Below, piece after piece: positions 1-53,408 of a stretch of 53,408 nucleotides of DNA; the stretch's first letter is position 1; the number at the start of each line of letters is the position of its first letter. The position numbers and the translations under genes are program-made. Under the pieces are notes generated by a model, which saw only the letters and a list, made by a program, of their open reading frames with translations, made no database searches and was not told where the DNA came from. The stretch spans positions 1 through 53,408 of the forward strand of contig CABXXB010000004.1 in NCBI GenBank assembly GCA_902516065.1, written 5' to 3'. The DNA is from an uncultured Pelagibacteraceae bacterium. GTDB taxonomy: Bacteria > Pseudomonadota > Alphaproteobacteria > Pelagibacterales > Pelagibacteraceae.

Positions 1-667
1 AATTAATTGAATTTACACCCGACATATTAATTACTCTAGAAAATTTTTCGTCACTAAACATTGCTTTTACTAAATTTTGGCAATCATCAAAATTACCATC
101 CACCGCAATATTAAATACATTGGTCTCTTCATGTATTGTCATTAGTCTTCTTTGTACCGGTGAAATTTTATTATTTGGGTGTAATACAAAAACATTTAAA
201 TTTTTTTTTCCTTTTAGAGCATCTATGGCAGCTGCACCTGTATCACCTGAAGTTGCTACTATTATATTAATTTTTTTTTGATCACGACTTAAATGATATT
301 GATAAAAATTACCTATTAGTTGCATTGCGATATCTTTAAATGCAAGCGTTGGCCCGTGAAATAGTTCTAACACTTTTAAATCTCCTAGATCTGAGATTTT
401 AACAACATCATCAGATCTGAAATTTGAATATGATTTTGAAATCATAGAGATTAGATCATCTTTAGACATGAAATCTCCTATAAATGGATAAATTATTTTA
501 GCCGCTAAATCATTGTAACTAAGGTTTTTTAAATTATCTAATTCCTCTTCTTTAAATGGTTCAATTGATTTAGGTACAAATAGCCCCCCATCATCTGCCA
601 AACCTTTGAGGAAAACATCTTTAAAAGTAAAGTTTTTCTGATTATTTCTTGTGCTAATATAATTCAT
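1..667 (-). CDS. thrC: Threonine synthase, N-terminal part (gene runs off the left edge)
   Basis: Own translation of the minus strand from ATG at 667: MNYISTRNNQKNFTFKDVFLKGLADDGGLFVPKSIEPF...HGPTLAFKDIAMQ...ATSGDTGAAAI; PLP-lysine region and SGDTG motif typical of threonine synthase. Open to the window edge, so absent from the ORF track. Confidence 0.9.
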   Translation of the reverse strand, partial: MNYISTRNNQKNFTFKDVFLKGLADDGGLFVPKSIEPFKEEELDNLKNLSYNDLAAKIIYPFIGDFMSKDDLISMISKSYSNFRSDDVVKISDLGDLKVLELFHGPTLAFKDIAMQLIGNFYQYHLSRDQKKINIIVATSGDTGAAAIDALKGKKNLNVFVLHPNNKISPVQRRLMTIHEETNVFNIAVDGNFDDCQNLVKAMFSDEKFSRVINMSGVNSIN

Positions 668-1321
668 TTAATAATTCTTTTTTCTAAAATATAGATATAG
701 CAAAAGAATTGAAATCGCTAATGAAAACCATGTCATTGCATATTTTTTATGATTGTTAGAAATATTAGCAGTAATTTTTTTTGGTCTTGGAAACTGATAA
801 TTTCCATCTAAATATATTATGTACTTAGAAAATTTTTTACCAGTAAATTTTGAAATATCTTCTCTATTCAAACTAAACCAGTAATTTTCTTTAATATCAT
901 TATCTGGTTTAAATATATTTTTTCTTCCCTGTGTTTTAAGAGTTCCTTCTATATTATTTTGATCTAATATATTTATCTCTAGTGTATCTTTTTTTTCAAA
1001 TGGTATCCATCCTCTATTGAGTAAATAGTTTTCACCATCTATTAGAATTGGGTTTAAAACTTCAAACCCAGGTGTTCCAGAGTCATTCAAATTATATAAG
1101 TAAATTTGTTTCTCAAAATCAACGCGACCTGACGTTTTAATTTTGAGATAATTTTGTTGGTTAGATTGTAAAAGTTGAACTGGAGGTTTTTTTAATGAAT
1201 TTTCAATTTCTAAAATAAGATTATTCTTCCAATTCAAGCGAATTATTTGCCAAGTGCCTAAGGCAATAAAAACAAATATAAAAAATATGATAAAAACTGA
1301 AAATAAAAATTTATGTTTCAA
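668..1321 (-). CDS. SURF1 family cytochrome oxidase biogenesis protein
   Basis: ALGTWQIIRLNWKNNLI N-terminus, LLNRGWIPF motif, C-terminal TM; adjacent to cox genes. Confidence 0.88.
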   Translation of the reverse strand: MKHKFLFSVFIIFFIFVFIALGTWQIIRLNWKNNLILEIENSLKKPPVQLLQSNQQNYLKIKTSGRVDFEKQIYLYNLNDSGTPGFEVLNPILIDGENYLLNRGWIPFEKKDTLEINILDQNNIEGTLKTQGRKNIFKPDNDIKENYWFSLNREDISKFTGKKFSKYIIYLDGNYQFPRPKKITANISNNHKKYAMTWFSLAISILLLYLYFRKKNY

Positions 1322-1330
1322 GGTTCAAAA

Positions 1331-2119
1331 TTAGCTTCCCCAAATATAGATCGCAGCAAATAAGAATAGCCAAACTACGTCAACAAAATGCCAGTACCAT
1401 GCTGCTGCCTCAAAACCAAAATGATGATCTTTATTAAAATGTCCTCTTTTACCTCTAAACAGACATACTGCTAGAAATATAGTTCCAACAAGAACATGAA
1501 AGCCGTGAAATCCTGTTGCCATGTAAAATACTGATCCATAGATATGATTTGCAAAAGAAAATGATGCATGCTGATACTCATAAATTTGCAGAAGAGTAAA
1601 ACAAAACCCTAAGATAACAGTCAACCATAAACCTTGAATAAAACTCTTTCTATCGTCTTCCAAAAGAGCATGATGAGACCAAGTCACGGTTGTTCCTGAC
1701 AATAATAAGACTAATGTATTTATTAATGGAATGTCCCAAGGATCAAAAGTTTCAATATCTTTTGGTGGCCAAACATTTCCAACAAATTCATTTGGGAAAA
1801 GACTAACGTCAAAGTAAGCCCAAAACCATGCTACAAAAAACATTACCTCTGAGGCAATAAATAATGTCATTCCATATCGGTGATGAATTTGAACTACAGG
1901 TGTATGGTGTCCTTGATGTTCAGCCTCTATAACAACGTCTCTAAACCACATGTATGCTCCATAAATTAATAGAGCTAGTCCAAGATACATTCCCCACGAA
2001 ACATCACTATGAAAATAATAAACTGATCCTATAGCCAAAACTAAACATGAAAAAGAAGTGTATATAGGCCATGGACTTGGGTCTACTAAATGGTAATCGT
2101 GTTTTTTTTCAGCTGACAT
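1331..2119 (-). CDS. ctaE: Cytochrome c oxidase subunit III
   Basis: HDYHLVDPSPWPIYTS, SEVMFFVAWFWAYF, GFHGFHVLVGT, WYWHFVDVVWLFLF signatures. Confidence 0.96.
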   Translation of the reverse strand: MSAEKKHDYHLVDPSPWPIYTSFSCLVLAIGSVYYFHSDVSWGMYLGLALLIYGAYMWFRDVVIEAEHQGHHTPVVQIHHRYGMTLFIASEVMFFVAWFWAYFDVSLFPNEFVGNVWPPKDIETFDPWDIPLINTLVLLLSGTTVTWSHHALLEDDRKSFIQGLWLTVILGFCFTLLQIYEYQHASFSFANHIYGSVFYMATGFHGFHVLVGTIFLAVCLFRGKRGHFNKDHHFGFEAAAWYWHFVDVVWLFLFAAIYIWGS

Positions 2120-2128
2120 TTTTTTTGA

Positions 2129-2662
2129 TTATGATTGTTTATAATAATCTGTCGAGAAAAAAGTATACGACATAGTTACATCTTCTAAATTTTTAGTTGT
2201 TGGATCATTGACCATTTCGGGGTCTAAATAAAAAGTCATTATATATTTAGCTTTTTCTCCAGCTTTTAATTCCTGTTTTTCAAAACAAAAACAACCTAAC
2301 TTACTATAATATTTTCCAAAACTAGCTGGTGAAACATTAAAACTTGCAACGCCAGCTGTTGGTTCGTTACTATAATTTACTACTTCAAACTCTATCTTAT
2401 TAACCTCACCTACTTTAACATCAATAACATTTGTTTTAGCTTTAAAGTCCCAAGGTAAATTATTCACATTAGTATCAAACCTAACACTAACTACTTTGTT
2501 TAGTACTATTTTTGGAGCGTCTTTAGATATTTGGGTGGTTCCACCAAAACCAGTTACCCTACAAAATAAGTCATATAAAGGTACTGCTGCATATGACAAT
2601 CCCAACATTATAACAAAAATTCCTGCTAATATTAAAGGAGTTAAATTTTTTTTTTGTATCAT
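2129..2662 (-). CDS. ctaG: Cytochrome c oxidase assembly protein CtaG/Cox11
   Basis: N-terminal TM, AVPLYDLFCRVTGFGGTTQ, KLGCFCFEKQ copper-binding CFCF motif. Confidence 0.95.
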   Translation of the reverse strand: MIQKKNLTPLILAGIFVIMLGLSYAAVPLYDLFCRVTGFGGTTQISKDAPKIVLNKVVSVRFDTNVNNLPWDFKAKTNVIDVKVGEVNKIEFEVVNYSNEPTAGVASFNVSPASFGKYYSKLGCFCFEKQELKAGEKAKYIMTFYLDPEMVNDPTTKNLEDVTMSYTFFSTDYYKQS

Positions 2663-2784
2663 ATTGATCTATCAAATACTCCCGTATTATAAAGCGTAAA
2701 TAAAAAAAGAAATATCATAAAAGCAATTATTCCTATGGCTGTCAGGATATTTTTTCTCTTTGTTTTTTTATCAGGAACTATCAT
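2659..2784 (-). CDS. 41-aa single-TM microprotein in cox operon (CoxF-position small protein)
   Basis: Own translation: MIVPDKKTKRKNILTAIGIIAFMIFLFLFTLYNTGVFDRSI*. Its ATG overlaps the ctaB stop (2781-2784, ATGA on the minus strand) and its TGA overlaps the ctaG ATG (2659-2662, ATGA). Below the size cutoff of the supplied ORF track. Confidence 0.8.
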   Translation of the reverse strand: MIVPDKKTKRKNILTAIGIIAFMIFLFLFTLYNTGVFDRSI

Positions 2785-3692
2785 AAAATTTTATCTACCA
2801 GAAAAAGAACAAAAATTAAAAATAAATATAAAATAGAATACCCAAATATTGATTTTGCTTTTTTAGAGTTAAATTTATTTTTTTTGTAATTATAAAGCTC
2901 ATAACATAGAAAATTATAATATAGAGTTAATATTAATGAAGGAATTAAAAAAACAAGTCCTACAAAATTTATCCAGAAAGGAAAAATAATTACTGGTAGC
3001 ATTAATAAAGAATAAATGAATATATTAATTTTTGTACTTTCAACTCCATTTGTTAAAGGAAGCATTGGTATATTTGCTTTTTTATAGTCATCAGATTTAT
3101 ATAAACTTAAGGCCCAGAAATGCGAAGGTGTCCAAAAAAATATTATTAAAAAAAAAGTTAAAGGCTCAATTGATAAAGAGCCAGTTGCAATAGTCCATCC
3201 AATAACTGGCGGAAAAGCTCCTGCTGCTCCACCTATTACAATGTTTTGTGGAGTTTTTCTTTTTAACCAAATCGTATAAACAAATACATAAAACAAGATT
3301 GTTAGAAGCAATATTCCTGCTGAGATTCGGTTCGTAAAATAATCTAGAGCCATTACTGAGATAATAGATAACGTTACACCAAAAATTAGTGCCTGATTTC
3401 TATTAACTTTTCCTGTCGGTATTGGTCTTAAACAAGTTCTTGTCATTAAAGCATCAAGGTCAGACTCGTACCACATATTCAGTGCTCCAGCTGCACCTGC
3501 TCCTAGAGAAACCAATAAAATTCCTATTATAGCGTCTTTTGTAGAAACCAAATTTGGTGCTGTCAATAATCCAACAGCACAAGTAAATATCACTAGTGAC
3601 ATAACTCTTGGCTTCATTAGTTTAAATAGTTCAGAAAAATTAAATAGATCTTCCTGACTTAAACTTCTTTTTTTTAGCCTTATATTACTCAT
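2781..3692 (-). CDS. ctaB: Protoheme IX farnesyltransferase
   Basis: UbiA-type motifs NMWYESDLDALMTRTCLRPIPTGKV; SHFWALSLYKSDDYKKANIPMLP. Confidence 0.95.
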   Translation of the reverse strand: MSNIRLKKRSLSQEDLFNFSELFKLMKPRVMSLVIFTCAVGLLTAPNLVSTKDAIIGILLVSLGAGAAGALNMWYESDLDALMTRTCLRPIPTGKVNRNQALIFGVTLSIISVMALDYFTNRISAGILLLTILFYVFVYTIWLKRKTPQNIVIGGAAGAFPPVIGWTIATGSLSIEPLTFFLIIFFWTPSHFWALSLYKSDDYKKANIPMLPLTNGVESTKINIFIYSLLMLPVIIFPFWINFVGLVFLIPSLILTLYYNFLCYELYNYKKNKFNSKKAKSIFGYSILYLFLIFVLFLVDKIL

Positions 3693-3712
3693 CAGTTTTT
3701 TTTTCTCTTATA

Positions 3713-6162
<2,450 letters not shown>

Positions 6163-6221
6163 TTATTTAGCTATATAAAGCTCTTTTGTGAAAATTACAC
6201 TTTAGATTTAGCGACAATTTA

Positions 6222-6923
6222 TCAATTAATTGCATAATTTACGATCGAAATTGCAGATATCACTGCAGTTTCTGATCTTAAAATATTTTGATTAATTTTA
6301 ATAGGTTGAACACCTTTGAAAGATAGAATGTTTTCTCTCTCAGATTCAGAAAAATCACCCTCTGGACCTATGATAATACAAACTGGTCTGTCGGTAAGTT
6401 TTGATTTATCAATTTTATTAGTATTTGAATTCAAATCAGTAAAAATTAAATCCATTGAATTATTTTTTAAAAAATTATTTAAGTTTTGAGACTCTTCGAT
6501 TGTTGGTACATTGATACGGTTTGACTGTTCGCTAGCTTCGATAACAATTTTTTCTAAACGCTCTTTATTGATTTTTCTAACTACTGTACGGTCAAAGATT
6601 ATTGGTAAAAATTTTGTTATACCAAGCTCTGTTGCTTTTTGGATCATAAAGTTTTGATAATTTGACTTAATTGGAGAAAATGCCAACCATAATTCTTTTA
6701 TATTTTCTTTTTGTCTAAGTTGTTTTGTAATTATAAATTCAACAATGTTTTTTGATATTTTTAAAATTTTTGCTTCCCATTCTCCATTTTTATTAAATAA
6801 AGAAAAAACTTCATTTTCTTTTACTCTCATTACTTTAATTAAATAATGAGATTGAGGCTTATCTAATTTATCAGTCATGTCAGCCGATAATGTCGCTGAA
6901 AAAAATAATCTTATATTACTCAT
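6222..6923 (-). CDS. rsmE: 16S rRNA (uracil1498-N3)-methyltransferase
   Basis: HYLIKVMRVKENE, IIGPEGDFSESE, ILRSETAVISA motifs. Confidence 0.9.
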   Translation of the reverse strand: MSNIRLFFSATLSADMTDKLDKPQSHYLIKVMRVKENEVFSLFNKNGEWEAKILKISKNIVEFIITKQLRQKENIKELWLAFSPIKSNYQNFMIQKATELGITKFLPIIFDRTVVRKINKERLEKIVIEASEQSNRINVPTIEESQNLNNFLKNNSMDLIFTDLNSNTNKIDKSKLTDRPVCIIIGPEGDFSESERENILSFKGVQPIKINQNILRSETAVISAISIVNYAIN

Positions 6924-6940
6924 TTGTGTTAAGTTAATTT

Positions 6941-7603
6941 ATGAAAAATATTAAAGCAATAATTTTTGATGCTTATGGCACACTGTTTGACGTAAATTCT
7001 GCTGCAGAAAAATGTAAAGATAAAATTGGAGATAAATGGGAAGGTTTTGCAAACTTTTGGAGAACTACACAACTAGAATACACTTGGCTTAGAAGTTTAA
7101 TGAAAAGACATAAAGATTTTTGGCAAATTACAGAAGACAGTTTAGATAAATCAATGAAAGCTTTTAACATAGATCCCTCAATGAAAAATGAATTATTAAA
7201 TTTATATAAAGTTCTTTCTCCTTTTAAAGAAGTGCCTGAAGTTTTAAAAGTTCTCAAAGAAAAAAATTTTAAATTAGCAATCTTATCTAACGGAACCCCT
7301 GACCTATTGAATGAATTAGTCAAAAGCAATAATTTGAATAATGTTTTTGATGATCTTTTTTCAATTGAAGAGGTGGGAATTTATAAGCCAGACTCTAAAG
7401 TTTACGACATGCCAATTAATAAATATCGTATAGAAAAAAATGAAATAGCTTTTTTAAGTGCAAATACTTGGGATGTTTCAGGAGGTGGAAATTATGGTTA
7501 CAATGCAATTTGGGTGAATAGAAATAATAATATTTTTGATAACTTAGATTACAAACCTAATTTAGAAATTAATGATTTATCAGAGTTAATAAACATAATT
7601 TGA
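6941..7603 (+). CDS. Haloacid dehalogenase type II
   Basis: IIFDAYGTLFDVNSA, LSNGTPDLL, IYKPDSKVY, FLSANTWDVSGGGNYGY. Confidence 0.9.
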   Translation: MKNIKAIIFDAYGTLFDVNSAAEKCKDKIGDKWEGFANFWRTTQLEYTWLRSLMKRHKDFWQITEDSLDKSMKAFNIDPSMKNELLNLYKVLSPFKEVPEVLKVLKEKNFKLAILSNGTPDLLNELVKSNNLNNVFDDLFSIEEVGIYKPDSKVYDMPINKYRIEKNEIAFLSANTWDVSGGGNYGYNAIWVNRNNNIFDNLDYKPNLEINDLSELINII

Positions 7604-7666
7604 AGCGTTCATTTAGCCTATATCCAAAATTGAATAAAAAGATAATCTTAATTAAAAAGGAGTTAT

Positions 7667-7855
7667 ATGAGTGAAAAAAAAGATGTATCTTTCGAAATTA
7701 ATCCTGACTCTGAAAAGATGTTAGAACAAATAGTTGATAAATACGATCTCCCAGACCAATCAAAAGCTTTGAGATGCCTTTTAGACTATGTTGAAGAAAA
7801 AGAGTCTGACTGGGATGACATGTTTGCTACTATTCGATGTAATAGATGTGGATAG
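7667..7855 (+). CDS. 62-aa conserved-type hypothetical protein with C-terminal CNRCG motif
   Basis: Good Shine-Dalgarno (aaaaaggagttat) before ATG; MSEKKDVSFEINPDSEKMLEQIVDKYDLPDQSKALRCLLDYVEEKESDWDDMFATIRCNRCG; N-terminal part resembles a ribbon-helix-helix-like layout (inference). Confidence 0.75.
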   Translation: MSEKKDVSFEINPDSEKMLEQIVDKYDLPDQSKALRCLLDYVEEKESDWDDMFATIRCNRCG

Positions 7856-7862
7856 AAATTAA

Positions 7863-8699
7863 ATGTCAAATATAGAAATAAGTAAAATTATAGATCCTAT
7901 TCCAGCGTCTGATGGTGCTGGAGTGAAGTTAAAAAGAAGTATTGGTGTTGAACCAAATTACTTTGATCCTTTTTTAATGTTAGATGAATTTGGATCAGAA
8001 AATAGTGAAGATTATATTGCTGGTTTTCCACCCCACCCTCATCGAGGAATTGAAACAGTTACTTATATGTTGGCTGGAGATTTTGAACATAAAGATAGTA
8101 CTGGTAGTGAAGGAAGAATGACAGCAGGAGATGTTCAATGGATGAAAACAGGAAGTGGTATCATTCACTCTGAAATGCCAGCAATGAAAGAAGGTAAGCT
8201 TCATGGCTTTCAATTATGGATTAATATGCCTGCTAAACTAAAAATGAGTAAGCCTGAATATATTTATATTGATGCAGATAAAATGGCTGTTCACAAAGAT
8301 GATCAGAAACAAGTAAAAGTTATCGCTGGTAAATTTGAAAATGCTGAAGGCCCTGTCAAAGGTCATAACGTTGAGCCAGTTTATTTTGATGTTGAGCTAA
8401 ATAAAGATAAAGAATTTAATTTTAAATTACCCACTACTCACAATTCATTTATTTATTTAATAAATGGAGAAATTGAAATTGGTGAAAAAAAACATGATAA
8501 TGTGAAAGATAGTACTTTAATTCTATTAACAAAAGGTGAAGATATAACTGTAAAAGCTAAATCGAATGCTAAGTTTTTACTAATTTCTGGAAAACCAATT
8601 AATGAACAAATAGCTAGAGGTGGTCCATTTGTAATGAATACTAAGGCTGAAATCTTGCAAGCTATTCAAGATTATCATAATGATACATTTGTAAAATAA
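7863..8699 (+). CDS. Pirin family protein
   Basis: FPPHPHRGIETVTYMLAGDFEHKDSTG, TAGDVQWMKTGSGIIHSEMP, FVMNTKAEILQAIQDYHN. Confidence 0.95.
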   Translation: MSNIEISKIIDPIPASDGAGVKLKRSIGVEPNYFDPFLMLDEFGSENSEDYIAGFPPHPHRGIETVTYMLAGDFEHKDSTGSEGRMTAGDVQWMKTGSGIIHSEMPAMKEGKLHGFQLWINMPAKLKMSKPEYIYIDADKMAVHKDDQKQVKVIAGKFENAEGPVKGHNVEPVYFDVELNKDKEFNFKLPTTHNSFIYLINGEIEIGEKKHDNVKDSTLILLTKGEDITVKAKSNAKFLLISGKPINEQIARGGPFVMNTKAEILQAIQDYHNDTFVK

Positions 8700-8702
8700 A
8701 TT

Positions 8703-9674
8703 ATGAAAGCTGTAGTAATTAGCAAAACTGGTGGACCAGAAGTTTTAGAAATTAAAGATATTAAACTTGAGGATCCAAAATCTGGTGAGGTTTTAATAAA
8801 GAATGAAGCTATTGGTTTAAACTATATTGATACATATCATAGATCTGGACTTTACCCTGTTGAACTTCCATCAAATATTGGAATGGAAGGTGCTGGTGTA
8901 ATAGAAAAAACTGGCCCAGAAGTAAAAGATTTTCAAGTTGGAGATAGAGTGGCGTATGCCTCAATGCCTATTGGCTCATATTCAACTCATAGAATTTTTC
9001 CAACAAAAAAACTTATAAAAGTTCCAAATGAAATTGAATTAGAAAATGTGGTAACTTTAATGACTAAAGGTTTTACTGTTTTCTATCTTCTTCACAAAAC
9101 ATATCCAGTTAAATCTGGTGAAACTATTTTATTTCATGCGGCTGCTGGAGGAGTTGGTCAAATTTTTTGTCAATGGGCAAAAAGTTTGGGGTGTAAGGTA
9201 ATTGGAACAGTTGGCTCAGATGAAAAAATTGAAATTGCAAAAGCTAATGGTTGTGATCATGTCATTAATTATTCAAAAGAAAACTTTGCAGAAAAAGTTA
9301 AAGAGATAACAAGTGGTATTGGTGTGCCAGTTGTTTATGATGGTGTTGGTAAAAAAACTTTTGATGGATCTATAGAATGTTTAAAAGTTAGAGGTATGAT
9401 GGTTTCTTTCGGAAATGCATCTGGTCCTTTAGATCCATGTAATGTAACAAAATCTTTGGCTCCAAAAGGTTTGTATTTAACTCGGCCAAGTATTGCTCAT
9501 TATACAACAACTAGAGAAGAGCTTGATGAAGCTGCTAATAAAGTTTTTGAAATGTTTATTGATAATAAATTTAAATTAAATATTTTTAAAAAATATTCTT
9601 TAAATGAAATTGTAAAAGCTCATCAAGATTTAGAAAGTAGAAAAATTTTAGGACCTGCTGTAATAATTCCTTAA
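8703..9674 (+). CDS. NADPH:quinone oxidoreductase (zeta-crystallin-like)
   Basis: NEAIGLNYIDTYHRSGLYP, HAAAGGVGQIFCQWAKSLG. Confidence 0.93.
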   Translation: MKAVVISKTGGPEVLEIKDIKLEDPKSGEVLIKNEAIGLNYIDTYHRSGLYPVELPSNIGMEGAGVIEKTGPEVKDFQVGDRVAYASMPIGSYSTHRIFPTKKLIKVPNEIELENVVTLMTKGFTVFYLLHKTYPVKSGETILFHAAAGGVGQIFCQWAKSLGCKVIGTVGSDEKIEIAKANGCDHVINYSKENFAEKVKEITSGIGVPVVYDGVGKKTFDGSIECLKVRGMMVSFGNASGPLDPCNVTKSLAPKGLYLTRPSIAHYTTTREELDEAANKVFEMFIDNKFKLNIFKKYSLNEIVKAHQDLESRKILGPAVIIP

Positions 9675-10075
9675 TCTACATTAACATCCATATCAGACAT
9701 ATGAAGTCTTAAAGCATTTGTTGAAATATGAATTTCTCTAATAAAAAAAATAATTGAAATAATCATCGATAAACAACAAGAACCAAAGATTAATCTCGCT
9801 ATAAATATTTCATCTAAATAGAGACCAAGTACAGTAAGCATATTAAAAAGAAAACCAAAAGCCCCGAACATTATTGACCATCTTAATAATGTTATCCTTC
9901 CACTTAAATTAATAAATTGTTTTTTCCACTCTGCCGGAATGTGTTTTTCATAAACATGTTCGTCATGAAGTTCTCTAATCAATTTACTAAGTGAATGAAA
10001 TCTATTGCTATATATATTCATTAATAGCGGAATAGCAGGAAACATTAAGGCTGTGACTGTGTAATCTATATTCAT
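9671..10075 (-). CDS. DUF2721-type membrane protein
   Basis: MNIDYTVTALMFPAIPLLMNIYSNRFHSLSKLIRELHDEH; TM segments. Start set to the ATG at 10075 (the track extends to 10096 using a non-ATG start). Confidence 0.75.
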   Translation of the reverse strand: MNIDYTVTALMFPAIPLLMNIYSNRFHSLSKLIRELHDEHVYEKHIPAEWKKQFINLSGRITLLRWSIMFGAFGFLFNMLTVLGLYLDEIFIARLIFGSCCLSMIISIIFFIREIHISTNALRLHMSDMDVNVD

Positions 10076-10126
10076 ACGAATCAGTTTGATTATCAATCTA
10101 GCCTTTGTTATTTACAAGTAAATTTT

Positions 10127-10990
10127 ATGAACCAATTAAACTTATTTATAAAACTCACTAGATTAAAAAAACCAATTGGTTATATGCTGCTCTTTTGGCC
10201 GTGTGCGTGGGGTTTAACTATAAGCTTCGATTTTTCTAATAATCTAAATGAATATTTATTTTACCTTATACTTTTTTTTCTTGGTTCAGTCTTAATGAGA
10301 TCAGCAGGGTGTATTGTTAATGATATATTGGATAGAAAATTTGATAAAAAAGTTTTACGAACTAAAGATAGACCGATAGCTTCTGGAAAAATATCTATTA
10401 CACTTGGATTAATTTACGCAGCCATACTTTGTCTATTAGCTTTTTTAGTTCTCCTTAATTTCAATAATTTTACTATTTTAATTGCATTAGCATCTATGCC
10501 TTTAGCATTTACTTATCCATTGATGAAAAGATACACTTATTGGCCTCAACTTTTTTTAGGTATTACTTTCAATTATGGATTAATACTTGGTTGGACTGCA
10601 ATCAATTCCTCAATATCTTTAGATCCATTGATTTTTTATTTTGGAGCCATATTTTGGACACTGGGTTATGATACAATTTATGGATACCAGGATATTAAAG
10701 ATGATGAAATAATAGGGTTAAAATCAACATCAATTAAGTTTAAAAAAAACCCTTATAAATTTTTAATACTATGCTACTCACTTTTTTTACTAAATCTTTT
10801 AATCACAGGTTTTTTTATTGAATTAAATAGTTTTTTTTACTTAACATTCATATTAATCATATTACAGATGTTTTATTTTCAGCTTAAAAAACTCAACATT
10901 GAAGATAGTCTTGAATGTTTATCTATATTTAAATCTAATAATTTTTTAGGTTTATTAGTTTTGATTAGTTTAATAGGTGGCAAAATATAA
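10127..10990 (+). CDS. ubiA: 4-hydroxybenzoate octaprenyltransferase
   Basis: LTRLKKPIGYMLLFWPCAWGL, RSAGCIVNDILDRKFDKKVLRTKDRPIASG, DTIYGYQDIKDDEIIGLKSTSIKF. Confidence 0.94.
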   Translation: MNQLNLFIKLTRLKKPIGYMLLFWPCAWGLTISFDFSNNLNEYLFYLILFFLGSVLMRSAGCIVNDILDRKFDKKVLRTKDRPIASGKISITLGLIYAAILCLLAFLVLLNFNNFTILIALASMPLAFTYPLMKRYTYWPQLFLGITFNYGLILGWTAINSSISLDPLIFYFGAIFWTLGYDTIYGYQDIKDDEIIGLKSTSIKFKKNPYKFLILCYSLFLLNLLITGFFIELNSFFYLTFILIILQMFYFQLKKLNIEDSLECLSIFKSNNFLGLLVLISLIGGKI

Positions 10991-12733
10991 ATGACTAATG
11001 ACTTTGAAATTTTAAAACGTCTATACAAAGATTATACAAAAAGATATGTAAAAAAAATTGCTCTTTCTGTTTTTTTTACAATACTATTAGCTGGGAGTAC
11101 TTCTTCTGTTGCTTATTTATTAGATCCTGCAATCAAACAATTATTTATTGAACAAAAAAAAAATTTAATACTAGTTATACCTATTTTAATTGTTTTAGCT
11201 TTTGCCGTTAAAGCAGCCTCTTTATATATTGCAAAAGTTATAATGATTGGAGTTGCTGCTGATGTTACTAAAGACATTCAATTTGATGTATTTTCATCAA
11301 TATTAAATGCTGATACCAAACTAATAGAAAACAAACACTCTGGGTATTTTATAAGTAATATATCAAATGATGTTGGAATGATTACTAATCTTGTAAGCAC
11401 AGTAATCTTAAATTTTTTTAAGGACAGCCTTACCTTAATTGGACTGTTATCTGTAATGTTTTATCAAAATTGGAAATTATCATTATTTGCAATAATAATG
11501 ATTCCTATTGCTTCTGTCGCTGCAAAGTCTCTTGGAAAAAGAATCGGAAAAGTTACAAATGAACAAATGAAAAAAGCAGGACGTCTTAATTCATATCTAA
11601 TGGAAATTTTAAAAAATCATAAACTTTCTAAAATTTTTCAAAGAGAAGATTATGAACATGAAAGAGCAAATAGATTGATTGAAGATTTAAAAAAAACTTC
11701 TCAAAAAATAAGTGTAGTTTTTATAAGACCATCTCCAATCATGGAGTTGCTTACAGGTATTATGATTGCACTTTTGATTTATATATCAGCAGATTTAATT
11801 TCAAAAGAGGAGCTTGAGGTAAGTAATTTCTTTTCTTTTTTAGCAGCAATGATGTTGGCTTATCAGCCTGTTAGGTCTTTAGCAACTTTAAATATTGCTA
11901 TTCAGCAAGGCTTAGAAGGTGCAAAGAGTGTTCTTCCCTTAATAGATCATGTTCCAGAAGTTCAAGACAAAAAAGACCCTAAAGATCTAGCGGTAGACAA
12001 AGGAGAAATTAATTTTGAAAAAGTAAATTTCAAATATATCAAAGATGGTTCAAGGATTTTGAATTCTGTTAATCTGATTATTCCTGGTCAAAAAATGACT
12101 GCTTTAGTTGGTCATAGTGGAGCAGGAAAATCAACAGTTTTAAATCTTATACCAAGATTTTATGATGTAGATTCAGGTGATATTAAAATTGATAAACAAT
12201 CAATTTATGACTCATCAATTTTTTCTTTAAGAAAAAATATATCTTTAGTTAGCCAAGATACTACATTATTTGATGATACAATTTTTAATAATATAGCTTA
12301 TGCAAATTTAAACGCGTCAATGACGGATGTTAAAGATGCTGCAAAGTACTCTTTTGCAAGTGAATTTATTGAAAAATTACCAGATAAATATGACACGTTA
12401 ATTGGTGAAAATGGTGTTAGGCTCTCAGGAGGTGAAAAACAAAGATTATCTATAGCAAGAGCCATACTGAAGAAAAGCCCTATTATATTGCTTGATGAAG
12501 CAACCTCATCTCTTGATGCTGAAACAGAGAATAAAATTCAAAAAGCGATTAGTTTTTTAACAAAAGGTAGAACTACAATAGTTATTGCACATAGACTTTC
12601 AACAATATTAAATTCTGACGTAATTTATGTAATTGATAAAGGTCAAGTTATTGATCATGGAAAACATGATGAATTACTTAAATCTTCTGAAACCTATAAA
12701 AATTTTTACGATAAGCAGTTAAGAAAATCTTAA
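10991..12733 (+). CDS. msbA: ABC transporter ATP-binding/permease, MsbA-like lipid flippase
   Basis: TM domain plus Walker A GHSGAGKST, LSGGEKQRLSIARA, ILLDEATSSLD; followed by waaA/lpxK. Confidence 0.85.
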   Translation: MTNDFEILKRLYKDYTKRYVKKIALSVFFTILLAGSTSSVAYLLDPAIKQLFIEQKKNLILVIPILIVLAFAVKAASLYIAKVIMIGVAADVTKDIQFDVFSSILNADTKLIENKHSGYFISNISNDVGMITNLVSTVILNFFKDSLTLIGLLSVMFYQNWKLSLFAIIMIPIASVAAKSLGKRIGKVTNEQMKKAGRLNSYLMEILKNHKLSKIFQREDYEHERANRLIEDLKKTSQKISVVFIRPSPIMELLTGIMIALLIYISADLISKEELEVSNFFSFLAAMMLAYQPVRSLATLNIAIQQGLEGAKSVLPLIDHVPEVQDKKDPKDLAVDKGEINFEKVNFKYIKDGSRILNSVNLIIPGQKMTALVGHSGAGKSTVLNLIPRFYDVDSGDIKIDKQSIYDSSIFSLRKNISLVSQDTTLFDDTIFNNIAYANLNASMTDVKDAAKYSFASEFIEKLPDKYDTLIGENGVRLSGGEKQRLSIARAILKKSPIILLDEATSSLDAETENKIQKAISFLTKGRTTIVIAHRLSTILNSDVIYVIDKGQVIDHGKHDELLKSSETYKNFYDKQLRKS

Positions 12734-13983
12734 TGATTTTTATTTATAGAATTTTAATAAATCTAATTTTAATCTTATCTCCATTTATAATTTTATTAAG
12801 ATTATTAAAAAAAAAAGAAGATTTTATAAGATTTAAAGAAAAATTAAGTTTTTTTACAAAAAATAGATCTAAGGGAAAATTAGTATGGTTTCATGGAGCA
12901 AGTGTAGGTGAGTTCCAAAGCATAATACCTTTGTTAGAAAAATATGATAAATCTAAAAAAATTGGTCAAATATTAGTAACCTCTAACACCTTAAGTTCTG
13001 CAAAAATAATTTCAAAAATTAAACTTAAGAAAATTACTCATCAATTTTTCCCTATAGATAATAATTTTATTGTAAAAAAATTTATTAGTTATTGGAAACC
13101 ATCTATAGCTTTATTTGTAGACTCTGAGATTTGGCCTAATATGTTAATAAACTTGGATAAAGAAAAGATTCCCACAATTTTAATTAACGCAAGAATTACT
13201 AAAAAATCCTATAATAGATGGATTAAATTTAAAAGTTTTTCACAATCGATATTCAATAAATTTAATCTTTGTGTGTCATCAAATAAAGAAACAGTAATTT
13301 TTTTAAAAAAATTAGGAGCAAAAAATATAAAATATTTTGGTAACTTAAAATATTCCCAATCAGAAAATGAAAAAATCGAGATCGATAATCAAACTATAAA
13401 ATTTATTAAAAAGAGAACTTCTTGGTGCGCCTCTAGTACTCACAACTCGGAGGAAAAATTTTTTGGCCTTGTTCATAACAGATTAAAAAGAAAACACAAA
13501 AATCTTTTGACTGTGATTATTCCTAGGCACATTGATAGAAAAGATCTCATAAGAGATGAGTTATCAAATTTAGGTTTAAAAGTTCATATGCATGAACCAA
13601 AAACTAAGATTAACCAAGACACAGATATTTATTTAGTAAATTCTTTTGGTAAAACTAAATCATTTTATTCAGTATTAAAAAATATATTCTTAGGTGGATC
13701 GCTAATAAAACATGGGGGGCAAAATCCTCTGGAAGCTGTCAGGTATAACTGTAATATTTTACATGGGCCTAATGTCTTTAACTTTACCGAAATTTACCAA
13801 TTTTTAAATAATCAAAAAATCTCAAAAAAAATACAGAATTTAAATCAAGCAGTAAACACTTTAGATAAACTCTTCGCTTCTAAAAAATCACAAAAAAATA
13901 TAAAGAATAAAATAAATAGAATTGGAAAAAAAATTTTAAAAAAAAATATTTATGAAATAGATTTAATTTTAAACAAAGTATGA
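12733..13983 (+). CDS. waaA: 3-deoxy-D-manno-octulosonic acid transferase
   Basis: WFHGASVGEFQSI, VDSEIWPNMLINL, NARITKKSYNRW, FLGGSLIKHGGQNPLEA. Confidence 0.92.
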   Translation: MIFIYRILINLILILSPFIILLRLLKKKEDFIRFKEKLSFFTKNRSKGKLVWFHGASVGEFQSIIPLLEKYDKSKKIGQILVTSNTLSSAKIISKIKLKKITHQFFPIDNNFIVKKFISYWKPSIALFVDSEIWPNMLINLDKEKIPTILINARITKKSYNRWIKFKSFSQSIFNKFNLCVSSNKETVIFLKKLGAKNIKYFGNLKYSQSENEKIEIDNQTIKFIKKRTSWCASSTHNSEEKFFGLVHNRLKRKHKNLLTVIIPRHIDRKDLIRDELSNLGLKVHMHEPKTKINQDTDIYLVNSFGKTKSFYSVLKNIFLGGSLIKHGGQNPLEAVRYNCNILHGPNVFNFTEIYQFLNNQKISKKIQNLNQAVNTLDKLFASKKSQKNIKNKINRIGKKILKKNIYEIDLILNKV

Positions 13984-14912
13984 ATTTAAAAAAACCTTCA
14001 TTTTGGGATTTACCAAAGCAAAGTTTGGTTTCTTATCTATTAATTCCATTTACATTACCAATCATATTGAGAAATTTTTTATTTCAATTTCTTAAAAAAG
14101 AAAAATTATCAAATATTAAAACTATTTGTGTAGGAAATATTTATTTGGGTGGTACAGGAAAAACACCCCTTTCCATTAAAATTTATGAAATTTTGAAAAA
14201 ACTAAATAATAAAGTAGCTACTGTTAAAAAAGATTATTCAAATCAGAAAGATGAGCAACTTTTATTAAAACAAAAAACATCGTTAATTATTTCAAATTCA
14301 AGAAAAAATGCGATTAATGAAGGTATAAATCAAAATTACAAAGTTTTAATATTTGATGATGGGCTACAGGAACCAGGAATTGATTTTGATATTAAGTTAG
14401 TATGCTTTAAATCAAAAAATTGGATTGGAAACGGTCAACTCATTCCAGCAGGACCAATGAGAGAAAAAATTTCAAGTTTAAGAAAATTTGATGCTGTAAT
14501 CCTTAATGGAAATTCAGATAATTTTGAAAAAATTGAAAATCAAATTAAAAAAATAAATTCAAATATCAAAATTTTTAAAACATTTTATAAAATTTCAAAC
14601 ATACAAAAATATGATTTAAATTCTAAATATTTAATATTTTCTGGAATAGGTAATCCATCTGATTTTAAAGATATTTTATTAGAAAATAAATTTGACGTTA
14701 GAAAAGAATTAATATTTTCTGATCATTATGTATATAGCCTAGATGATTTTGAAAAAATTATAATTAATGCAAAAAATGATAATTTAAAAATTTTAACTAC
14801 TGAAAAAGATTATATGAAAATTCCGGAAGAATTTAAAAAAGAAGTAGATTATATACCTATAGATTTAGTTATCCAAAATGAAGAAAAATTTATTGAACTT
14901 ATAAATAATTAG
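13980..14912 (+). CDS. lpxK: Tetraacyldisaccharide 4'-kinase
   Basis: VGNIYLGGTGKTPLSI, FDDGLQEPGIDFDIKLV, GNGQLIPAGPMREKI, LTTEKDYMK. Confidence 0.92.
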   Translation: MNLKKPSFWDLPKQSLVSYLLIPFTLPIILRNFLFQFLKKEKLSNIKTICVGNIYLGGTGKTPLSIKIYEILKKLNNKVATVKKDYSNQKDEQLLLKQKTSLIISNSRKNAINEGINQNYKVLIFDDGLQEPGIDFDIKLVCFKSKNWIGNGQLIPAGPMREKISSLRKFDAVILNGNSDNFEKIENQIKKINSNIKIFKTFYKISNIQKYDLNSKYLIFSGIGNPSDFKDILLENKFDVRKELIFSDHYVYSLDDFEKIIINAKNDNLKILTTEKDYMKIPEEFKKEVDYIPIDLVIQNEEKFIELINN

Positions 14913-14913
14913 C

Positions 14914-15774
14914 ATGAAACTTATAAAGTATTTTTTTCAATTTTTATTTATAATTTTTATTTTAACTATTTTTAAAATTATCGGTTTAAAATTATCAAGA
15001 ATCGTAGCAAGTAAAATTTTTTCAATAATTGGTCCTTTTTTTAGATCAAAAAAAATTATTGAAAAAAATATTTCATTTGCATTTTCTAATACTAGTGAAG
15101 AATTTAAAAAAAATATCATAGATAAAATGTGGAAGAGCTATGGAAAAATCTTAGCCGAATATGCATTCATAAAATATTTTAGAGAAGTAGAGTCAGAAAA
15201 ATTTTTAGAAATTAAAGGTCAGGAAATTTTAGAGGAAATAAAATTTTCAAAAGATCCAGTAATTTTTATTTCTGGTCATTTTGATAACTTTGAGTTAATG
15301 GCGATGCATATTGAAAAATCAGGAGTGGATTTAGCTGCGATTTATAGACCACTAAACAATAATTTCCTAAATCCTGTTATGGAAAATATTAGAAAAAAGT
15401 ATATTTGCAAAAAACAAATTAAAAAAGGAATCTCTGGAACTAAAGAAATTTTAAAAAATTTTAAATCTGGTACTTCTATAGCTCTGATGATTGATCAAAG
15501 GGTTACAGAGGGTATAAAAACTTTATTTTTTAAAAATTATGCATTTACAACAACTATTCCAGCTCAATTTATAAAAAAATTTAATTGTAAAATTGTACCA
15601 ATTTATATCGAGCGAAAAAATAACGAAAATTTTATGTTAGAGATTATGAAACCTGTAAATTTTGATAATAATCAAACTGCTGAAAATATAACTTTAAAGT
15701 TAAATCAATTATTAGAAAATATGATTGTTAGAAATCCTCATCAATGGATATGGTCACATAATAGGTGGAAATAA
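14914..15774 (+). CDS. Lipid A biosynthesis acyltransferase (LpxL/HtrB family)
   Basis: SGHFDNFELMAM, AIYRPLNNNFLNP, ALMIDQRVTEGI, HQWIWSHNRWK. Confidence 0.88.
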   Translation: MKLIKYFFQFLFIIFILTIFKIIGLKLSRIVASKIFSIIGPFFRSKKIIEKNISFAFSNTSEEFKKNIIDKMWKSYGKILAEYAFIKYFREVESEKFLEIKGQEILEEIKFSKDPVIFISGHFDNFELMAMHIEKSGVDLAAIYRPLNNNFLNPVMENIRKKYICKKQIKKGISGTKEILKNFKSGTSIALMIDQRVTEGIKTLFFKNYAFTTTIPAQFIKKFNCKIVPIYIERKNNENFMLEIMKPVNFDNNQTAENITLKLNQLLENMIVRNPHQWIWSHNRWK

Positions 15775-15775
15775 A

Positions 15776-15964
15776 CTAATTATTTTCTCTTTTATTGGCT
15801 GCTTCTATATATGAAAAATATGCCTCTTGTTTTTCAACATTCCAGTAAGTTAAATTTTCTAAAGAAATTTTTTTTCCTGAAATTGCACAAATCACATGAT
15901 CCCCGTCTTGAATAACTTCAAAATTATTTGGTAAATATTTTATTTTTGCTAATTTTTTAAACAT
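15776..15964 (-). CDS. DUF2093-type small protein
   Basis: MFKKLAKIKYLPNNFEVIQDGDHVICAISGKKISLENLTYWNVEKQEAYFS. The track start (16024) would overlap purD; ATGs at 15982 or 15964 are more plausible. Confidence 0.75.
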   Translation of the reverse strand: MFKKLAKIKYLPNNFEVIQDGDHVICAISGKKISLENLTYWNVEKQEAYFSYIEAANKRENN

Positions 15965-15985
15965 TTTTGGTTTATATATCATTAT

Positions 15986-17245
15986 ATGAAAGTTGGTGTA
16001 ATAGGAAGTGGTGGCCGTGAACATGCATTGTGTTTCTCATTAAAAAATTCAAATAATATTAAACAAATTTATTGTTTTCCTGGAAATGCTGGTACGAACT
16101 CTATAGCAACAAATATTAACATAGATATTAACGACTTTGAAAAACTTAAAGATTTTATAATTCAAAATGGAATAGACTTTGTTATTATTGGCCCAGAGAA
16201 ACCTTTGGTAGATGGAGTCGTTGATTATTTAGAAAAATTTAATATTAAAGTCTTTGGGCCAAATAAAATAGCTTCACAACTTGAGGGTTCAAAAATATTT
16301 ACCAAAAAACTTTGTGAAAAATATAAAATACCTACAGCTAAATTTGGAGTCTTTTTAAACTCAAAATCAGCTTTATCATTTCTTCAAAACTGTAATTTTC
16401 CAACTGTGATTAAGGCTGATGGTTTGGCTGCTGGAAAAGGCGTCTATATTTCAGAAAATTATTCAGAAGCATCAAAAGCTGTGGAAGAAATATTTGATGG
16501 AAAATTTGGAAAGGCAGAAAATTTACTCATTGAAGAATTTTTAAAAGGAGAAGAGATGAGTTTTTTTATCATCTCTGATGGTAAAAGTTACAAAATGTTT
16601 GGAACGGCTCAAGATCACAAAAGAGTTTTTGAAGGAGACAAAGGTAAAAACACAGGCGGAATGGGAGCATACTCACCATCTAGATTAGAATCGGATAAGT
16701 TAAACGAAAAAATAGTTAATCGCATTATTGAACCCACATTGAAGGGTTTAAAAGATCTTGGTTGTGAATATAAAGGTTTTTTATATGCTGGGCTAATGAT
16801 TGTTAATGGAGAGCCATTTTTAATTGAATACAATGTGAGAATGGGGGATCCAGAATGTCAGACATTACTACCAAAATTAAAAACTGATTTTTCAATTATA
16901 ATAAAAAGATGTATTGAACAAAAACTCCATGACTTAATTATTGAATGGCATAATGATAAGTCAATTTGTATTGTGTTATGTTCAAAAGGTTATCCAGATA
17001 CATATAAAAATAATGTCACGCTTAATATTAAAAAATTAGATTTAAAAAAAAATCAGTTTATTTTTCATGCAGGTACAAAATTAGTTGATAATGATATTTT
17101 ATCTAATGGTGGTAGAGTTTTAAATATCGTAACTAGATCAAATGATTTTAAATCAGCAAGACAAGGTTCGCTTAAAATTCTAGATGAGATTAGTTGGAAT
17201 AATGGATTTTATAGAAAAGATATCGGATATAAGGTTATTCAATAA
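15986..17245 (+). CDS. purD: Phosphoribosylamine--glycine ligase
   Basis: MKVGVIGSGGREHAL, IIGPEKPLVDGVVD, VIKADGLAAGKGVYI, DHKRVFEGDKGKNTGGMGAYSPS. Confidence 0.97.
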   Translation: MKVGVIGSGGREHALCFSLKNSNNIKQIYCFPGNAGTNSIATNINIDINDFEKLKDFIIQNGIDFVIIGPEKPLVDGVVDYLEKFNIKVFGPNKIASQLEGSKIFTKKLCEKYKIPTAKFGVFLNSKSALSFLQNCNFPTVIKADGLAAGKGVYISENYSEASKAVEEIFDGKFGKAENLLIEEFLKGEEMSFFIISDGKSYKMFGTAQDHKRVFEGDKGKNTGGMGAYSPSRLESDKLNEKIVNRIIEPTLKGLKDLGCEYKGFLYAGLMIVNGEPFLIEYNVRMGDPECQTLLPKLKTDFSIIIKRCIEQKLHDLIIEWHNDKSICIVLCSKGYPDTYKNNVTLNIKKLDLKKNQFIFHAGTKLVDNDILSNGGRVLNIVTRSNDFKSARQGSLKILDEISWNNGFYRKDIGYKVIQ

Positions 17246-17811
17246 TGAGGATCATATCAGGATCTTTTAAAGGAAAAAAAATTTTAACACCCATTGATGA
17301 TAAAACTAGACCTTTAAAAGATCTTACTAAAGAATCTATTTTTAATATTATTAATCATTCAAATAAATTTAAAATAAATTTTTCTAATTCATTTATATTG
17401 GATTTATTTTCTGGTGTAGGTTCTTTTGGGATTGAATGCTTATCAAGAGGTGTAAAAAAAGTAATTTTTATTGAAAATTATCGTGAAGTTTTACATTTAT
17501 TAAAAAAAAATTTATCTAGTTTAAAATCGATACGAAATTATGAAATTATTGAAAAAGATATTTATAAAGACAATGTATTTCTAAATTTAAATTTAAAATT
17601 CGATATAATTTTTTTCGATCCACCGTATAAGGATAAAAATTTAGATAAATTACTTAATGAAATTAAAAACCAAAAAATACTTAACAAAAATGGAATAATA
17701 ATTTTGCATAGACATAAAAATGAACAAGATCCCTTGCCAACAAGTTATAAATTAATTGAACAAAAGGTATATGGAATATCAAAAATAATATTTTTATCTT
17801 GTTTAGATTAA
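17245..17811 (+). CDS. rsmD: 16S rRNA (guanine966-N2)-methyltransferase
   Basis: MRIISGSFKGKKI, LDLFSGVGSFGIECLSRG, IFFDPPYKDK. Confidence 0.92.
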   Translation: MRIISGSFKGKKILTPIDDKTRPLKDLTKESIFNIINHSNKFKINFSNSFILDLFSGVGSFGIECLSRGVKKVIFIENYREVLHLLKKNLSSLKSIRNYEIIEKDIYKDNVFLNLNLKFDIIFFDPPYKDKNLDKLLNEIKNQKILNKNGIIILHRHKNEQDPLPTSYKLIEQKVYGISKIIFLSCLD

Positions 17812-18969
17812 TATTTTCTTTGTTTCTTTTTTTATCAATTCCACTGCTGGCTGATCAAATGGATTCACATTTAATATTTTTCCAAGTAAAATTGTTTCTA
17901 GTATAAAAAAACAAAATAATTCACCTAAAGCTTTTTCGTCTCTTCGTATAATCTCAAAACTTCGAAATGGAATTTTATTTAAATTGAACACATTTTCTGT
18001 TGCTTTTTTTTGAGCATAAATAATATTTGAAATTTTCTTATTCTTTAAAAATTTATAAGAAGATAATATATTTTGATTTTTTATCTTATCTGCTTTGTCA
18101 TCATGAACATAAAAAAAAGTAAATAAATTTTTCTCTGATCCCTCTAGATAATATTGCATTACACTATGGTTGTCTCTTGGCATTTTAGATACTACCGGTA
18201 ATATTCCTTTTTTTTTCTTCCCTAAGCTTTCAGCAACTAATTGTTGATACCAATTAAACAAACTTTCTGATTTTTCATCATAATTAATTATTACTGAATT
18301 ATATCTTTTTTTCTTTATTAAAAAAAAAATTGAAGCAACATTGTTTACTAATGAATCAAAAAACTTTTTGTTTTTAATTAAGACGTTAAGCTGTTTAAAA
18401 TTATTAGTATTTAGTCCCATTAGTTCTGCTGGAAGCATTCCAACTTCAGATAAAACTGAATATCTTCCACCAATGAAATTATTATGATCTACTATTTCTG
18501 CTTTTAATTTTTCTGCTAAAATTCGAAGATAACTTTTTTTATTTTCAGTAATAAAAATATTTTTGTCACCTTTTTTAATAACAATATTTGAATTTACTAT
18601 AGTCTCTATTGTATTTCCAGATTTAGAGACTACTAAATTTGTAAAACTTTTTTTTGTTTCTTTTCTTTGTTTATTTTGAAGATCATTAATAAATATAAAT
18701 TTTTTTTTTATTTTATGTTTAAGAAAATCATACACCGCTTGAGTTCCAAGTGCTGAGCCACCCATACCTACAACTCTAAAATTTGATGATTTTTTGTATT
18801 TACTTAATTGTTTTTTTTTATAATTATTTTGATAAGTTTTTCCTAGCGACTTTATAACTTGACCATTTTCATTTAAAACTTCTTTTAAGATTTTTAAAAT
18901 TTTTTTTTTATCAGTATTTTCTGTAAATATATCTTTAAAGTTTCTTAATAAAAAAAATTTTTTTACCAT
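17803..18969 (-). CDS. pgi: Glucose-6-phosphate isomerase, short divergent form
   Basis: FRVVGMGGSALGTQAVYDFLKH, NLVVSKSGNTIETIVNSN, ILNVNPFDQPAVELIKKETK. Confidence 0.85.
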   Translation of the reverse strand: MVKKFFLLRNFKDIFTENTDKKKILKILKEVLNENGQVIKSLGKTYQNNYKKKQLSKYKKSSNFRVVGMGGSALGTQAVYDFLKHKIKKKFIFINDLQNKQRKETKKSFTNLVVSKSGNTIETIVNSNIVIKKGDKNIFITENKKSYLRILAEKLKAEIVDHNNFIGGRYSVLSEVGMLPAELMGLNTNNFKQLNVLIKNKKFFDSLVNNVASIFFLIKKKRYNSVIINYDEKSESLFNWYQQLVAESLGKKKKGILPVVSKMPRDNHSVMQYYLEGSEKNLFTFFYVHDDKADKIKNQNILSSYKFLKNKKISNIIYAQKKATENVFNLNKIPFRSFEIIRRDEKALGELFCFFILETILLGKILNVNPFDQPAVELIKKETKKILI

Positions 18970-18974
18970 TACAA

Positions 18975-19277
18975 CTAATTAATCTTTTCAAGCACAGACT
19001 GTTCTATATTTGTTTTTTTTATACTCTTTTTAGAAGTTTTATTTTTTGATTTAGTTATTATTTTTTCAAACTCATCCTTGTCAACATTGCTGCTTTGGGT
19101 TTCAAAATCTCCTGGTACTGGCAAATCACCGTATTCAGGAGGCATTACTAGTGGATTTTTTTTTTCAATTAAAAATTCGTCAGAATTATTTTTCTTTTTT
19201 AATGTAAAACCTTCTTTAGCAGACTCGCAACCAAATAAAGGAATTAAAATTAAGAAATATATCAAAAACTTTTTCAT
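18975..19277 (-). CDS. Small lipoprotein, DUF3035/BamF-like
   Basis: Lipobox LIPLFGCESAKEGF; NPLVMPPEYGDLPVPGDFE motif. Confidence 0.7.
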   Translation of the reverse strand: MKKFLIYFLILIPLFGCESAKEGFTLKKKNNSDEFLIEKKNPLVMPPEYGDLPVPGDFETQSSNVDKDEFEKIITKSKNKTSKKSIKKTNIEQSVLEKIN

Positions 19278-19747
19278 ATTTTTTTTCTACCAAAAAACTC
19301 TATCGTTATAAGTATTATAACCCCTAAGCTAATAAATATATCTGCAATATTAAAAATAAACCAATGAATATTGTTAATATGAAAATCGATAAAATCAACA
19401 ACAGCCGAGTAATACAATCTATCAAATATATTTCCCAAAGATCCTCCAAAAATCATTGAAAAACCTATTTTTTCAACTCCAGCAGATTTAATCGCAAAAA
19501 ATAGAATAACAAGAGTTATTATTATAATTACTAATGTGATTATGTTGTAATAAAATTGTTCATTAAATGAAAAGAGACCAAAAGCTATACCATTATTCCA
19601 AACTAAATTAAAATTAAGAAATGACGTTACGGAAATATTAAATTCTTCAACTGAATTAGACAACTTTAAAATAAAATATTTACTTAATCTATCTAAAGTA
19701 AAAATTAAAGCTGCTATATAAAAAATAATTATTTTTTTTTTAAGCAT
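19274..19747 (-). CDS. lspA: Lipoprotein signal peptidase (signal peptidase II)
   Basis: LDRLSKYFI, NLVWNNGIAFGLFS, GGSLGNIFDRL, VVDFIDFHI, FNIADIFIS. ATG 19747 (MLKKKIII) or 19762; the track start at 19783 lies inside ileS. Confidence 0.93.
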   Translation of the reverse strand: MLKKKIIIFYIAALIFTLDRLSKYFILKLSNSVEEFNISVTSFLNFNLVWNNGIAFGLFSFNEQFYYNIITLVIIIITLVILFFAIKSAGVEKIGFSMIFGGSLGNIFDRLYYSAVVDFIDFHINNIHWFIFNIADIFISLGVIILITIEFFGRKKI

Positions 19748-19751
19748 TAAT

Positions 19752-22466
19752 TCAAATTTCATGTCTTGAACATGGCTGAGCACTTATTTTCCAACAAACA
19801 GGACATTTAGTACCTTCTGCTTTAAACGCCTCGGCTGAAATTTCATTATCTTTGCTTGGTTTAAGTTCTGCATTCGAAGTAATACATAACTCTGCAAAAT
19901 CAACGTCACTAAAATTTTTAAGTCTTTCCTTATTTAGACTAATCTTGATTGATGCCTCTAAACTTGATCCAATTACTTTTTCAGCTCGTTTTTCCTCAAT
20001 ACTTAGATTACATACATCTCTAATCTTAATTAAATCTAACCATTTAGTATTTAAATTTTCATTTTTAAAATTAATTGGAAATTTTATAAATTTTTCTAAA
20101 TGAATACTTTTTTTACTACCTACAATTTTATATATTTCTTCAGTTGTAAATGATAAAATTGGTGCAAACCATCTTAGTAATGAGGATAAAATAACTTTTA
20201 ATAATAATATTGATGATTGTCTTTTTTTTGAGTCTTGAGGATCACAATACAAACAATCTTTTCTAATATCAAAATAAAACGCTGAAAGATCGACCGTACA
20301 GAAATTTAAAAGATCTTTATAAAGATTATGAAAATCATAATTTTTAAAATACCTTTTAAAATTTTCATTTAATAAATAAATTTTGTGAAGCATGAATTGC
20401 TCTAGTTCTGGCAGAGTGTTTGTATCTATTTTTTCTAGATCAACCTCTTCTTTATTATCATTGATGTTTCCTAATAAATATCTGAAAGTATTTCTAATTT
20501 TTCGATAAGACTCAGCATGCTGATCAAGAATAGAAAAATCAATTCTTAAATCTTCTGCATAATTTGATGACGCCACCCAAATTCTTAAAATATCAGCTCC
20601 ATATTTCTTTAAAATATCTTCAGGAGCTATTACATTTCCTAATGATTTAGACATTTTGAGACCTTTTCCATCAACTACAAATCCATGGGAAAGTATAGAC
20701 TCAAATGGTGCCTTGCCTCTAGTTCCACATGATTCTAAAAGTGACGAATGAAACCAACCTCTGTGTTGATCTGATCCTTCTAAATACATAGAAGCAGGCC
20801 ATTTTAAATCTTCTCTTTTTTCTAAAACGAATGAATGAGTGGAGCCACTATCAAACCAAACCTCTACAATATCGCTTAGTTTTTCATATTCTTCAGCATT
20901 ATATTTTTCTCCTAAAAATCTTTGAGGATTATCTGAAAACCAACAATCAGAACCCTCTTTTTCATAAATTGATGCTATATTTTCAATCACTTTATCGTCT
21001 ACTAAAATTTCTTTTGTTTTCTTACTAACGAAAATAGGGAGTGGAACGCCCCAAACCCTTTGTCTTGAAACACACCAATCAGGCCTAGTCTCAATCATAG
21101 ATTTCAGTCTTTCTTTACCTTTATTTGGATAAAAAGTTGTTTCATCAATTGCTTTTAAGGCTTTATCTCTTAATTTATGACTTTCCATTGAAATGAACCA
21201 TTGTGGAGTTGCTCTATGTACGAGTGGAGCTTTAGATCTCCATGAGTGTGGGTAAGAATGAATTAATTCACCATTAGATAATAAATTTTTTTGTTCTTTA
21301 AGTTTTTCAATTACAATTGGATTTGCTTTAAATATATGTGTTCCATTGAATAATTTCACATGATTTGTATATTTCCCGTCTCCATCAACAGTTTCAATTG
21401 CTTTAATTCCATTATTTATACATAAATTAAAATCATCAGGTCCGTGACTAGGAGCACAATGGACTATTCCAGTTCCTTGCTCAGTTGTTACAAATCTTGC
21501 TTGAAGCATTGGAATATCAAGTTCATATCCAATTTTAAAAAAAGGATGATTGCAGATTGTATTGCGAAATTCTTTTCCTTTAAATGTATGTAGTTTTTTA
21601 TAATCTTTGATTTCACAATCTTTAACAACTGACTCTAATAAAGCTTCTGCAACAACTATTTTTCTATTTTTAAAATTACTTTCATCATTCAATTGTAGCA
21701 CTACATAATCAAGAGACTCATTATACGCTAGTGCCTTGTTTGCTGGAATTGTCCAAGGTGTTGTTGTCCAAATTATAATTTCACAACCAGCTAGCTCTTT
21801 GAAATCAGACGATTTAACTTGAAAAGATGCATAAATTGTATCTGATTTATGATCTTGATATTCTACTTCTGCATCTGCTAAAGCTGTCTTTTCAACTGTA
21901 GACCATAAAACTGGTTTAAAACCTTTGTATAAACTTCCTTCTTTTAAGAATTTTCCAAGCTCCCTCACAATTTGAGCTTCGGCATCAAAACTCATTGTAG
22001 AGTAATAATTCTCCCAATCTCCAATAACACCTAAACGTTTAAATTGTGATTTATGAATTTCGATCCATTTTTCTGCAAATGATCTGCACTCTTTTCTAAA
22101 CTCAACAATTGGAACATCATTTTTATTTTTTTTATTTTTTTTATATTGTTCCTCAATTTTCCACTCTATAGGTAAACCATGACAGTCCCACCCAGGAACA
22201 TAAATGCTATCTTTGCCATCCATTTGGTGAAATTTTACAATTATATCTTTCAAAATTTTATTAAGAGCAGTACCCATATGAATATTGCCATTTGCATAAG
22301 GGGGGCCATCGTGAAGAATAAATTTTTCTTTTCCCTTATTGGAGTTTCTTAATTCATCATAAAGATTAATCTCTTTCCAATATTCTAAAATTTCAGGCTC
22401 TCTAATCGGTAAATTAGCTTTCATAGAAAAAGCTGTTTTTGGCAGATTTATTTGTGATTTATTCAT
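19752..22466 (-). CDS. ileS: Isoleucyl-tRNA synthetase
   Basis: HDGPPYANGNIHMGTALNKILKD (HIGH-type), GLKMSKSLGNVI (KMSKS), Zn-binding CPVCWKIS. Confidence 0.98.
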   Translation of the reverse strand: MNKSQINLPKTAFSMKANLPIREPEILEYWKEINLYDELRNSNKGKEKFILHDGPPYANGNIHMGTALNKILKDIIVKFHQMDGKDSIYVPGWDCHGLPIEWKIEEQYKKNKKNKNDVPIVEFRKECRSFAEKWIEIHKSQFKRLGVIGDWENYYSTMSFDAEAQIVRELGKFLKEGSLYKGFKPVLWSTVEKTALADAEVEYQDHKSDTIYASFQVKSSDFKELAGCEIIIWTTTPWTIPANKALAYNESLDYVVLQLNDESNFKNRKIVVAEALLESVVKDCEIKDYKKLHTFKGKEFRNTICNHPFFKIGYELDIPMLQARFVTTEQGTGIVHCAPSHGPDDFNLCINNGIKAIETVDGDGKYTNHVKLFNGTHIFKANPIVIEKLKEQKNLLSNGELIHSYPHSWRSKAPLVHRATPQWFISMESHKLRDKALKAIDETTFYPNKGKERLKSMIETRPDWCVSRQRVWGVPLPIFVSKKTKEILVDDKVIENIASIYEKEGSDCWFSDNPQRFLGEKYNAEEYEKLSDIVEVWFDSGSTHSFVLEKREDLKWPASMYLEGSDQHRGWFHSSLLESCGTRGKAPFESILSHGFVVDGKGLKMSKSLGNVIAPEDILKKYGADILRIWVASSNYAEDLRIDFSILDQHAESYRKIRNTFRYLLGNINDNKEEVDLEKIDTNTLPELEQFMLHKIYLLNENFKRYFKNYDFHNLYKDLLNFCTVDLSAFYFDIRKDCLYCDPQDSKKRQSSILLLKVILSSLLRWFAPILSFTTEEIYKIVGSKKSIHLEKFIKFPINFKNENLNTKWLDLIKIRDVCNLSIEEKRAEKVIGSSLEASIKISLNKERLKNFSDVDFAELCITSNAELKPSKDNEISAEAFKAEGTKCPVCWKISAQPCSRHEI

Positions 22467-23386
22467 TAAGTTTTTTTTGCAATATTTAAATCAGTTTTTA
22501 TTTGGGTTCTTAATTGACTAACATTTTTAAATTTTTTTTCTTTTCTAATAAACTTTAAAAACTCTACTGATAAAAGCTTATTATAAAGATTTCCAGAAAA
22601 ATTAAATAAATGAACTTCTAATAGGATTTTTTTTTGATTAAATGTAGGCCTATATCCTAGATTTGCAATTCCTTTAAGATATTTAGTGTTATTTTTTCTT
22701 AAAACTCTAACTGCATAAACACCTGGTTTTGCCAGAACATAATCTTTTATATCTATATTACATGTTGGAAAACCAATTTTTTTTCCAACTTGTCTTCCTT
22801 TTTTAACAATTCCTTGTATTGCCCAATTTCTATTTAAAAGTTTATTTGCTTTTTCTAAAAATCCATTTTCTAAAAGATTTCTAATTAAAGATGATGAAAC
22901 AATCTTTTTATTATTGATTAATGGTTTTGGTTTTACTACTTTGTAATTATAAATTTTCTCATTTTTGATTAGTAAATTTACATTTCCTTCTCTTTTATTT
23001 CCAAATCTGAAGTTATTACTTACAAAAATAAACTTAGAATTTAATTTTTTATTCAAAATTTCTTTGATAAACACTATTGATTTAGTTTTGGAAAATTTAT
23101 AATCAAATTTTTTTGTTATAACAAAATCTACTTTAAATTTATTAAGTAATTTAATTTTTTGATCAATATTTGATAACCTAAAGTTTTTCAAATTTCTGTT
23201 AAAAAACATTTTTGGCATTGGATTAAAGTTAATCACGCCAATTTTTAAGTTATATTTTTTTTTATACGAATGTGCTAATCTAAATAATTTTTGATGACCG
23301 CGATGCAAGCCATCAAAATTCCCAATTAAAATAATTGATCCTCTATATTTTTTTTCTATATTAAAATTAGAATAATGTTTTACCAT
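22466..23386 (-). CDS. ribF: Bifunctional riboflavin kinase/FAD synthetase
   Basis: IGNFDGLHRGHQKLF, KGRQVGKKIGFPTCNI, KPGVYAVRV, GIANLGYRPTF. Confidence 0.95.
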   Translation of the reverse strand: MVKHYSNFNIEKKYRGSIILIGNFDGLHRGHQKLFRLAHSYKKKYNLKIGVINFNPMPKMFFNRNLKNFRLSNIDQKIKLLNKFKVDFVITKKFDYKFSKTKSIVFIKEILNKKLNSKFIFVSNNFRFGNKREGNVNLLIKNEKIYNYKVVKPKPLINNKKIVSSSLIRNLLENGFLEKANKLLNRNWAIQGIVKKGRQVGKKIGFPTCNIDIKDYVLAKPGVYAVRVLRKNNTKYLKGIANLGYRPTFNQKKILLEVHLFNFSGNLYNKLLSVEFLKFIRKEKKFKNVSQLRTQIKTDLNIAKKT

Positions 23387-24198
23387 TTTAAATCTGATTG
23401 AATAAAATTAATTATTGTTTCATATTCTTTTGAAACTTGTTGAATTCCTTTATCTTTGATTTCATCCCTGTGTATTCCATTAGAAATTAGTAAAGAGTCA
23501 TAATTTAACAGATTGGCACCTTTTATATCAGTATTTAAATTATCTCCGATTGATAATATCTTTTTATTATTGTTATCAATTGATTGATTATAAACTTCTG
23601 GGTGAGGTTTTCCAAAATAAACTACTTCACCACCCATTTTTTCAAAAACAATAGCAACAGATCCAGCGCATAACTCCCTTTTATTACCACGATCAACAAT
23701 CAAATCTGGATTTGTGCAAATCATTTTTTTATTAATATGATTTTCGAATAAATTTTTATAATAAATTAGATTTTCATCATGATCATCAAATAATCCTGTG
23801 CACAACAAGTATTCACTTTCTTGAATATCTTCACATTTATTATTTTCAAATAAGTCAAATAAATCAAAATCTCTTGGTGGACCTATATGATAAAATTTTT
23901 GTAGTAAAAAATTTTTTTTTAAATAATTCAATGCTGCTTCGCCTGATGTAAATACGTGATCTCTTAATTCTTGTTCCATTCCCATTTTTTGTAGAAAATT
24001 TTTAACAGTTTTATTTGGTCTTGGTGCATTGGTTAAAAGTACAAAAGCTTTATCTTTTTTTAAGAGTTCTTTAAGAACAATTATTGCTTTTTCATTTAGT
24101 TTAATCCCATTATGAATTACGCCCCAGAGATCAATATAAAAAAGATCATAATTATCAGCTATTGATTGAAGGCCATTTAAATCTAAATTTTTGGTCAT
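23380..24198 (-). CDS. HAD-superfamily class IIA hydrolase
   Basis: FYIDLWGVIHNGIKLNEKA, LLTNAPRPNKTV, GKPHPEVYN, LSIGDNLNTDIKGANL. Confidence 0.9.
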   Translation of the reverse strand: MTKNLDLNGLQSIADNYDLFYIDLWGVIHNGIKLNEKAIIVLKELLKKDKAFVLLTNAPRPNKTVKNFLQKMGMEQELRDHVFTSGEAALNYLKKNFLLQKFYHIGPPRDFDLFDLFENNKCEDIQESEYLLCTGLFDDHDENLIYYKNLFENHINKKMICTNPDLIVDRGNKRELCAGSVAIVFEKMGGEVVYFGKPHPEVYNQSIDNNNKKILSIGDNLNTDIKGANLLNYDSLLISNGIHRDEIKDKGIQQVSKEYETIINFIQSDLKW

Positions 24199-24265
24199 AT
24201 TTTAAGGTATAACCCATAAAATATCGAATTTACTATCAATATTAATATTCTCAAAGAGTTTCCAT

Positions 24266-24294
24266 CTTGAAATAGACGTCGAAATATCTATATG
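24266..24294 (+). promoter_or_regulatory. Candidate RpoH (sigma-32)-type promoter of groESL
   Basis: CTTGAA at 24266-24271 and CTATAT at 24288-24293, i.e. CTTG-N18-CTATAT, close to the alphaproteobacterial RpoH consensus (CTTG-N17/18-CYTATNT) and 37 bp before the groES start. Confidence 0.6.
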
Positions 24295-24330
24295 AAGCTC
24301 ATATTTATAAAGATTTATAAAGGAGAATTT

Positions 24331-24621
24331 ATGAAGTTTAAACCGTTACACGATAGAGTTTTAATAGAAGTTTTGGATAGCAGCGAAAAAACTGCTGGTG
24401 GAATTATCATCCCAGATACTGCACAAGAAAAACCTCAAGAGGGTAAAGTTGTTGCAGTTGGAGGTGGGGCAAAAACTGAGGATGGGAAAAAAATTCCGAT
24501 GGATGTTAAGGTTGGTGATAAAGTTTTATTTGGCAAATGGTCAGGAACTGAAGTTAAAATCGATGGTAAAGAATACAGCATAATGAAAGAGTCTGACATT
24601 ATGGGTATTTCAGGAAAATAA
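24331..24621 (+). CDS. groES: Co-chaperonin GroES
   Basis: [38 protein letters not shown]; start at 24331 after SD aaaggagaattt (track start at 24292 too long). Confidence 0.97.
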
Positions 24622-24630
24622 TTTAATTAA

Positions 24631-26298
<1,668 letters not shown>

Positions 26299-26323
26299 TC
26301 CGCAATTCCTCGATTTAAAATTT

Positions 26324-26354
26324 AAAGGCCATCATTTTGATGGCCTTTTTTTTT
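26324..26354 (+). terminator. Intrinsic terminator after groEL
   Basis: AAAGGCCATCA-TTT-TGATGGCCTTT stem followed by a T tract, directly downstream of the groEL stop. Confidence 0.92.
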
Positions 26355-26374
26355 ATAATTATTAGAATAATTTT

Positions 26375-26491
26375 ATGTCAAAACGCTATAGTGGAAAATC
26401 TTTTAAAGATTCAAGCGTTAGTAAAAAACCAAAGTTTAGCCTGAAAGAAAAAAGAAGATTAAAAAGAGAAAAAACAAAAAAAACAAAATAA
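26375..26491 (+). CDS. Possible 38-aa Lys/Arg-rich microprotein
   Basis: ATG...TAA: MSKRYSGKSFKDSSVSKKPKFSLKEKRRLKREKTKKTK*; lies between the groEL terminator and typA; no clear SD. Confidence 0.4.
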   Translation: MSKRYSGKSFKDSSVSKKPKFSLKEKRRLKREKTKKTK

Positions 26492-26577
26492 CACGATATT
26501 TTTCGTAAAATCCTAATATTTTTCTGAGTTTTTAAGAGTTTCCAAAAAAAAAAATTAATATATAAGAGCCACAATTT

Positions 26578-28404
26578 ATGAGCAACAATATAAGAAACAT
26601 CACCATTATTGCACACGTTGACCACGGTAAAACTACTCTAATTGATAACTTAATGAAACAAAGTGGCTCATTTAGAGAAAATGAAATTATTGATGAAAGA
26701 TTAATGGACTCAGGTGAGCTAGAAAAAGAAAGAGGAATTACTATTTTAGCTAAACCAGCTTCAATAAATTGGAAGGATTCAAGAATTAATATTATTGATA
26801 CCCCTGGCCATAGAGATTTTGCTGCTGAAGTAGAAAGAGTACTTAGCATGGCTGATGGTGCATTATTACTTATAGACTCTGCTGAAGGTGTGATGCCTCA
26901 AACAAAATTTGTATTATCAAAAGCATTAAAACAAGGTTTAAAACCTATTGTAGTAATTAATAAATTAGACAAAGCAGACCAAAGAGCTGATGAAGTTTTA
27001 AACGAAACATTTGATTTATTTGTTAGCCTTGATGCCAATGAAGAACAATTAGATTTTCCAGTTTTATATGCAAGTGGTAGATCTGGTTGGGCTGATAAAG
27101 AAGTTGAGGGTTCTAGAAAAAATTTAAATCCTTTACTAGATCAAATTATAGAACATGTGAAGCCAGCAGAACTTGATAGATCAAAACCTTTTGCAATGCT
27201 ATCAACACTTCTTTATGCGGATAATTTTCTAGGTAGAAGTTTGGTGGGAAGAATTACCCAAGGAACTGCAAAAGCCAATCAAGCAATAAAAGCTATTAAC
27301 TTAAAAGGTGAAAAAGTTGACGAAGGAAGACTTACAAAAATATTTAGATATGAAGGGACTAAAAAAGTTCCAATTGAGATTGGTGAGGCAGGAGATATTG
27401 TTGTAGTTGCTGGCCTAGAAAAAGCTAATGTTGCAGATACAATTTGTGATTTAGAGGTAAATGAACCAATTACTGCTACCCCAATTGATCCACCAACTAT
27501 GTCCATTACAATAACTGTTAATACTTCGCCATTAGCAGGAACTGAAGGTAAAAAACTTACTAGCACACAAATTAGAGATAGGTTAATCCAAGAGGCACAA
27601 AATAATGTTGGTATCACATTTTCAGAAAATGATGGCAATGAGTCTTTTGTAGTCAGTGGCAGAGGTGAGCTTATGTTAGAAATATTACTTACTCAAATGA
27701 GAAGAGAAGGATTTGAAATGACAGTTAGTCCTCCAAAAGTTTTATATAAAAAAGATGAAAGTGGAAACAAGTTGGAACCTATTGAAGAAGTTACTATGGA
27801 TCTTGATGAAGAACATTCATCTAAAATAATTGACTCAATGAATAGAAGAAAAGGGAAATTAATAGAACTCAAAGATACTGGTAAAAATAAAAAACGATTA
27901 ATATTTCATGCTCCAACAAGAGGTCTAATGGGTTACACTAGTAGATTTCTTACTCTTACAAAAGGAAATGGAGTAATAAATAGAATTTTTCACGACTATG
28001 GTCCTTTTGAAGGAGAAATGGAAGGTAGAAGAAATGGTGCTTTAATATCAATGGAACAAGGAAAAGCTGTTGCATTTGCAATATTTAATTTGCAAGCACG
28101 AGGTGAGATGTTTGTAACTCACAATGATCCTGTTTATGCAGGTATGATTGTTGGATTGGCTCCAAAGCCAGGTGATATGATTATAAATGTTATGAAAGGT
28201 AAAAAATTGACAAATATGAGAACCCAAGGCACTGACGAAAATGTTGTCCTCACTCCAGTAAGAAAAATGTCTATTGCCGAACAGTTAAGTATTTTAAACA
28301 CAGATGAAGCTTTAGAAATTACACCAGAATCATGTAGATTAAGAAAGGCTATTCTTGATCCTCATGAAAGAAAAAGAAGTGAAAAGTCAGGTGCTGCAGC
28401 CTAA
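26578..28404 (+). CDS. typA: Ribosome-associated GTPase TypA/BipA
   Basis: NITIIAHVDHGKTTLIDNLMKQSG, ERGITILAK, DTPGHRDFAAEVER, FHDYGPFEGEMEGRRNGALIS. Confidence 0.98.
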   Translation: MSNNIRNITIIAHVDHGKTTLIDNLMKQSGSFRENEIIDERLMDSGELEKERGITILAKPASINWKDSRINIIDTPGHRDFAAEVERVLSMADGALLLIDSAEGVMPQTKFVLSKALKQGLKPIVVINKLDKADQRADEVLNETFDLFVSLDANEEQLDFPVLYASGRSGWADKEVEGSRKNLNPLLDQIIEHVKPAELDRSKPFAMLSTLLYADNFLGRSLVGRITQGTAKANQAIKAINLKGEKVDEGRLTKIFRYEGTKKVPIEIGEAGDIVVVAGLEKANVADTICDLEVNEPITATPIDPPTMSITITVNTSPLAGTEGKKLTSTQIRDRLIQEAQNNVGITFSENDGNESFVVSGRGELMLEILLTQMRREGFEMTVSPPKVLYKKDESGNKLEPIEEVTMDLDEEHSSKIIDSMNRRKGKLIELKDTGKNKKRLIFHAPTRGLMGYTSRFLTLTKGNGVINRIFHDYGPFEGEMEGRRNGALISMEQGKAVAFAIFNLQARGEMFVTHNDPVYAGMIVGLAPKPGDMIINVMKGKKLTNMRTQGTDENVVLTPVRKMSIAEQLSILNTDEALEITPESCRLRKAILDPHERKRSEKSGAAA

Positions 28405-29048
28405 TCAAATATTTTATCAACCAAATATAACCCTAAAGCAACACAAGGACCTATTCCAAAAGCAAACAATAGAGTTCCTAGCCCCACCGTTCCTCCTAAA
28501 TACCACCCCACACTAACAACTGAAATTTCCAAAGTTCCTCTAACAACTGCTATTGGTAAATTTGATATTTTCTGTAATCCTATCATTAAACCATCTCTCG
28601 GGCCTGCTCCTAAGTTAGAAACCAAATAAATACCACCACCTATTCCAACGGTAATTACTGAAATGACAGCTAAGATTATCTGATGAATATAATTCGATGG
28701 AGTTGGTACAAATTTAATACAAAGATCAATCATCAATGCTATTATCAATGCATTAAAAATAGTTCCCATTCCTGGTTTTAGACCTAATGGTATCCATAAA
28801 ATTAAAACTGCTATACTTATAAAAAGTGTAATTGTTCCGATAGTTAAATTGACATTTAAAGAAATACCTTGCGCTAAAACACTCCACGGAGAAGCTCCAG
28901 TAAATGAAACAATTAACAAGCCCTCACCCAACCCAAACAACGTTAAACCAAAACATAAAAAGAAAAATGTAGAAAATCTTGGTTTAAAATTATATGGTTT
29001 TTTAGAACTCCAATTTACTTTAGGTATTTTCTTTATTTTTAAAAACAT
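28401..29048 (-). CDS. YitT/YczE-like integral membrane protein
   Basis: LFGLGEGLLIVSFTGASPWSVLAQGIS, GGGIYLVSNLGAGPRDGLMIGL, LGTLLFAFGIGPCVALGL. Confidence 0.75.
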   Translation of the reverse strand: MFLKIKKIPKVNWSSKKPYNFKPRFSTFFFLCFGLTLFGLGEGLLIVSFTGASPWSVLAQGISLNVNLTIGTITLFISIAVLILWIPLGLKPGMGTIFNALIIALMIDLCIKFVPTPSNYIHQIILAVISVITVGIGGGIYLVSNLGAGPRDGLMIGLQKISNLPIAVVRGTLEISVVSVGWYLGGTVGLGTLLFAFGIGPCVALGLYLVDKIFD

Positions 29049-29100
29049 CTTTTAATAAGTTATTTCTATTATCGCTAAAGTCTAATAATGTAGCTGGTAA

Positions 29101-29781
29101 ATGAAAAAAACCATAGTTATTTTATTTATTTTACTCTGCTCAACTATTTCGATAGCTCATATGGGTCACTATAATAAATATGATAAAATTGAAATGGAAA
29201 TTTTTAGAAATGGTGAATTAATTGGATATAACTATTATTTTTTTAGCAGAAAAGGTGATGAAACAATTGTTACAAATCAAATTAAATTTTCAGTAAAACT
29301 TTTAGGAGCAACTATTTTTCAAGTTGAAGGATTTGGAGAGGAAAAATATATTAAAAATCAATTAATTTCTTATAACTCAAAAACTTTACAAAATGATAAA
29401 AAAAAATTTGTTAATTTAGACTACAGTAAAAAAGATAATAAATTTAATATTAAAGGTTCTTCGTTTAGTGGAAAAGTATCTAATAATAATGTCATTGGAA
29501 ATTGGTGGAACCATAAAATTTTACAAGCGGATAGTCAAATTAGTCCAGTATCTGGTAGTATCAAGGAGCAGGTTGTTACATTTATAGGAAAAGAAAAAAT
29601 CAATCAATATGGCAATACTTATGAAGTTGATCATTTTAAATTAATTTCTAAAGATATGTCGATACCTAAAGATAAGCGTCTAGATTTTGATATTTGGTTT
29701 GATAGAAAAAATTCTATGATTATAAGAGTTTCATATTCAAGAATGGGGGACTGGGAATATCGTCTTAAGAATTTTGAATAA
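29101..29781 (+). CDS. Exported DUF6134-like protein
   Basis: Signal peptide; EMEIFRNGELIGYNYYFFSRKGDETIVTNQIKFSVKLLG; GNWWNHKIL. Confidence 0.65.
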   Translation: MKKTIVILFILLCSTISIAHMGHYNKYDKIEMEIFRNGELIGYNYYFFSRKGDETIVTNQIKFSVKLLGATIFQVEGFGEEKYIKNQLISYNSKTLQNDKKKFVNLDYSKKDNKFNIKGSSFSGKVSNNNVIGNWWNHKILQADSQISPVSGSIKEQVVTFIGKEKINQYGNTYEVDHFKLISKDMSIPKDKRLDFDIWFDRKNSMIIRVSYSRMGDWEYRLKNFE

Positions 29782-29787
29782 ATTTAA

Positions 29788-31104
29788 TTATTTACCTGCA
29801 ACAACCATGCCTTCAATCATTAAAGTTGGTGAATTTGTTGAATACTGAAATTCTAAGTCATTTGCTAAAGTTATATTTTGGAACATATCTCTGAAGTTTC
29901 CAGCTATAGTAATTTCATTAATTGGATATTTGAATTCCCCATTTTCAATTAAAAAACCAGTTGCCCCTACAGAATAATCACCAGTTATGATGTTGCTTCC
30001 ATGGCCAATAGTCTCTGTAATATATAAACTTTTCGAGTTAGAACTTAATAGATCTTTTAAAGCAATTTTTCCGTTATCAAAATAAAGATTACTAGTTCCA
30101 CCACTCCTTCCATTTGATTTAAGATTTAACTTCTTTCCGTTATAAGTATCTATCAAATAATGTTTCAAAATTCCTTGTTCAACTAACTTCAGGGTCTCTG
30201 TTTTTACTCCCTCAGAGTCAAAGCTCTGTGAACCTAAGCCTTTAATAATGTCAGGTTTATCAAATATATTTATTGAGTCTGAAAATATTTTTTGGCCAAT
30301 CATATCTTTTAAAAACGAAGTTCCTCTTGAAATGGCAGATGAAGATATTGCACTAGCAAAAGTGCTTAGTATTCCTTTTGCGATTCTTTTATCAAAAATT
30401 ATTGGAATTTTTTCACTTCCAATTTTTTTTGGACTTAATTTTCTGATGGTGTTTTCAGCAGCTGCTTTACCTAATTCCTCTGCGCTTTTAATATCATCTA
30501 GATGACACTTAAGGGTATATTCATAATCTCTCTCCATACTTTTATCATCTTTAGCAACAGCAACACTAGATGCTACAAATGATGAAGTTTTAAAACCTTT
30601 GCAAAAACCATCACTATTAGCCAAAATAAAATTTGATTTGTCTTCAGTAAAACTTGACTCTGTATTTATTATCTTTTTATCAACAGAAGCAGAATTTTCT
30701 AATACTGATAAATATTTAATTTTGTCATTGTTCTCAATATGAGTATCATCATATAAATTTAACTCTTTAATTTCTTGAGCAAGCAAATCTCTATCAGGAA
30801 GTGCATTAAATTCATCCTCTGGAGTATTTTTTGTAGTTTCAATACATTTTTCAATTAATATATTTAAGTTGTCTTGTAATAAATTCGATGAAGATATAGA
30901 TGATTTTTTCTTTCCTATGTAAGTAGTTATATCTACTCCTAGATTGTCTGACCTATTAGACTCATCAAGCTTTTTGTTCCTAAAATTTACAGTCTCAGAA
31001 ATAGAACTGCCTACATTTATACTTGCATCTGTGGCTCCTAATTTTTTAGCAAGGTCTAAACAATAAGAGGCTTTATTTTCTAAATATTCTTGATCTTTAA
31101 CCAT
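29788..31104 (-). CDS. pmbA: TldE/PmbA family metalloprotease subunit
   Basis: C-terminal VGATGFLIENGEFKYPINEITIAGN; adjacent TldD partner. Confidence 0.9.
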   Translation of the reverse strand: MVKDQEYLENKASYCLDLAKKLGATDASINVGSSISETVNFRNKKLDESNRSDNLGVDITTYIGKKKSSISSSNLLQDNLNILIEKCIETTKNTPEDEFNALPDRDLLAQEIKELNLYDDTHIENNDKIKYLSVLENSASVDKKIINTESSFTEDKSNFILANSDGFCKGFKTSSFVASSVAVAKDDKSMERDYEYTLKCHLDDIKSAEELGKAAAENTIRKLSPKKIGSEKIPIIFDKRIAKGILSTFASAISSSAISRGTSFLKDMIGQKIFSDSINIFDKPDIIKGLGSQSFDSEGVKTETLKLVEQGILKHYLIDTYNGKKLNLKSNGRSGGTSNLYFDNGKIALKDLLSSNSKSLYITETIGHGSNIITGDYSVGATGFLIENGEFKYPINEITIAGNFRDMFQNITLANDLEFQYSTNSPTLMIEGMVVAGK

Positions 31105-32517
31105 TTATAGTTTTGTGCCACCAACTGTCATCTTGTTTATTAATATAGAAGGTTGAGCAACTCCAACAGGGACACCTTGGCCAGCTTTTCCACAAGTTCC
31201 GATACCGGGATCAAGCATCATATCATTGCCTACCATTGAAACTTCTTTTAAAATTGATGGACCATCACCTATAAGTGTTGCTCCTTTAATAGGAGATCCA
31301 ATCTTGCCATTTACAATCTCATACGCTTCTGTACAATTAAATACAAATTTTCCAGAAGTTATATCAACTTGGCCGCCCCCAAAGCTGACAGCGAAGATTC
31401 CTTTATCTACAGATTTAATCATTTCATCTTGTGTTTGTTTGCCACTTAACATCATAGTATTTCTCATTCTCGGTAGAACAATATGTCTAAAATTTTCTCT
31501 TCTACCACTACCAGTAGATTTGGTTTTCATTAATCGAGCATTCAATCTATCTTGCATAAAGTTTTTCAAAATTCCGTTTTCTATTAGTACAGTTTTCTCT
31601 GTAGGAGTTCCCTCATCATCTATTGTAAGACTTCCTCTTCGATTATCCAAAGTACCATCATCAATAATTGTAACACCTTCGCTCGCTACTTTTTCACCCA
31701 TTAAATTGTGAAATGCAGAGGTTTTTTTTCTATTAAAATCTCCTTCTAAGCCATGCCCTACAGCTTCATGAATTAAAATTGCTGGCCAACCAGGTCCTAA
31801 AACTACTTTCATTTCCCCTGCTGGTGCTGGCTTGCTCTCTAAGTTTACAGAAGCTATTCTTAAAGCTTCATCGCATACATTTTTCCAGTTATCTTCTTTA
31901 AGATAAGCATCATAAGATTGTCTTCCACCAACTCCATATACTCCTGTCTCTTTTCTTCCATTTTTTTCAAGCATTACAGATACATTAAATCTTACTAAAG
32001 GACGTATATCAGTTAATGTTTCTCCTCCAGATCTAATTATTTCTATGGATTTTTGTTCACCACTAAAATTAGCAGTGACTTGCTTAACACTTTTATCTTT
32101 TGATCTTAAATATTTATTTACCTCATTTAAAATTTCAACTTTATTTTTAAGTGATTTTTGGTCGATTGGATTAATATTTTCGTAATATTTTTTATTGGAT
32201 TTAGGAATAGAATGATTGTAGTTACCTTTAGTAGATTTAAGAGTTGATTTTAAATTATCTGATGATTGCCTTAATGAATTTTTTGATATTTCATTAGAAT
32301 GGGAGTAAGCAACTATTTCGCCTGATACTGCCCTGAATCCAAAACCTAGATCTGAACTATAACTTGAATTTTTTATCTTATTATCATCTAACAAAATGCT
32401 TTCTGATTTAGAGTTTTCTAAATATAGCTCGCCATCATCACATTTTTTAAGAGTATCGGAAATAATATTTTCTGCCTCATTTCTAGATAAATCAGATTTT
32501 TCAAAAAAATTACTCAT
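31105..32517 (-). CDS. tldD: TldD family metalloprotease (catalytic HEAVGH)
   Basis: PAILIHEAVGHGLEGDFNRK zinc-site motif; FGGGQVDITSGKFVFNCTEAY. Confidence 0.95.
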   Translation of the reverse strand: MSNFFEKSDLSRNEAENIISDTLKKCDDGELYLENSKSESILLDDNKIKNSSYSSDLGFGFRAVSGEIVAYSHSNEISKNSLRQSSDNLKSTLKSTKGNYNHSIPKSNKKYYENINPIDQKSLKNKVEILNEVNKYLRSKDKSVKQVTANFSGEQKSIEIIRSGGETLTDIRPLVRFNVSVMLEKNGRKETGVYGVGGRQSYDAYLKEDNWKNVCDEALRIASVNLESKPAPAGEMKVVLGPGWPAILIHEAVGHGLEGDFNRKKTSAFHNLMGEKVASEGVTIIDDGTLDNRRGSLTIDDEGTPTEKTVLIENGILKNFMQDRLNARLMKTKSTGSGRRENFRHIVLPRMRNTMMLSGKQTQDEMIKSVDKGIFAVSFGGGQVDITSGKFVFNCTEAYEIVNGKIGSPIKGATLIGDGPSILKEVSMVGNDMMLDPGIGTCGKAGQGVPVGVAQPSILINKMTVGGTKL

Positions 32518-32608
32518 CGCCTTTAATACATAGTTCGTTTAATTTAATTTTCAACTGGAGTATTTTACGCATTTACATACTTAGGTTTAGCAGTAATTAT
32601 CCATATTT

Positions 32609-32959
32609 ATGAAAGTTTATTTTAATAATTCTTGTAAAATATGTAAGGCAGAGATTGATTTATACAAAAAAGAAAAGATCCAAGAAATTGAATGGGTGGA
32701 TATAACAAATAATAATTTAGCACAGAAGGAAACTTCTAAAAACAGTAAAGAATTATTACGAAGACTGCATGTAAAAGAAGGAGAGAAGATTACCCAAGGT
32801 GCAGAGGCATTTCTTTTATTGTGGAAAAAAATACCAAAATATAAATTTTTATATAAATTCCTAAAGTTACCAATAATTTTTAGTTTGTTTTCTTTTGGAT
32901 ACGAAATTATCGCTTTTTTTCTATACTTGAAAAATAAAAAACAAATAAAAATTAACTAA
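32609..32959 (+). CDS. Thiol-disulfide oxidoreductase DCC (DUF393) family protein
   Basis: MKVYFNNSCKICKAEIDLYKK with CxxC; ITQGAEAFLLLWKKIP. Confidence 0.82.
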   Translation: MKVYFNNSCKICKAEIDLYKKEKIQEIEWVDITNNNLAQKETSKNSKELLRRLHVKEGEKITQGAEAFLLLWKKIPKYKFLYKFLKLPIIFSLFSFGYEIIAFFLYLKNKKQIKIN

Positions 32960-33245
32960 GTATAAGTATCAAAAATTTACTTAGCCAAGACATAAAAGAT
33001 ACAAACATAATAAGAAAAATTGAATACATGATAGTTACAAGTTTGTTTTTTTTTCTTCTAAGTCTTACAAAGTCTTTATCATCTAAATCAGAAAAATCTC
33101 TTTCTCCAATTACTTGATAATCATAAGTCCATCTCCATGTACTCTCGCCAAGCCTTGGGTCAAGTCTGTTTACATATCCTATCCATGCTAATACATATTT
33201 TAACATCAAATACATAATTAATAAGGAAATAGTTCCAAAAAACAT
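32952..33245 (-). CDS. Hypothetical two-TM membrane protein
   Basis: 97 aa with N- and C-terminal TM segments around a charged loop (RLDPRLGESTWRWTYDYQVIGERDFSDLDDKDFVRLRRKKNK). Confidence 0.6.
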   Translation of the reverse strand: MFFGTISLLIMYLMLKYVLAWIGYVNRLDPRLGESTWRWTYDYQVIGERDFSDLDDKDFVRLRRKKNKLVTIMYSIFLIMFVSFMSWLSKFLILILS

Positions 33246-33272
33246 AATCAGTCTAACAGTTAATCAATAAAA

Positions 33273-34460
33273 TTAATCAGCATTTTTTTTTCTTTGTTTT
33301 GCAATCAATTGGGTTAATGCATCTACCATTTCATCAGAAGCTTTAAAAATTTCATTATTTTTAAATTCATGTGAAATATTTTTTTCAGGATTTGTTTTAT
33401 CTTCTATAACAATACCCTCATCTGGAGAATTATTTTTAATATAAATTAATAATAACCATTCTTCATCATCAGACTCATCCCATTTTACAAAAATTTCACC
33501 TGTTTCAAACCTTCGGTCAATACATCTTAAAATAGACATATGTCGAGTGATATGTCTTTTATTTAATTGAAAAACTAAACTACTCGCACTTCTATAAAAA
33601 CTTTCAAGAGCAAATTCTATTTTTTGACGAGCAATTGTATACTCTTTTTCTTTTTGTAATAAAGTTTCTCTATCTTCATCACCTCGTATTTGAACTCCAA
33701 GAGCCTCTACTCTTTCTCTAATTTTTTGATCTCTGATAATTCGATATTTTTCTTTAAGCTTTTCTATTCTCTGCTGTAAACCAGCATAATCTTCGCGTTT
33801 TTCTTTTAAAGATATTTTTTCTAATTTCTCAAGTTCTTTTACTTCTCTAATTCTAAATTTTTCAATTTGTTTTTCTAATCTTAATTGTTGTAAAAATTGT
33901 CTTTGTTTTTCCGCTTGTTCGATTCTTAAAAGCGCCTGTTCTTTTCTCAAAAACAATTTTATATCTTTTGTTCTTTGTTTTTCTAATCTTGCTTCTTCTT
34001 TTAAAGTTTGTTCTTTAAATTTTACTCTTAAAGCTTGCTCTTCTTTTTTTTGTTTTTCAGCAGTAATTTTAGCTTTCCTTTCTTCATCAATTTTTTCTAA
34101 TTTTAATCTTCTTTTTTCATCTTGTTTTAAAATTTTATAATTAGAAATTGTTTCAGAAATTTTATCAAAAAATCCTTGAATATATTTTTCTAATTGAAAA
34201 TTGATCTTGAAATTAAATTGAGGCTTTAAAGATAATTGTAACTTAACAAATTTTGAAACTAGGCTTTCTTTTTGAACTTTTTTGGTTTTAAAATATACAA
34301 TTTTATTTTTATTTTTTTTTATTTTTTTTTTTTTCGTTCTATTAAGCTTACTTTTAATAATCTTTTTTCTTTTTTTAAGATTCTTTTTTAACTTATGTGA
34401 TATCTTAGGATTTGATGATTTTTTTTTAATTTTTTTTAATTTTTTTGGTTTTTTTTTCAT
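33273..34460 (-). CDS. Lys-rich N-tail / coiled-coil protein of unknown function
   Basis: 395 aa; Lys-dominated first ~60 residues, long charged coiled-coil, non-repetitive C-terminal ~110 aa (ITRHMSILRCIDRRFETGEIFVKWDESDDEEWLLLIYIKNN). Confidence 0.75.
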   Translation of the reverse strand: MKKKPKKLKKIKKKSSNPKISHKLKKNLKKRKKIIKSKLNRTKKKKIKKNKNKIVYFKTKKVQKESLVSKFVKLQLSLKPQFNFKINFQLEKYIQGFFDKISETISNYKILKQDEKRRLKLEKIDEERKAKITAEKQKKEEQALRVKFKEQTLKEEARLEKQRTKDIKLFLRKEQALLRIEQAEKQRQFLQQLRLEKQIEKFRIREVKELEKLEKISLKEKREDYAGLQQRIEKLKEKYRIIRDQKIRERVEALGVQIRGDEDRETLLQKEKEYTIARQKIEFALESFYRSASSLVFQLNKRHITRHMSILRCIDRRFETGEIFVKWDESDDEEWLLLIYIKNNSPDEGIVIEDKTNPEKNISHEFKNNEIFKASDEMVDALTQLIAKQRKKNAD

Positions 34461-34489
34461 TTAAAAAGAAGCTTGATACTACCAATAAT

Positions 34490-35677
34490 TTATTGATAAA
34501 TATAGTCTCTAGTCACTGGAGTAGATTTATAATTTTTTGTAAGTTGAAATTGATATACAACTTGATCACCCCATTTAAATGCCATCTCGCATCCTGCTAA
34601 ATAAAACTCCCACATTCGAAAAAATTTTTCATCAAACATTTTGATGATCTTTTCTTTATTTTTAATACAATTTTCCTTCCAATGCCTCAAAGTGTGAGAA
34701 TAATGAAGTCTTAAAACTTCTATATCAGTGACTATTAAGCCTGCTTTTTCTATTGGAGTTGTTACTTCACTTAAGCTTGGTGTGTATCCCCCTGGAAAAA
34801 TATATTTTGTTATCCACGGATGTGGATCTCTTGGGGGATTAACTGAACCTATGGTATGAACTAATGAAATACCATCATCTTTTAAAAGATTTTCAATTTT
34901 TTTAAAAAACTTTTTGTAAAATTTTCTTCCTACATGTTCAAACATTCCAACACTTACTATTCTGTCAAATTTTTCATTAAGTTCTCTATAATCCATTAGT
35001 TTAAACTTAACCTGATTTTCCAAATTCATTTCTTTCACTTTTTTTTTACAATATTCTAATTGGTTTTCTGATAATGTAATTCCTGTAACTTCACACTTTG
35101 CACTTTTTGCTATATCAATTGCTAATGACCCCCAGCCACAACCTATATCTAAAACTTTTTGATCAGGTTGGATATTTAGTTTTTTTATAATGTGTTGAAT
35201 CTTATTATTTTGAGCAGTTTCTAAACTATCATTTTCATTTTTGAAGTAAGCACAGGAATATTGTCTCTTTGGATCTAAAAATAAATCATAAAGATCATCA
35301 GAGATATCATAATGATGAGATACATTCATTTTAGATTTTTTAATAAAATTAAAATTTGTTAAATATCTATACGATCCTCTAAGTCTATTCATTAGATAAC
35401 TAAAAAAATTAAGTTCTCCTCTTCCAAAATTCTTTAATGCTAAATCTAAAAAATCTGTAAGAGTTCCATTTTCAATAATTATTTCACCATCGGTATAAGC
35501 TTCTCCAAAATATAAATCAGGATGTAACAGAAGTTTGTAATGGAGTTTTTTGTTTAGAATTTTTAGTTTTATTGGATTATTTCCTGGGTTACCTATAATA
35601 TAATCTTTTGAATTAGCGTCCGTTAAAATAAAACCATCTTTTTTGAATACTTTATTTAAAAATCTAGCTAATTGCAT
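34490..35677 (-). CDS. cfa: Cyclopropane-fatty-acyl-phospholipid synthase family protein
   Basis: HHYDISDDLYDLFLDPKRQYSCAYFK, VLDIGCGWGSLAIDIA, YIFPGGYTPSLSE. Confidence 0.94.
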   Translation of the reverse strand: MQLARFLNKVFKKDGFILTDANSKDYIIGNPGNNPIKLKILNKKLHYKLLLHPDLYFGEAYTDGEIIIENGTLTDFLDLALKNFGRGELNFFSYLMNRLRGSYRYLTNFNFIKKSKMNVSHHYDISDDLYDLFLDPKRQYSCAYFKNENDSLETAQNNKIQHIIKKLNIQPDQKVLDIGCGWGSLAIDIAKSAKCEVTGITLSENQLEYCKKKVKEMNLENQVKFKLMDYRELNEKFDRIVSVGMFEHVGRKFYKKFFKKIENLLKDDGISLVHTIGSVNPPRDPHPWITKYIFPGGYTPSLSEVTTPIEKAGLIVTDIEVLRLHYSHTLRHWKENCIKNKEKIIKMFDEKFFRMWEFYLAGCEMAFKWGDQVVYQFQLTKNYKSTPVTRDYIYQ

Positions 35678-36562
35678 TTATGCCGCCAATGAAGATTTAT
35701 TTGTGAAATTTAAATCTTTTAATGTATGTATCAAATCTTTTTCCTCCATTTTATTTAAAAGACTTAAAGGTGGTAAAATGTTCCTGTAAATTTTATTTTC
35801 TTGAGAACAATAAGTATGTAATCCAGAGATTAAATTATATTTATCAAAAGCACCCCTTACATCACAAAGTTTTTGATTAACAGATTGTTTTTTTTCTGAA
35901 TAGAAGTCATCATAAACTTTTCTAGATAATTCAGCTGTAACATTACATGTGGCAGTAATTATTCCTGAACATCCTAACTCTAAACCCTTTAATAACTTTA
36001 ATTCTGAGCCAGGAAAGATTGAAAAATTTTCTAATTTAAGATTTTCATATAAATTATATGAACTATCTTTTACGCCTACTATTTGATGAGGAAATTTTTT
36101 AACGAGTTCTTCAACACAATCTATACTAAATTTATATCCACACAATTTCTCAAAATTATAAAGTATAATTTTGCATTCAGGAATTGACTGTATTATTTTT
36201 GTGTAAAATTCTATTACCTCAGAGTCACCGTAATTATAATATGCGGGTGGCATGATTAAAAATTTTTTAAATTTCAATGAACTTGCTATTTTCATAAAAT
36301 TAATTGTTTCACCAAGAGAATTTAAACCAGTTCCAATTAAATGCTTATCTTTGTATTTGCTAATTGAAAGCTTGTTTATTAAATCAATTTTTTCAGAAAT
36401 TGATATTAATTGAGATTGTCCAGTGCTTCCAAATATTGCGGTTCCATGACATCCTTGATCTATTAATTTTTCAGCATGTTCTATAGTTTTATCAACATTT
36501 AGGCTCAGATCAGAATTTAGAACTGACATAGTAGCTGCAAATATTCCACTTATTTTTGTCAT
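35678..36562 (-). CDS. DapA-family aldolase/lyase
   Basis: GCHGTAIFGSTGQSQLIS, LIMPPAYYNYGD, ILYNFEKLCGYKFS, VGVKDSSYNL (Schiff-base Lys). Confidence 0.87.
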   Translation of the reverse strand: MTKISGIFAATMSVLNSDLSLNVDKTIEHAEKLIDQGCHGTAIFGSTGQSQLISISEKIDLINKLSISKYKDKHLIGTGLNSLGETINFMKIASSLKFKKFLIMPPAYYNYGDSEVIEFYTKIIQSIPECKIILYNFEKLCGYKFSIDCVEELVKKFPHQIVGVKDSSYNLYENLKLENFSIFPGSELKLLKGLELGCSGIITATCNVTAELSRKVYDDFYSEKKQSVNQKLCDVRGAFDKYNLISGLHTYCSQENKIYRNILPPLSLLNKMEEKDLIHTLKDLNFTNKSSLAA

Positions 36563-36611
36563 AATAAAAATTTATATAAAAAATATACTTAGTAAAGTTT
36601 ATAAATACCAT

Positions 36612-37574
36612 ATGAAAATATTAGCAGTTCAAAATAGAATGGGTATTGGGGATACGGTAATTTTCTTACCTTTTATAAAAGCTTTATCAAAAAAATTTAA
36701 TTCACCTATAAGTATACTTGTAAAGGAAAGTTCAAAAGCTCATCAATATTTACATCAAACAAACTATATTGATAAAATCATTATTTTAGAAAGAGATAAC
36801 AAAACTAATAACAGGCACAGTGGATTTTTAGGAAATTTCAATTTAATTAAAGATATTAAAAAACATAATTTCGATAAAATTATCATTTTCAATTCATCTA
36901 TCAGATATCGCTTAATTTCAAAATTTTGTGGAATTCCTGAAATTTACCAATATCCATTATTTCAAAAATCAAGACAACATATTATTGATGCTCCAAAAAA
37001 ATTTTTAAAAGATAAACTAGATTTAATTGTTAATGATGATCCAGAAGTACAAATTGATGATAACTCAATTTTAAAATCTATTAAAGAATTTCAAATTAAT
37101 AAGAATGAAATAAATATCCTTTTAGGTATAGGAGGCTCAGGGTCTACAAAAAGAATTCCTTCAAATATATTTTTAAGTGTTATTGAAAAAATTTCAAAAG
37201 TTAAAAAATGTAAATTTTTTCTTGCTACTGGAAAAGATGATGAAGAGCAAATTATATTGAAAGAAATATTAGATTCTGATTTTAAAAATCTATGTGTGCC
37301 CTTAGATAATTTTTCAATTAAAGAAACTTTGCCAATTATAAAAAGTTGCAATTTATCAATTTGTAATGACTCTAGTTTTAGTCATCTTTCTGCAGCAGTA
37401 GGAGTAAAGACCATAACTTTAATGGCAGACACCCCTTTAATTTATGGAAACTATTGTTCTAAAATGTTTCCAATAATTCCTGAAGGGGAAAAAACAGTTT
37501 CTCATAACACATTAGGAAAAGAAAAGATTAGTCCTCAAAAAATTTTCGATAAAATTATAGAAATTATTGATTAA
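36612..37574 (+). CDS. Glycosyltransferase family 9 (heptosyltransferase-like)
   Basis: MKILAVQNRMGIGDTVIFLPFIKAL; ICNDSSFSHLSAAVGVKTITLMADT. Confidence 0.87.
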   Translation: MKILAVQNRMGIGDTVIFLPFIKALSKKFNSPISILVKESSKAHQYLHQTNYIDKIIILERDNKTNNRHSGFLGNFNLIKDIKKHNFDKIIIFNSSIRYRLISKFCGIPEIYQYPLFQKSRQHIIDAPKKFLKDKLDLIVNDDPEVQIDDNSILKSIKEFQINKNEINILLGIGGSGSTKRIPSNIFLSVIEKISKVKKCKFFLATGKDDEEQIILKEILDSDFKNLCVPLDNFSIKETLPIIKSCNLSICNDSSFSHLSAAVGVKTITLMADTPLIYGNYCSKMFPIIPEGEKTVSHNTLGKEKISPQKIFDKIIEIID

Positions 37575-38074
37575 GAAATGTCATTTAAAACTATATCTTT
37601 AGCTTCATTTACTATGGCAGATAATCTAGAAGTTTCAGGGGAAACATCTGGATGGATTTTTTTTTGAATTTTAACATAAGCTTTGGTGACATCATCTTTG
37701 CTAATTTTTTTGTCCATATCTAAATTTAAAATTTTATAAGCTTCTGAAACAGATATAGATGATGAATTATTAAAGTTTGATTTATTAAAAGAAAATCTTC
37801 CTGATCTTCTCAAAGTTTGAATAAGTCTAAATAACGAGATTAATTGAAAAATAGATAATCCCTTTAACTTTAACAATCCAATACTGGCGAGTGTCAAAGG
37901 TAGAGTTAATAAAAATTTGCCACCTATTGCAAATAATATAGCAAGAATAAATAAACTAATTACTAATAGTATTCTCACACTTTTTGAAATTTTTTTCGAA
38001 GAAATAGTAGTAAATTTTTTTAATAATAAATAAAAAATAGTCAAAATAACTACTGTATAAATTGCTATATTCAT
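37571..38074 (-). CDS. Membrane-anchored J-domain protein (Tim14/DjlC-like layout)
   Basis: N-terminal TM segments; C-terminal SVSEAYKILNLD...VTKAYVKIQKKIHPDVSPETSRLSAIVNEAKDIV with HPD motif. Confidence 0.8.
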   Translation of the reverse strand: MNIAIYTVVILTIFYLLLKKFTTISSKKISKSVRILLVISLFILAILFAIGGKFLLTLPLTLASIGLLKLKGLSIFQLISLFRLIQTLRRSGRFSFNKSNFNNSSSISVSEAYKILNLDMDKKISKDDVTKAYVKIQKKIHPDVSPETSRLSAIVNEAKDIVLNDIS

Positions 38075-38090
38075 ATATTTCCTTACCTAA

Positions 38091-40166
38091 ATGAAATTAC
38101 CACAATTACAAAAAAAACCCGAGTTAAAATCTTGCCACGATGTCACTTGGGAAGATAATTATAGCTGGATACATCAAAAAGATATTTTAGATGTATTGAA
38201 AGATAAAGAAAAATTAAACTCTGAAGTAAAAGATTATCTTGAACAAGAAAATCAATACACAGATCTTCAATTAAAGAATACTAAAGATATTCAAAAAAAA
38301 TTGTTTAACGAAATTAAAGGAAGAATAAAACTTGATGATGAGTCGCTACCTTATAAAGATCATACTTATGAATACTGGACAAAAACTACCGCAAAAGGAA
38401 ATTATTCAATTAAATTAAGAAAAAAAATTGGGACAGATTTAATTGAAGAGATTTGGAATGGTGACAAAGAAAAAGAGAAACTTAAAGCTGAATACTTTGG
38501 TGTAGGTGATTTAGAAGTAAGTAACAATGATAAGTTTTTAGCATATTCGCTTGATACTAAAGGTTCTGAATATTACACAATTTTTGTTAGAGAAATAGAA
38601 ACAAACAAAATTGTTACTAAAGAAATTAACGAAACATCTGGCAATATTATATTTAGCTTAGATGATAAATATATTTTTTATTCAAAATTAGACCATAACC
38701 ACAGAGCTAGAAAAATTTTTAGACACGAAATTGGAAATCCTAGTAAAATTGATGATCTAATCTTCGAAGAAAAAAGTGAAGCTTTTACAGTCGGAATAGG
38801 AATAAGCTCAGACGAAAAGTACTATTTTATATCCTCTTCAGATCACAATACATCAGAACAATATTATTTTGATATTGATGAAAAAAATCCTAAGCCAAAA
38901 TTAATTCAAAAAAGAGAAAAGGGTATTCTTTACAGTGTAAGTTCATGGGATGGATATTTTTATATGCATACAAATAAAAACGCTGAGGATTTTAAAATAG
39001 ACAAAACAGACAATACAAATTTTAATGAATGGCAAACTTTCATACCTGCAAAAGATGAAACACTAATTGGTGGTTTAACCTTCTTAAAAAATTGGATTAT
39101 TAGATCTGAGGTTTCTAATGCTTTAGGAAAAATATTTGTGAGAAATATTAAAACTAAAATCGAAGAAGAATTAATTTTTTCTGAAGAAAAAGTTTATGAT
39201 GGAGGAGTTTCTTTAATTCAAAAAGATAGAAATACTGATCTGATACATATATCATATTCGACACCCAAAACACAATCACGTGTTTATTTATACAACTTAA
39301 AAACAAAAGAAAAAAAGTTAGTCAAAGAGCAAATTATTCCTTCAGGTCATAACCCTGATAATTATATTGTTGAAAGATTAGATTGTGATTCTCATGATGG
39401 AAAAAAAATCCCCCTTACAATTGTAAGAAATAAAAAAACAAAAATTGACGGAAATGCGAAACTATTACTATATGGCTACGGTTCATATGGAAATTCAATG
39501 TCAGCTAGCTTCTCATCAAATAAATTTAGTTTAATTGATAGAGATATCATTTGGGTTACGGCTCACGTAAGGGGTGGTTTAGAAAGAGGTATGAAATGGT
39601 GGAAAGAAGGTAAACTTCTAAATAAAAAAAATACCTTTAAAGATTATATTTCTGTTGCTAAATTTTTGATTGAAAAAAAATATTCCTCTAAAGGTAAAAT
39701 AATTGGTATGGGAGGATCTGCTGGTGGTTTACTTATGGGGGCTGTAGTTAATCAAACTCCCGAGCTTTTTTTGGGAATTATTATGGCAGTGCCTTTTGTA
39801 GACTCTCTTACCACTAATCTAGATCATTCTTTACCTTTAACAGTTGGTGAGTTTGATGAATTTGGAAATGCAAAAGATAACAAAGATCATTTTGATTATA
39901 TTTATTCCTATGCTCCATATCATAATATAAAAAAAATGGATTACCCAAATATGTTAATTACAACAAGTTTAAGTGACAACAGAGTTTTATTTGATGAGCC
40001 AGCAAAATTCACTGCAAAATTAAGAGAATATAAAACTGATAATAATTTACTTCTTTTAAAAACAGAAATGAATGCTGGTCATGGTGGTAAGTCCGGTAGA
40101 GATGGTGCTATTGAAGAAATTGCTTTTGATTATGCCTTTGCACTAAAAATTTCAAATAAAATTTGA
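38091..40166 (+). CDS. ptrB: Prolyl oligopeptidase family serine peptidase (oligopeptidase B-like)
   Basis: LLYGYGSYG, GMGGSAGGLLMGAVVNQTPELF (GGSAGG nucleophile), MNAGHGGKSGR. Confidence 0.93.
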   Translation: MKLPQLQKKPELKSCHDVTWEDNYSWIHQKDILDVLKDKEKLNSEVKDYLEQENQYTDLQLKNTKDIQKKLFNEIKGRIKLDDESLPYKDHTYEYWTKTTAKGNYSIKLRKKIGTDLIEEIWNGDKEKEKLKAEYFGVGDLEVSNNDKFLAYSLDTKGSEYYTIFVREIETNKIVTKEINETSGNIIFSLDDKYIFYSKLDHNHRARKIFRHEIGNPSKIDDLIFEEKSEAFTVGIGISSDEKYYFISSSDHNTSEQYYFDIDEKNPKPKLIQKREKGILYSVSSWDGYFYMHTNKNAEDFKIDKTDNTNFNEWQTFIPAKDETLIGGLTFLKNWIIRSEVSNALGKIFVRNIKTKIEEELIFSEEKVYDGGVSLIQKDRNTDLIHISYSTPKTQSRVYLYNLKTKEKKLVKEQIIPSGHNPDNYIVERLDCDSHDGKKIPLTIVRNKKTKIDGNAKLLLYGYGSYGNSMSASFSSNKFSLIDRDIIWVTAHVRGGLERGMKWWKEGKLLNKKNTFKDYISVAKFLIEKKYSSKGKIIGMGGSAGGLLMGAVVNQTPELFLGIIMAVPFVDSLTTNLDHSLPLTVGEFDEFGNAKDNKDHFDYIYSYAPYHNIKKMDYPNMLITTSLSDNRVLFDEPAKFTAKLREYKTDNNLLLLKTEMNAGHGGKSGRDGAIEEIAFDYAFALKISNKI

Positions 40167-40176
40167 TTTCCAAGTA

Positions 40177-40204
40177 CTTGAAAAAAAAAGATTAGTTCTT
40201 AAAT
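40177..40204 (+). promoter_or_regulatory. Candidate RpoH-type promoter of hsp20
   Basis: CTTG at 40177-40180, 17-nt spacer, CTTAAAT at 40198-40204; near-match to CTTG-N17/18-CYTATNT. Confidence 0.5.
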
Positions 40205-40212
40205 TAAAGTCG

Positions 40213-40264
40213 TAAGCCGCCTAATGGGGCTTATATAAAAAATAAACTTGCTTAACAAAGGAGG
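40213..40264 (+). promoter_or_regulatory. Candidate ROSE-like RNA thermometer in hsp20 5' leader
   Basis: Hairpin 1: TAAGCC(g)CC-TAAT-GGGGCTTA (40213-40233). Hairpin 2: CTTGCTT (40247-40253)-AACA-AAGGAGG (40258-40264), in which UUGCUU faces the Shine-Dalgarno, resembling the ROSE UYGCU/anti-SD arrangement; ATG at 40270. Confidence 0.6.
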
Positions 40265-40269
40265 ATATT

Positions 40270-40716
40270 ATGACAAGTAAGGATCTATCTATATTTAACT
40301 CACTAAGACCTTTTTCAATTGGTTTTGACGACATGTTTGACCAATTCGAAAGTATGCTGGGTAACGGGCATCTAACAATGCAGTCGAACTACCCACCATA
40401 TAATATTAGAAAAACAGGCAAAGATAATTACGCTATTGAAGTTGCTTTGGCCGGATTTTCAAAAAATGATGTTGAGGTTGAGTTTGAAGATAACTTATTA
40501 ACTGTAAGGACTAAACAAATTAATAAGTTAGAGGATAAAAAATCTGACGCAGAAATTATTCATAAAGGAATATCTCAAAGACAATTTGCTAGATCATTTA
40601 CAATTGCAGATGATGTGAAAGTAGGTGAAGCTGAGCTTAAAGATGGTCTTTTAACAATTTCATGTGAAAGAATTATCCCAGAGCATAAAAAGAAAAAACT
40701 TATTGAAATTCAATAA
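40270..40716 (+). CDS. Hsp20/alpha-crystallin small heat shock protein
   Basis: YPPYNIRKTGKDNYAIEVALAGFSKNDVEVEFEDNLLTV; FARSFTIADDVKVGEAELKDGLLTI. Confidence 0.96.
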   Translation: MTSKDLSIFNSLRPFSIGFDDMFDQFESMLGNGHLTMQSNYPPYNIRKTGKDNYAIEVALAGFSKNDVEVEFEDNLLTVRTKQINKLEDKKSDAEIIHKGISQRQFARSFTIADDVKVGEAELKDGLLTISCERIIPEHKKKKLIEIQ

Positions 40717-40727
40717 ATAAAACCCTT

Positions 40728-40754
40728 ACTTGCGGAGATTATTTCTCCGCGAGT
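40728..40754. terminator. Hairpin between convergent hsp20 and lipoprotein gene
   Basis: ACTTGCGGAGA-TTATT-TCTCCGCGAGT, 11-bp stem with one G-T wobble; weak U tract, so terminator function is inferred. Confidence 0.65.
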
Positions 40755-40757
40755 AAT

Positions 40758-41063
40758 CTAAAAACATCCATTTGAAACAAATCCAACAACGATAGATTTT
40801 GAATTAATTTCAAATCTTCTTTCACAAGGAATTCCATATTTTTTAGTCTTATAAACTAACTCAAAATTACCTTTTTCATTTTTATAATCTTCGTCAGGTT
40901 TCCCAAGATCTAATTTTAACTCATTAGAAGATTTGCCAATATATCTGCTTAATTTTTCATTTTCTTTTTCAACGATTGCATCAGTTTTATTTTTAACTGC
41001 TTGACAACCAATTAATAAAAATAGGGTTACAAAAAAAATGACTAAAAAATTTAATTTTTTCAT
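40758..41063 (-). CDS. Small lipoprotein of unknown function
   Basis: MKKLNFLVIFFVTLFLLIGCQAVKNKT lipobox; KLDLGKPDEDYKNEKGNFELVYKTKKYGIPCERRFEIN. MKKLNF start chosen instead of the track start at 41078. Confidence 0.7.
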   Translation of the reverse strand: MKKLNFLVIFFVTLFLLIGCQAVKNKTDAIVEKENEKLSRYIGKSSNELKLDLGKPDEDYKNEKGNFELVYKTKKYGIPCERRFEINSKSIVVGFVSNGCF

Positions 41064-41189
41064 ATTTAATAATAACAATACAAATATGGCATAAATATAA
41101 ACTTATAAGTTGAATTATGTGAATAACCCTGAATTAAAAAGAGTATAATTTTTAAGAATCTAATAATTATCTACCAACTAGGAGGATTT

Positions 41190-42500
41190 ATGCTCGATAA
41201 TTATTTTAATTATAAAAAACACAAAACAGATTTTAAAACAGAAGTAATTGCTGGTGTGACTACATTTTTAACAATGGCATATATTATGTTTTTAAATCCA
41301 TTTATTTTATCTGGTGAATTTGCTGGACCAGAAAAAGGCTTTTTTGATTTTGGAGCCGTTTATACAGCAACAATTTTAGCTACAGCTTTAGCTTGTTTTA
41401 TAATGGCTTTTTATGGAAAAACTTGGCCAATTGGTCTTGCGCCTGGCATGGGAATTAATGCATTTGTTGCATTTGGTGTGTGTGCAGGAATGGGCTATAC
41501 ACCTCAAGAAGCATTAGGTGCAGTGCTTGTGGCTGGTATATTATTCTTAATAATATCTCTTACACCAATTAGAGCATGGCTAATTAACTCTATACCAAAA
41601 AGTTTAAAGCTTGGAATTGGAGCAGGTATAGGATTATTTTTAGCTATTATTGGACTGCAAATAATGGAAGTAGTAGTTGATAATCCGGTAACTTTAGTTC
41701 AATTAGGAGATCTTGGTAATCCACTTGTTTTACTAGGGTGTGCAACTTTCATAGCAATAATTGTTTTAGAAAAAATGAATGTTAAAGGAAATATTATTAT
41801 TGGTATTTTAGCATTTAGTATTATTGCTTGGGCTACCGGACTTGCTAAATTTAATGGTATTGCAAGCTCGCCACCGCCAATGACATATTTGTTTGAATTT
41901 GATTTATCTGCTGCGATGACAGCTGGAATGTCTACAGTGATATTTACTCTATTGTTCATCGACTTTTTCGATACAGCAGGAACGTTAACTTCAGTTGCAA
42001 ATGTAGCTGGTAAAGTTGGTAAAGATGGTAAAGTTGAAGACATTAATAAAGCTATGTTGTCTGACAGTGTAGGAACTGTTGCAGGTGCAATGATGGGAAC
42101 AACAACCGTTACTAGTTATGTTGAGTCTGGAGCTGGTGTAAAAGCTGGTGGAAAAACTGGAATGACGTCTCTTGTGATTGGATTACTATTCTTGGCATGC
42201 ATATTTTTTGCTCCTTTAGCTACAAGTCTACCTAAACAAATTGATGGTGCAGCCTTACTTTTTGTATCTGTGCTTTTCATAAGAAATATTACAGATATAG
42301 AATGGAATGATATTTCTGAATCTGCCCCTGCTATACTTGCGATGATCGCAATGCCACTAACTTATAGTATTAGTAATGGTATTGCTTTAGCTTTTGTTTC
42401 ATATGCTTTAATAAAACTATTTACTGGTAAGTTTTCTTCAACATCACCAGCAATATGGGTTATTGCAATTTTGAGTGTAGTAAGTTTCGCGGTTGCTTAA
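41190..42500 (+). CDS. NCS2-family purine permease (AzgA/guanine-xanthine type)
   Basis: VIAGVTTFLTMAYIMFLNPFIL, GLAPGMGINAFVAFG, TVTSYVESGAGVKAGGKTGMTSLV. Confidence 0.94.
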   Translation: MLDNYFNYKKHKTDFKTEVIAGVTTFLTMAYIMFLNPFILSGEFAGPEKGFFDFGAVYTATILATALACFIMAFYGKTWPIGLAPGMGINAFVAFGVCAGMGYTPQEALGAVLVAGILFLIISLTPIRAWLINSIPKSLKLGIGAGIGLFLAIIGLQIMEVVVDNPVTLVQLGDLGNPLVLLGCATFIAIIVLEKMNVKGNIIIGILAFSIIAWATGLAKFNGIASSPPPMTYLFEFDLSAAMTAGMSTVIFTLLFIDFFDTAGTLTSVANVAGKVGKDGKVEDINKAMLSDSVGTVAGAMMGTTTVTSYVESGAGVKAGGKTGMTSLVIGLLFLACIFFAPLATSLPKQIDGAALLFVSVLFIRNITDIEWNDISESAPAILAMIAMPLTYSISNGIALAFVSYALIKLFTGKFSSTSPAIWVIAILSVVSFAVA

Positions 42501-42508
42501 AAATATTA

Positions 42509-42537
42509 AATAGGGCTAGTTAAATCTAGCCCTATTA
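42509..42537. terminator. Perfect inverted repeat at azgA/phosphoribosyltransferase convergence
   Basis: TAGGGCTAG (42511-42519) - TTAAAT - CTAGCCCTA (42526-42534); sits at the ends of the two convergent genes. Confidence 0.75.
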
Positions 42538-43053
42538 ATTTCTTTTAATAATTTCTTCTATACTTAATTCTTCATAATGCTCTGTCGGTTGAACTATCCA
42601 AGGATCAGAGTCTAGTCTCACTGGACAAAAATCAGGCTCGAAAGAAGATGATTTTTTTTTCCACAAACAAGCTGTTTTAACTTCATTAATAAAACTTTTT
42701 GTAGGTCCATAATTTTTAAGCCATTCGATACTTTTATTCAAAGTAAGGCCTGTGTCTGATAAATCATCAATTAATAGAACTTTTTTAAAATCTTTATCTG
42801 TAGCTAATGAGCTAATTTCTCTAGCAAACATAAGTTGGCCCTGCTTATCCTCCATACCTTTACCTGAGTAACTTTGAATCACAATATAAGCTATCGGAAG
42901 TTTTAAAATTCTCGACAAAATATCTATGATTGGAGCGGCGCCTCTCATAATACCCACTAAAACTGTAGGTTTATAATTATTATGAATTTGAATTGCTAAT
43001 TTTTCGACAATTTGAGTATATTCTTTGAAAGAAATAATTAATTTATCTGCCAT
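42535..43053 (-). CDS. Purine phosphoribosyltransferase (xanthine/guanine type)
   Basis: KPTVLVGIMRGAAPIIDILSRIL, VLLIDDLSDTGLTLNKSI PRPP motif. ATG 43053 or 43068. Confidence 0.88.
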   Translation of the reverse strand: MADKLIISFKEYTQIVEKLAIQIHNNYKPTVLVGIMRGAAPIIDILSRILKLPIAYIVIQSYSGKGMEDKQGQLMFAREISSLATDKDFKKVLLIDDLSDTGLTLNKSIEWLKNYGPTKSFINEVKTACLWKKKSSSFEPDFCPVRLDSDPWIVQPTEHYEELSIEEIIKRN

Positions 43054-43101
43054 GAATTCATTTATCATATTAAAAAAAATAAAAAAGATTAAAAAATAGC
43101 T

Positions 43102-43992
43102 ATGAAGATATTTGATTGTTTCATGTATTTTGACGAAGACATAGTTTTGGATGTAAGACTAAATACATTGTATGAAAATGTTGATTATTTCGTAATAGTT
43201 GAAAGTAGATTCACTCATAAAGGTGAAAAAAGAAATCTGAAATTTAATTCTAAGAAATTTTCAAGATTTAAAGACAAAATAATTTATTTAGTATATGACA
43301 ATCAGCCCTCTAAAGTAGAAAGAGTGAATGAAAATGACACAGAAGATGAAAAATCAACAAAATATATCTTTAATGCAATTCATAGGGAGAATGGGCAAAG
43401 AAATTTTATATTAGAGGGTCTTAAAAAAGCTGATGACGATGATTATATAATAATTTCTGATGTAGATGAAATTCCAAATTTAAAAGAGATTAATTTAAAA
43501 GATTTGAAAGATAAATTAATTTTTTTCAAACAAGAGATGTTTTACTATAAATTTAATCTTAAATTACCAAATCATAATTGGGTTGGAACTAGATGTTGTA
43601 AAAAAAAATACCTACAATCTCCACAATGGTTAAGAAATATAAAGGTCAGAAATTATCCCTTTTATAGAATAGATACTTTTTTTTCAAAAACCAGATATAC
43701 AAATATTAAATTTATAAATAAAGGTGGATGGCATTTCACTAATTTAAAATCTCCAGAAGAGATAAAACATAAACTCAAATCATATCTTCATCATAGAGAG
43801 TTTGAAATAAATCCTTTATCAATTGAAGAAATTGAAAAATTAATTGAAAACAAAAAAGCTATTTATGATTTGACAATTGATAAGAGGGTTCAAAAAATAG
43901 GTGATGGTAATAATTTAGAAAAATATGATATGAATAAATTACCAACTTATATAAATAATAATTTAGAAAAACTTAAAGATTGGATAGACTAA
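43102..43992 (+). CDS. Glycosyltransferase family 17-like protein
   Basis: MKIFDCFMYFDEDIVLDVRLNTLYENVDYFVIVESRFTHKGEKR; IISDVDEIPNL; GGWHFTNL. Confidence 0.87.
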   Translation: MKIFDCFMYFDEDIVLDVRLNTLYENVDYFVIVESRFTHKGEKRNLKFNSKKFSRFKDKIIYLVYDNQPSKVERVNENDTEDEKSTKYIFNAIHRENGQRNFILEGLKKADDDDYIIISDVDEIPNLKEINLKDLKDKLIFFKQEMFYYKFNLKLPNHNWVGTRCCKKKYLQSPQWLRNIKVRNYPFYRIDTFFSKTRYTNIKFINKGGWHFTNLKSPEEIKHKLKSYLHHREFEINPLSIEEIEKLIENKKAIYDLTIDKRVQKIGDGNNLEKYDMNKLPTYINNNLEKLKDWID

Positions 43993-44007
43993 TATGATAG
44001 GAAAGTT

Positions 44008-44295
44008 ATGAAAGGTTATTGGGTATGTATATATGAAAAAATTGATAATGCAGAAAAACTAAAACAATACGCAATTAAAGCTAAGCCTGCAGTAGAAAAG
44101 TTCTATGGAAAGTTTCTTGTAAGAGGGGGAAAAAATAGAACTAATGAAGGAATAAAGTCTCCAAGAATAGTTGTGGTAGAATTTGCTGATTATAATTCTG
44201 CAGTTAAATGCTATGACTCTGCAGAGTATCAGGAAGCACATGATATTCTCAATGGCCATGTTATAAGACATCATCAGATAGTTGAGGGTAGTTAA
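44008..44295 (+). CDS. DUF1330 domain protein
   Basis: MKGYWVCIYEKIDNAEKLKQYAIKAKPAVEKFYGKFLVRGGK; IVVVEFADYNSAVKCYDSAEYQEA. Confidence 0.92.
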   Translation: MKGYWVCIYEKIDNAEKLKQYAIKAKPAVEKFYGKFLVRGGKNRTNEGIKSPRIVVVEFADYNSAVKCYDSAEYQEAHDILNGHVIRHHQIVEGS

Positions 44296-44927
44296 TACTG
44301 TATAGGTTCAGGATCAATACTTCTCCATAAATACCATGTGGCTACAGAACAATATGGTGAGAATCTTTTTTTAAGAACATTAACAAATTTTTCTGGTGGC
44401 AAATATTTTTTTTTATAATTTTTAGAAATTGCTCTTAAAAGTCCAACATCCTGTACTGGCCAAATATTTGGTCTGTTATAAGTAAATAGTAAAATCATTT
44501 CTGCAGACCATCTTCCAATCTGCCTTAATTGTGAAAGATATAAAATAGCTTCTTCATCTGACATTTTAGGAATTAATTTAGGATTAAAAGTTTTATTCAA
44601 AGTTTGATTTGCTAGACTTTTAATTCCTTTGACCTTTTGTTTGCTCAACCCACACGATTTTAACTGAATAAATTTTAATTTATCTATGTTTTTGGGATTG
44701 ATTTTATTCTTGCATTTTTTTTTAAATTTAAGAAATACTGAATTCGCAGCAGCAACACTAATTTGTTGACCAATTATACTTTTGCATAGTGAGAAAAAAA
44801 TATCTTTTCTTGTAGTGAGGATAGTTTCAGAGGGTCCTGAATACTTGTTAATTAGTGACTTCATAACCTTATCTTTTTTAGACAAAGACTTTTTTGCAGT
44901 ATTCCAGTATTTGGGGATTTTACTCAT
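44292..44927 (-). CDS. DNA-3-methyladenine glycosylase II-like (HhH-GPD)
   Basis: SIIGQQISVAAANSVF, LRQIGRWSAEMILLFTYNRPNIWPVQDVGLLRAI. Confidence 0.92.
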   Translation of the reverse strand: MSKIPKYWNTAKKSLSKKDKVMKSLINKYSGPSETILTTRKDIFFSLCKSIIGQQISVAAANSVFLKFKKKCKNKINPKNIDKLKFIQLKSCGLSKQKVKGIKSLANQTLNKTFNPKLIPKMSDEEAILYLSQLRQIGRWSAEMILLFTYNRPNIWPVQDVGLLRAISKNYKKKYLPPEKFVNVLKKRFSPYCSVATWYLWRSIDPEPIQY

Positions 44928-45804
44928 GTCTTGTTGTGGAAGGAATTTTTTCTTTATGATATATTTCTCTTCTTAAGATAATCAGGGATGAAAATACTAC
45001 AAGCAATGCTCCTAATAAAGTTTTAATAGTAGGAATTTCATCCCAAATGAAATAACCAAAAATTATTCCAAATACTAAAGCTAGATATTTTAAGGGAGAA
45101 ACAAGTGAAACTTCGGACAATTTAAACGACTGACCTAGCCATAAATTTGCAAAACCTCCTAAAAATCCTATCATACATAATAATAATAAATCTTTTACAT
45201 CAGGCATCACCCATCCAAAAGGAATAGTAAATAAGCTTGCCAAAGTGATAGCTAAAGAAAAATTTAAAGATATGAGCCATACAGGTTCAGTTGAAGATAG
45301 TTGTCTAATTGCAATAGCAACATAAGATAATCCTAAACAAAAAATGATTGGATATATGTAATAAATATTTAATGATCCAAAGCCTGGTTCTGTTATTATA
45401 ATTATTCCAACAAAACCCAAAATAACAGCCAACCATCTATAAAAGCCAACTTTTTCAGATAAAAAGAAAATTGAAAAAATTGTTGTAAATATTGGTGCAG
45501 CAAATGAAATACTAACCACTGTAGCTAATGGAAGATTTCTCAAGGCAATAAATATAGCAATCAAAGCTATTAATCCAAATAAACATCTTAAAAAATGTAA
45601 ACCAGGTCTTTTGGTTTGATAAAAATTTTTTATCCTTTCTCTAGGCATTATAAAAAAATATAAAATCCCACCAAAAAAACCTCTAAAAAACAAAACTTGT
45701 CCTAAGGGGTAGTGTTCAGACCATTTAACAATTAAATCCATTACAGAAAATGCACATACAGACAAAAACATGTACAAAAATCCCAATTGATTTTTACTTA
45801 GCAT
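44920..45804 (-). CDS. EamA/DMT superfamily transporter
   Basis: MLSKNQLGFLYMFLSVCAFSVMDLIVKW; ten-TM repeat pattern. Start at ATG 45804; the track start at 45840 is non-ATG and abuts msrA. Confidence 0.88.
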   Translation of the reverse strand: MLSKNQLGFLYMFLSVCAFSVMDLIVKWSEHYPLGQVLFFRGFFGGILYFFIMPRERIKNFYQTKRPGLHFLRCLFGLIALIAIFIALRNLPLATVVSISFAAPIFTTIFSIFFLSEKVGFYRWLAVILGFVGIIIITEPGFGSLNIYYIYPIIFCLGLSYVAIAIRQLSSTEPVWLISLNFSLAITLASLFTIPFGWVMPDVKDLLLLCMIGFLGGFANLWLGQSFKLSEVSLVSPLKYLALVFGIIFGYFIWDEIPTIKTLLGALLVVFSSLIILRREIYHKEKIPSTTRHE

Positions 45805-45839
45805 ATGAATAATTTGTAGATTAATTAAAATTATAATCA

Positions 45840-46283
45840 ATGGAAATAACAGTTTTAGCGCTTGGATGTTTTTGGGGACCAGAAATTAAATTTAGCAAAA
45901 TTGAAGGTATTATAAAAACAGAAGTTGGATATTGTGGGGGTGACAATCCAACCACAACTTATAAAGAAGTTTGTACAGGAGACACAAATCATGCAGAAGT
46001 CGTTAAACTTGATTTTGATGAAAAGATTATATCGTTCGAAAAAATTTTAAAAATTTTTTTTCAAATTCATGATCCAACTACTTTAAATTCTCAAGGACCA
46101 GATTTTGGCACACAATATAGAAGTGAGATATTTTATCTTAATGAGAATCAAAAGAAAATAGCTGAGAAAGTTTTAAAAGACACTAATTTAAGGTTGTCAG
46201 GTAAAGTAGTTACAAAAATTTCATTATTAAAAAATTATTGCCCAGCTGAGGAATACCATCAAAAATATCTAGAAAAAAGGTGA
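45840..46283 (+). CDS. msrA: Peptide-methionine (S)-S-oxide reductase
   Basis: ALGCFWGPEIKFSKIEGIIKTEVGYCGG, VCTGDTNHAEVVKLDFDE, FGTQYRSEIFY. Confidence 0.95.
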   Translation: MEITVLALGCFWGPEIKFSKIEGIIKTEVGYCGGDNPTTTYKEVCTGDTNHAEVVKLDFDEKIISFEKILKIFFQIHDPTTLNSQGPDFGTQYRSEIFYLNENQKKIAEKVLKDTNLRLSGKVVTKISLLKNYCPAEEYHQKYLEKR

Positions 46284-46284
46284 A

Positions 46285-47100
46285 ATGTCATTAGTTGAAA
46301 CTGACTGGTTAGAAGAGAATATCAGCAATGTAAAAATTGTTGATTGTTCTTGGCATATGCCTCAAACAAAAAGAGATGGTTTTACTGAGTATAAAATTAA
46401 TCATATACCAGGGGCTATTTTTTTTGATTTAGATTTTAATTCAAAAAAAGATACTGAACTTCCCCATATGTTGGTCGAAATAAATGATTGGAAAGAAATA
46501 GTATCTAAAATGGGAATCAAAAATAACGATAAGATTATTATTTATGATAATTCAGATGTAGCAAGTGCATGTCGTTGTTGGTTTAATTTTATTTATTTCG
46601 GACACGACCCAAAGCTAGTCCATGTTTTAAATGGAGGGTTAAAAAAATGGATTATTGAAAATAGAAAAGTTACAAATCAATTACCAACAATTCAAATATC
46701 TAATTACAATTGCTTTGAAAAAAATGAATTAGTCAAAAATAAAAATTTAATTGACCAAAATATCGAAGTTCAGAAATTCAAGATAGTTGATGCCAGAAGT
46801 AAAGAAAGATTTGAAGGAAAAGTTCCAGAACCTAGAAAAGGGTTAAGAAGCGGTAGTATAAAAAATTCTTTTTGTATACCATTTAATAAATGTTTGAATG
46901 ATAATAAAACATTTAAAAATAAAGAAGATCTAGAAAATATTTTTAAATCATGTTTAGGAAATTATAATGAAAATAATATAGTTTTTTCATGTGGTTCAGG
47001 TGTTACTGCGTGCGTTTTGGCCCTAGCTTATTCTCTAATTAATGATAAATATCACCCATGTATTTATGATGGTTCTTGGGCTGAATACGGAATGGTTTAA
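46285..47100 (+). CDS. Sulfurtransferase (rhodanese, SseA-like)
   Basis: VDCSWHMPQTKRDGFTEYKINHIPGAIFFDLD; FSCGSGVTACVLALAY active-site Cys. Confidence 0.92.
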   Translation: MSLVETDWLEENISNVKIVDCSWHMPQTKRDGFTEYKINHIPGAIFFDLDFNSKKDTELPHMLVEINDWKEIVSKMGIKNNDKIIIYDNSDVASACRCWFNFIYFGHDPKLVHVLNGGLKKWIIENRKVTNQLPTIQISNYNCFEKNELVKNKNLIDQNIEVQKFKIVDARSKERFEGKVPEPRKGLRSGSIKNSFCIPFNKCLNDNKTFKNKEDLENIFKSCLGNYNENNIVFSCGSGVTACVLALAYSLINDKYHPCIYDGSWAEYGMV

Positions 47101-47108
47101 AATAAATT

Positions 47109-47978
47109 ATGAAAAGATCTACAAAGATTATAACAATAGTAAGTGTTTTTTTTCTAGTGATTGCAATAGTGGTAACTGCAAGAACAATGGTGGGAAACCA
47201 TTTTAAAAAAAAATTTAGTAAAAATCCTCCTCCTGGAATAATAGTTACTGAAGTAATTAATGAGGAATTTGCAGAAAAATTAGAAACATTTGGGACAGCA
47301 ATCTCAAGCAAAAGTAAAACTTTTAAAATTAGAAAAGACCAAGTTTCTGGTGAATTAGAATTAAAAGAAAAAGTAAAAAAAGGTGATTTAATATTAGGTC
47401 TTACAAGTGAAAATATTACAGCACCATTTAGTGGTGTACTTGGTTACACGGGATTGACTGAAGATATATTTGTTTCAGACAATATTTTTATCATAACTCT
47501 TGATGATAATTCCACTATTTACTCCGATATTAAAATACCTGAAAGCTATGCGCCATTTATTAAAAAAGGACTGCCTGTTGAAGCAAAAGTTTCAAGTTAT
47601 GGTGATAAAATTTTTAAAGGTAAAATAGATTTTATATCTAGTAGAATTAATGCAGATACAAGAAGTTTATTATCTAGAGTAAGTATTAATAATGAAGATT
47701 TAGAATTATTATCAGGATCATTACTTGAAATAACCGTAAAATTCAATTTAAGAAATGCCTTAAGTGTTCCAGATACAAGCATCATGATGGAAGGAGAAAA
47801 ATCATATATTTACAAAGTTTCTGACAAAAATATTACCGATAAGACTGAAGTTGATATTGGTACAAGAAATGATGGAAAAGTAGAAATTCTCTCAGGTCTA
47901 AATGAAGGAGATCAAATCGTCGCCGAAGGATTAAAAAAAGTTAGACCTAGAGGTAAAATCAAACCTTTAAAAAATTAA
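47109..47978 (+). CDS. RND efflux periplasmic adaptor (MFP)
   Basis: N-terminal TM, ITAPFSGVLGYTGLTEDIFV, SVPDTSIMMEGEKSYIYKVSD, GLNEGDQIVAEGLKKVRPRGKI. Confidence 0.88.
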   Translation: MKRSTKIITIVSVFFLVIAIVVTARTMVGNHFKKKFSKNPPPGIIVTEVINEEFAEKLETFGTAISSKSKTFKIRKDQVSGELELKEKVKKGDLILGLTSENITAPFSGVLGYTGLTEDIFVSDNIFIITLDDNSTIYSDIKIPESYAPFIKKGLPVEAKVSSYGDKIFKGKIDFISSRINADTRSLLSRVSINNEDLELLSGSLLEITVKFNLRNALSVPDTSIMMEGEKSYIYKVSDKNITDKTEVDIGTRNDGKVEILSGLNEGDQIVAEGLKKVRPRGKIKPLKN

Positions 47979-50900
47979 ATGTTTATCACTGAGCTAAGTA
48001 TTAAAAGACCTGCAGTTTCTTGGGTAATGTCTTTGATTTTAATAATCTTTGGTTTATTTGTTTTTTGGAAATTACCTGTAAGAGAATTGCCAGATGGAAT
48101 TCAGCCACCTGTTGTTCAAGTTCAAGTAAATTATAAATCTGCAGCAGCTTCAATAATAGATCAAGATGTCACACAAGTTATGGAAGATGTTATTGGTGGA
48201 GCTGAAGGAATAAAAAATATCGACTCAAAATCAGAAAATGGAAGAAGTACTATAAATATTGAGTTTGATACTAGTATTGATCTAGATAATGCAGCAAATG
48301 ATATTAGAGAGAGAGTTTCTAGAGTGGTAGATAATCTACCATCGGAGTCTGATCCTCCACAAATTTTAAAAAGAGCGGCTGGATTTACCACAACAATGTG
48401 GTTATCACTTTCTTCTAAAACATGGAGTGATTTAGAACTCGGAGACTATGCAGAAAGATTTTTGATTGATCAATTCTCAAGTGTAAAAAATGTTGGTAGG
48501 ATTTTAGTAGGTGGACTCAGGGAACTGAGTATTAGAGTTTGGATAGATCCAATTAAATTAGCTGCAAATGATTTGACAATTCAAGAAGTTGAGAATGCTT
48601 TAAGGGGAGAAAATATTAGACTTCCAGCAGGTACTTTAGAGGCTGATAACATAGACTTAACCTTAAACCTTGATAAATCCTATAACAATATTGAAACAAT
48701 AAAACAATTGCCTATCAAAAAATCTGCTAACAAAATAATACTGCTTTCAGATGTTGCTAATATAGAATTTGGACCAGTTTCTGAAAAAACTTTATTCAAG
48801 GCTCAAACTAAAGATCAAATTAACCTAAAGACAGTTGGAATTGGTATTTATGCAAAAAGTGGAGCATCTACTGTTGAGCTCTCAAATGATATAAAAAAAA
48901 GGATAGTTCAAGTTAAAAAATCTTTACCTGATGGATTAGATCTAAGAGTTTCTTTTAATAGAGCAACTTATGTACAGGCTGCTATTAATGAAGTTTATAA
49001 AACATTAATAATTGCTTTCATCTTAGTAGTAATAATTATTTATTTATTTTTAGGAAATCTTAAAGCAGTAATTGTACCCGCCATAGCACTTCCAGTTAGT
49101 TTGATAGCATCTTTTTTAGGATTATATATATTTGGTTTATCAATTAATATATTTGTACTTTTAAGCTTCATACTAGCAATTGGAATAATTACTGATGACT
49201 CGGTCATCATGACTGATGCAATTTATAGAAGAATAGAAAATGGAGAAACTCCTTTAGTAGCGGCTTATAAAGGGTCTAAACAAATCTCATTCGCTATTAT
49301 TGCTACTACTCTAATTTTAATTGCAGTATTTCTTCCTTTAATTTTTATAGAAGGAATTTCAGGAACTTTATTTAAAGAAACAGCAATTACATTATCATTT
49401 TCAATTATAGTTTCTTCCTTTGTTGCTCTTACTCTTTCCCCAATGCTAGCAAGTAAGTTCTTAACCAAAAAAACTACAAAAAATAATATAGTTAAAAAGT
49501 TTGAAAAATTATTTTTAAGTTTATCCTCTTTTTATAAAGAAACTCTTAATATTTTAATTAACAAAACCAAAATTATAGGAATTTTTATAATCTTTATTGT
49601 TTTTGTCTCAGTATTTTTATTTAATTTTTCTAAAAAAGAATTATTACCTATGGAAGATAGGGGTGTTTATCTTGTAATTGGTTTTACTGATGAAGGAAGA
49701 TCCTTTGAGTATACACAAGAAAAAGCTCAAGAGGTTGAAAAAAGATTAATTCCTTTATTACAAGCAGAAGATAGTCCTTATTCTAGATTTATAATGAGAG
49801 TGCCAGGATTTGGAAGTTCAGCAAACTCTTATAATAGTTTTATAATAATTGCTTTATTAGATAATTGGAAAAATAGAAAAAAAGATTCTCAAACCGTTAT
49901 GAGAGAAGCAATTGGTAAAATTGTAACCTTACCTGAAGCTGTAGCGTTTCCAATTTCACCTCAATCAATAAGAGTTTCTAATTATAACAAACCAGTTCAA
50001 ATGGTTATCTATGGAAATACATATGAAGAGTTAGAAGATATTCAAAACAATGTAATTAAAAAGATAAGATCAAATATAAATTTATCTAGAGTAGAGTCTG
50101 ACTATAATAGAAATAAACCAGAGGTAAAATTGGTTATAAATAAGAATAAAGCCAAAGATCTTGGTGTATCTGCTCAATCAATAGGAAAAACACTTGAAAC
50201 TTTATACGGAGGAAAAAAGATAACTACTTTTAATCGCCAAGGAAGAGAGTATCCAATAATTGTTCAACAATATTTATCTGACAGAAGAAATAAAGATGGA
50301 ATATCAAAAATTTTTGTTAGATCAGAAACCTCAGAAAAACTTATTTCTCTTGCAAACTTAGTTAAGTTTAAAGAAGAAGGTTCAGCAAAAGAACTTGCAA
50401 GATATAACAGGCAAAGTGCTGTAACTATTTCTGCTAATATTAGCGAAAACTATACACTTTCAGAAGCTATTTCATATTTAGAAAATGTTATGGCAGAGAT
50501 AGCGCCTAACAATCAAATAACTTGGAAGGGAAAATCTGAGGAAATAAAAGAGACTAGTAGTGAATTATTTATTATTTTTATTTTAGCTATATTAACAGCT
50601 TACTTGGTAATGGCTGCAACATTTAATTCATTCATTCATCCATTCATAATTATTTTAACTGTTCCGTTAGCTATATTTGGTGGTTTGGTCTTTATTCTTT
50701 TCTTAAATAGCTCAATTAATATTTTTTCACAAATTGCTTTAATAATTTTAATAGGTATATCCACCAAAAACAGTATTTTGATTGTCGACTATGCAAATCA
50801 AATCAGAACAACTGGGAAAAATATTGAGTCCGCTGTCAAGGAAGCATGTAATATAAGATTTAGACCAATCATGATGACATCCTTAAGCACTATGATAGCG

Positions 50901-51107
50901 ATGTTACCACTTGTAATTGGAAATATTGGTCCAGGGGCAGGTGAAGGTTCAAGATTAGCTGTAGGTACAACAATCTTAGGAGGAATGATAATTTCAACAT
51001 TCTTCACATTGTACGTTACTCCTTCAATGTATTTAGCTTTAGCAAAAAATACTAATAGGATAGATGCTGTAGATATTGAGCTCAATAAACAACTAACTAA
51101 AAAATAA
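47979..51107 (+). CDS. RND efflux permease (AcrB/MexF-like)
   Basis: MFITELSIKRPAVSWVMSLILIIFG, GIITDDSVIMTDAIYRRIENG, GISTKNSILIVDYANQIR, RFRPIMMTSLSTMIAMLPL. Confidence 0.96.
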   Translation: MFITELSIKRPAVSWVMSLILIIFGLFVFWKLPVRELPDGIQPPVVQVQVNYKSAAASIIDQDVTQVMEDVIGGAEGIKNIDSKSENGRSTINIEFDTSIDLDNAANDIRERVSRVVDNLPSESDPPQILKRAAGFTTTMWLSLSSKTWSDLELGDYAERFLIDQFSSVKNVGRILVGGLRELSIRVWIDPIKLAANDLTIQEVENALRGENIRLPAGTLEADNIDLTLNLDKSYNNIETIKQLPIKKSANKIILLSDVANIEFGPVSEKTLFKAQTKDQINLKTVGIGIYAKSGASTVELSNDIKKRIVQVKKSLPDGLDLRVSFNRATYVQAAINEVYKTLIIAFILVVIIIYLFLGNLKAVIVPAIALPVSLIASFLGLYIFGLSINIFVLLSFILAIGIITDDSVIMTDAIYRRIENGETPLVAAYKGSKQISFAIIATTLILIAVFLPLIFIEGISGTLFKETAITLSFSIIVSSFVALTLSPMLASKFLTKKTTKNNIVKKFEKLFLSLSSFYKETLNILINKTKIIGIFIIFIVFVSVFLFNFSKKELLPMEDRGVYLVIGFTDEGRSFEYTQEKAQEVEKRLIPLLQAEDSPYSRFIMRVPGFGSSANSYNSFIIIALLDNWKNRKKDSQTVMREAIGKIVTLPEAVAFPISPQSIRVSNYNKPVQMVIYGNTYEELEDIQNNVIKKIRSNINLSRVESDYNRNKPEVKLVINKNKAKDLGVSAQSIGKTLETLYGGKKITTFNRQGREYPIIVQQYLSDRRNKDGISKIFVRSETSEKLISLANLVKFKEEGSAKELARYNRQSAVTISANISENYTLSEAISYLENVMAEIAPNNQITWKGKSEEIKETSSELFIIFILAILTAYLVMAATFNSFIHPFIIILTVPLAIFGGLVFILFLNSSINIFSQIALIILIGISTKNSILIVDYANQIRTTGKNIESAVKEACNIRFRPIMMTSLSTMIAMLPLVIGNIGPGAGEGSRLAVGTTILGGMIISTFFTLYVTPSMYLALAKNTNRIDAVDIELNKQLTKK

Positions 51108-51699
51108 TATATCTATTTTTATTAAAAGAATTACTACACTTAGAGAATTGTTTTTTATAAATTTTAGATTGTTTTTCAACCTTTTTTGCCAAACTAATAA
51201 CTTTTTTATTTTTTTTGTAATGTTTATAATTTCCCCACCCTTCGTGATAGGCAATATATTGTTTAAAAGCATCTTGAAGAGATATCTTTAAAATAGAATT
51301 TGTTTTATTTGTGTACCAGCCAATAAAATCTACACTATCTTTAAATCTAGCCCGTGTTGCAAGTTTATTGCCTGTTTCATTTTTATATTGCTCCCATGTT
51401 CCCTTTACAGCTTGAGAATACCCAAACGAACTGGAAGGACGTTTAAAAGGAATTACTTTAAATAATTTTTGTCTAGGTGGTTTTGCCAACCAATCAAAAT
51501 CAGACTCCATTTTTATTATTGCTAACTGGATATGTATTGGAGTACCCCATTTTTGCTCAACTTTTTTAGAATGTTTGTACCAAAGATATCTTTCATCAAA
51601 AATTTTGCAGCTGTTTGAGGTGTTTTGAGGAACTGAGGAGCATGCAGAAATCAAAAATAAAAAAATAATTAAAAAAGTTTTATTACTCATGATATTCAT
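51097..51699 (-). CDS. Lipoprotein with lytic-transglycosylase-like domain
   Basis: Lipobox LISACSS; IHIQLAIIKMESDFDWLAKPPRQKLF, SFGYSQAVKGTWEQYKNETG, YIAYHEGWGNYKHY. Confidence 0.78.
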   Translation of the reverse strand: MNIMSNKTFLIIFLFLISACSSVPQNTSNSCKIFDERYLWYKHSKKVEQKWGTPIHIQLAIIKMESDFDWLAKPPRQKLFKVIPFKRPSSSFGYSQAVKGTWEQYKNETGNKLATRARFKDSVDFIGWYTNKTNSILKISLQDAFKQYIAYHEGWGNYKHYKKNKKVISLAKKVEKQSKIYKKQFSKCSNSFNKNRYIIF

Positions 51700-52088
51700 C
51701 TATTGCGTTTTATAAAATAGTAAAGATAAAAAATTATAAAGATAATAAAAACTCCTAAAAAATTTCCTGTCAAATCTTTAAGTTCAAAGCTTCTTTGTGG
51801 AATTAAAATGTGACTTAACTCTAAAAAAATAGAAATAAAAAATAAATAGAAAAATAAAATTTTTACATCGTTTTTATAATAAGATATTAGTCCTAAAAAA
51901 GATAAGACCAAAAAAGCATAAACATGATTTGACGAAAATATTAAAAAATCTGATGTTAGTTGGGGCTGTTTTTGTTTGTCACCATATACTAACCAGCCAA
52001 AAATACTTCCTGGATAAAGGTATATTAGAATCAGTCCAATATTAGTTATATGAAAGGTAGTTTTTGTGAATAAAAATATTTTTTTCAT
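51696..52088 (-). CDS. VanZ-like membrane protein
   Basis: Four-TM pattern; FFISIFLELSHILIPQRSFELKDLTGNFLGVFI. Confidence 0.75.
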   Translation of the reverse strand: MKKIFLFTKTTFHITNIGLILIYLYPGSIFGWLVYGDKQKQPQLTSDFLIFSSNHVYAFLVLSFLGLISYYKNDVKILFFYLFFISIFLELSHILIPQRSFELKDLTGNFLGVFIIFIIFYLYYFIKRNR

Positions 52089-52130
52089 TTAACTAACAAT
52101 TTTTTTTATATTAAATTAAGCTTAATAAAA

Positions 52131-52844
52131 ATGAGTTATTTAATTTTAATTAGGCATGGTCAAAGTACTTGGAATCTCAAAAACAGATTTACAGGTTGGG
52201 TTGATGTAGATTTGACAGAAAATGGAAAATTAGAGGCAAAAAAGGCTGGTGAATTGATTAAAACATCAAATATTCATATTGATTATTATTACTCTTCACT
52301 TCAATTAAGGGCTAATCATACTCTTAAAATTATACAAAAATCCCTAAATGATGAAAAAAATTTTGTTAAGTCTTGGAAGCTTAACGAAAGACATTATGGG
52401 GGGCTTACAGGACTCAATAAAATTGAAATGAGTAAAAAACTTGGTGAAGAAAGAGTTCATCAATTTAGAAGGTCTTGGGATTTAAGACCAGATCCATTGG
52501 ATAAAAATAGTGAATTCCATCCACTAAATATTAAAACTTATAAAAGTATGTCTATTAAAGAAATTCCAGACACCGAGTCTTTAAAAGATACTTATGAAAG
52601 AGTTATAAATTTCTATAATTCAGATGTTAAAAACAAAATTAAAAGTGGTAATATATTAATTTCTGCACATGGTAATTCTATAAGAGCCTTATGCAAATAT
52701 TTGTTCAAGCTTGATGAAAAACAGATTTCTAAACTCGAAATACCAACTGGTAATCCATTGCTTATAGAAATTGATGAAAATGAAAAAATTAATAATTGCA
52801 ATTATTTAGATCAAGATAGGGCTAAAGATCTTTTAGTTTTTTGA
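52131..52844 (+). CDS. gpmA: 2,3-bisphosphoglycerate-dependent phosphoglycerate mutase
   Basis: LILIRHGQSTWNLKNRFTGWVDVDLTENG; NERHYGGLTGLNK; ISAHGNSIRALCKYL. Confidence 0.96.
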   Translation: MSYLILIRHGQSTWNLKNRFTGWVDVDLTENGKLEAKKAGELIKTSNIHIDYYYSSLQLRANHTLKIIQKSLNDEKNFVKSWKLNERHYGGLTGLNKIEMSKKLGEERVHQFRRSWDLRPDPLDKNSEFHPLNIKTYKSMSIKEIPDTESLKDTYERVINFYNSDVKNKIKSGNILISAHGNSIRALCKYLFKLDEKQISKLEIPTGNPLLIEIDENEKINNCNYLDQDRAKDLLVF

Positions 52845-53408
52845 AAATATCAAGATTAGTGGCATGATAAAATTTGAGTTTACTCTCAAACCCTATTAGA
52901 CGTTTTTGTTTTATAAGATCAGACCAAATTTTGGTTATTGAAAAATTAATTATTTTTTTATTTTCAAAGATCGATTTATTTAATATTTGACATCCTGTAT
53001 AGATATATTTTTTATCATTTTGATTAATCAAGTTATTTTCTAGGTCGAAATCACCGAGCAAACTTTTATCAAAACTTAAATCTTTTTTGACTAATAAAAG
53101 TATATTTTTCAAATTTTGATTAAAATATAAATTGATCATATGGTTAATTTCGTTAGCATAATTATTATTCCAAATTGTATCAGGATTAAATATCAAAAAA
53201 TTATCATCTTCAGATTTATCAATTAAATTTAAAATACCCCCTCCTGTATCTAAAATATTTTCTCCATCTTCTATAACTTTAATTTCAATATTATAATTAT
53301 GGTTTCTAACAAATTCATTAATTTGTTCTTTCAAGTAAAAAGAATTAATTAAAACTTTTTTTATATTAAGCTTAACAATAAGATTTATACAATGATCTAA
53401 AAGAGTTA
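52822..53408 (-). CDS. Sugar-phosphate nucleotidyltransferase (MurNAc-1-P uridylyltransferase-like), N-terminus beyond right edge
   Basis: Frame stays open to the edge: LLDHCINLIVKLNIKKVLINSFYLKEQINEFV...VIEDGENILDTGGGILNL...NPDTIWNN. The track's start at 53334 is an internal TTG. Confidence 0.85.
   Translation of the reverse strand, partial: TLLDHCINLIVKLNIKKVLINSFYLKEQINEFVRNHNYNIEIKVIEDGENILDTGGGILNLIDKSEDDNFLIFNPDTIWNNNYANEINHMINLYFNQNLKNILLLVKKDLSFDKSLLGDFDLENNLINQNDKKYIYTGCQILNKSIFENKKIINFSITKIWSDLIKQKRLIGFESKLKFYHATNLDIFKKLKDL

Follow-up and report, generated by a model that had tools for sequence, protein, structure and literature searches.

SAR11 bacteria are among the sea's most abundant cells and have genomes of about 1.3 Mb with few regulators; does the leader of one of their small heat-shock genes sense temperature by itself? 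The window analyzed here, a stretch of 53,408 nucleotides, is part of a Pelagibacter (SAR11) genome and encodes at 40270–40716 a 148-residue protein of the α-crystallin family (hsp20; Pfam HSP20, E 9.8e-18); this and all window features below lie on the plus strand. An initial annotation had proposed that the gene is preceded by an RpoH promoter and a ROSE-like RNA thermometer, and the elements that it named (the promoter, two hairpins, UUGCUU opposite the Shine-Dalgarno [SD] sequence and a G-G pair) are all present, exact to the base; the interpretation that it gave is for the most part upheld by the analyses below. They follow each other in the order promoter, hairpin 1, linker, hairpin 2 including the SD, and ATG. 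The SD, AAGGAGG (40258–40264), is located within hairpin 2, 5 nt before the ATG, and the gap between AGGAG and ATG in relatives is 5–8 nt. The minimum-energy fold of the leader consists of precisely hairpins 1 and 2, with a modest z-score of -2.07. For comparison within the genus, 201 genomes were sampled, 155 of which contain hsp20; relatives with this gene bear the names Pelagibacteraceae and Candidatus Pelagibacter ubique.

The putative promoter comprises a -35 element, CTTG (40177–40180), a 17-nt spacer and a -10 element, CTTAAAT (40198–40204). Upon scanning the window for CTTG-N17-CYTANAT, zero mismatches were found solely at 40177–40204, while allowing up to one mismatch gave 11 matches with 11.4 expected, which is chance level; the case for the hsp20 promoter therefore rests on conservation, not on the single sequence. 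Among 175 distinct upstream regions of relatives, the -35 element is CTTGAAA in 145, CTTG is followed by 17 nt in 164, and the -10 element is separated from hairpin 1 by 7 nt in 149, the -10 having been set by the best match to CCCATAT, which slightly biases these counts to a tidy result. The 7-nt gap itself (40205–40211 in the window) is poorly conserved, with information of about 0.4 bit per position, so that the conserved promoter pattern is not mere relatedness. The transcript would be expected to start at or near the end of this gap.

The consensus of σ32 (RpoH) promoters is CTTGAAA at -35 and a CCCATAT-like sequence at -10, and both elements, with 17 nt after CTTG, also precede hsp20 in relatives; compared with these, the -10 element of the window, CTTAAAT, is a weaker form than in most relatives. 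The hsp20 promoter combines the hallmarks of RpoH promoters, i.e. a CTTG -35, a spacing of 17–18 nt, a -10 resembling CYTATNT or CCCATNT, and conservation. Judged by these sequence features it fits the RpoH type, and it is probably recognized by, and dependent on, RpoH, a factor that the genome encodes (TIGR02392, 360.3 bits, above the cut-off). Another promoter of this type is found in the window upstream of groES (CTTGAAATAGACGTCGAAATATCTATAT, 24266–24293; CTTGAAA, spacing 17, TCTATATGA); it is kept in relatives and is associated with no ROSE-like leader. In addition, dnaK of relatives has CTTGTAG-N14-CCTATAT-like sites upstream. The promoter proposed by the initial annotation is thus exact in the window, conserved in relatives and of a type common to groES and dnaK. 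A search of six genomes with the strict consensus CTTGAA-N14-16-CCATAT returned few sites, with no clear excess over a reversed control; in the upstream regions of groES and dnaK, inspected directly, the -10 is spelled differently from strict CCATAT. Genus g3 shows some departure from the promoter pattern. The hsp20 leaders of family f10 (L218–L220) retain UUGCU together with hairpin 1, but their -35 region is TATTGACA-like instead of CTTGAAA, and transcription may therefore be controlled differently in this family.

Hairpin 1 (40212–40234), GUAAGCC-g-CC-UAAU-GG-GGCUUAU, consists of 7 bp, a bulged G (40219), 2 further bp and a UAAU loop (40222–40225). When 95 distinct leaders were aligned by model fitting, 97.9% of its cells were paired (97.5% for both hairpins together), and two-sided changes occurred at six of its nine pairs. 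Two-sided changed cells number 61 as opposed to 13.2 in shuffles, none of 500 shuffles being as high, and sliding the pairing partners wiped out the covariation signal and gave far worse structures. In an independent count on a gene tree with anchored sequences, 994 of 1008 hairpin 1 cells are paired across 117 pair-state changes, in a tree based on one short gene and with an anchoring procedure that slightly favors pairing. Covariation thus establishes hairpin 1 as a real structure. Its core, GCC-UAAU-GG, resembles the Rfam ROSE consensus GCC-UUAU-GGGG. A terminator function of hairpin 1 was ruled out because no U-run follows.

In hairpin 2 (40247–40264), the anti-SD sequence CUUGCUU (40247–40253) is connected via an AACA loop to the SD, and G40250 faces G40261. 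CUUGCU is without variation in 82 of 82 aligned leaders, amid a linker and a loop that are variable. While the distance from UUGCU to AGGAG ranges from 5 to 10 nt in relatives, the complementary arms and the G-G register are retained, and 96.9% of hairpin 2 cells are paired in the 95-leader alignment. In genus g3 the motif reads UCGCU (L200, L202), which fits U(U/C)GCU, an alternation that is the published rule for ROSE elements (PMC3669281). As both strands hardly vary, covariation neither backs nor refutes the hairpin 2 helix. The proposed pairing of UUGCUU with the SD, including the G-G pair, hence stands with regard to motif and register, and of the compensatory changes that were anticipated in the leaders of relatives, many are seen in hairpin 1 and none could possibly be shown for the near-invariant hairpin 2 helix.

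Computed folding energies have to be read with care. Hairpin 2 alone is predicted at -2.0 kcal/mol at 37 °C, using nearest-neighbor energies that omit the special non-canonical contacts of ROSE elements. Moreover, predicted folds shift with the amount of coding sequence included, the early codons adding rival anti-SD and SD pairings. Temperature curves from ViennaRNA are unreliable, since the result varies with the 3′ end chosen and ROSE contacts are unmodeled. We infer that hairpin 2 forms in the cell and melts.

How close is this leader to known ROSE elements? The Rfam ROSE model (RF00435) aligns end to end at 40213–40276, its sole match in the genome, scoring 22.1 bits where the cut-off is 45 (genome E 0.15), the gathering score being an operational cut-off rather than a defining trait. 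The covariance check put forward in the initial annotation thus yielded a full-length alignment with a score under the gathering cut-off, and a comparison of the window with Rfam at gathering thresholds gave no match. With strict filters, the Rfam ROSE model found no element in 151 genomes of the genus; the model's own control genomes were silent as well, so we regard this blank as a sensitivity limit.

Like rhizobial ROSE (RF00435), the SAR11 element is the leader of an alphaproteobacterial small heat-shock gene, places U(U/C)GCU with a G-G pair opposite the SD, and starts with a conserved first hairpin (GCCGCC-UUAU-GGGGC in the rhizobial element) in a full-length alignment. In contrast to it, the SAR11 leader spans about 60 nt compared with 94 model positions, lacks most of the middle, is AT-rich and contains two hairpins where the rhizobial element has three or four. 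A leader of just two hairpins is known from Pseudomonas ibpA (PMC3669281), likewise 5′ of a small heat-shock gene, in which hairpin 1 is stable and the thermosensing hairpin 2 sets U(U/C)GCU against the SD; temperature sensing by the SAR11 leader is proposed by analogy. The Pseudomonas element is gammaproteobacterial with a G-C-rich hairpin 1, whereas hairpin 1 of SAR11 resembles the alphaproteobacterial Rfam consensus. The leader had been described as unusually short and AT-rich for a ROSE element, which is true relative to RF00435, but the ibpA case shows that the short two-hairpin form is not unique. ROSE-like and ROSE-G elements are also known upstream of ABC transporter genes (PMC11342760, PMC12857270). 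They share UUGCU or CUGCU opposite the SD with a G-G pair; they differ in their target genes, and ROSE-G is set apart by CUGCU and by bulged Gs that oppose each other. The SAR11 element thus shares with ROSE its position before a small heat-shock gene, U(U/C)GCU opposite the SD in the 3′-proximal hairpin, the G-G pair and a stable upstream hairpin. We file it as short ROSE-like, not as classical ROSE, because it scores under the Rfam cut-off and the extra hairpins are missing. No report of ROSE elements or RNA thermometers in SAR11 or Pelagibacter was found in the open-access literature, to which our search was confined, subscription journals being outside its scope; the main text of a 2009 paper on structured RNAs in Pelagibacter mentions neither heat shock nor thermometers.

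Among 297 genomes from the order, 220, representing 8 of 11 genera, were matched by a covariance model built from SAR11 leaders alone, and the strong matches examined are all located 5′ of hsp20. Applied to 289 alphaproteobacterial genomes, this model recovered 11 hsp20 loci in total; each of its seven top matches outside the order is directly 5′ of an hsp20 gene, the sequence of which the model had not seen. The SAR11 leader is therefore kin to leaders of the ROSE type throughout the class. Weak matches of the R1 model that do not precede hsp20 (L203, L204, L205, L208, L209, L225, L226) were judged to be chance.

Eleven genomes tested that gave no usable leader match also lack hsp20, some of these genomes being incomplete. 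Several fairly complete Pelagibacterales genomes (G327, G062, G385, G340, G302, G284, G346 and G381) have neither hsp20 nor a usable leader match. This distribution suggests that the hsp20 gene and its thermometer were lost together in Pelagibacterales. In the sister family f2, represented by one hsp20 gene, no recognizable leader was seen.

Model matches also occur at two further kinds of loci. In another alphaproteobacterial family, a ROSE-like leader (L223, 1501–1582, minus strand; 28.1 bits) is found directly 5′ of an RpoH (σ32) gene, with a GCC-UAAU..GGG hairpin followed by UUGCUU and AAGGA; this rpoH-linked leader was unconfirmed in two relatives checked. In genus g5, weak model matches (L206 and L207, 1501–1558) precede an ammonium-transporter-like gene, where a short hairpin could sequester the SD (CCUCCUUUAACAAAGGGAG in one, CUUGCUCAACAAGGGAG in the other).

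Based on these results, it is in our view highly probable that the hsp20 leader acts as an RNA thermometer of a short, ROSE-like type with two hairpins, stacked on RpoH transcription. The proposal starts from observed features, namely the sequences, their conservation, the pairing of hairpin 1 and the family-wide association with hsp20. RpoH would transcribe hsp20 from CTTG-N17-CTTAAAT, and the mRNA would therefore start at or just before hairpin 1, which, with its conserved GCC-UAAU-GG core, would serve as a stable structural element. In the cool, CUUGCUU would pair with the SD AAGGAGG around the built-in G-G mismatch and keep the ribosome off; in the warm, hairpin 2 would open, the SD would be released and Hsp20 would be made. 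With the thermometer following an RpoH promoter, heat would raise Hsp20 twice, via σ32 and via translation. A response of the leader to heat is expected by analogy: in ROSE elements, the SD hairpin melts on warming while hairpin 1 remains closed (PMC3669281), and melting is the best reading of the SAR11 leader because its anatomy is the same as that of established ROSE elements.

The first codons of hsp20 raise an alternative to simple melting. Codons 2–5 (40273–40284) read ACA AGT AAG GAT, and AAGUAAG (40275–40281), comprising codons 3 and 4 and the last base of codon 2, can form 7 bp with the anti-SD sequence. CUUGCUU could swap between this segment and the SD AAGGAGG, in which case strand exchange rather than melting would set translation. 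Indeed, codons 2–4 are near-invariant at the nucleotide level in 122 hsp20 genes. This synonymous freezing spans Pelagibacter and genera g5/g6 and goes against codon bias. Lys4 is encoded by AAG in 119 of 121 cases (98%), as opposed to 20% of other hsp20 lysines and to 5 of 43 start-proximal lysines in the window's other genes, and early lysines of the downstream permease stay AAA; the frozen AGT is less telling because AGT is common near starts. AAGUAAG(G) complements both variants of the anti-SD sequence, CUUGCUU and CCUUGCU, over 7 bp. At least seven contiguous anti-SD pairs are possible in 148 of 156 natural sequences and in only about 3% with random synonymous codons, and RNAalifold, run on 49 diverse sequences, prefers the anti-SD:codon helix over the SD helix. 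However, the frozen codon pattern counts as one event and shows no covariation, and a complement of at least 7 bp to the codons occurs somewhere in about 21% of shuffled leaders, so that complementarity alone is weakly significant. Moreover, genera g3 and g7 lack the codon partner, as do relatives outside SAR11, and the predicted balance depends on the species and on where the 3′ end is set. We therefore consider control by exchange instead of melting possible but unlikely. With the same reserve, we only tentatively suggest that in Pelagibacter and near genera the thermometer may reach into the coding sequence, codons 2–4 being held as a second partner of the anti-SD sequence in a two-state strand exchange. 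Pairing of the hsp20 codons with the 3′ arm of hairpin 1 was also considered and was dropped because hairpin 1 covaries and the codons do not.

A rather doubtful alternative, modeled on what is reported for E. coli IbpA, is that Hsp20 binds its own leader and represses translation until titrated by aggregates, the hairpins serving mainly as a binding site. Repression by IbpA of the mRNA that encodes it depends on R93, and Y34 has also been implicated (PMC10474464); in an alignment, both residues have counterparts in Hsp20 (R104 and Y41), and the core sequence of hairpin 1 is conserved beyond the need of stability. Both residues are, however, widespread in alphaproteobacterial IbpAs (PMC10474464), and their presence is therefore weak evidence. 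Autoregulation would, besides, complement thermosensing and not take its place, and as the counterparts of R93 and Y34 are present, Hsp20 feedback may operate atop thermosensing. Finally, an ordinary structured leader, in which hairpin 1 guards against decay from the 5′ end and hairpin 2 is incidental and weak, would fit the position of hairpin 1 right at the expected 5′ end and the low computed stability of hairpin 2 alone, but such a leader, insensitive to temperature, is very improbable given that CUUGCU is invariant between variable segments, agrees with the established ROSE motif and is seen again 5′ of hsp20 in other families.

If the preferred reading of the hsp20 leader as a short ROSE-like thermometer is correct, elements of AT-rich genomes that score under the Rfam cut-off have led to an underestimate of the range of ROSE in Alphaproteobacteria, and a model derived from SAR11 leaders recovers more ROSE elements than the current Rfam cut-off does. 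Direct temperature control of translation would then have survived genome streamlining, family-wide, and a SAR11 thermometer would give a concrete readout of heat stress for ocean transcriptomes.
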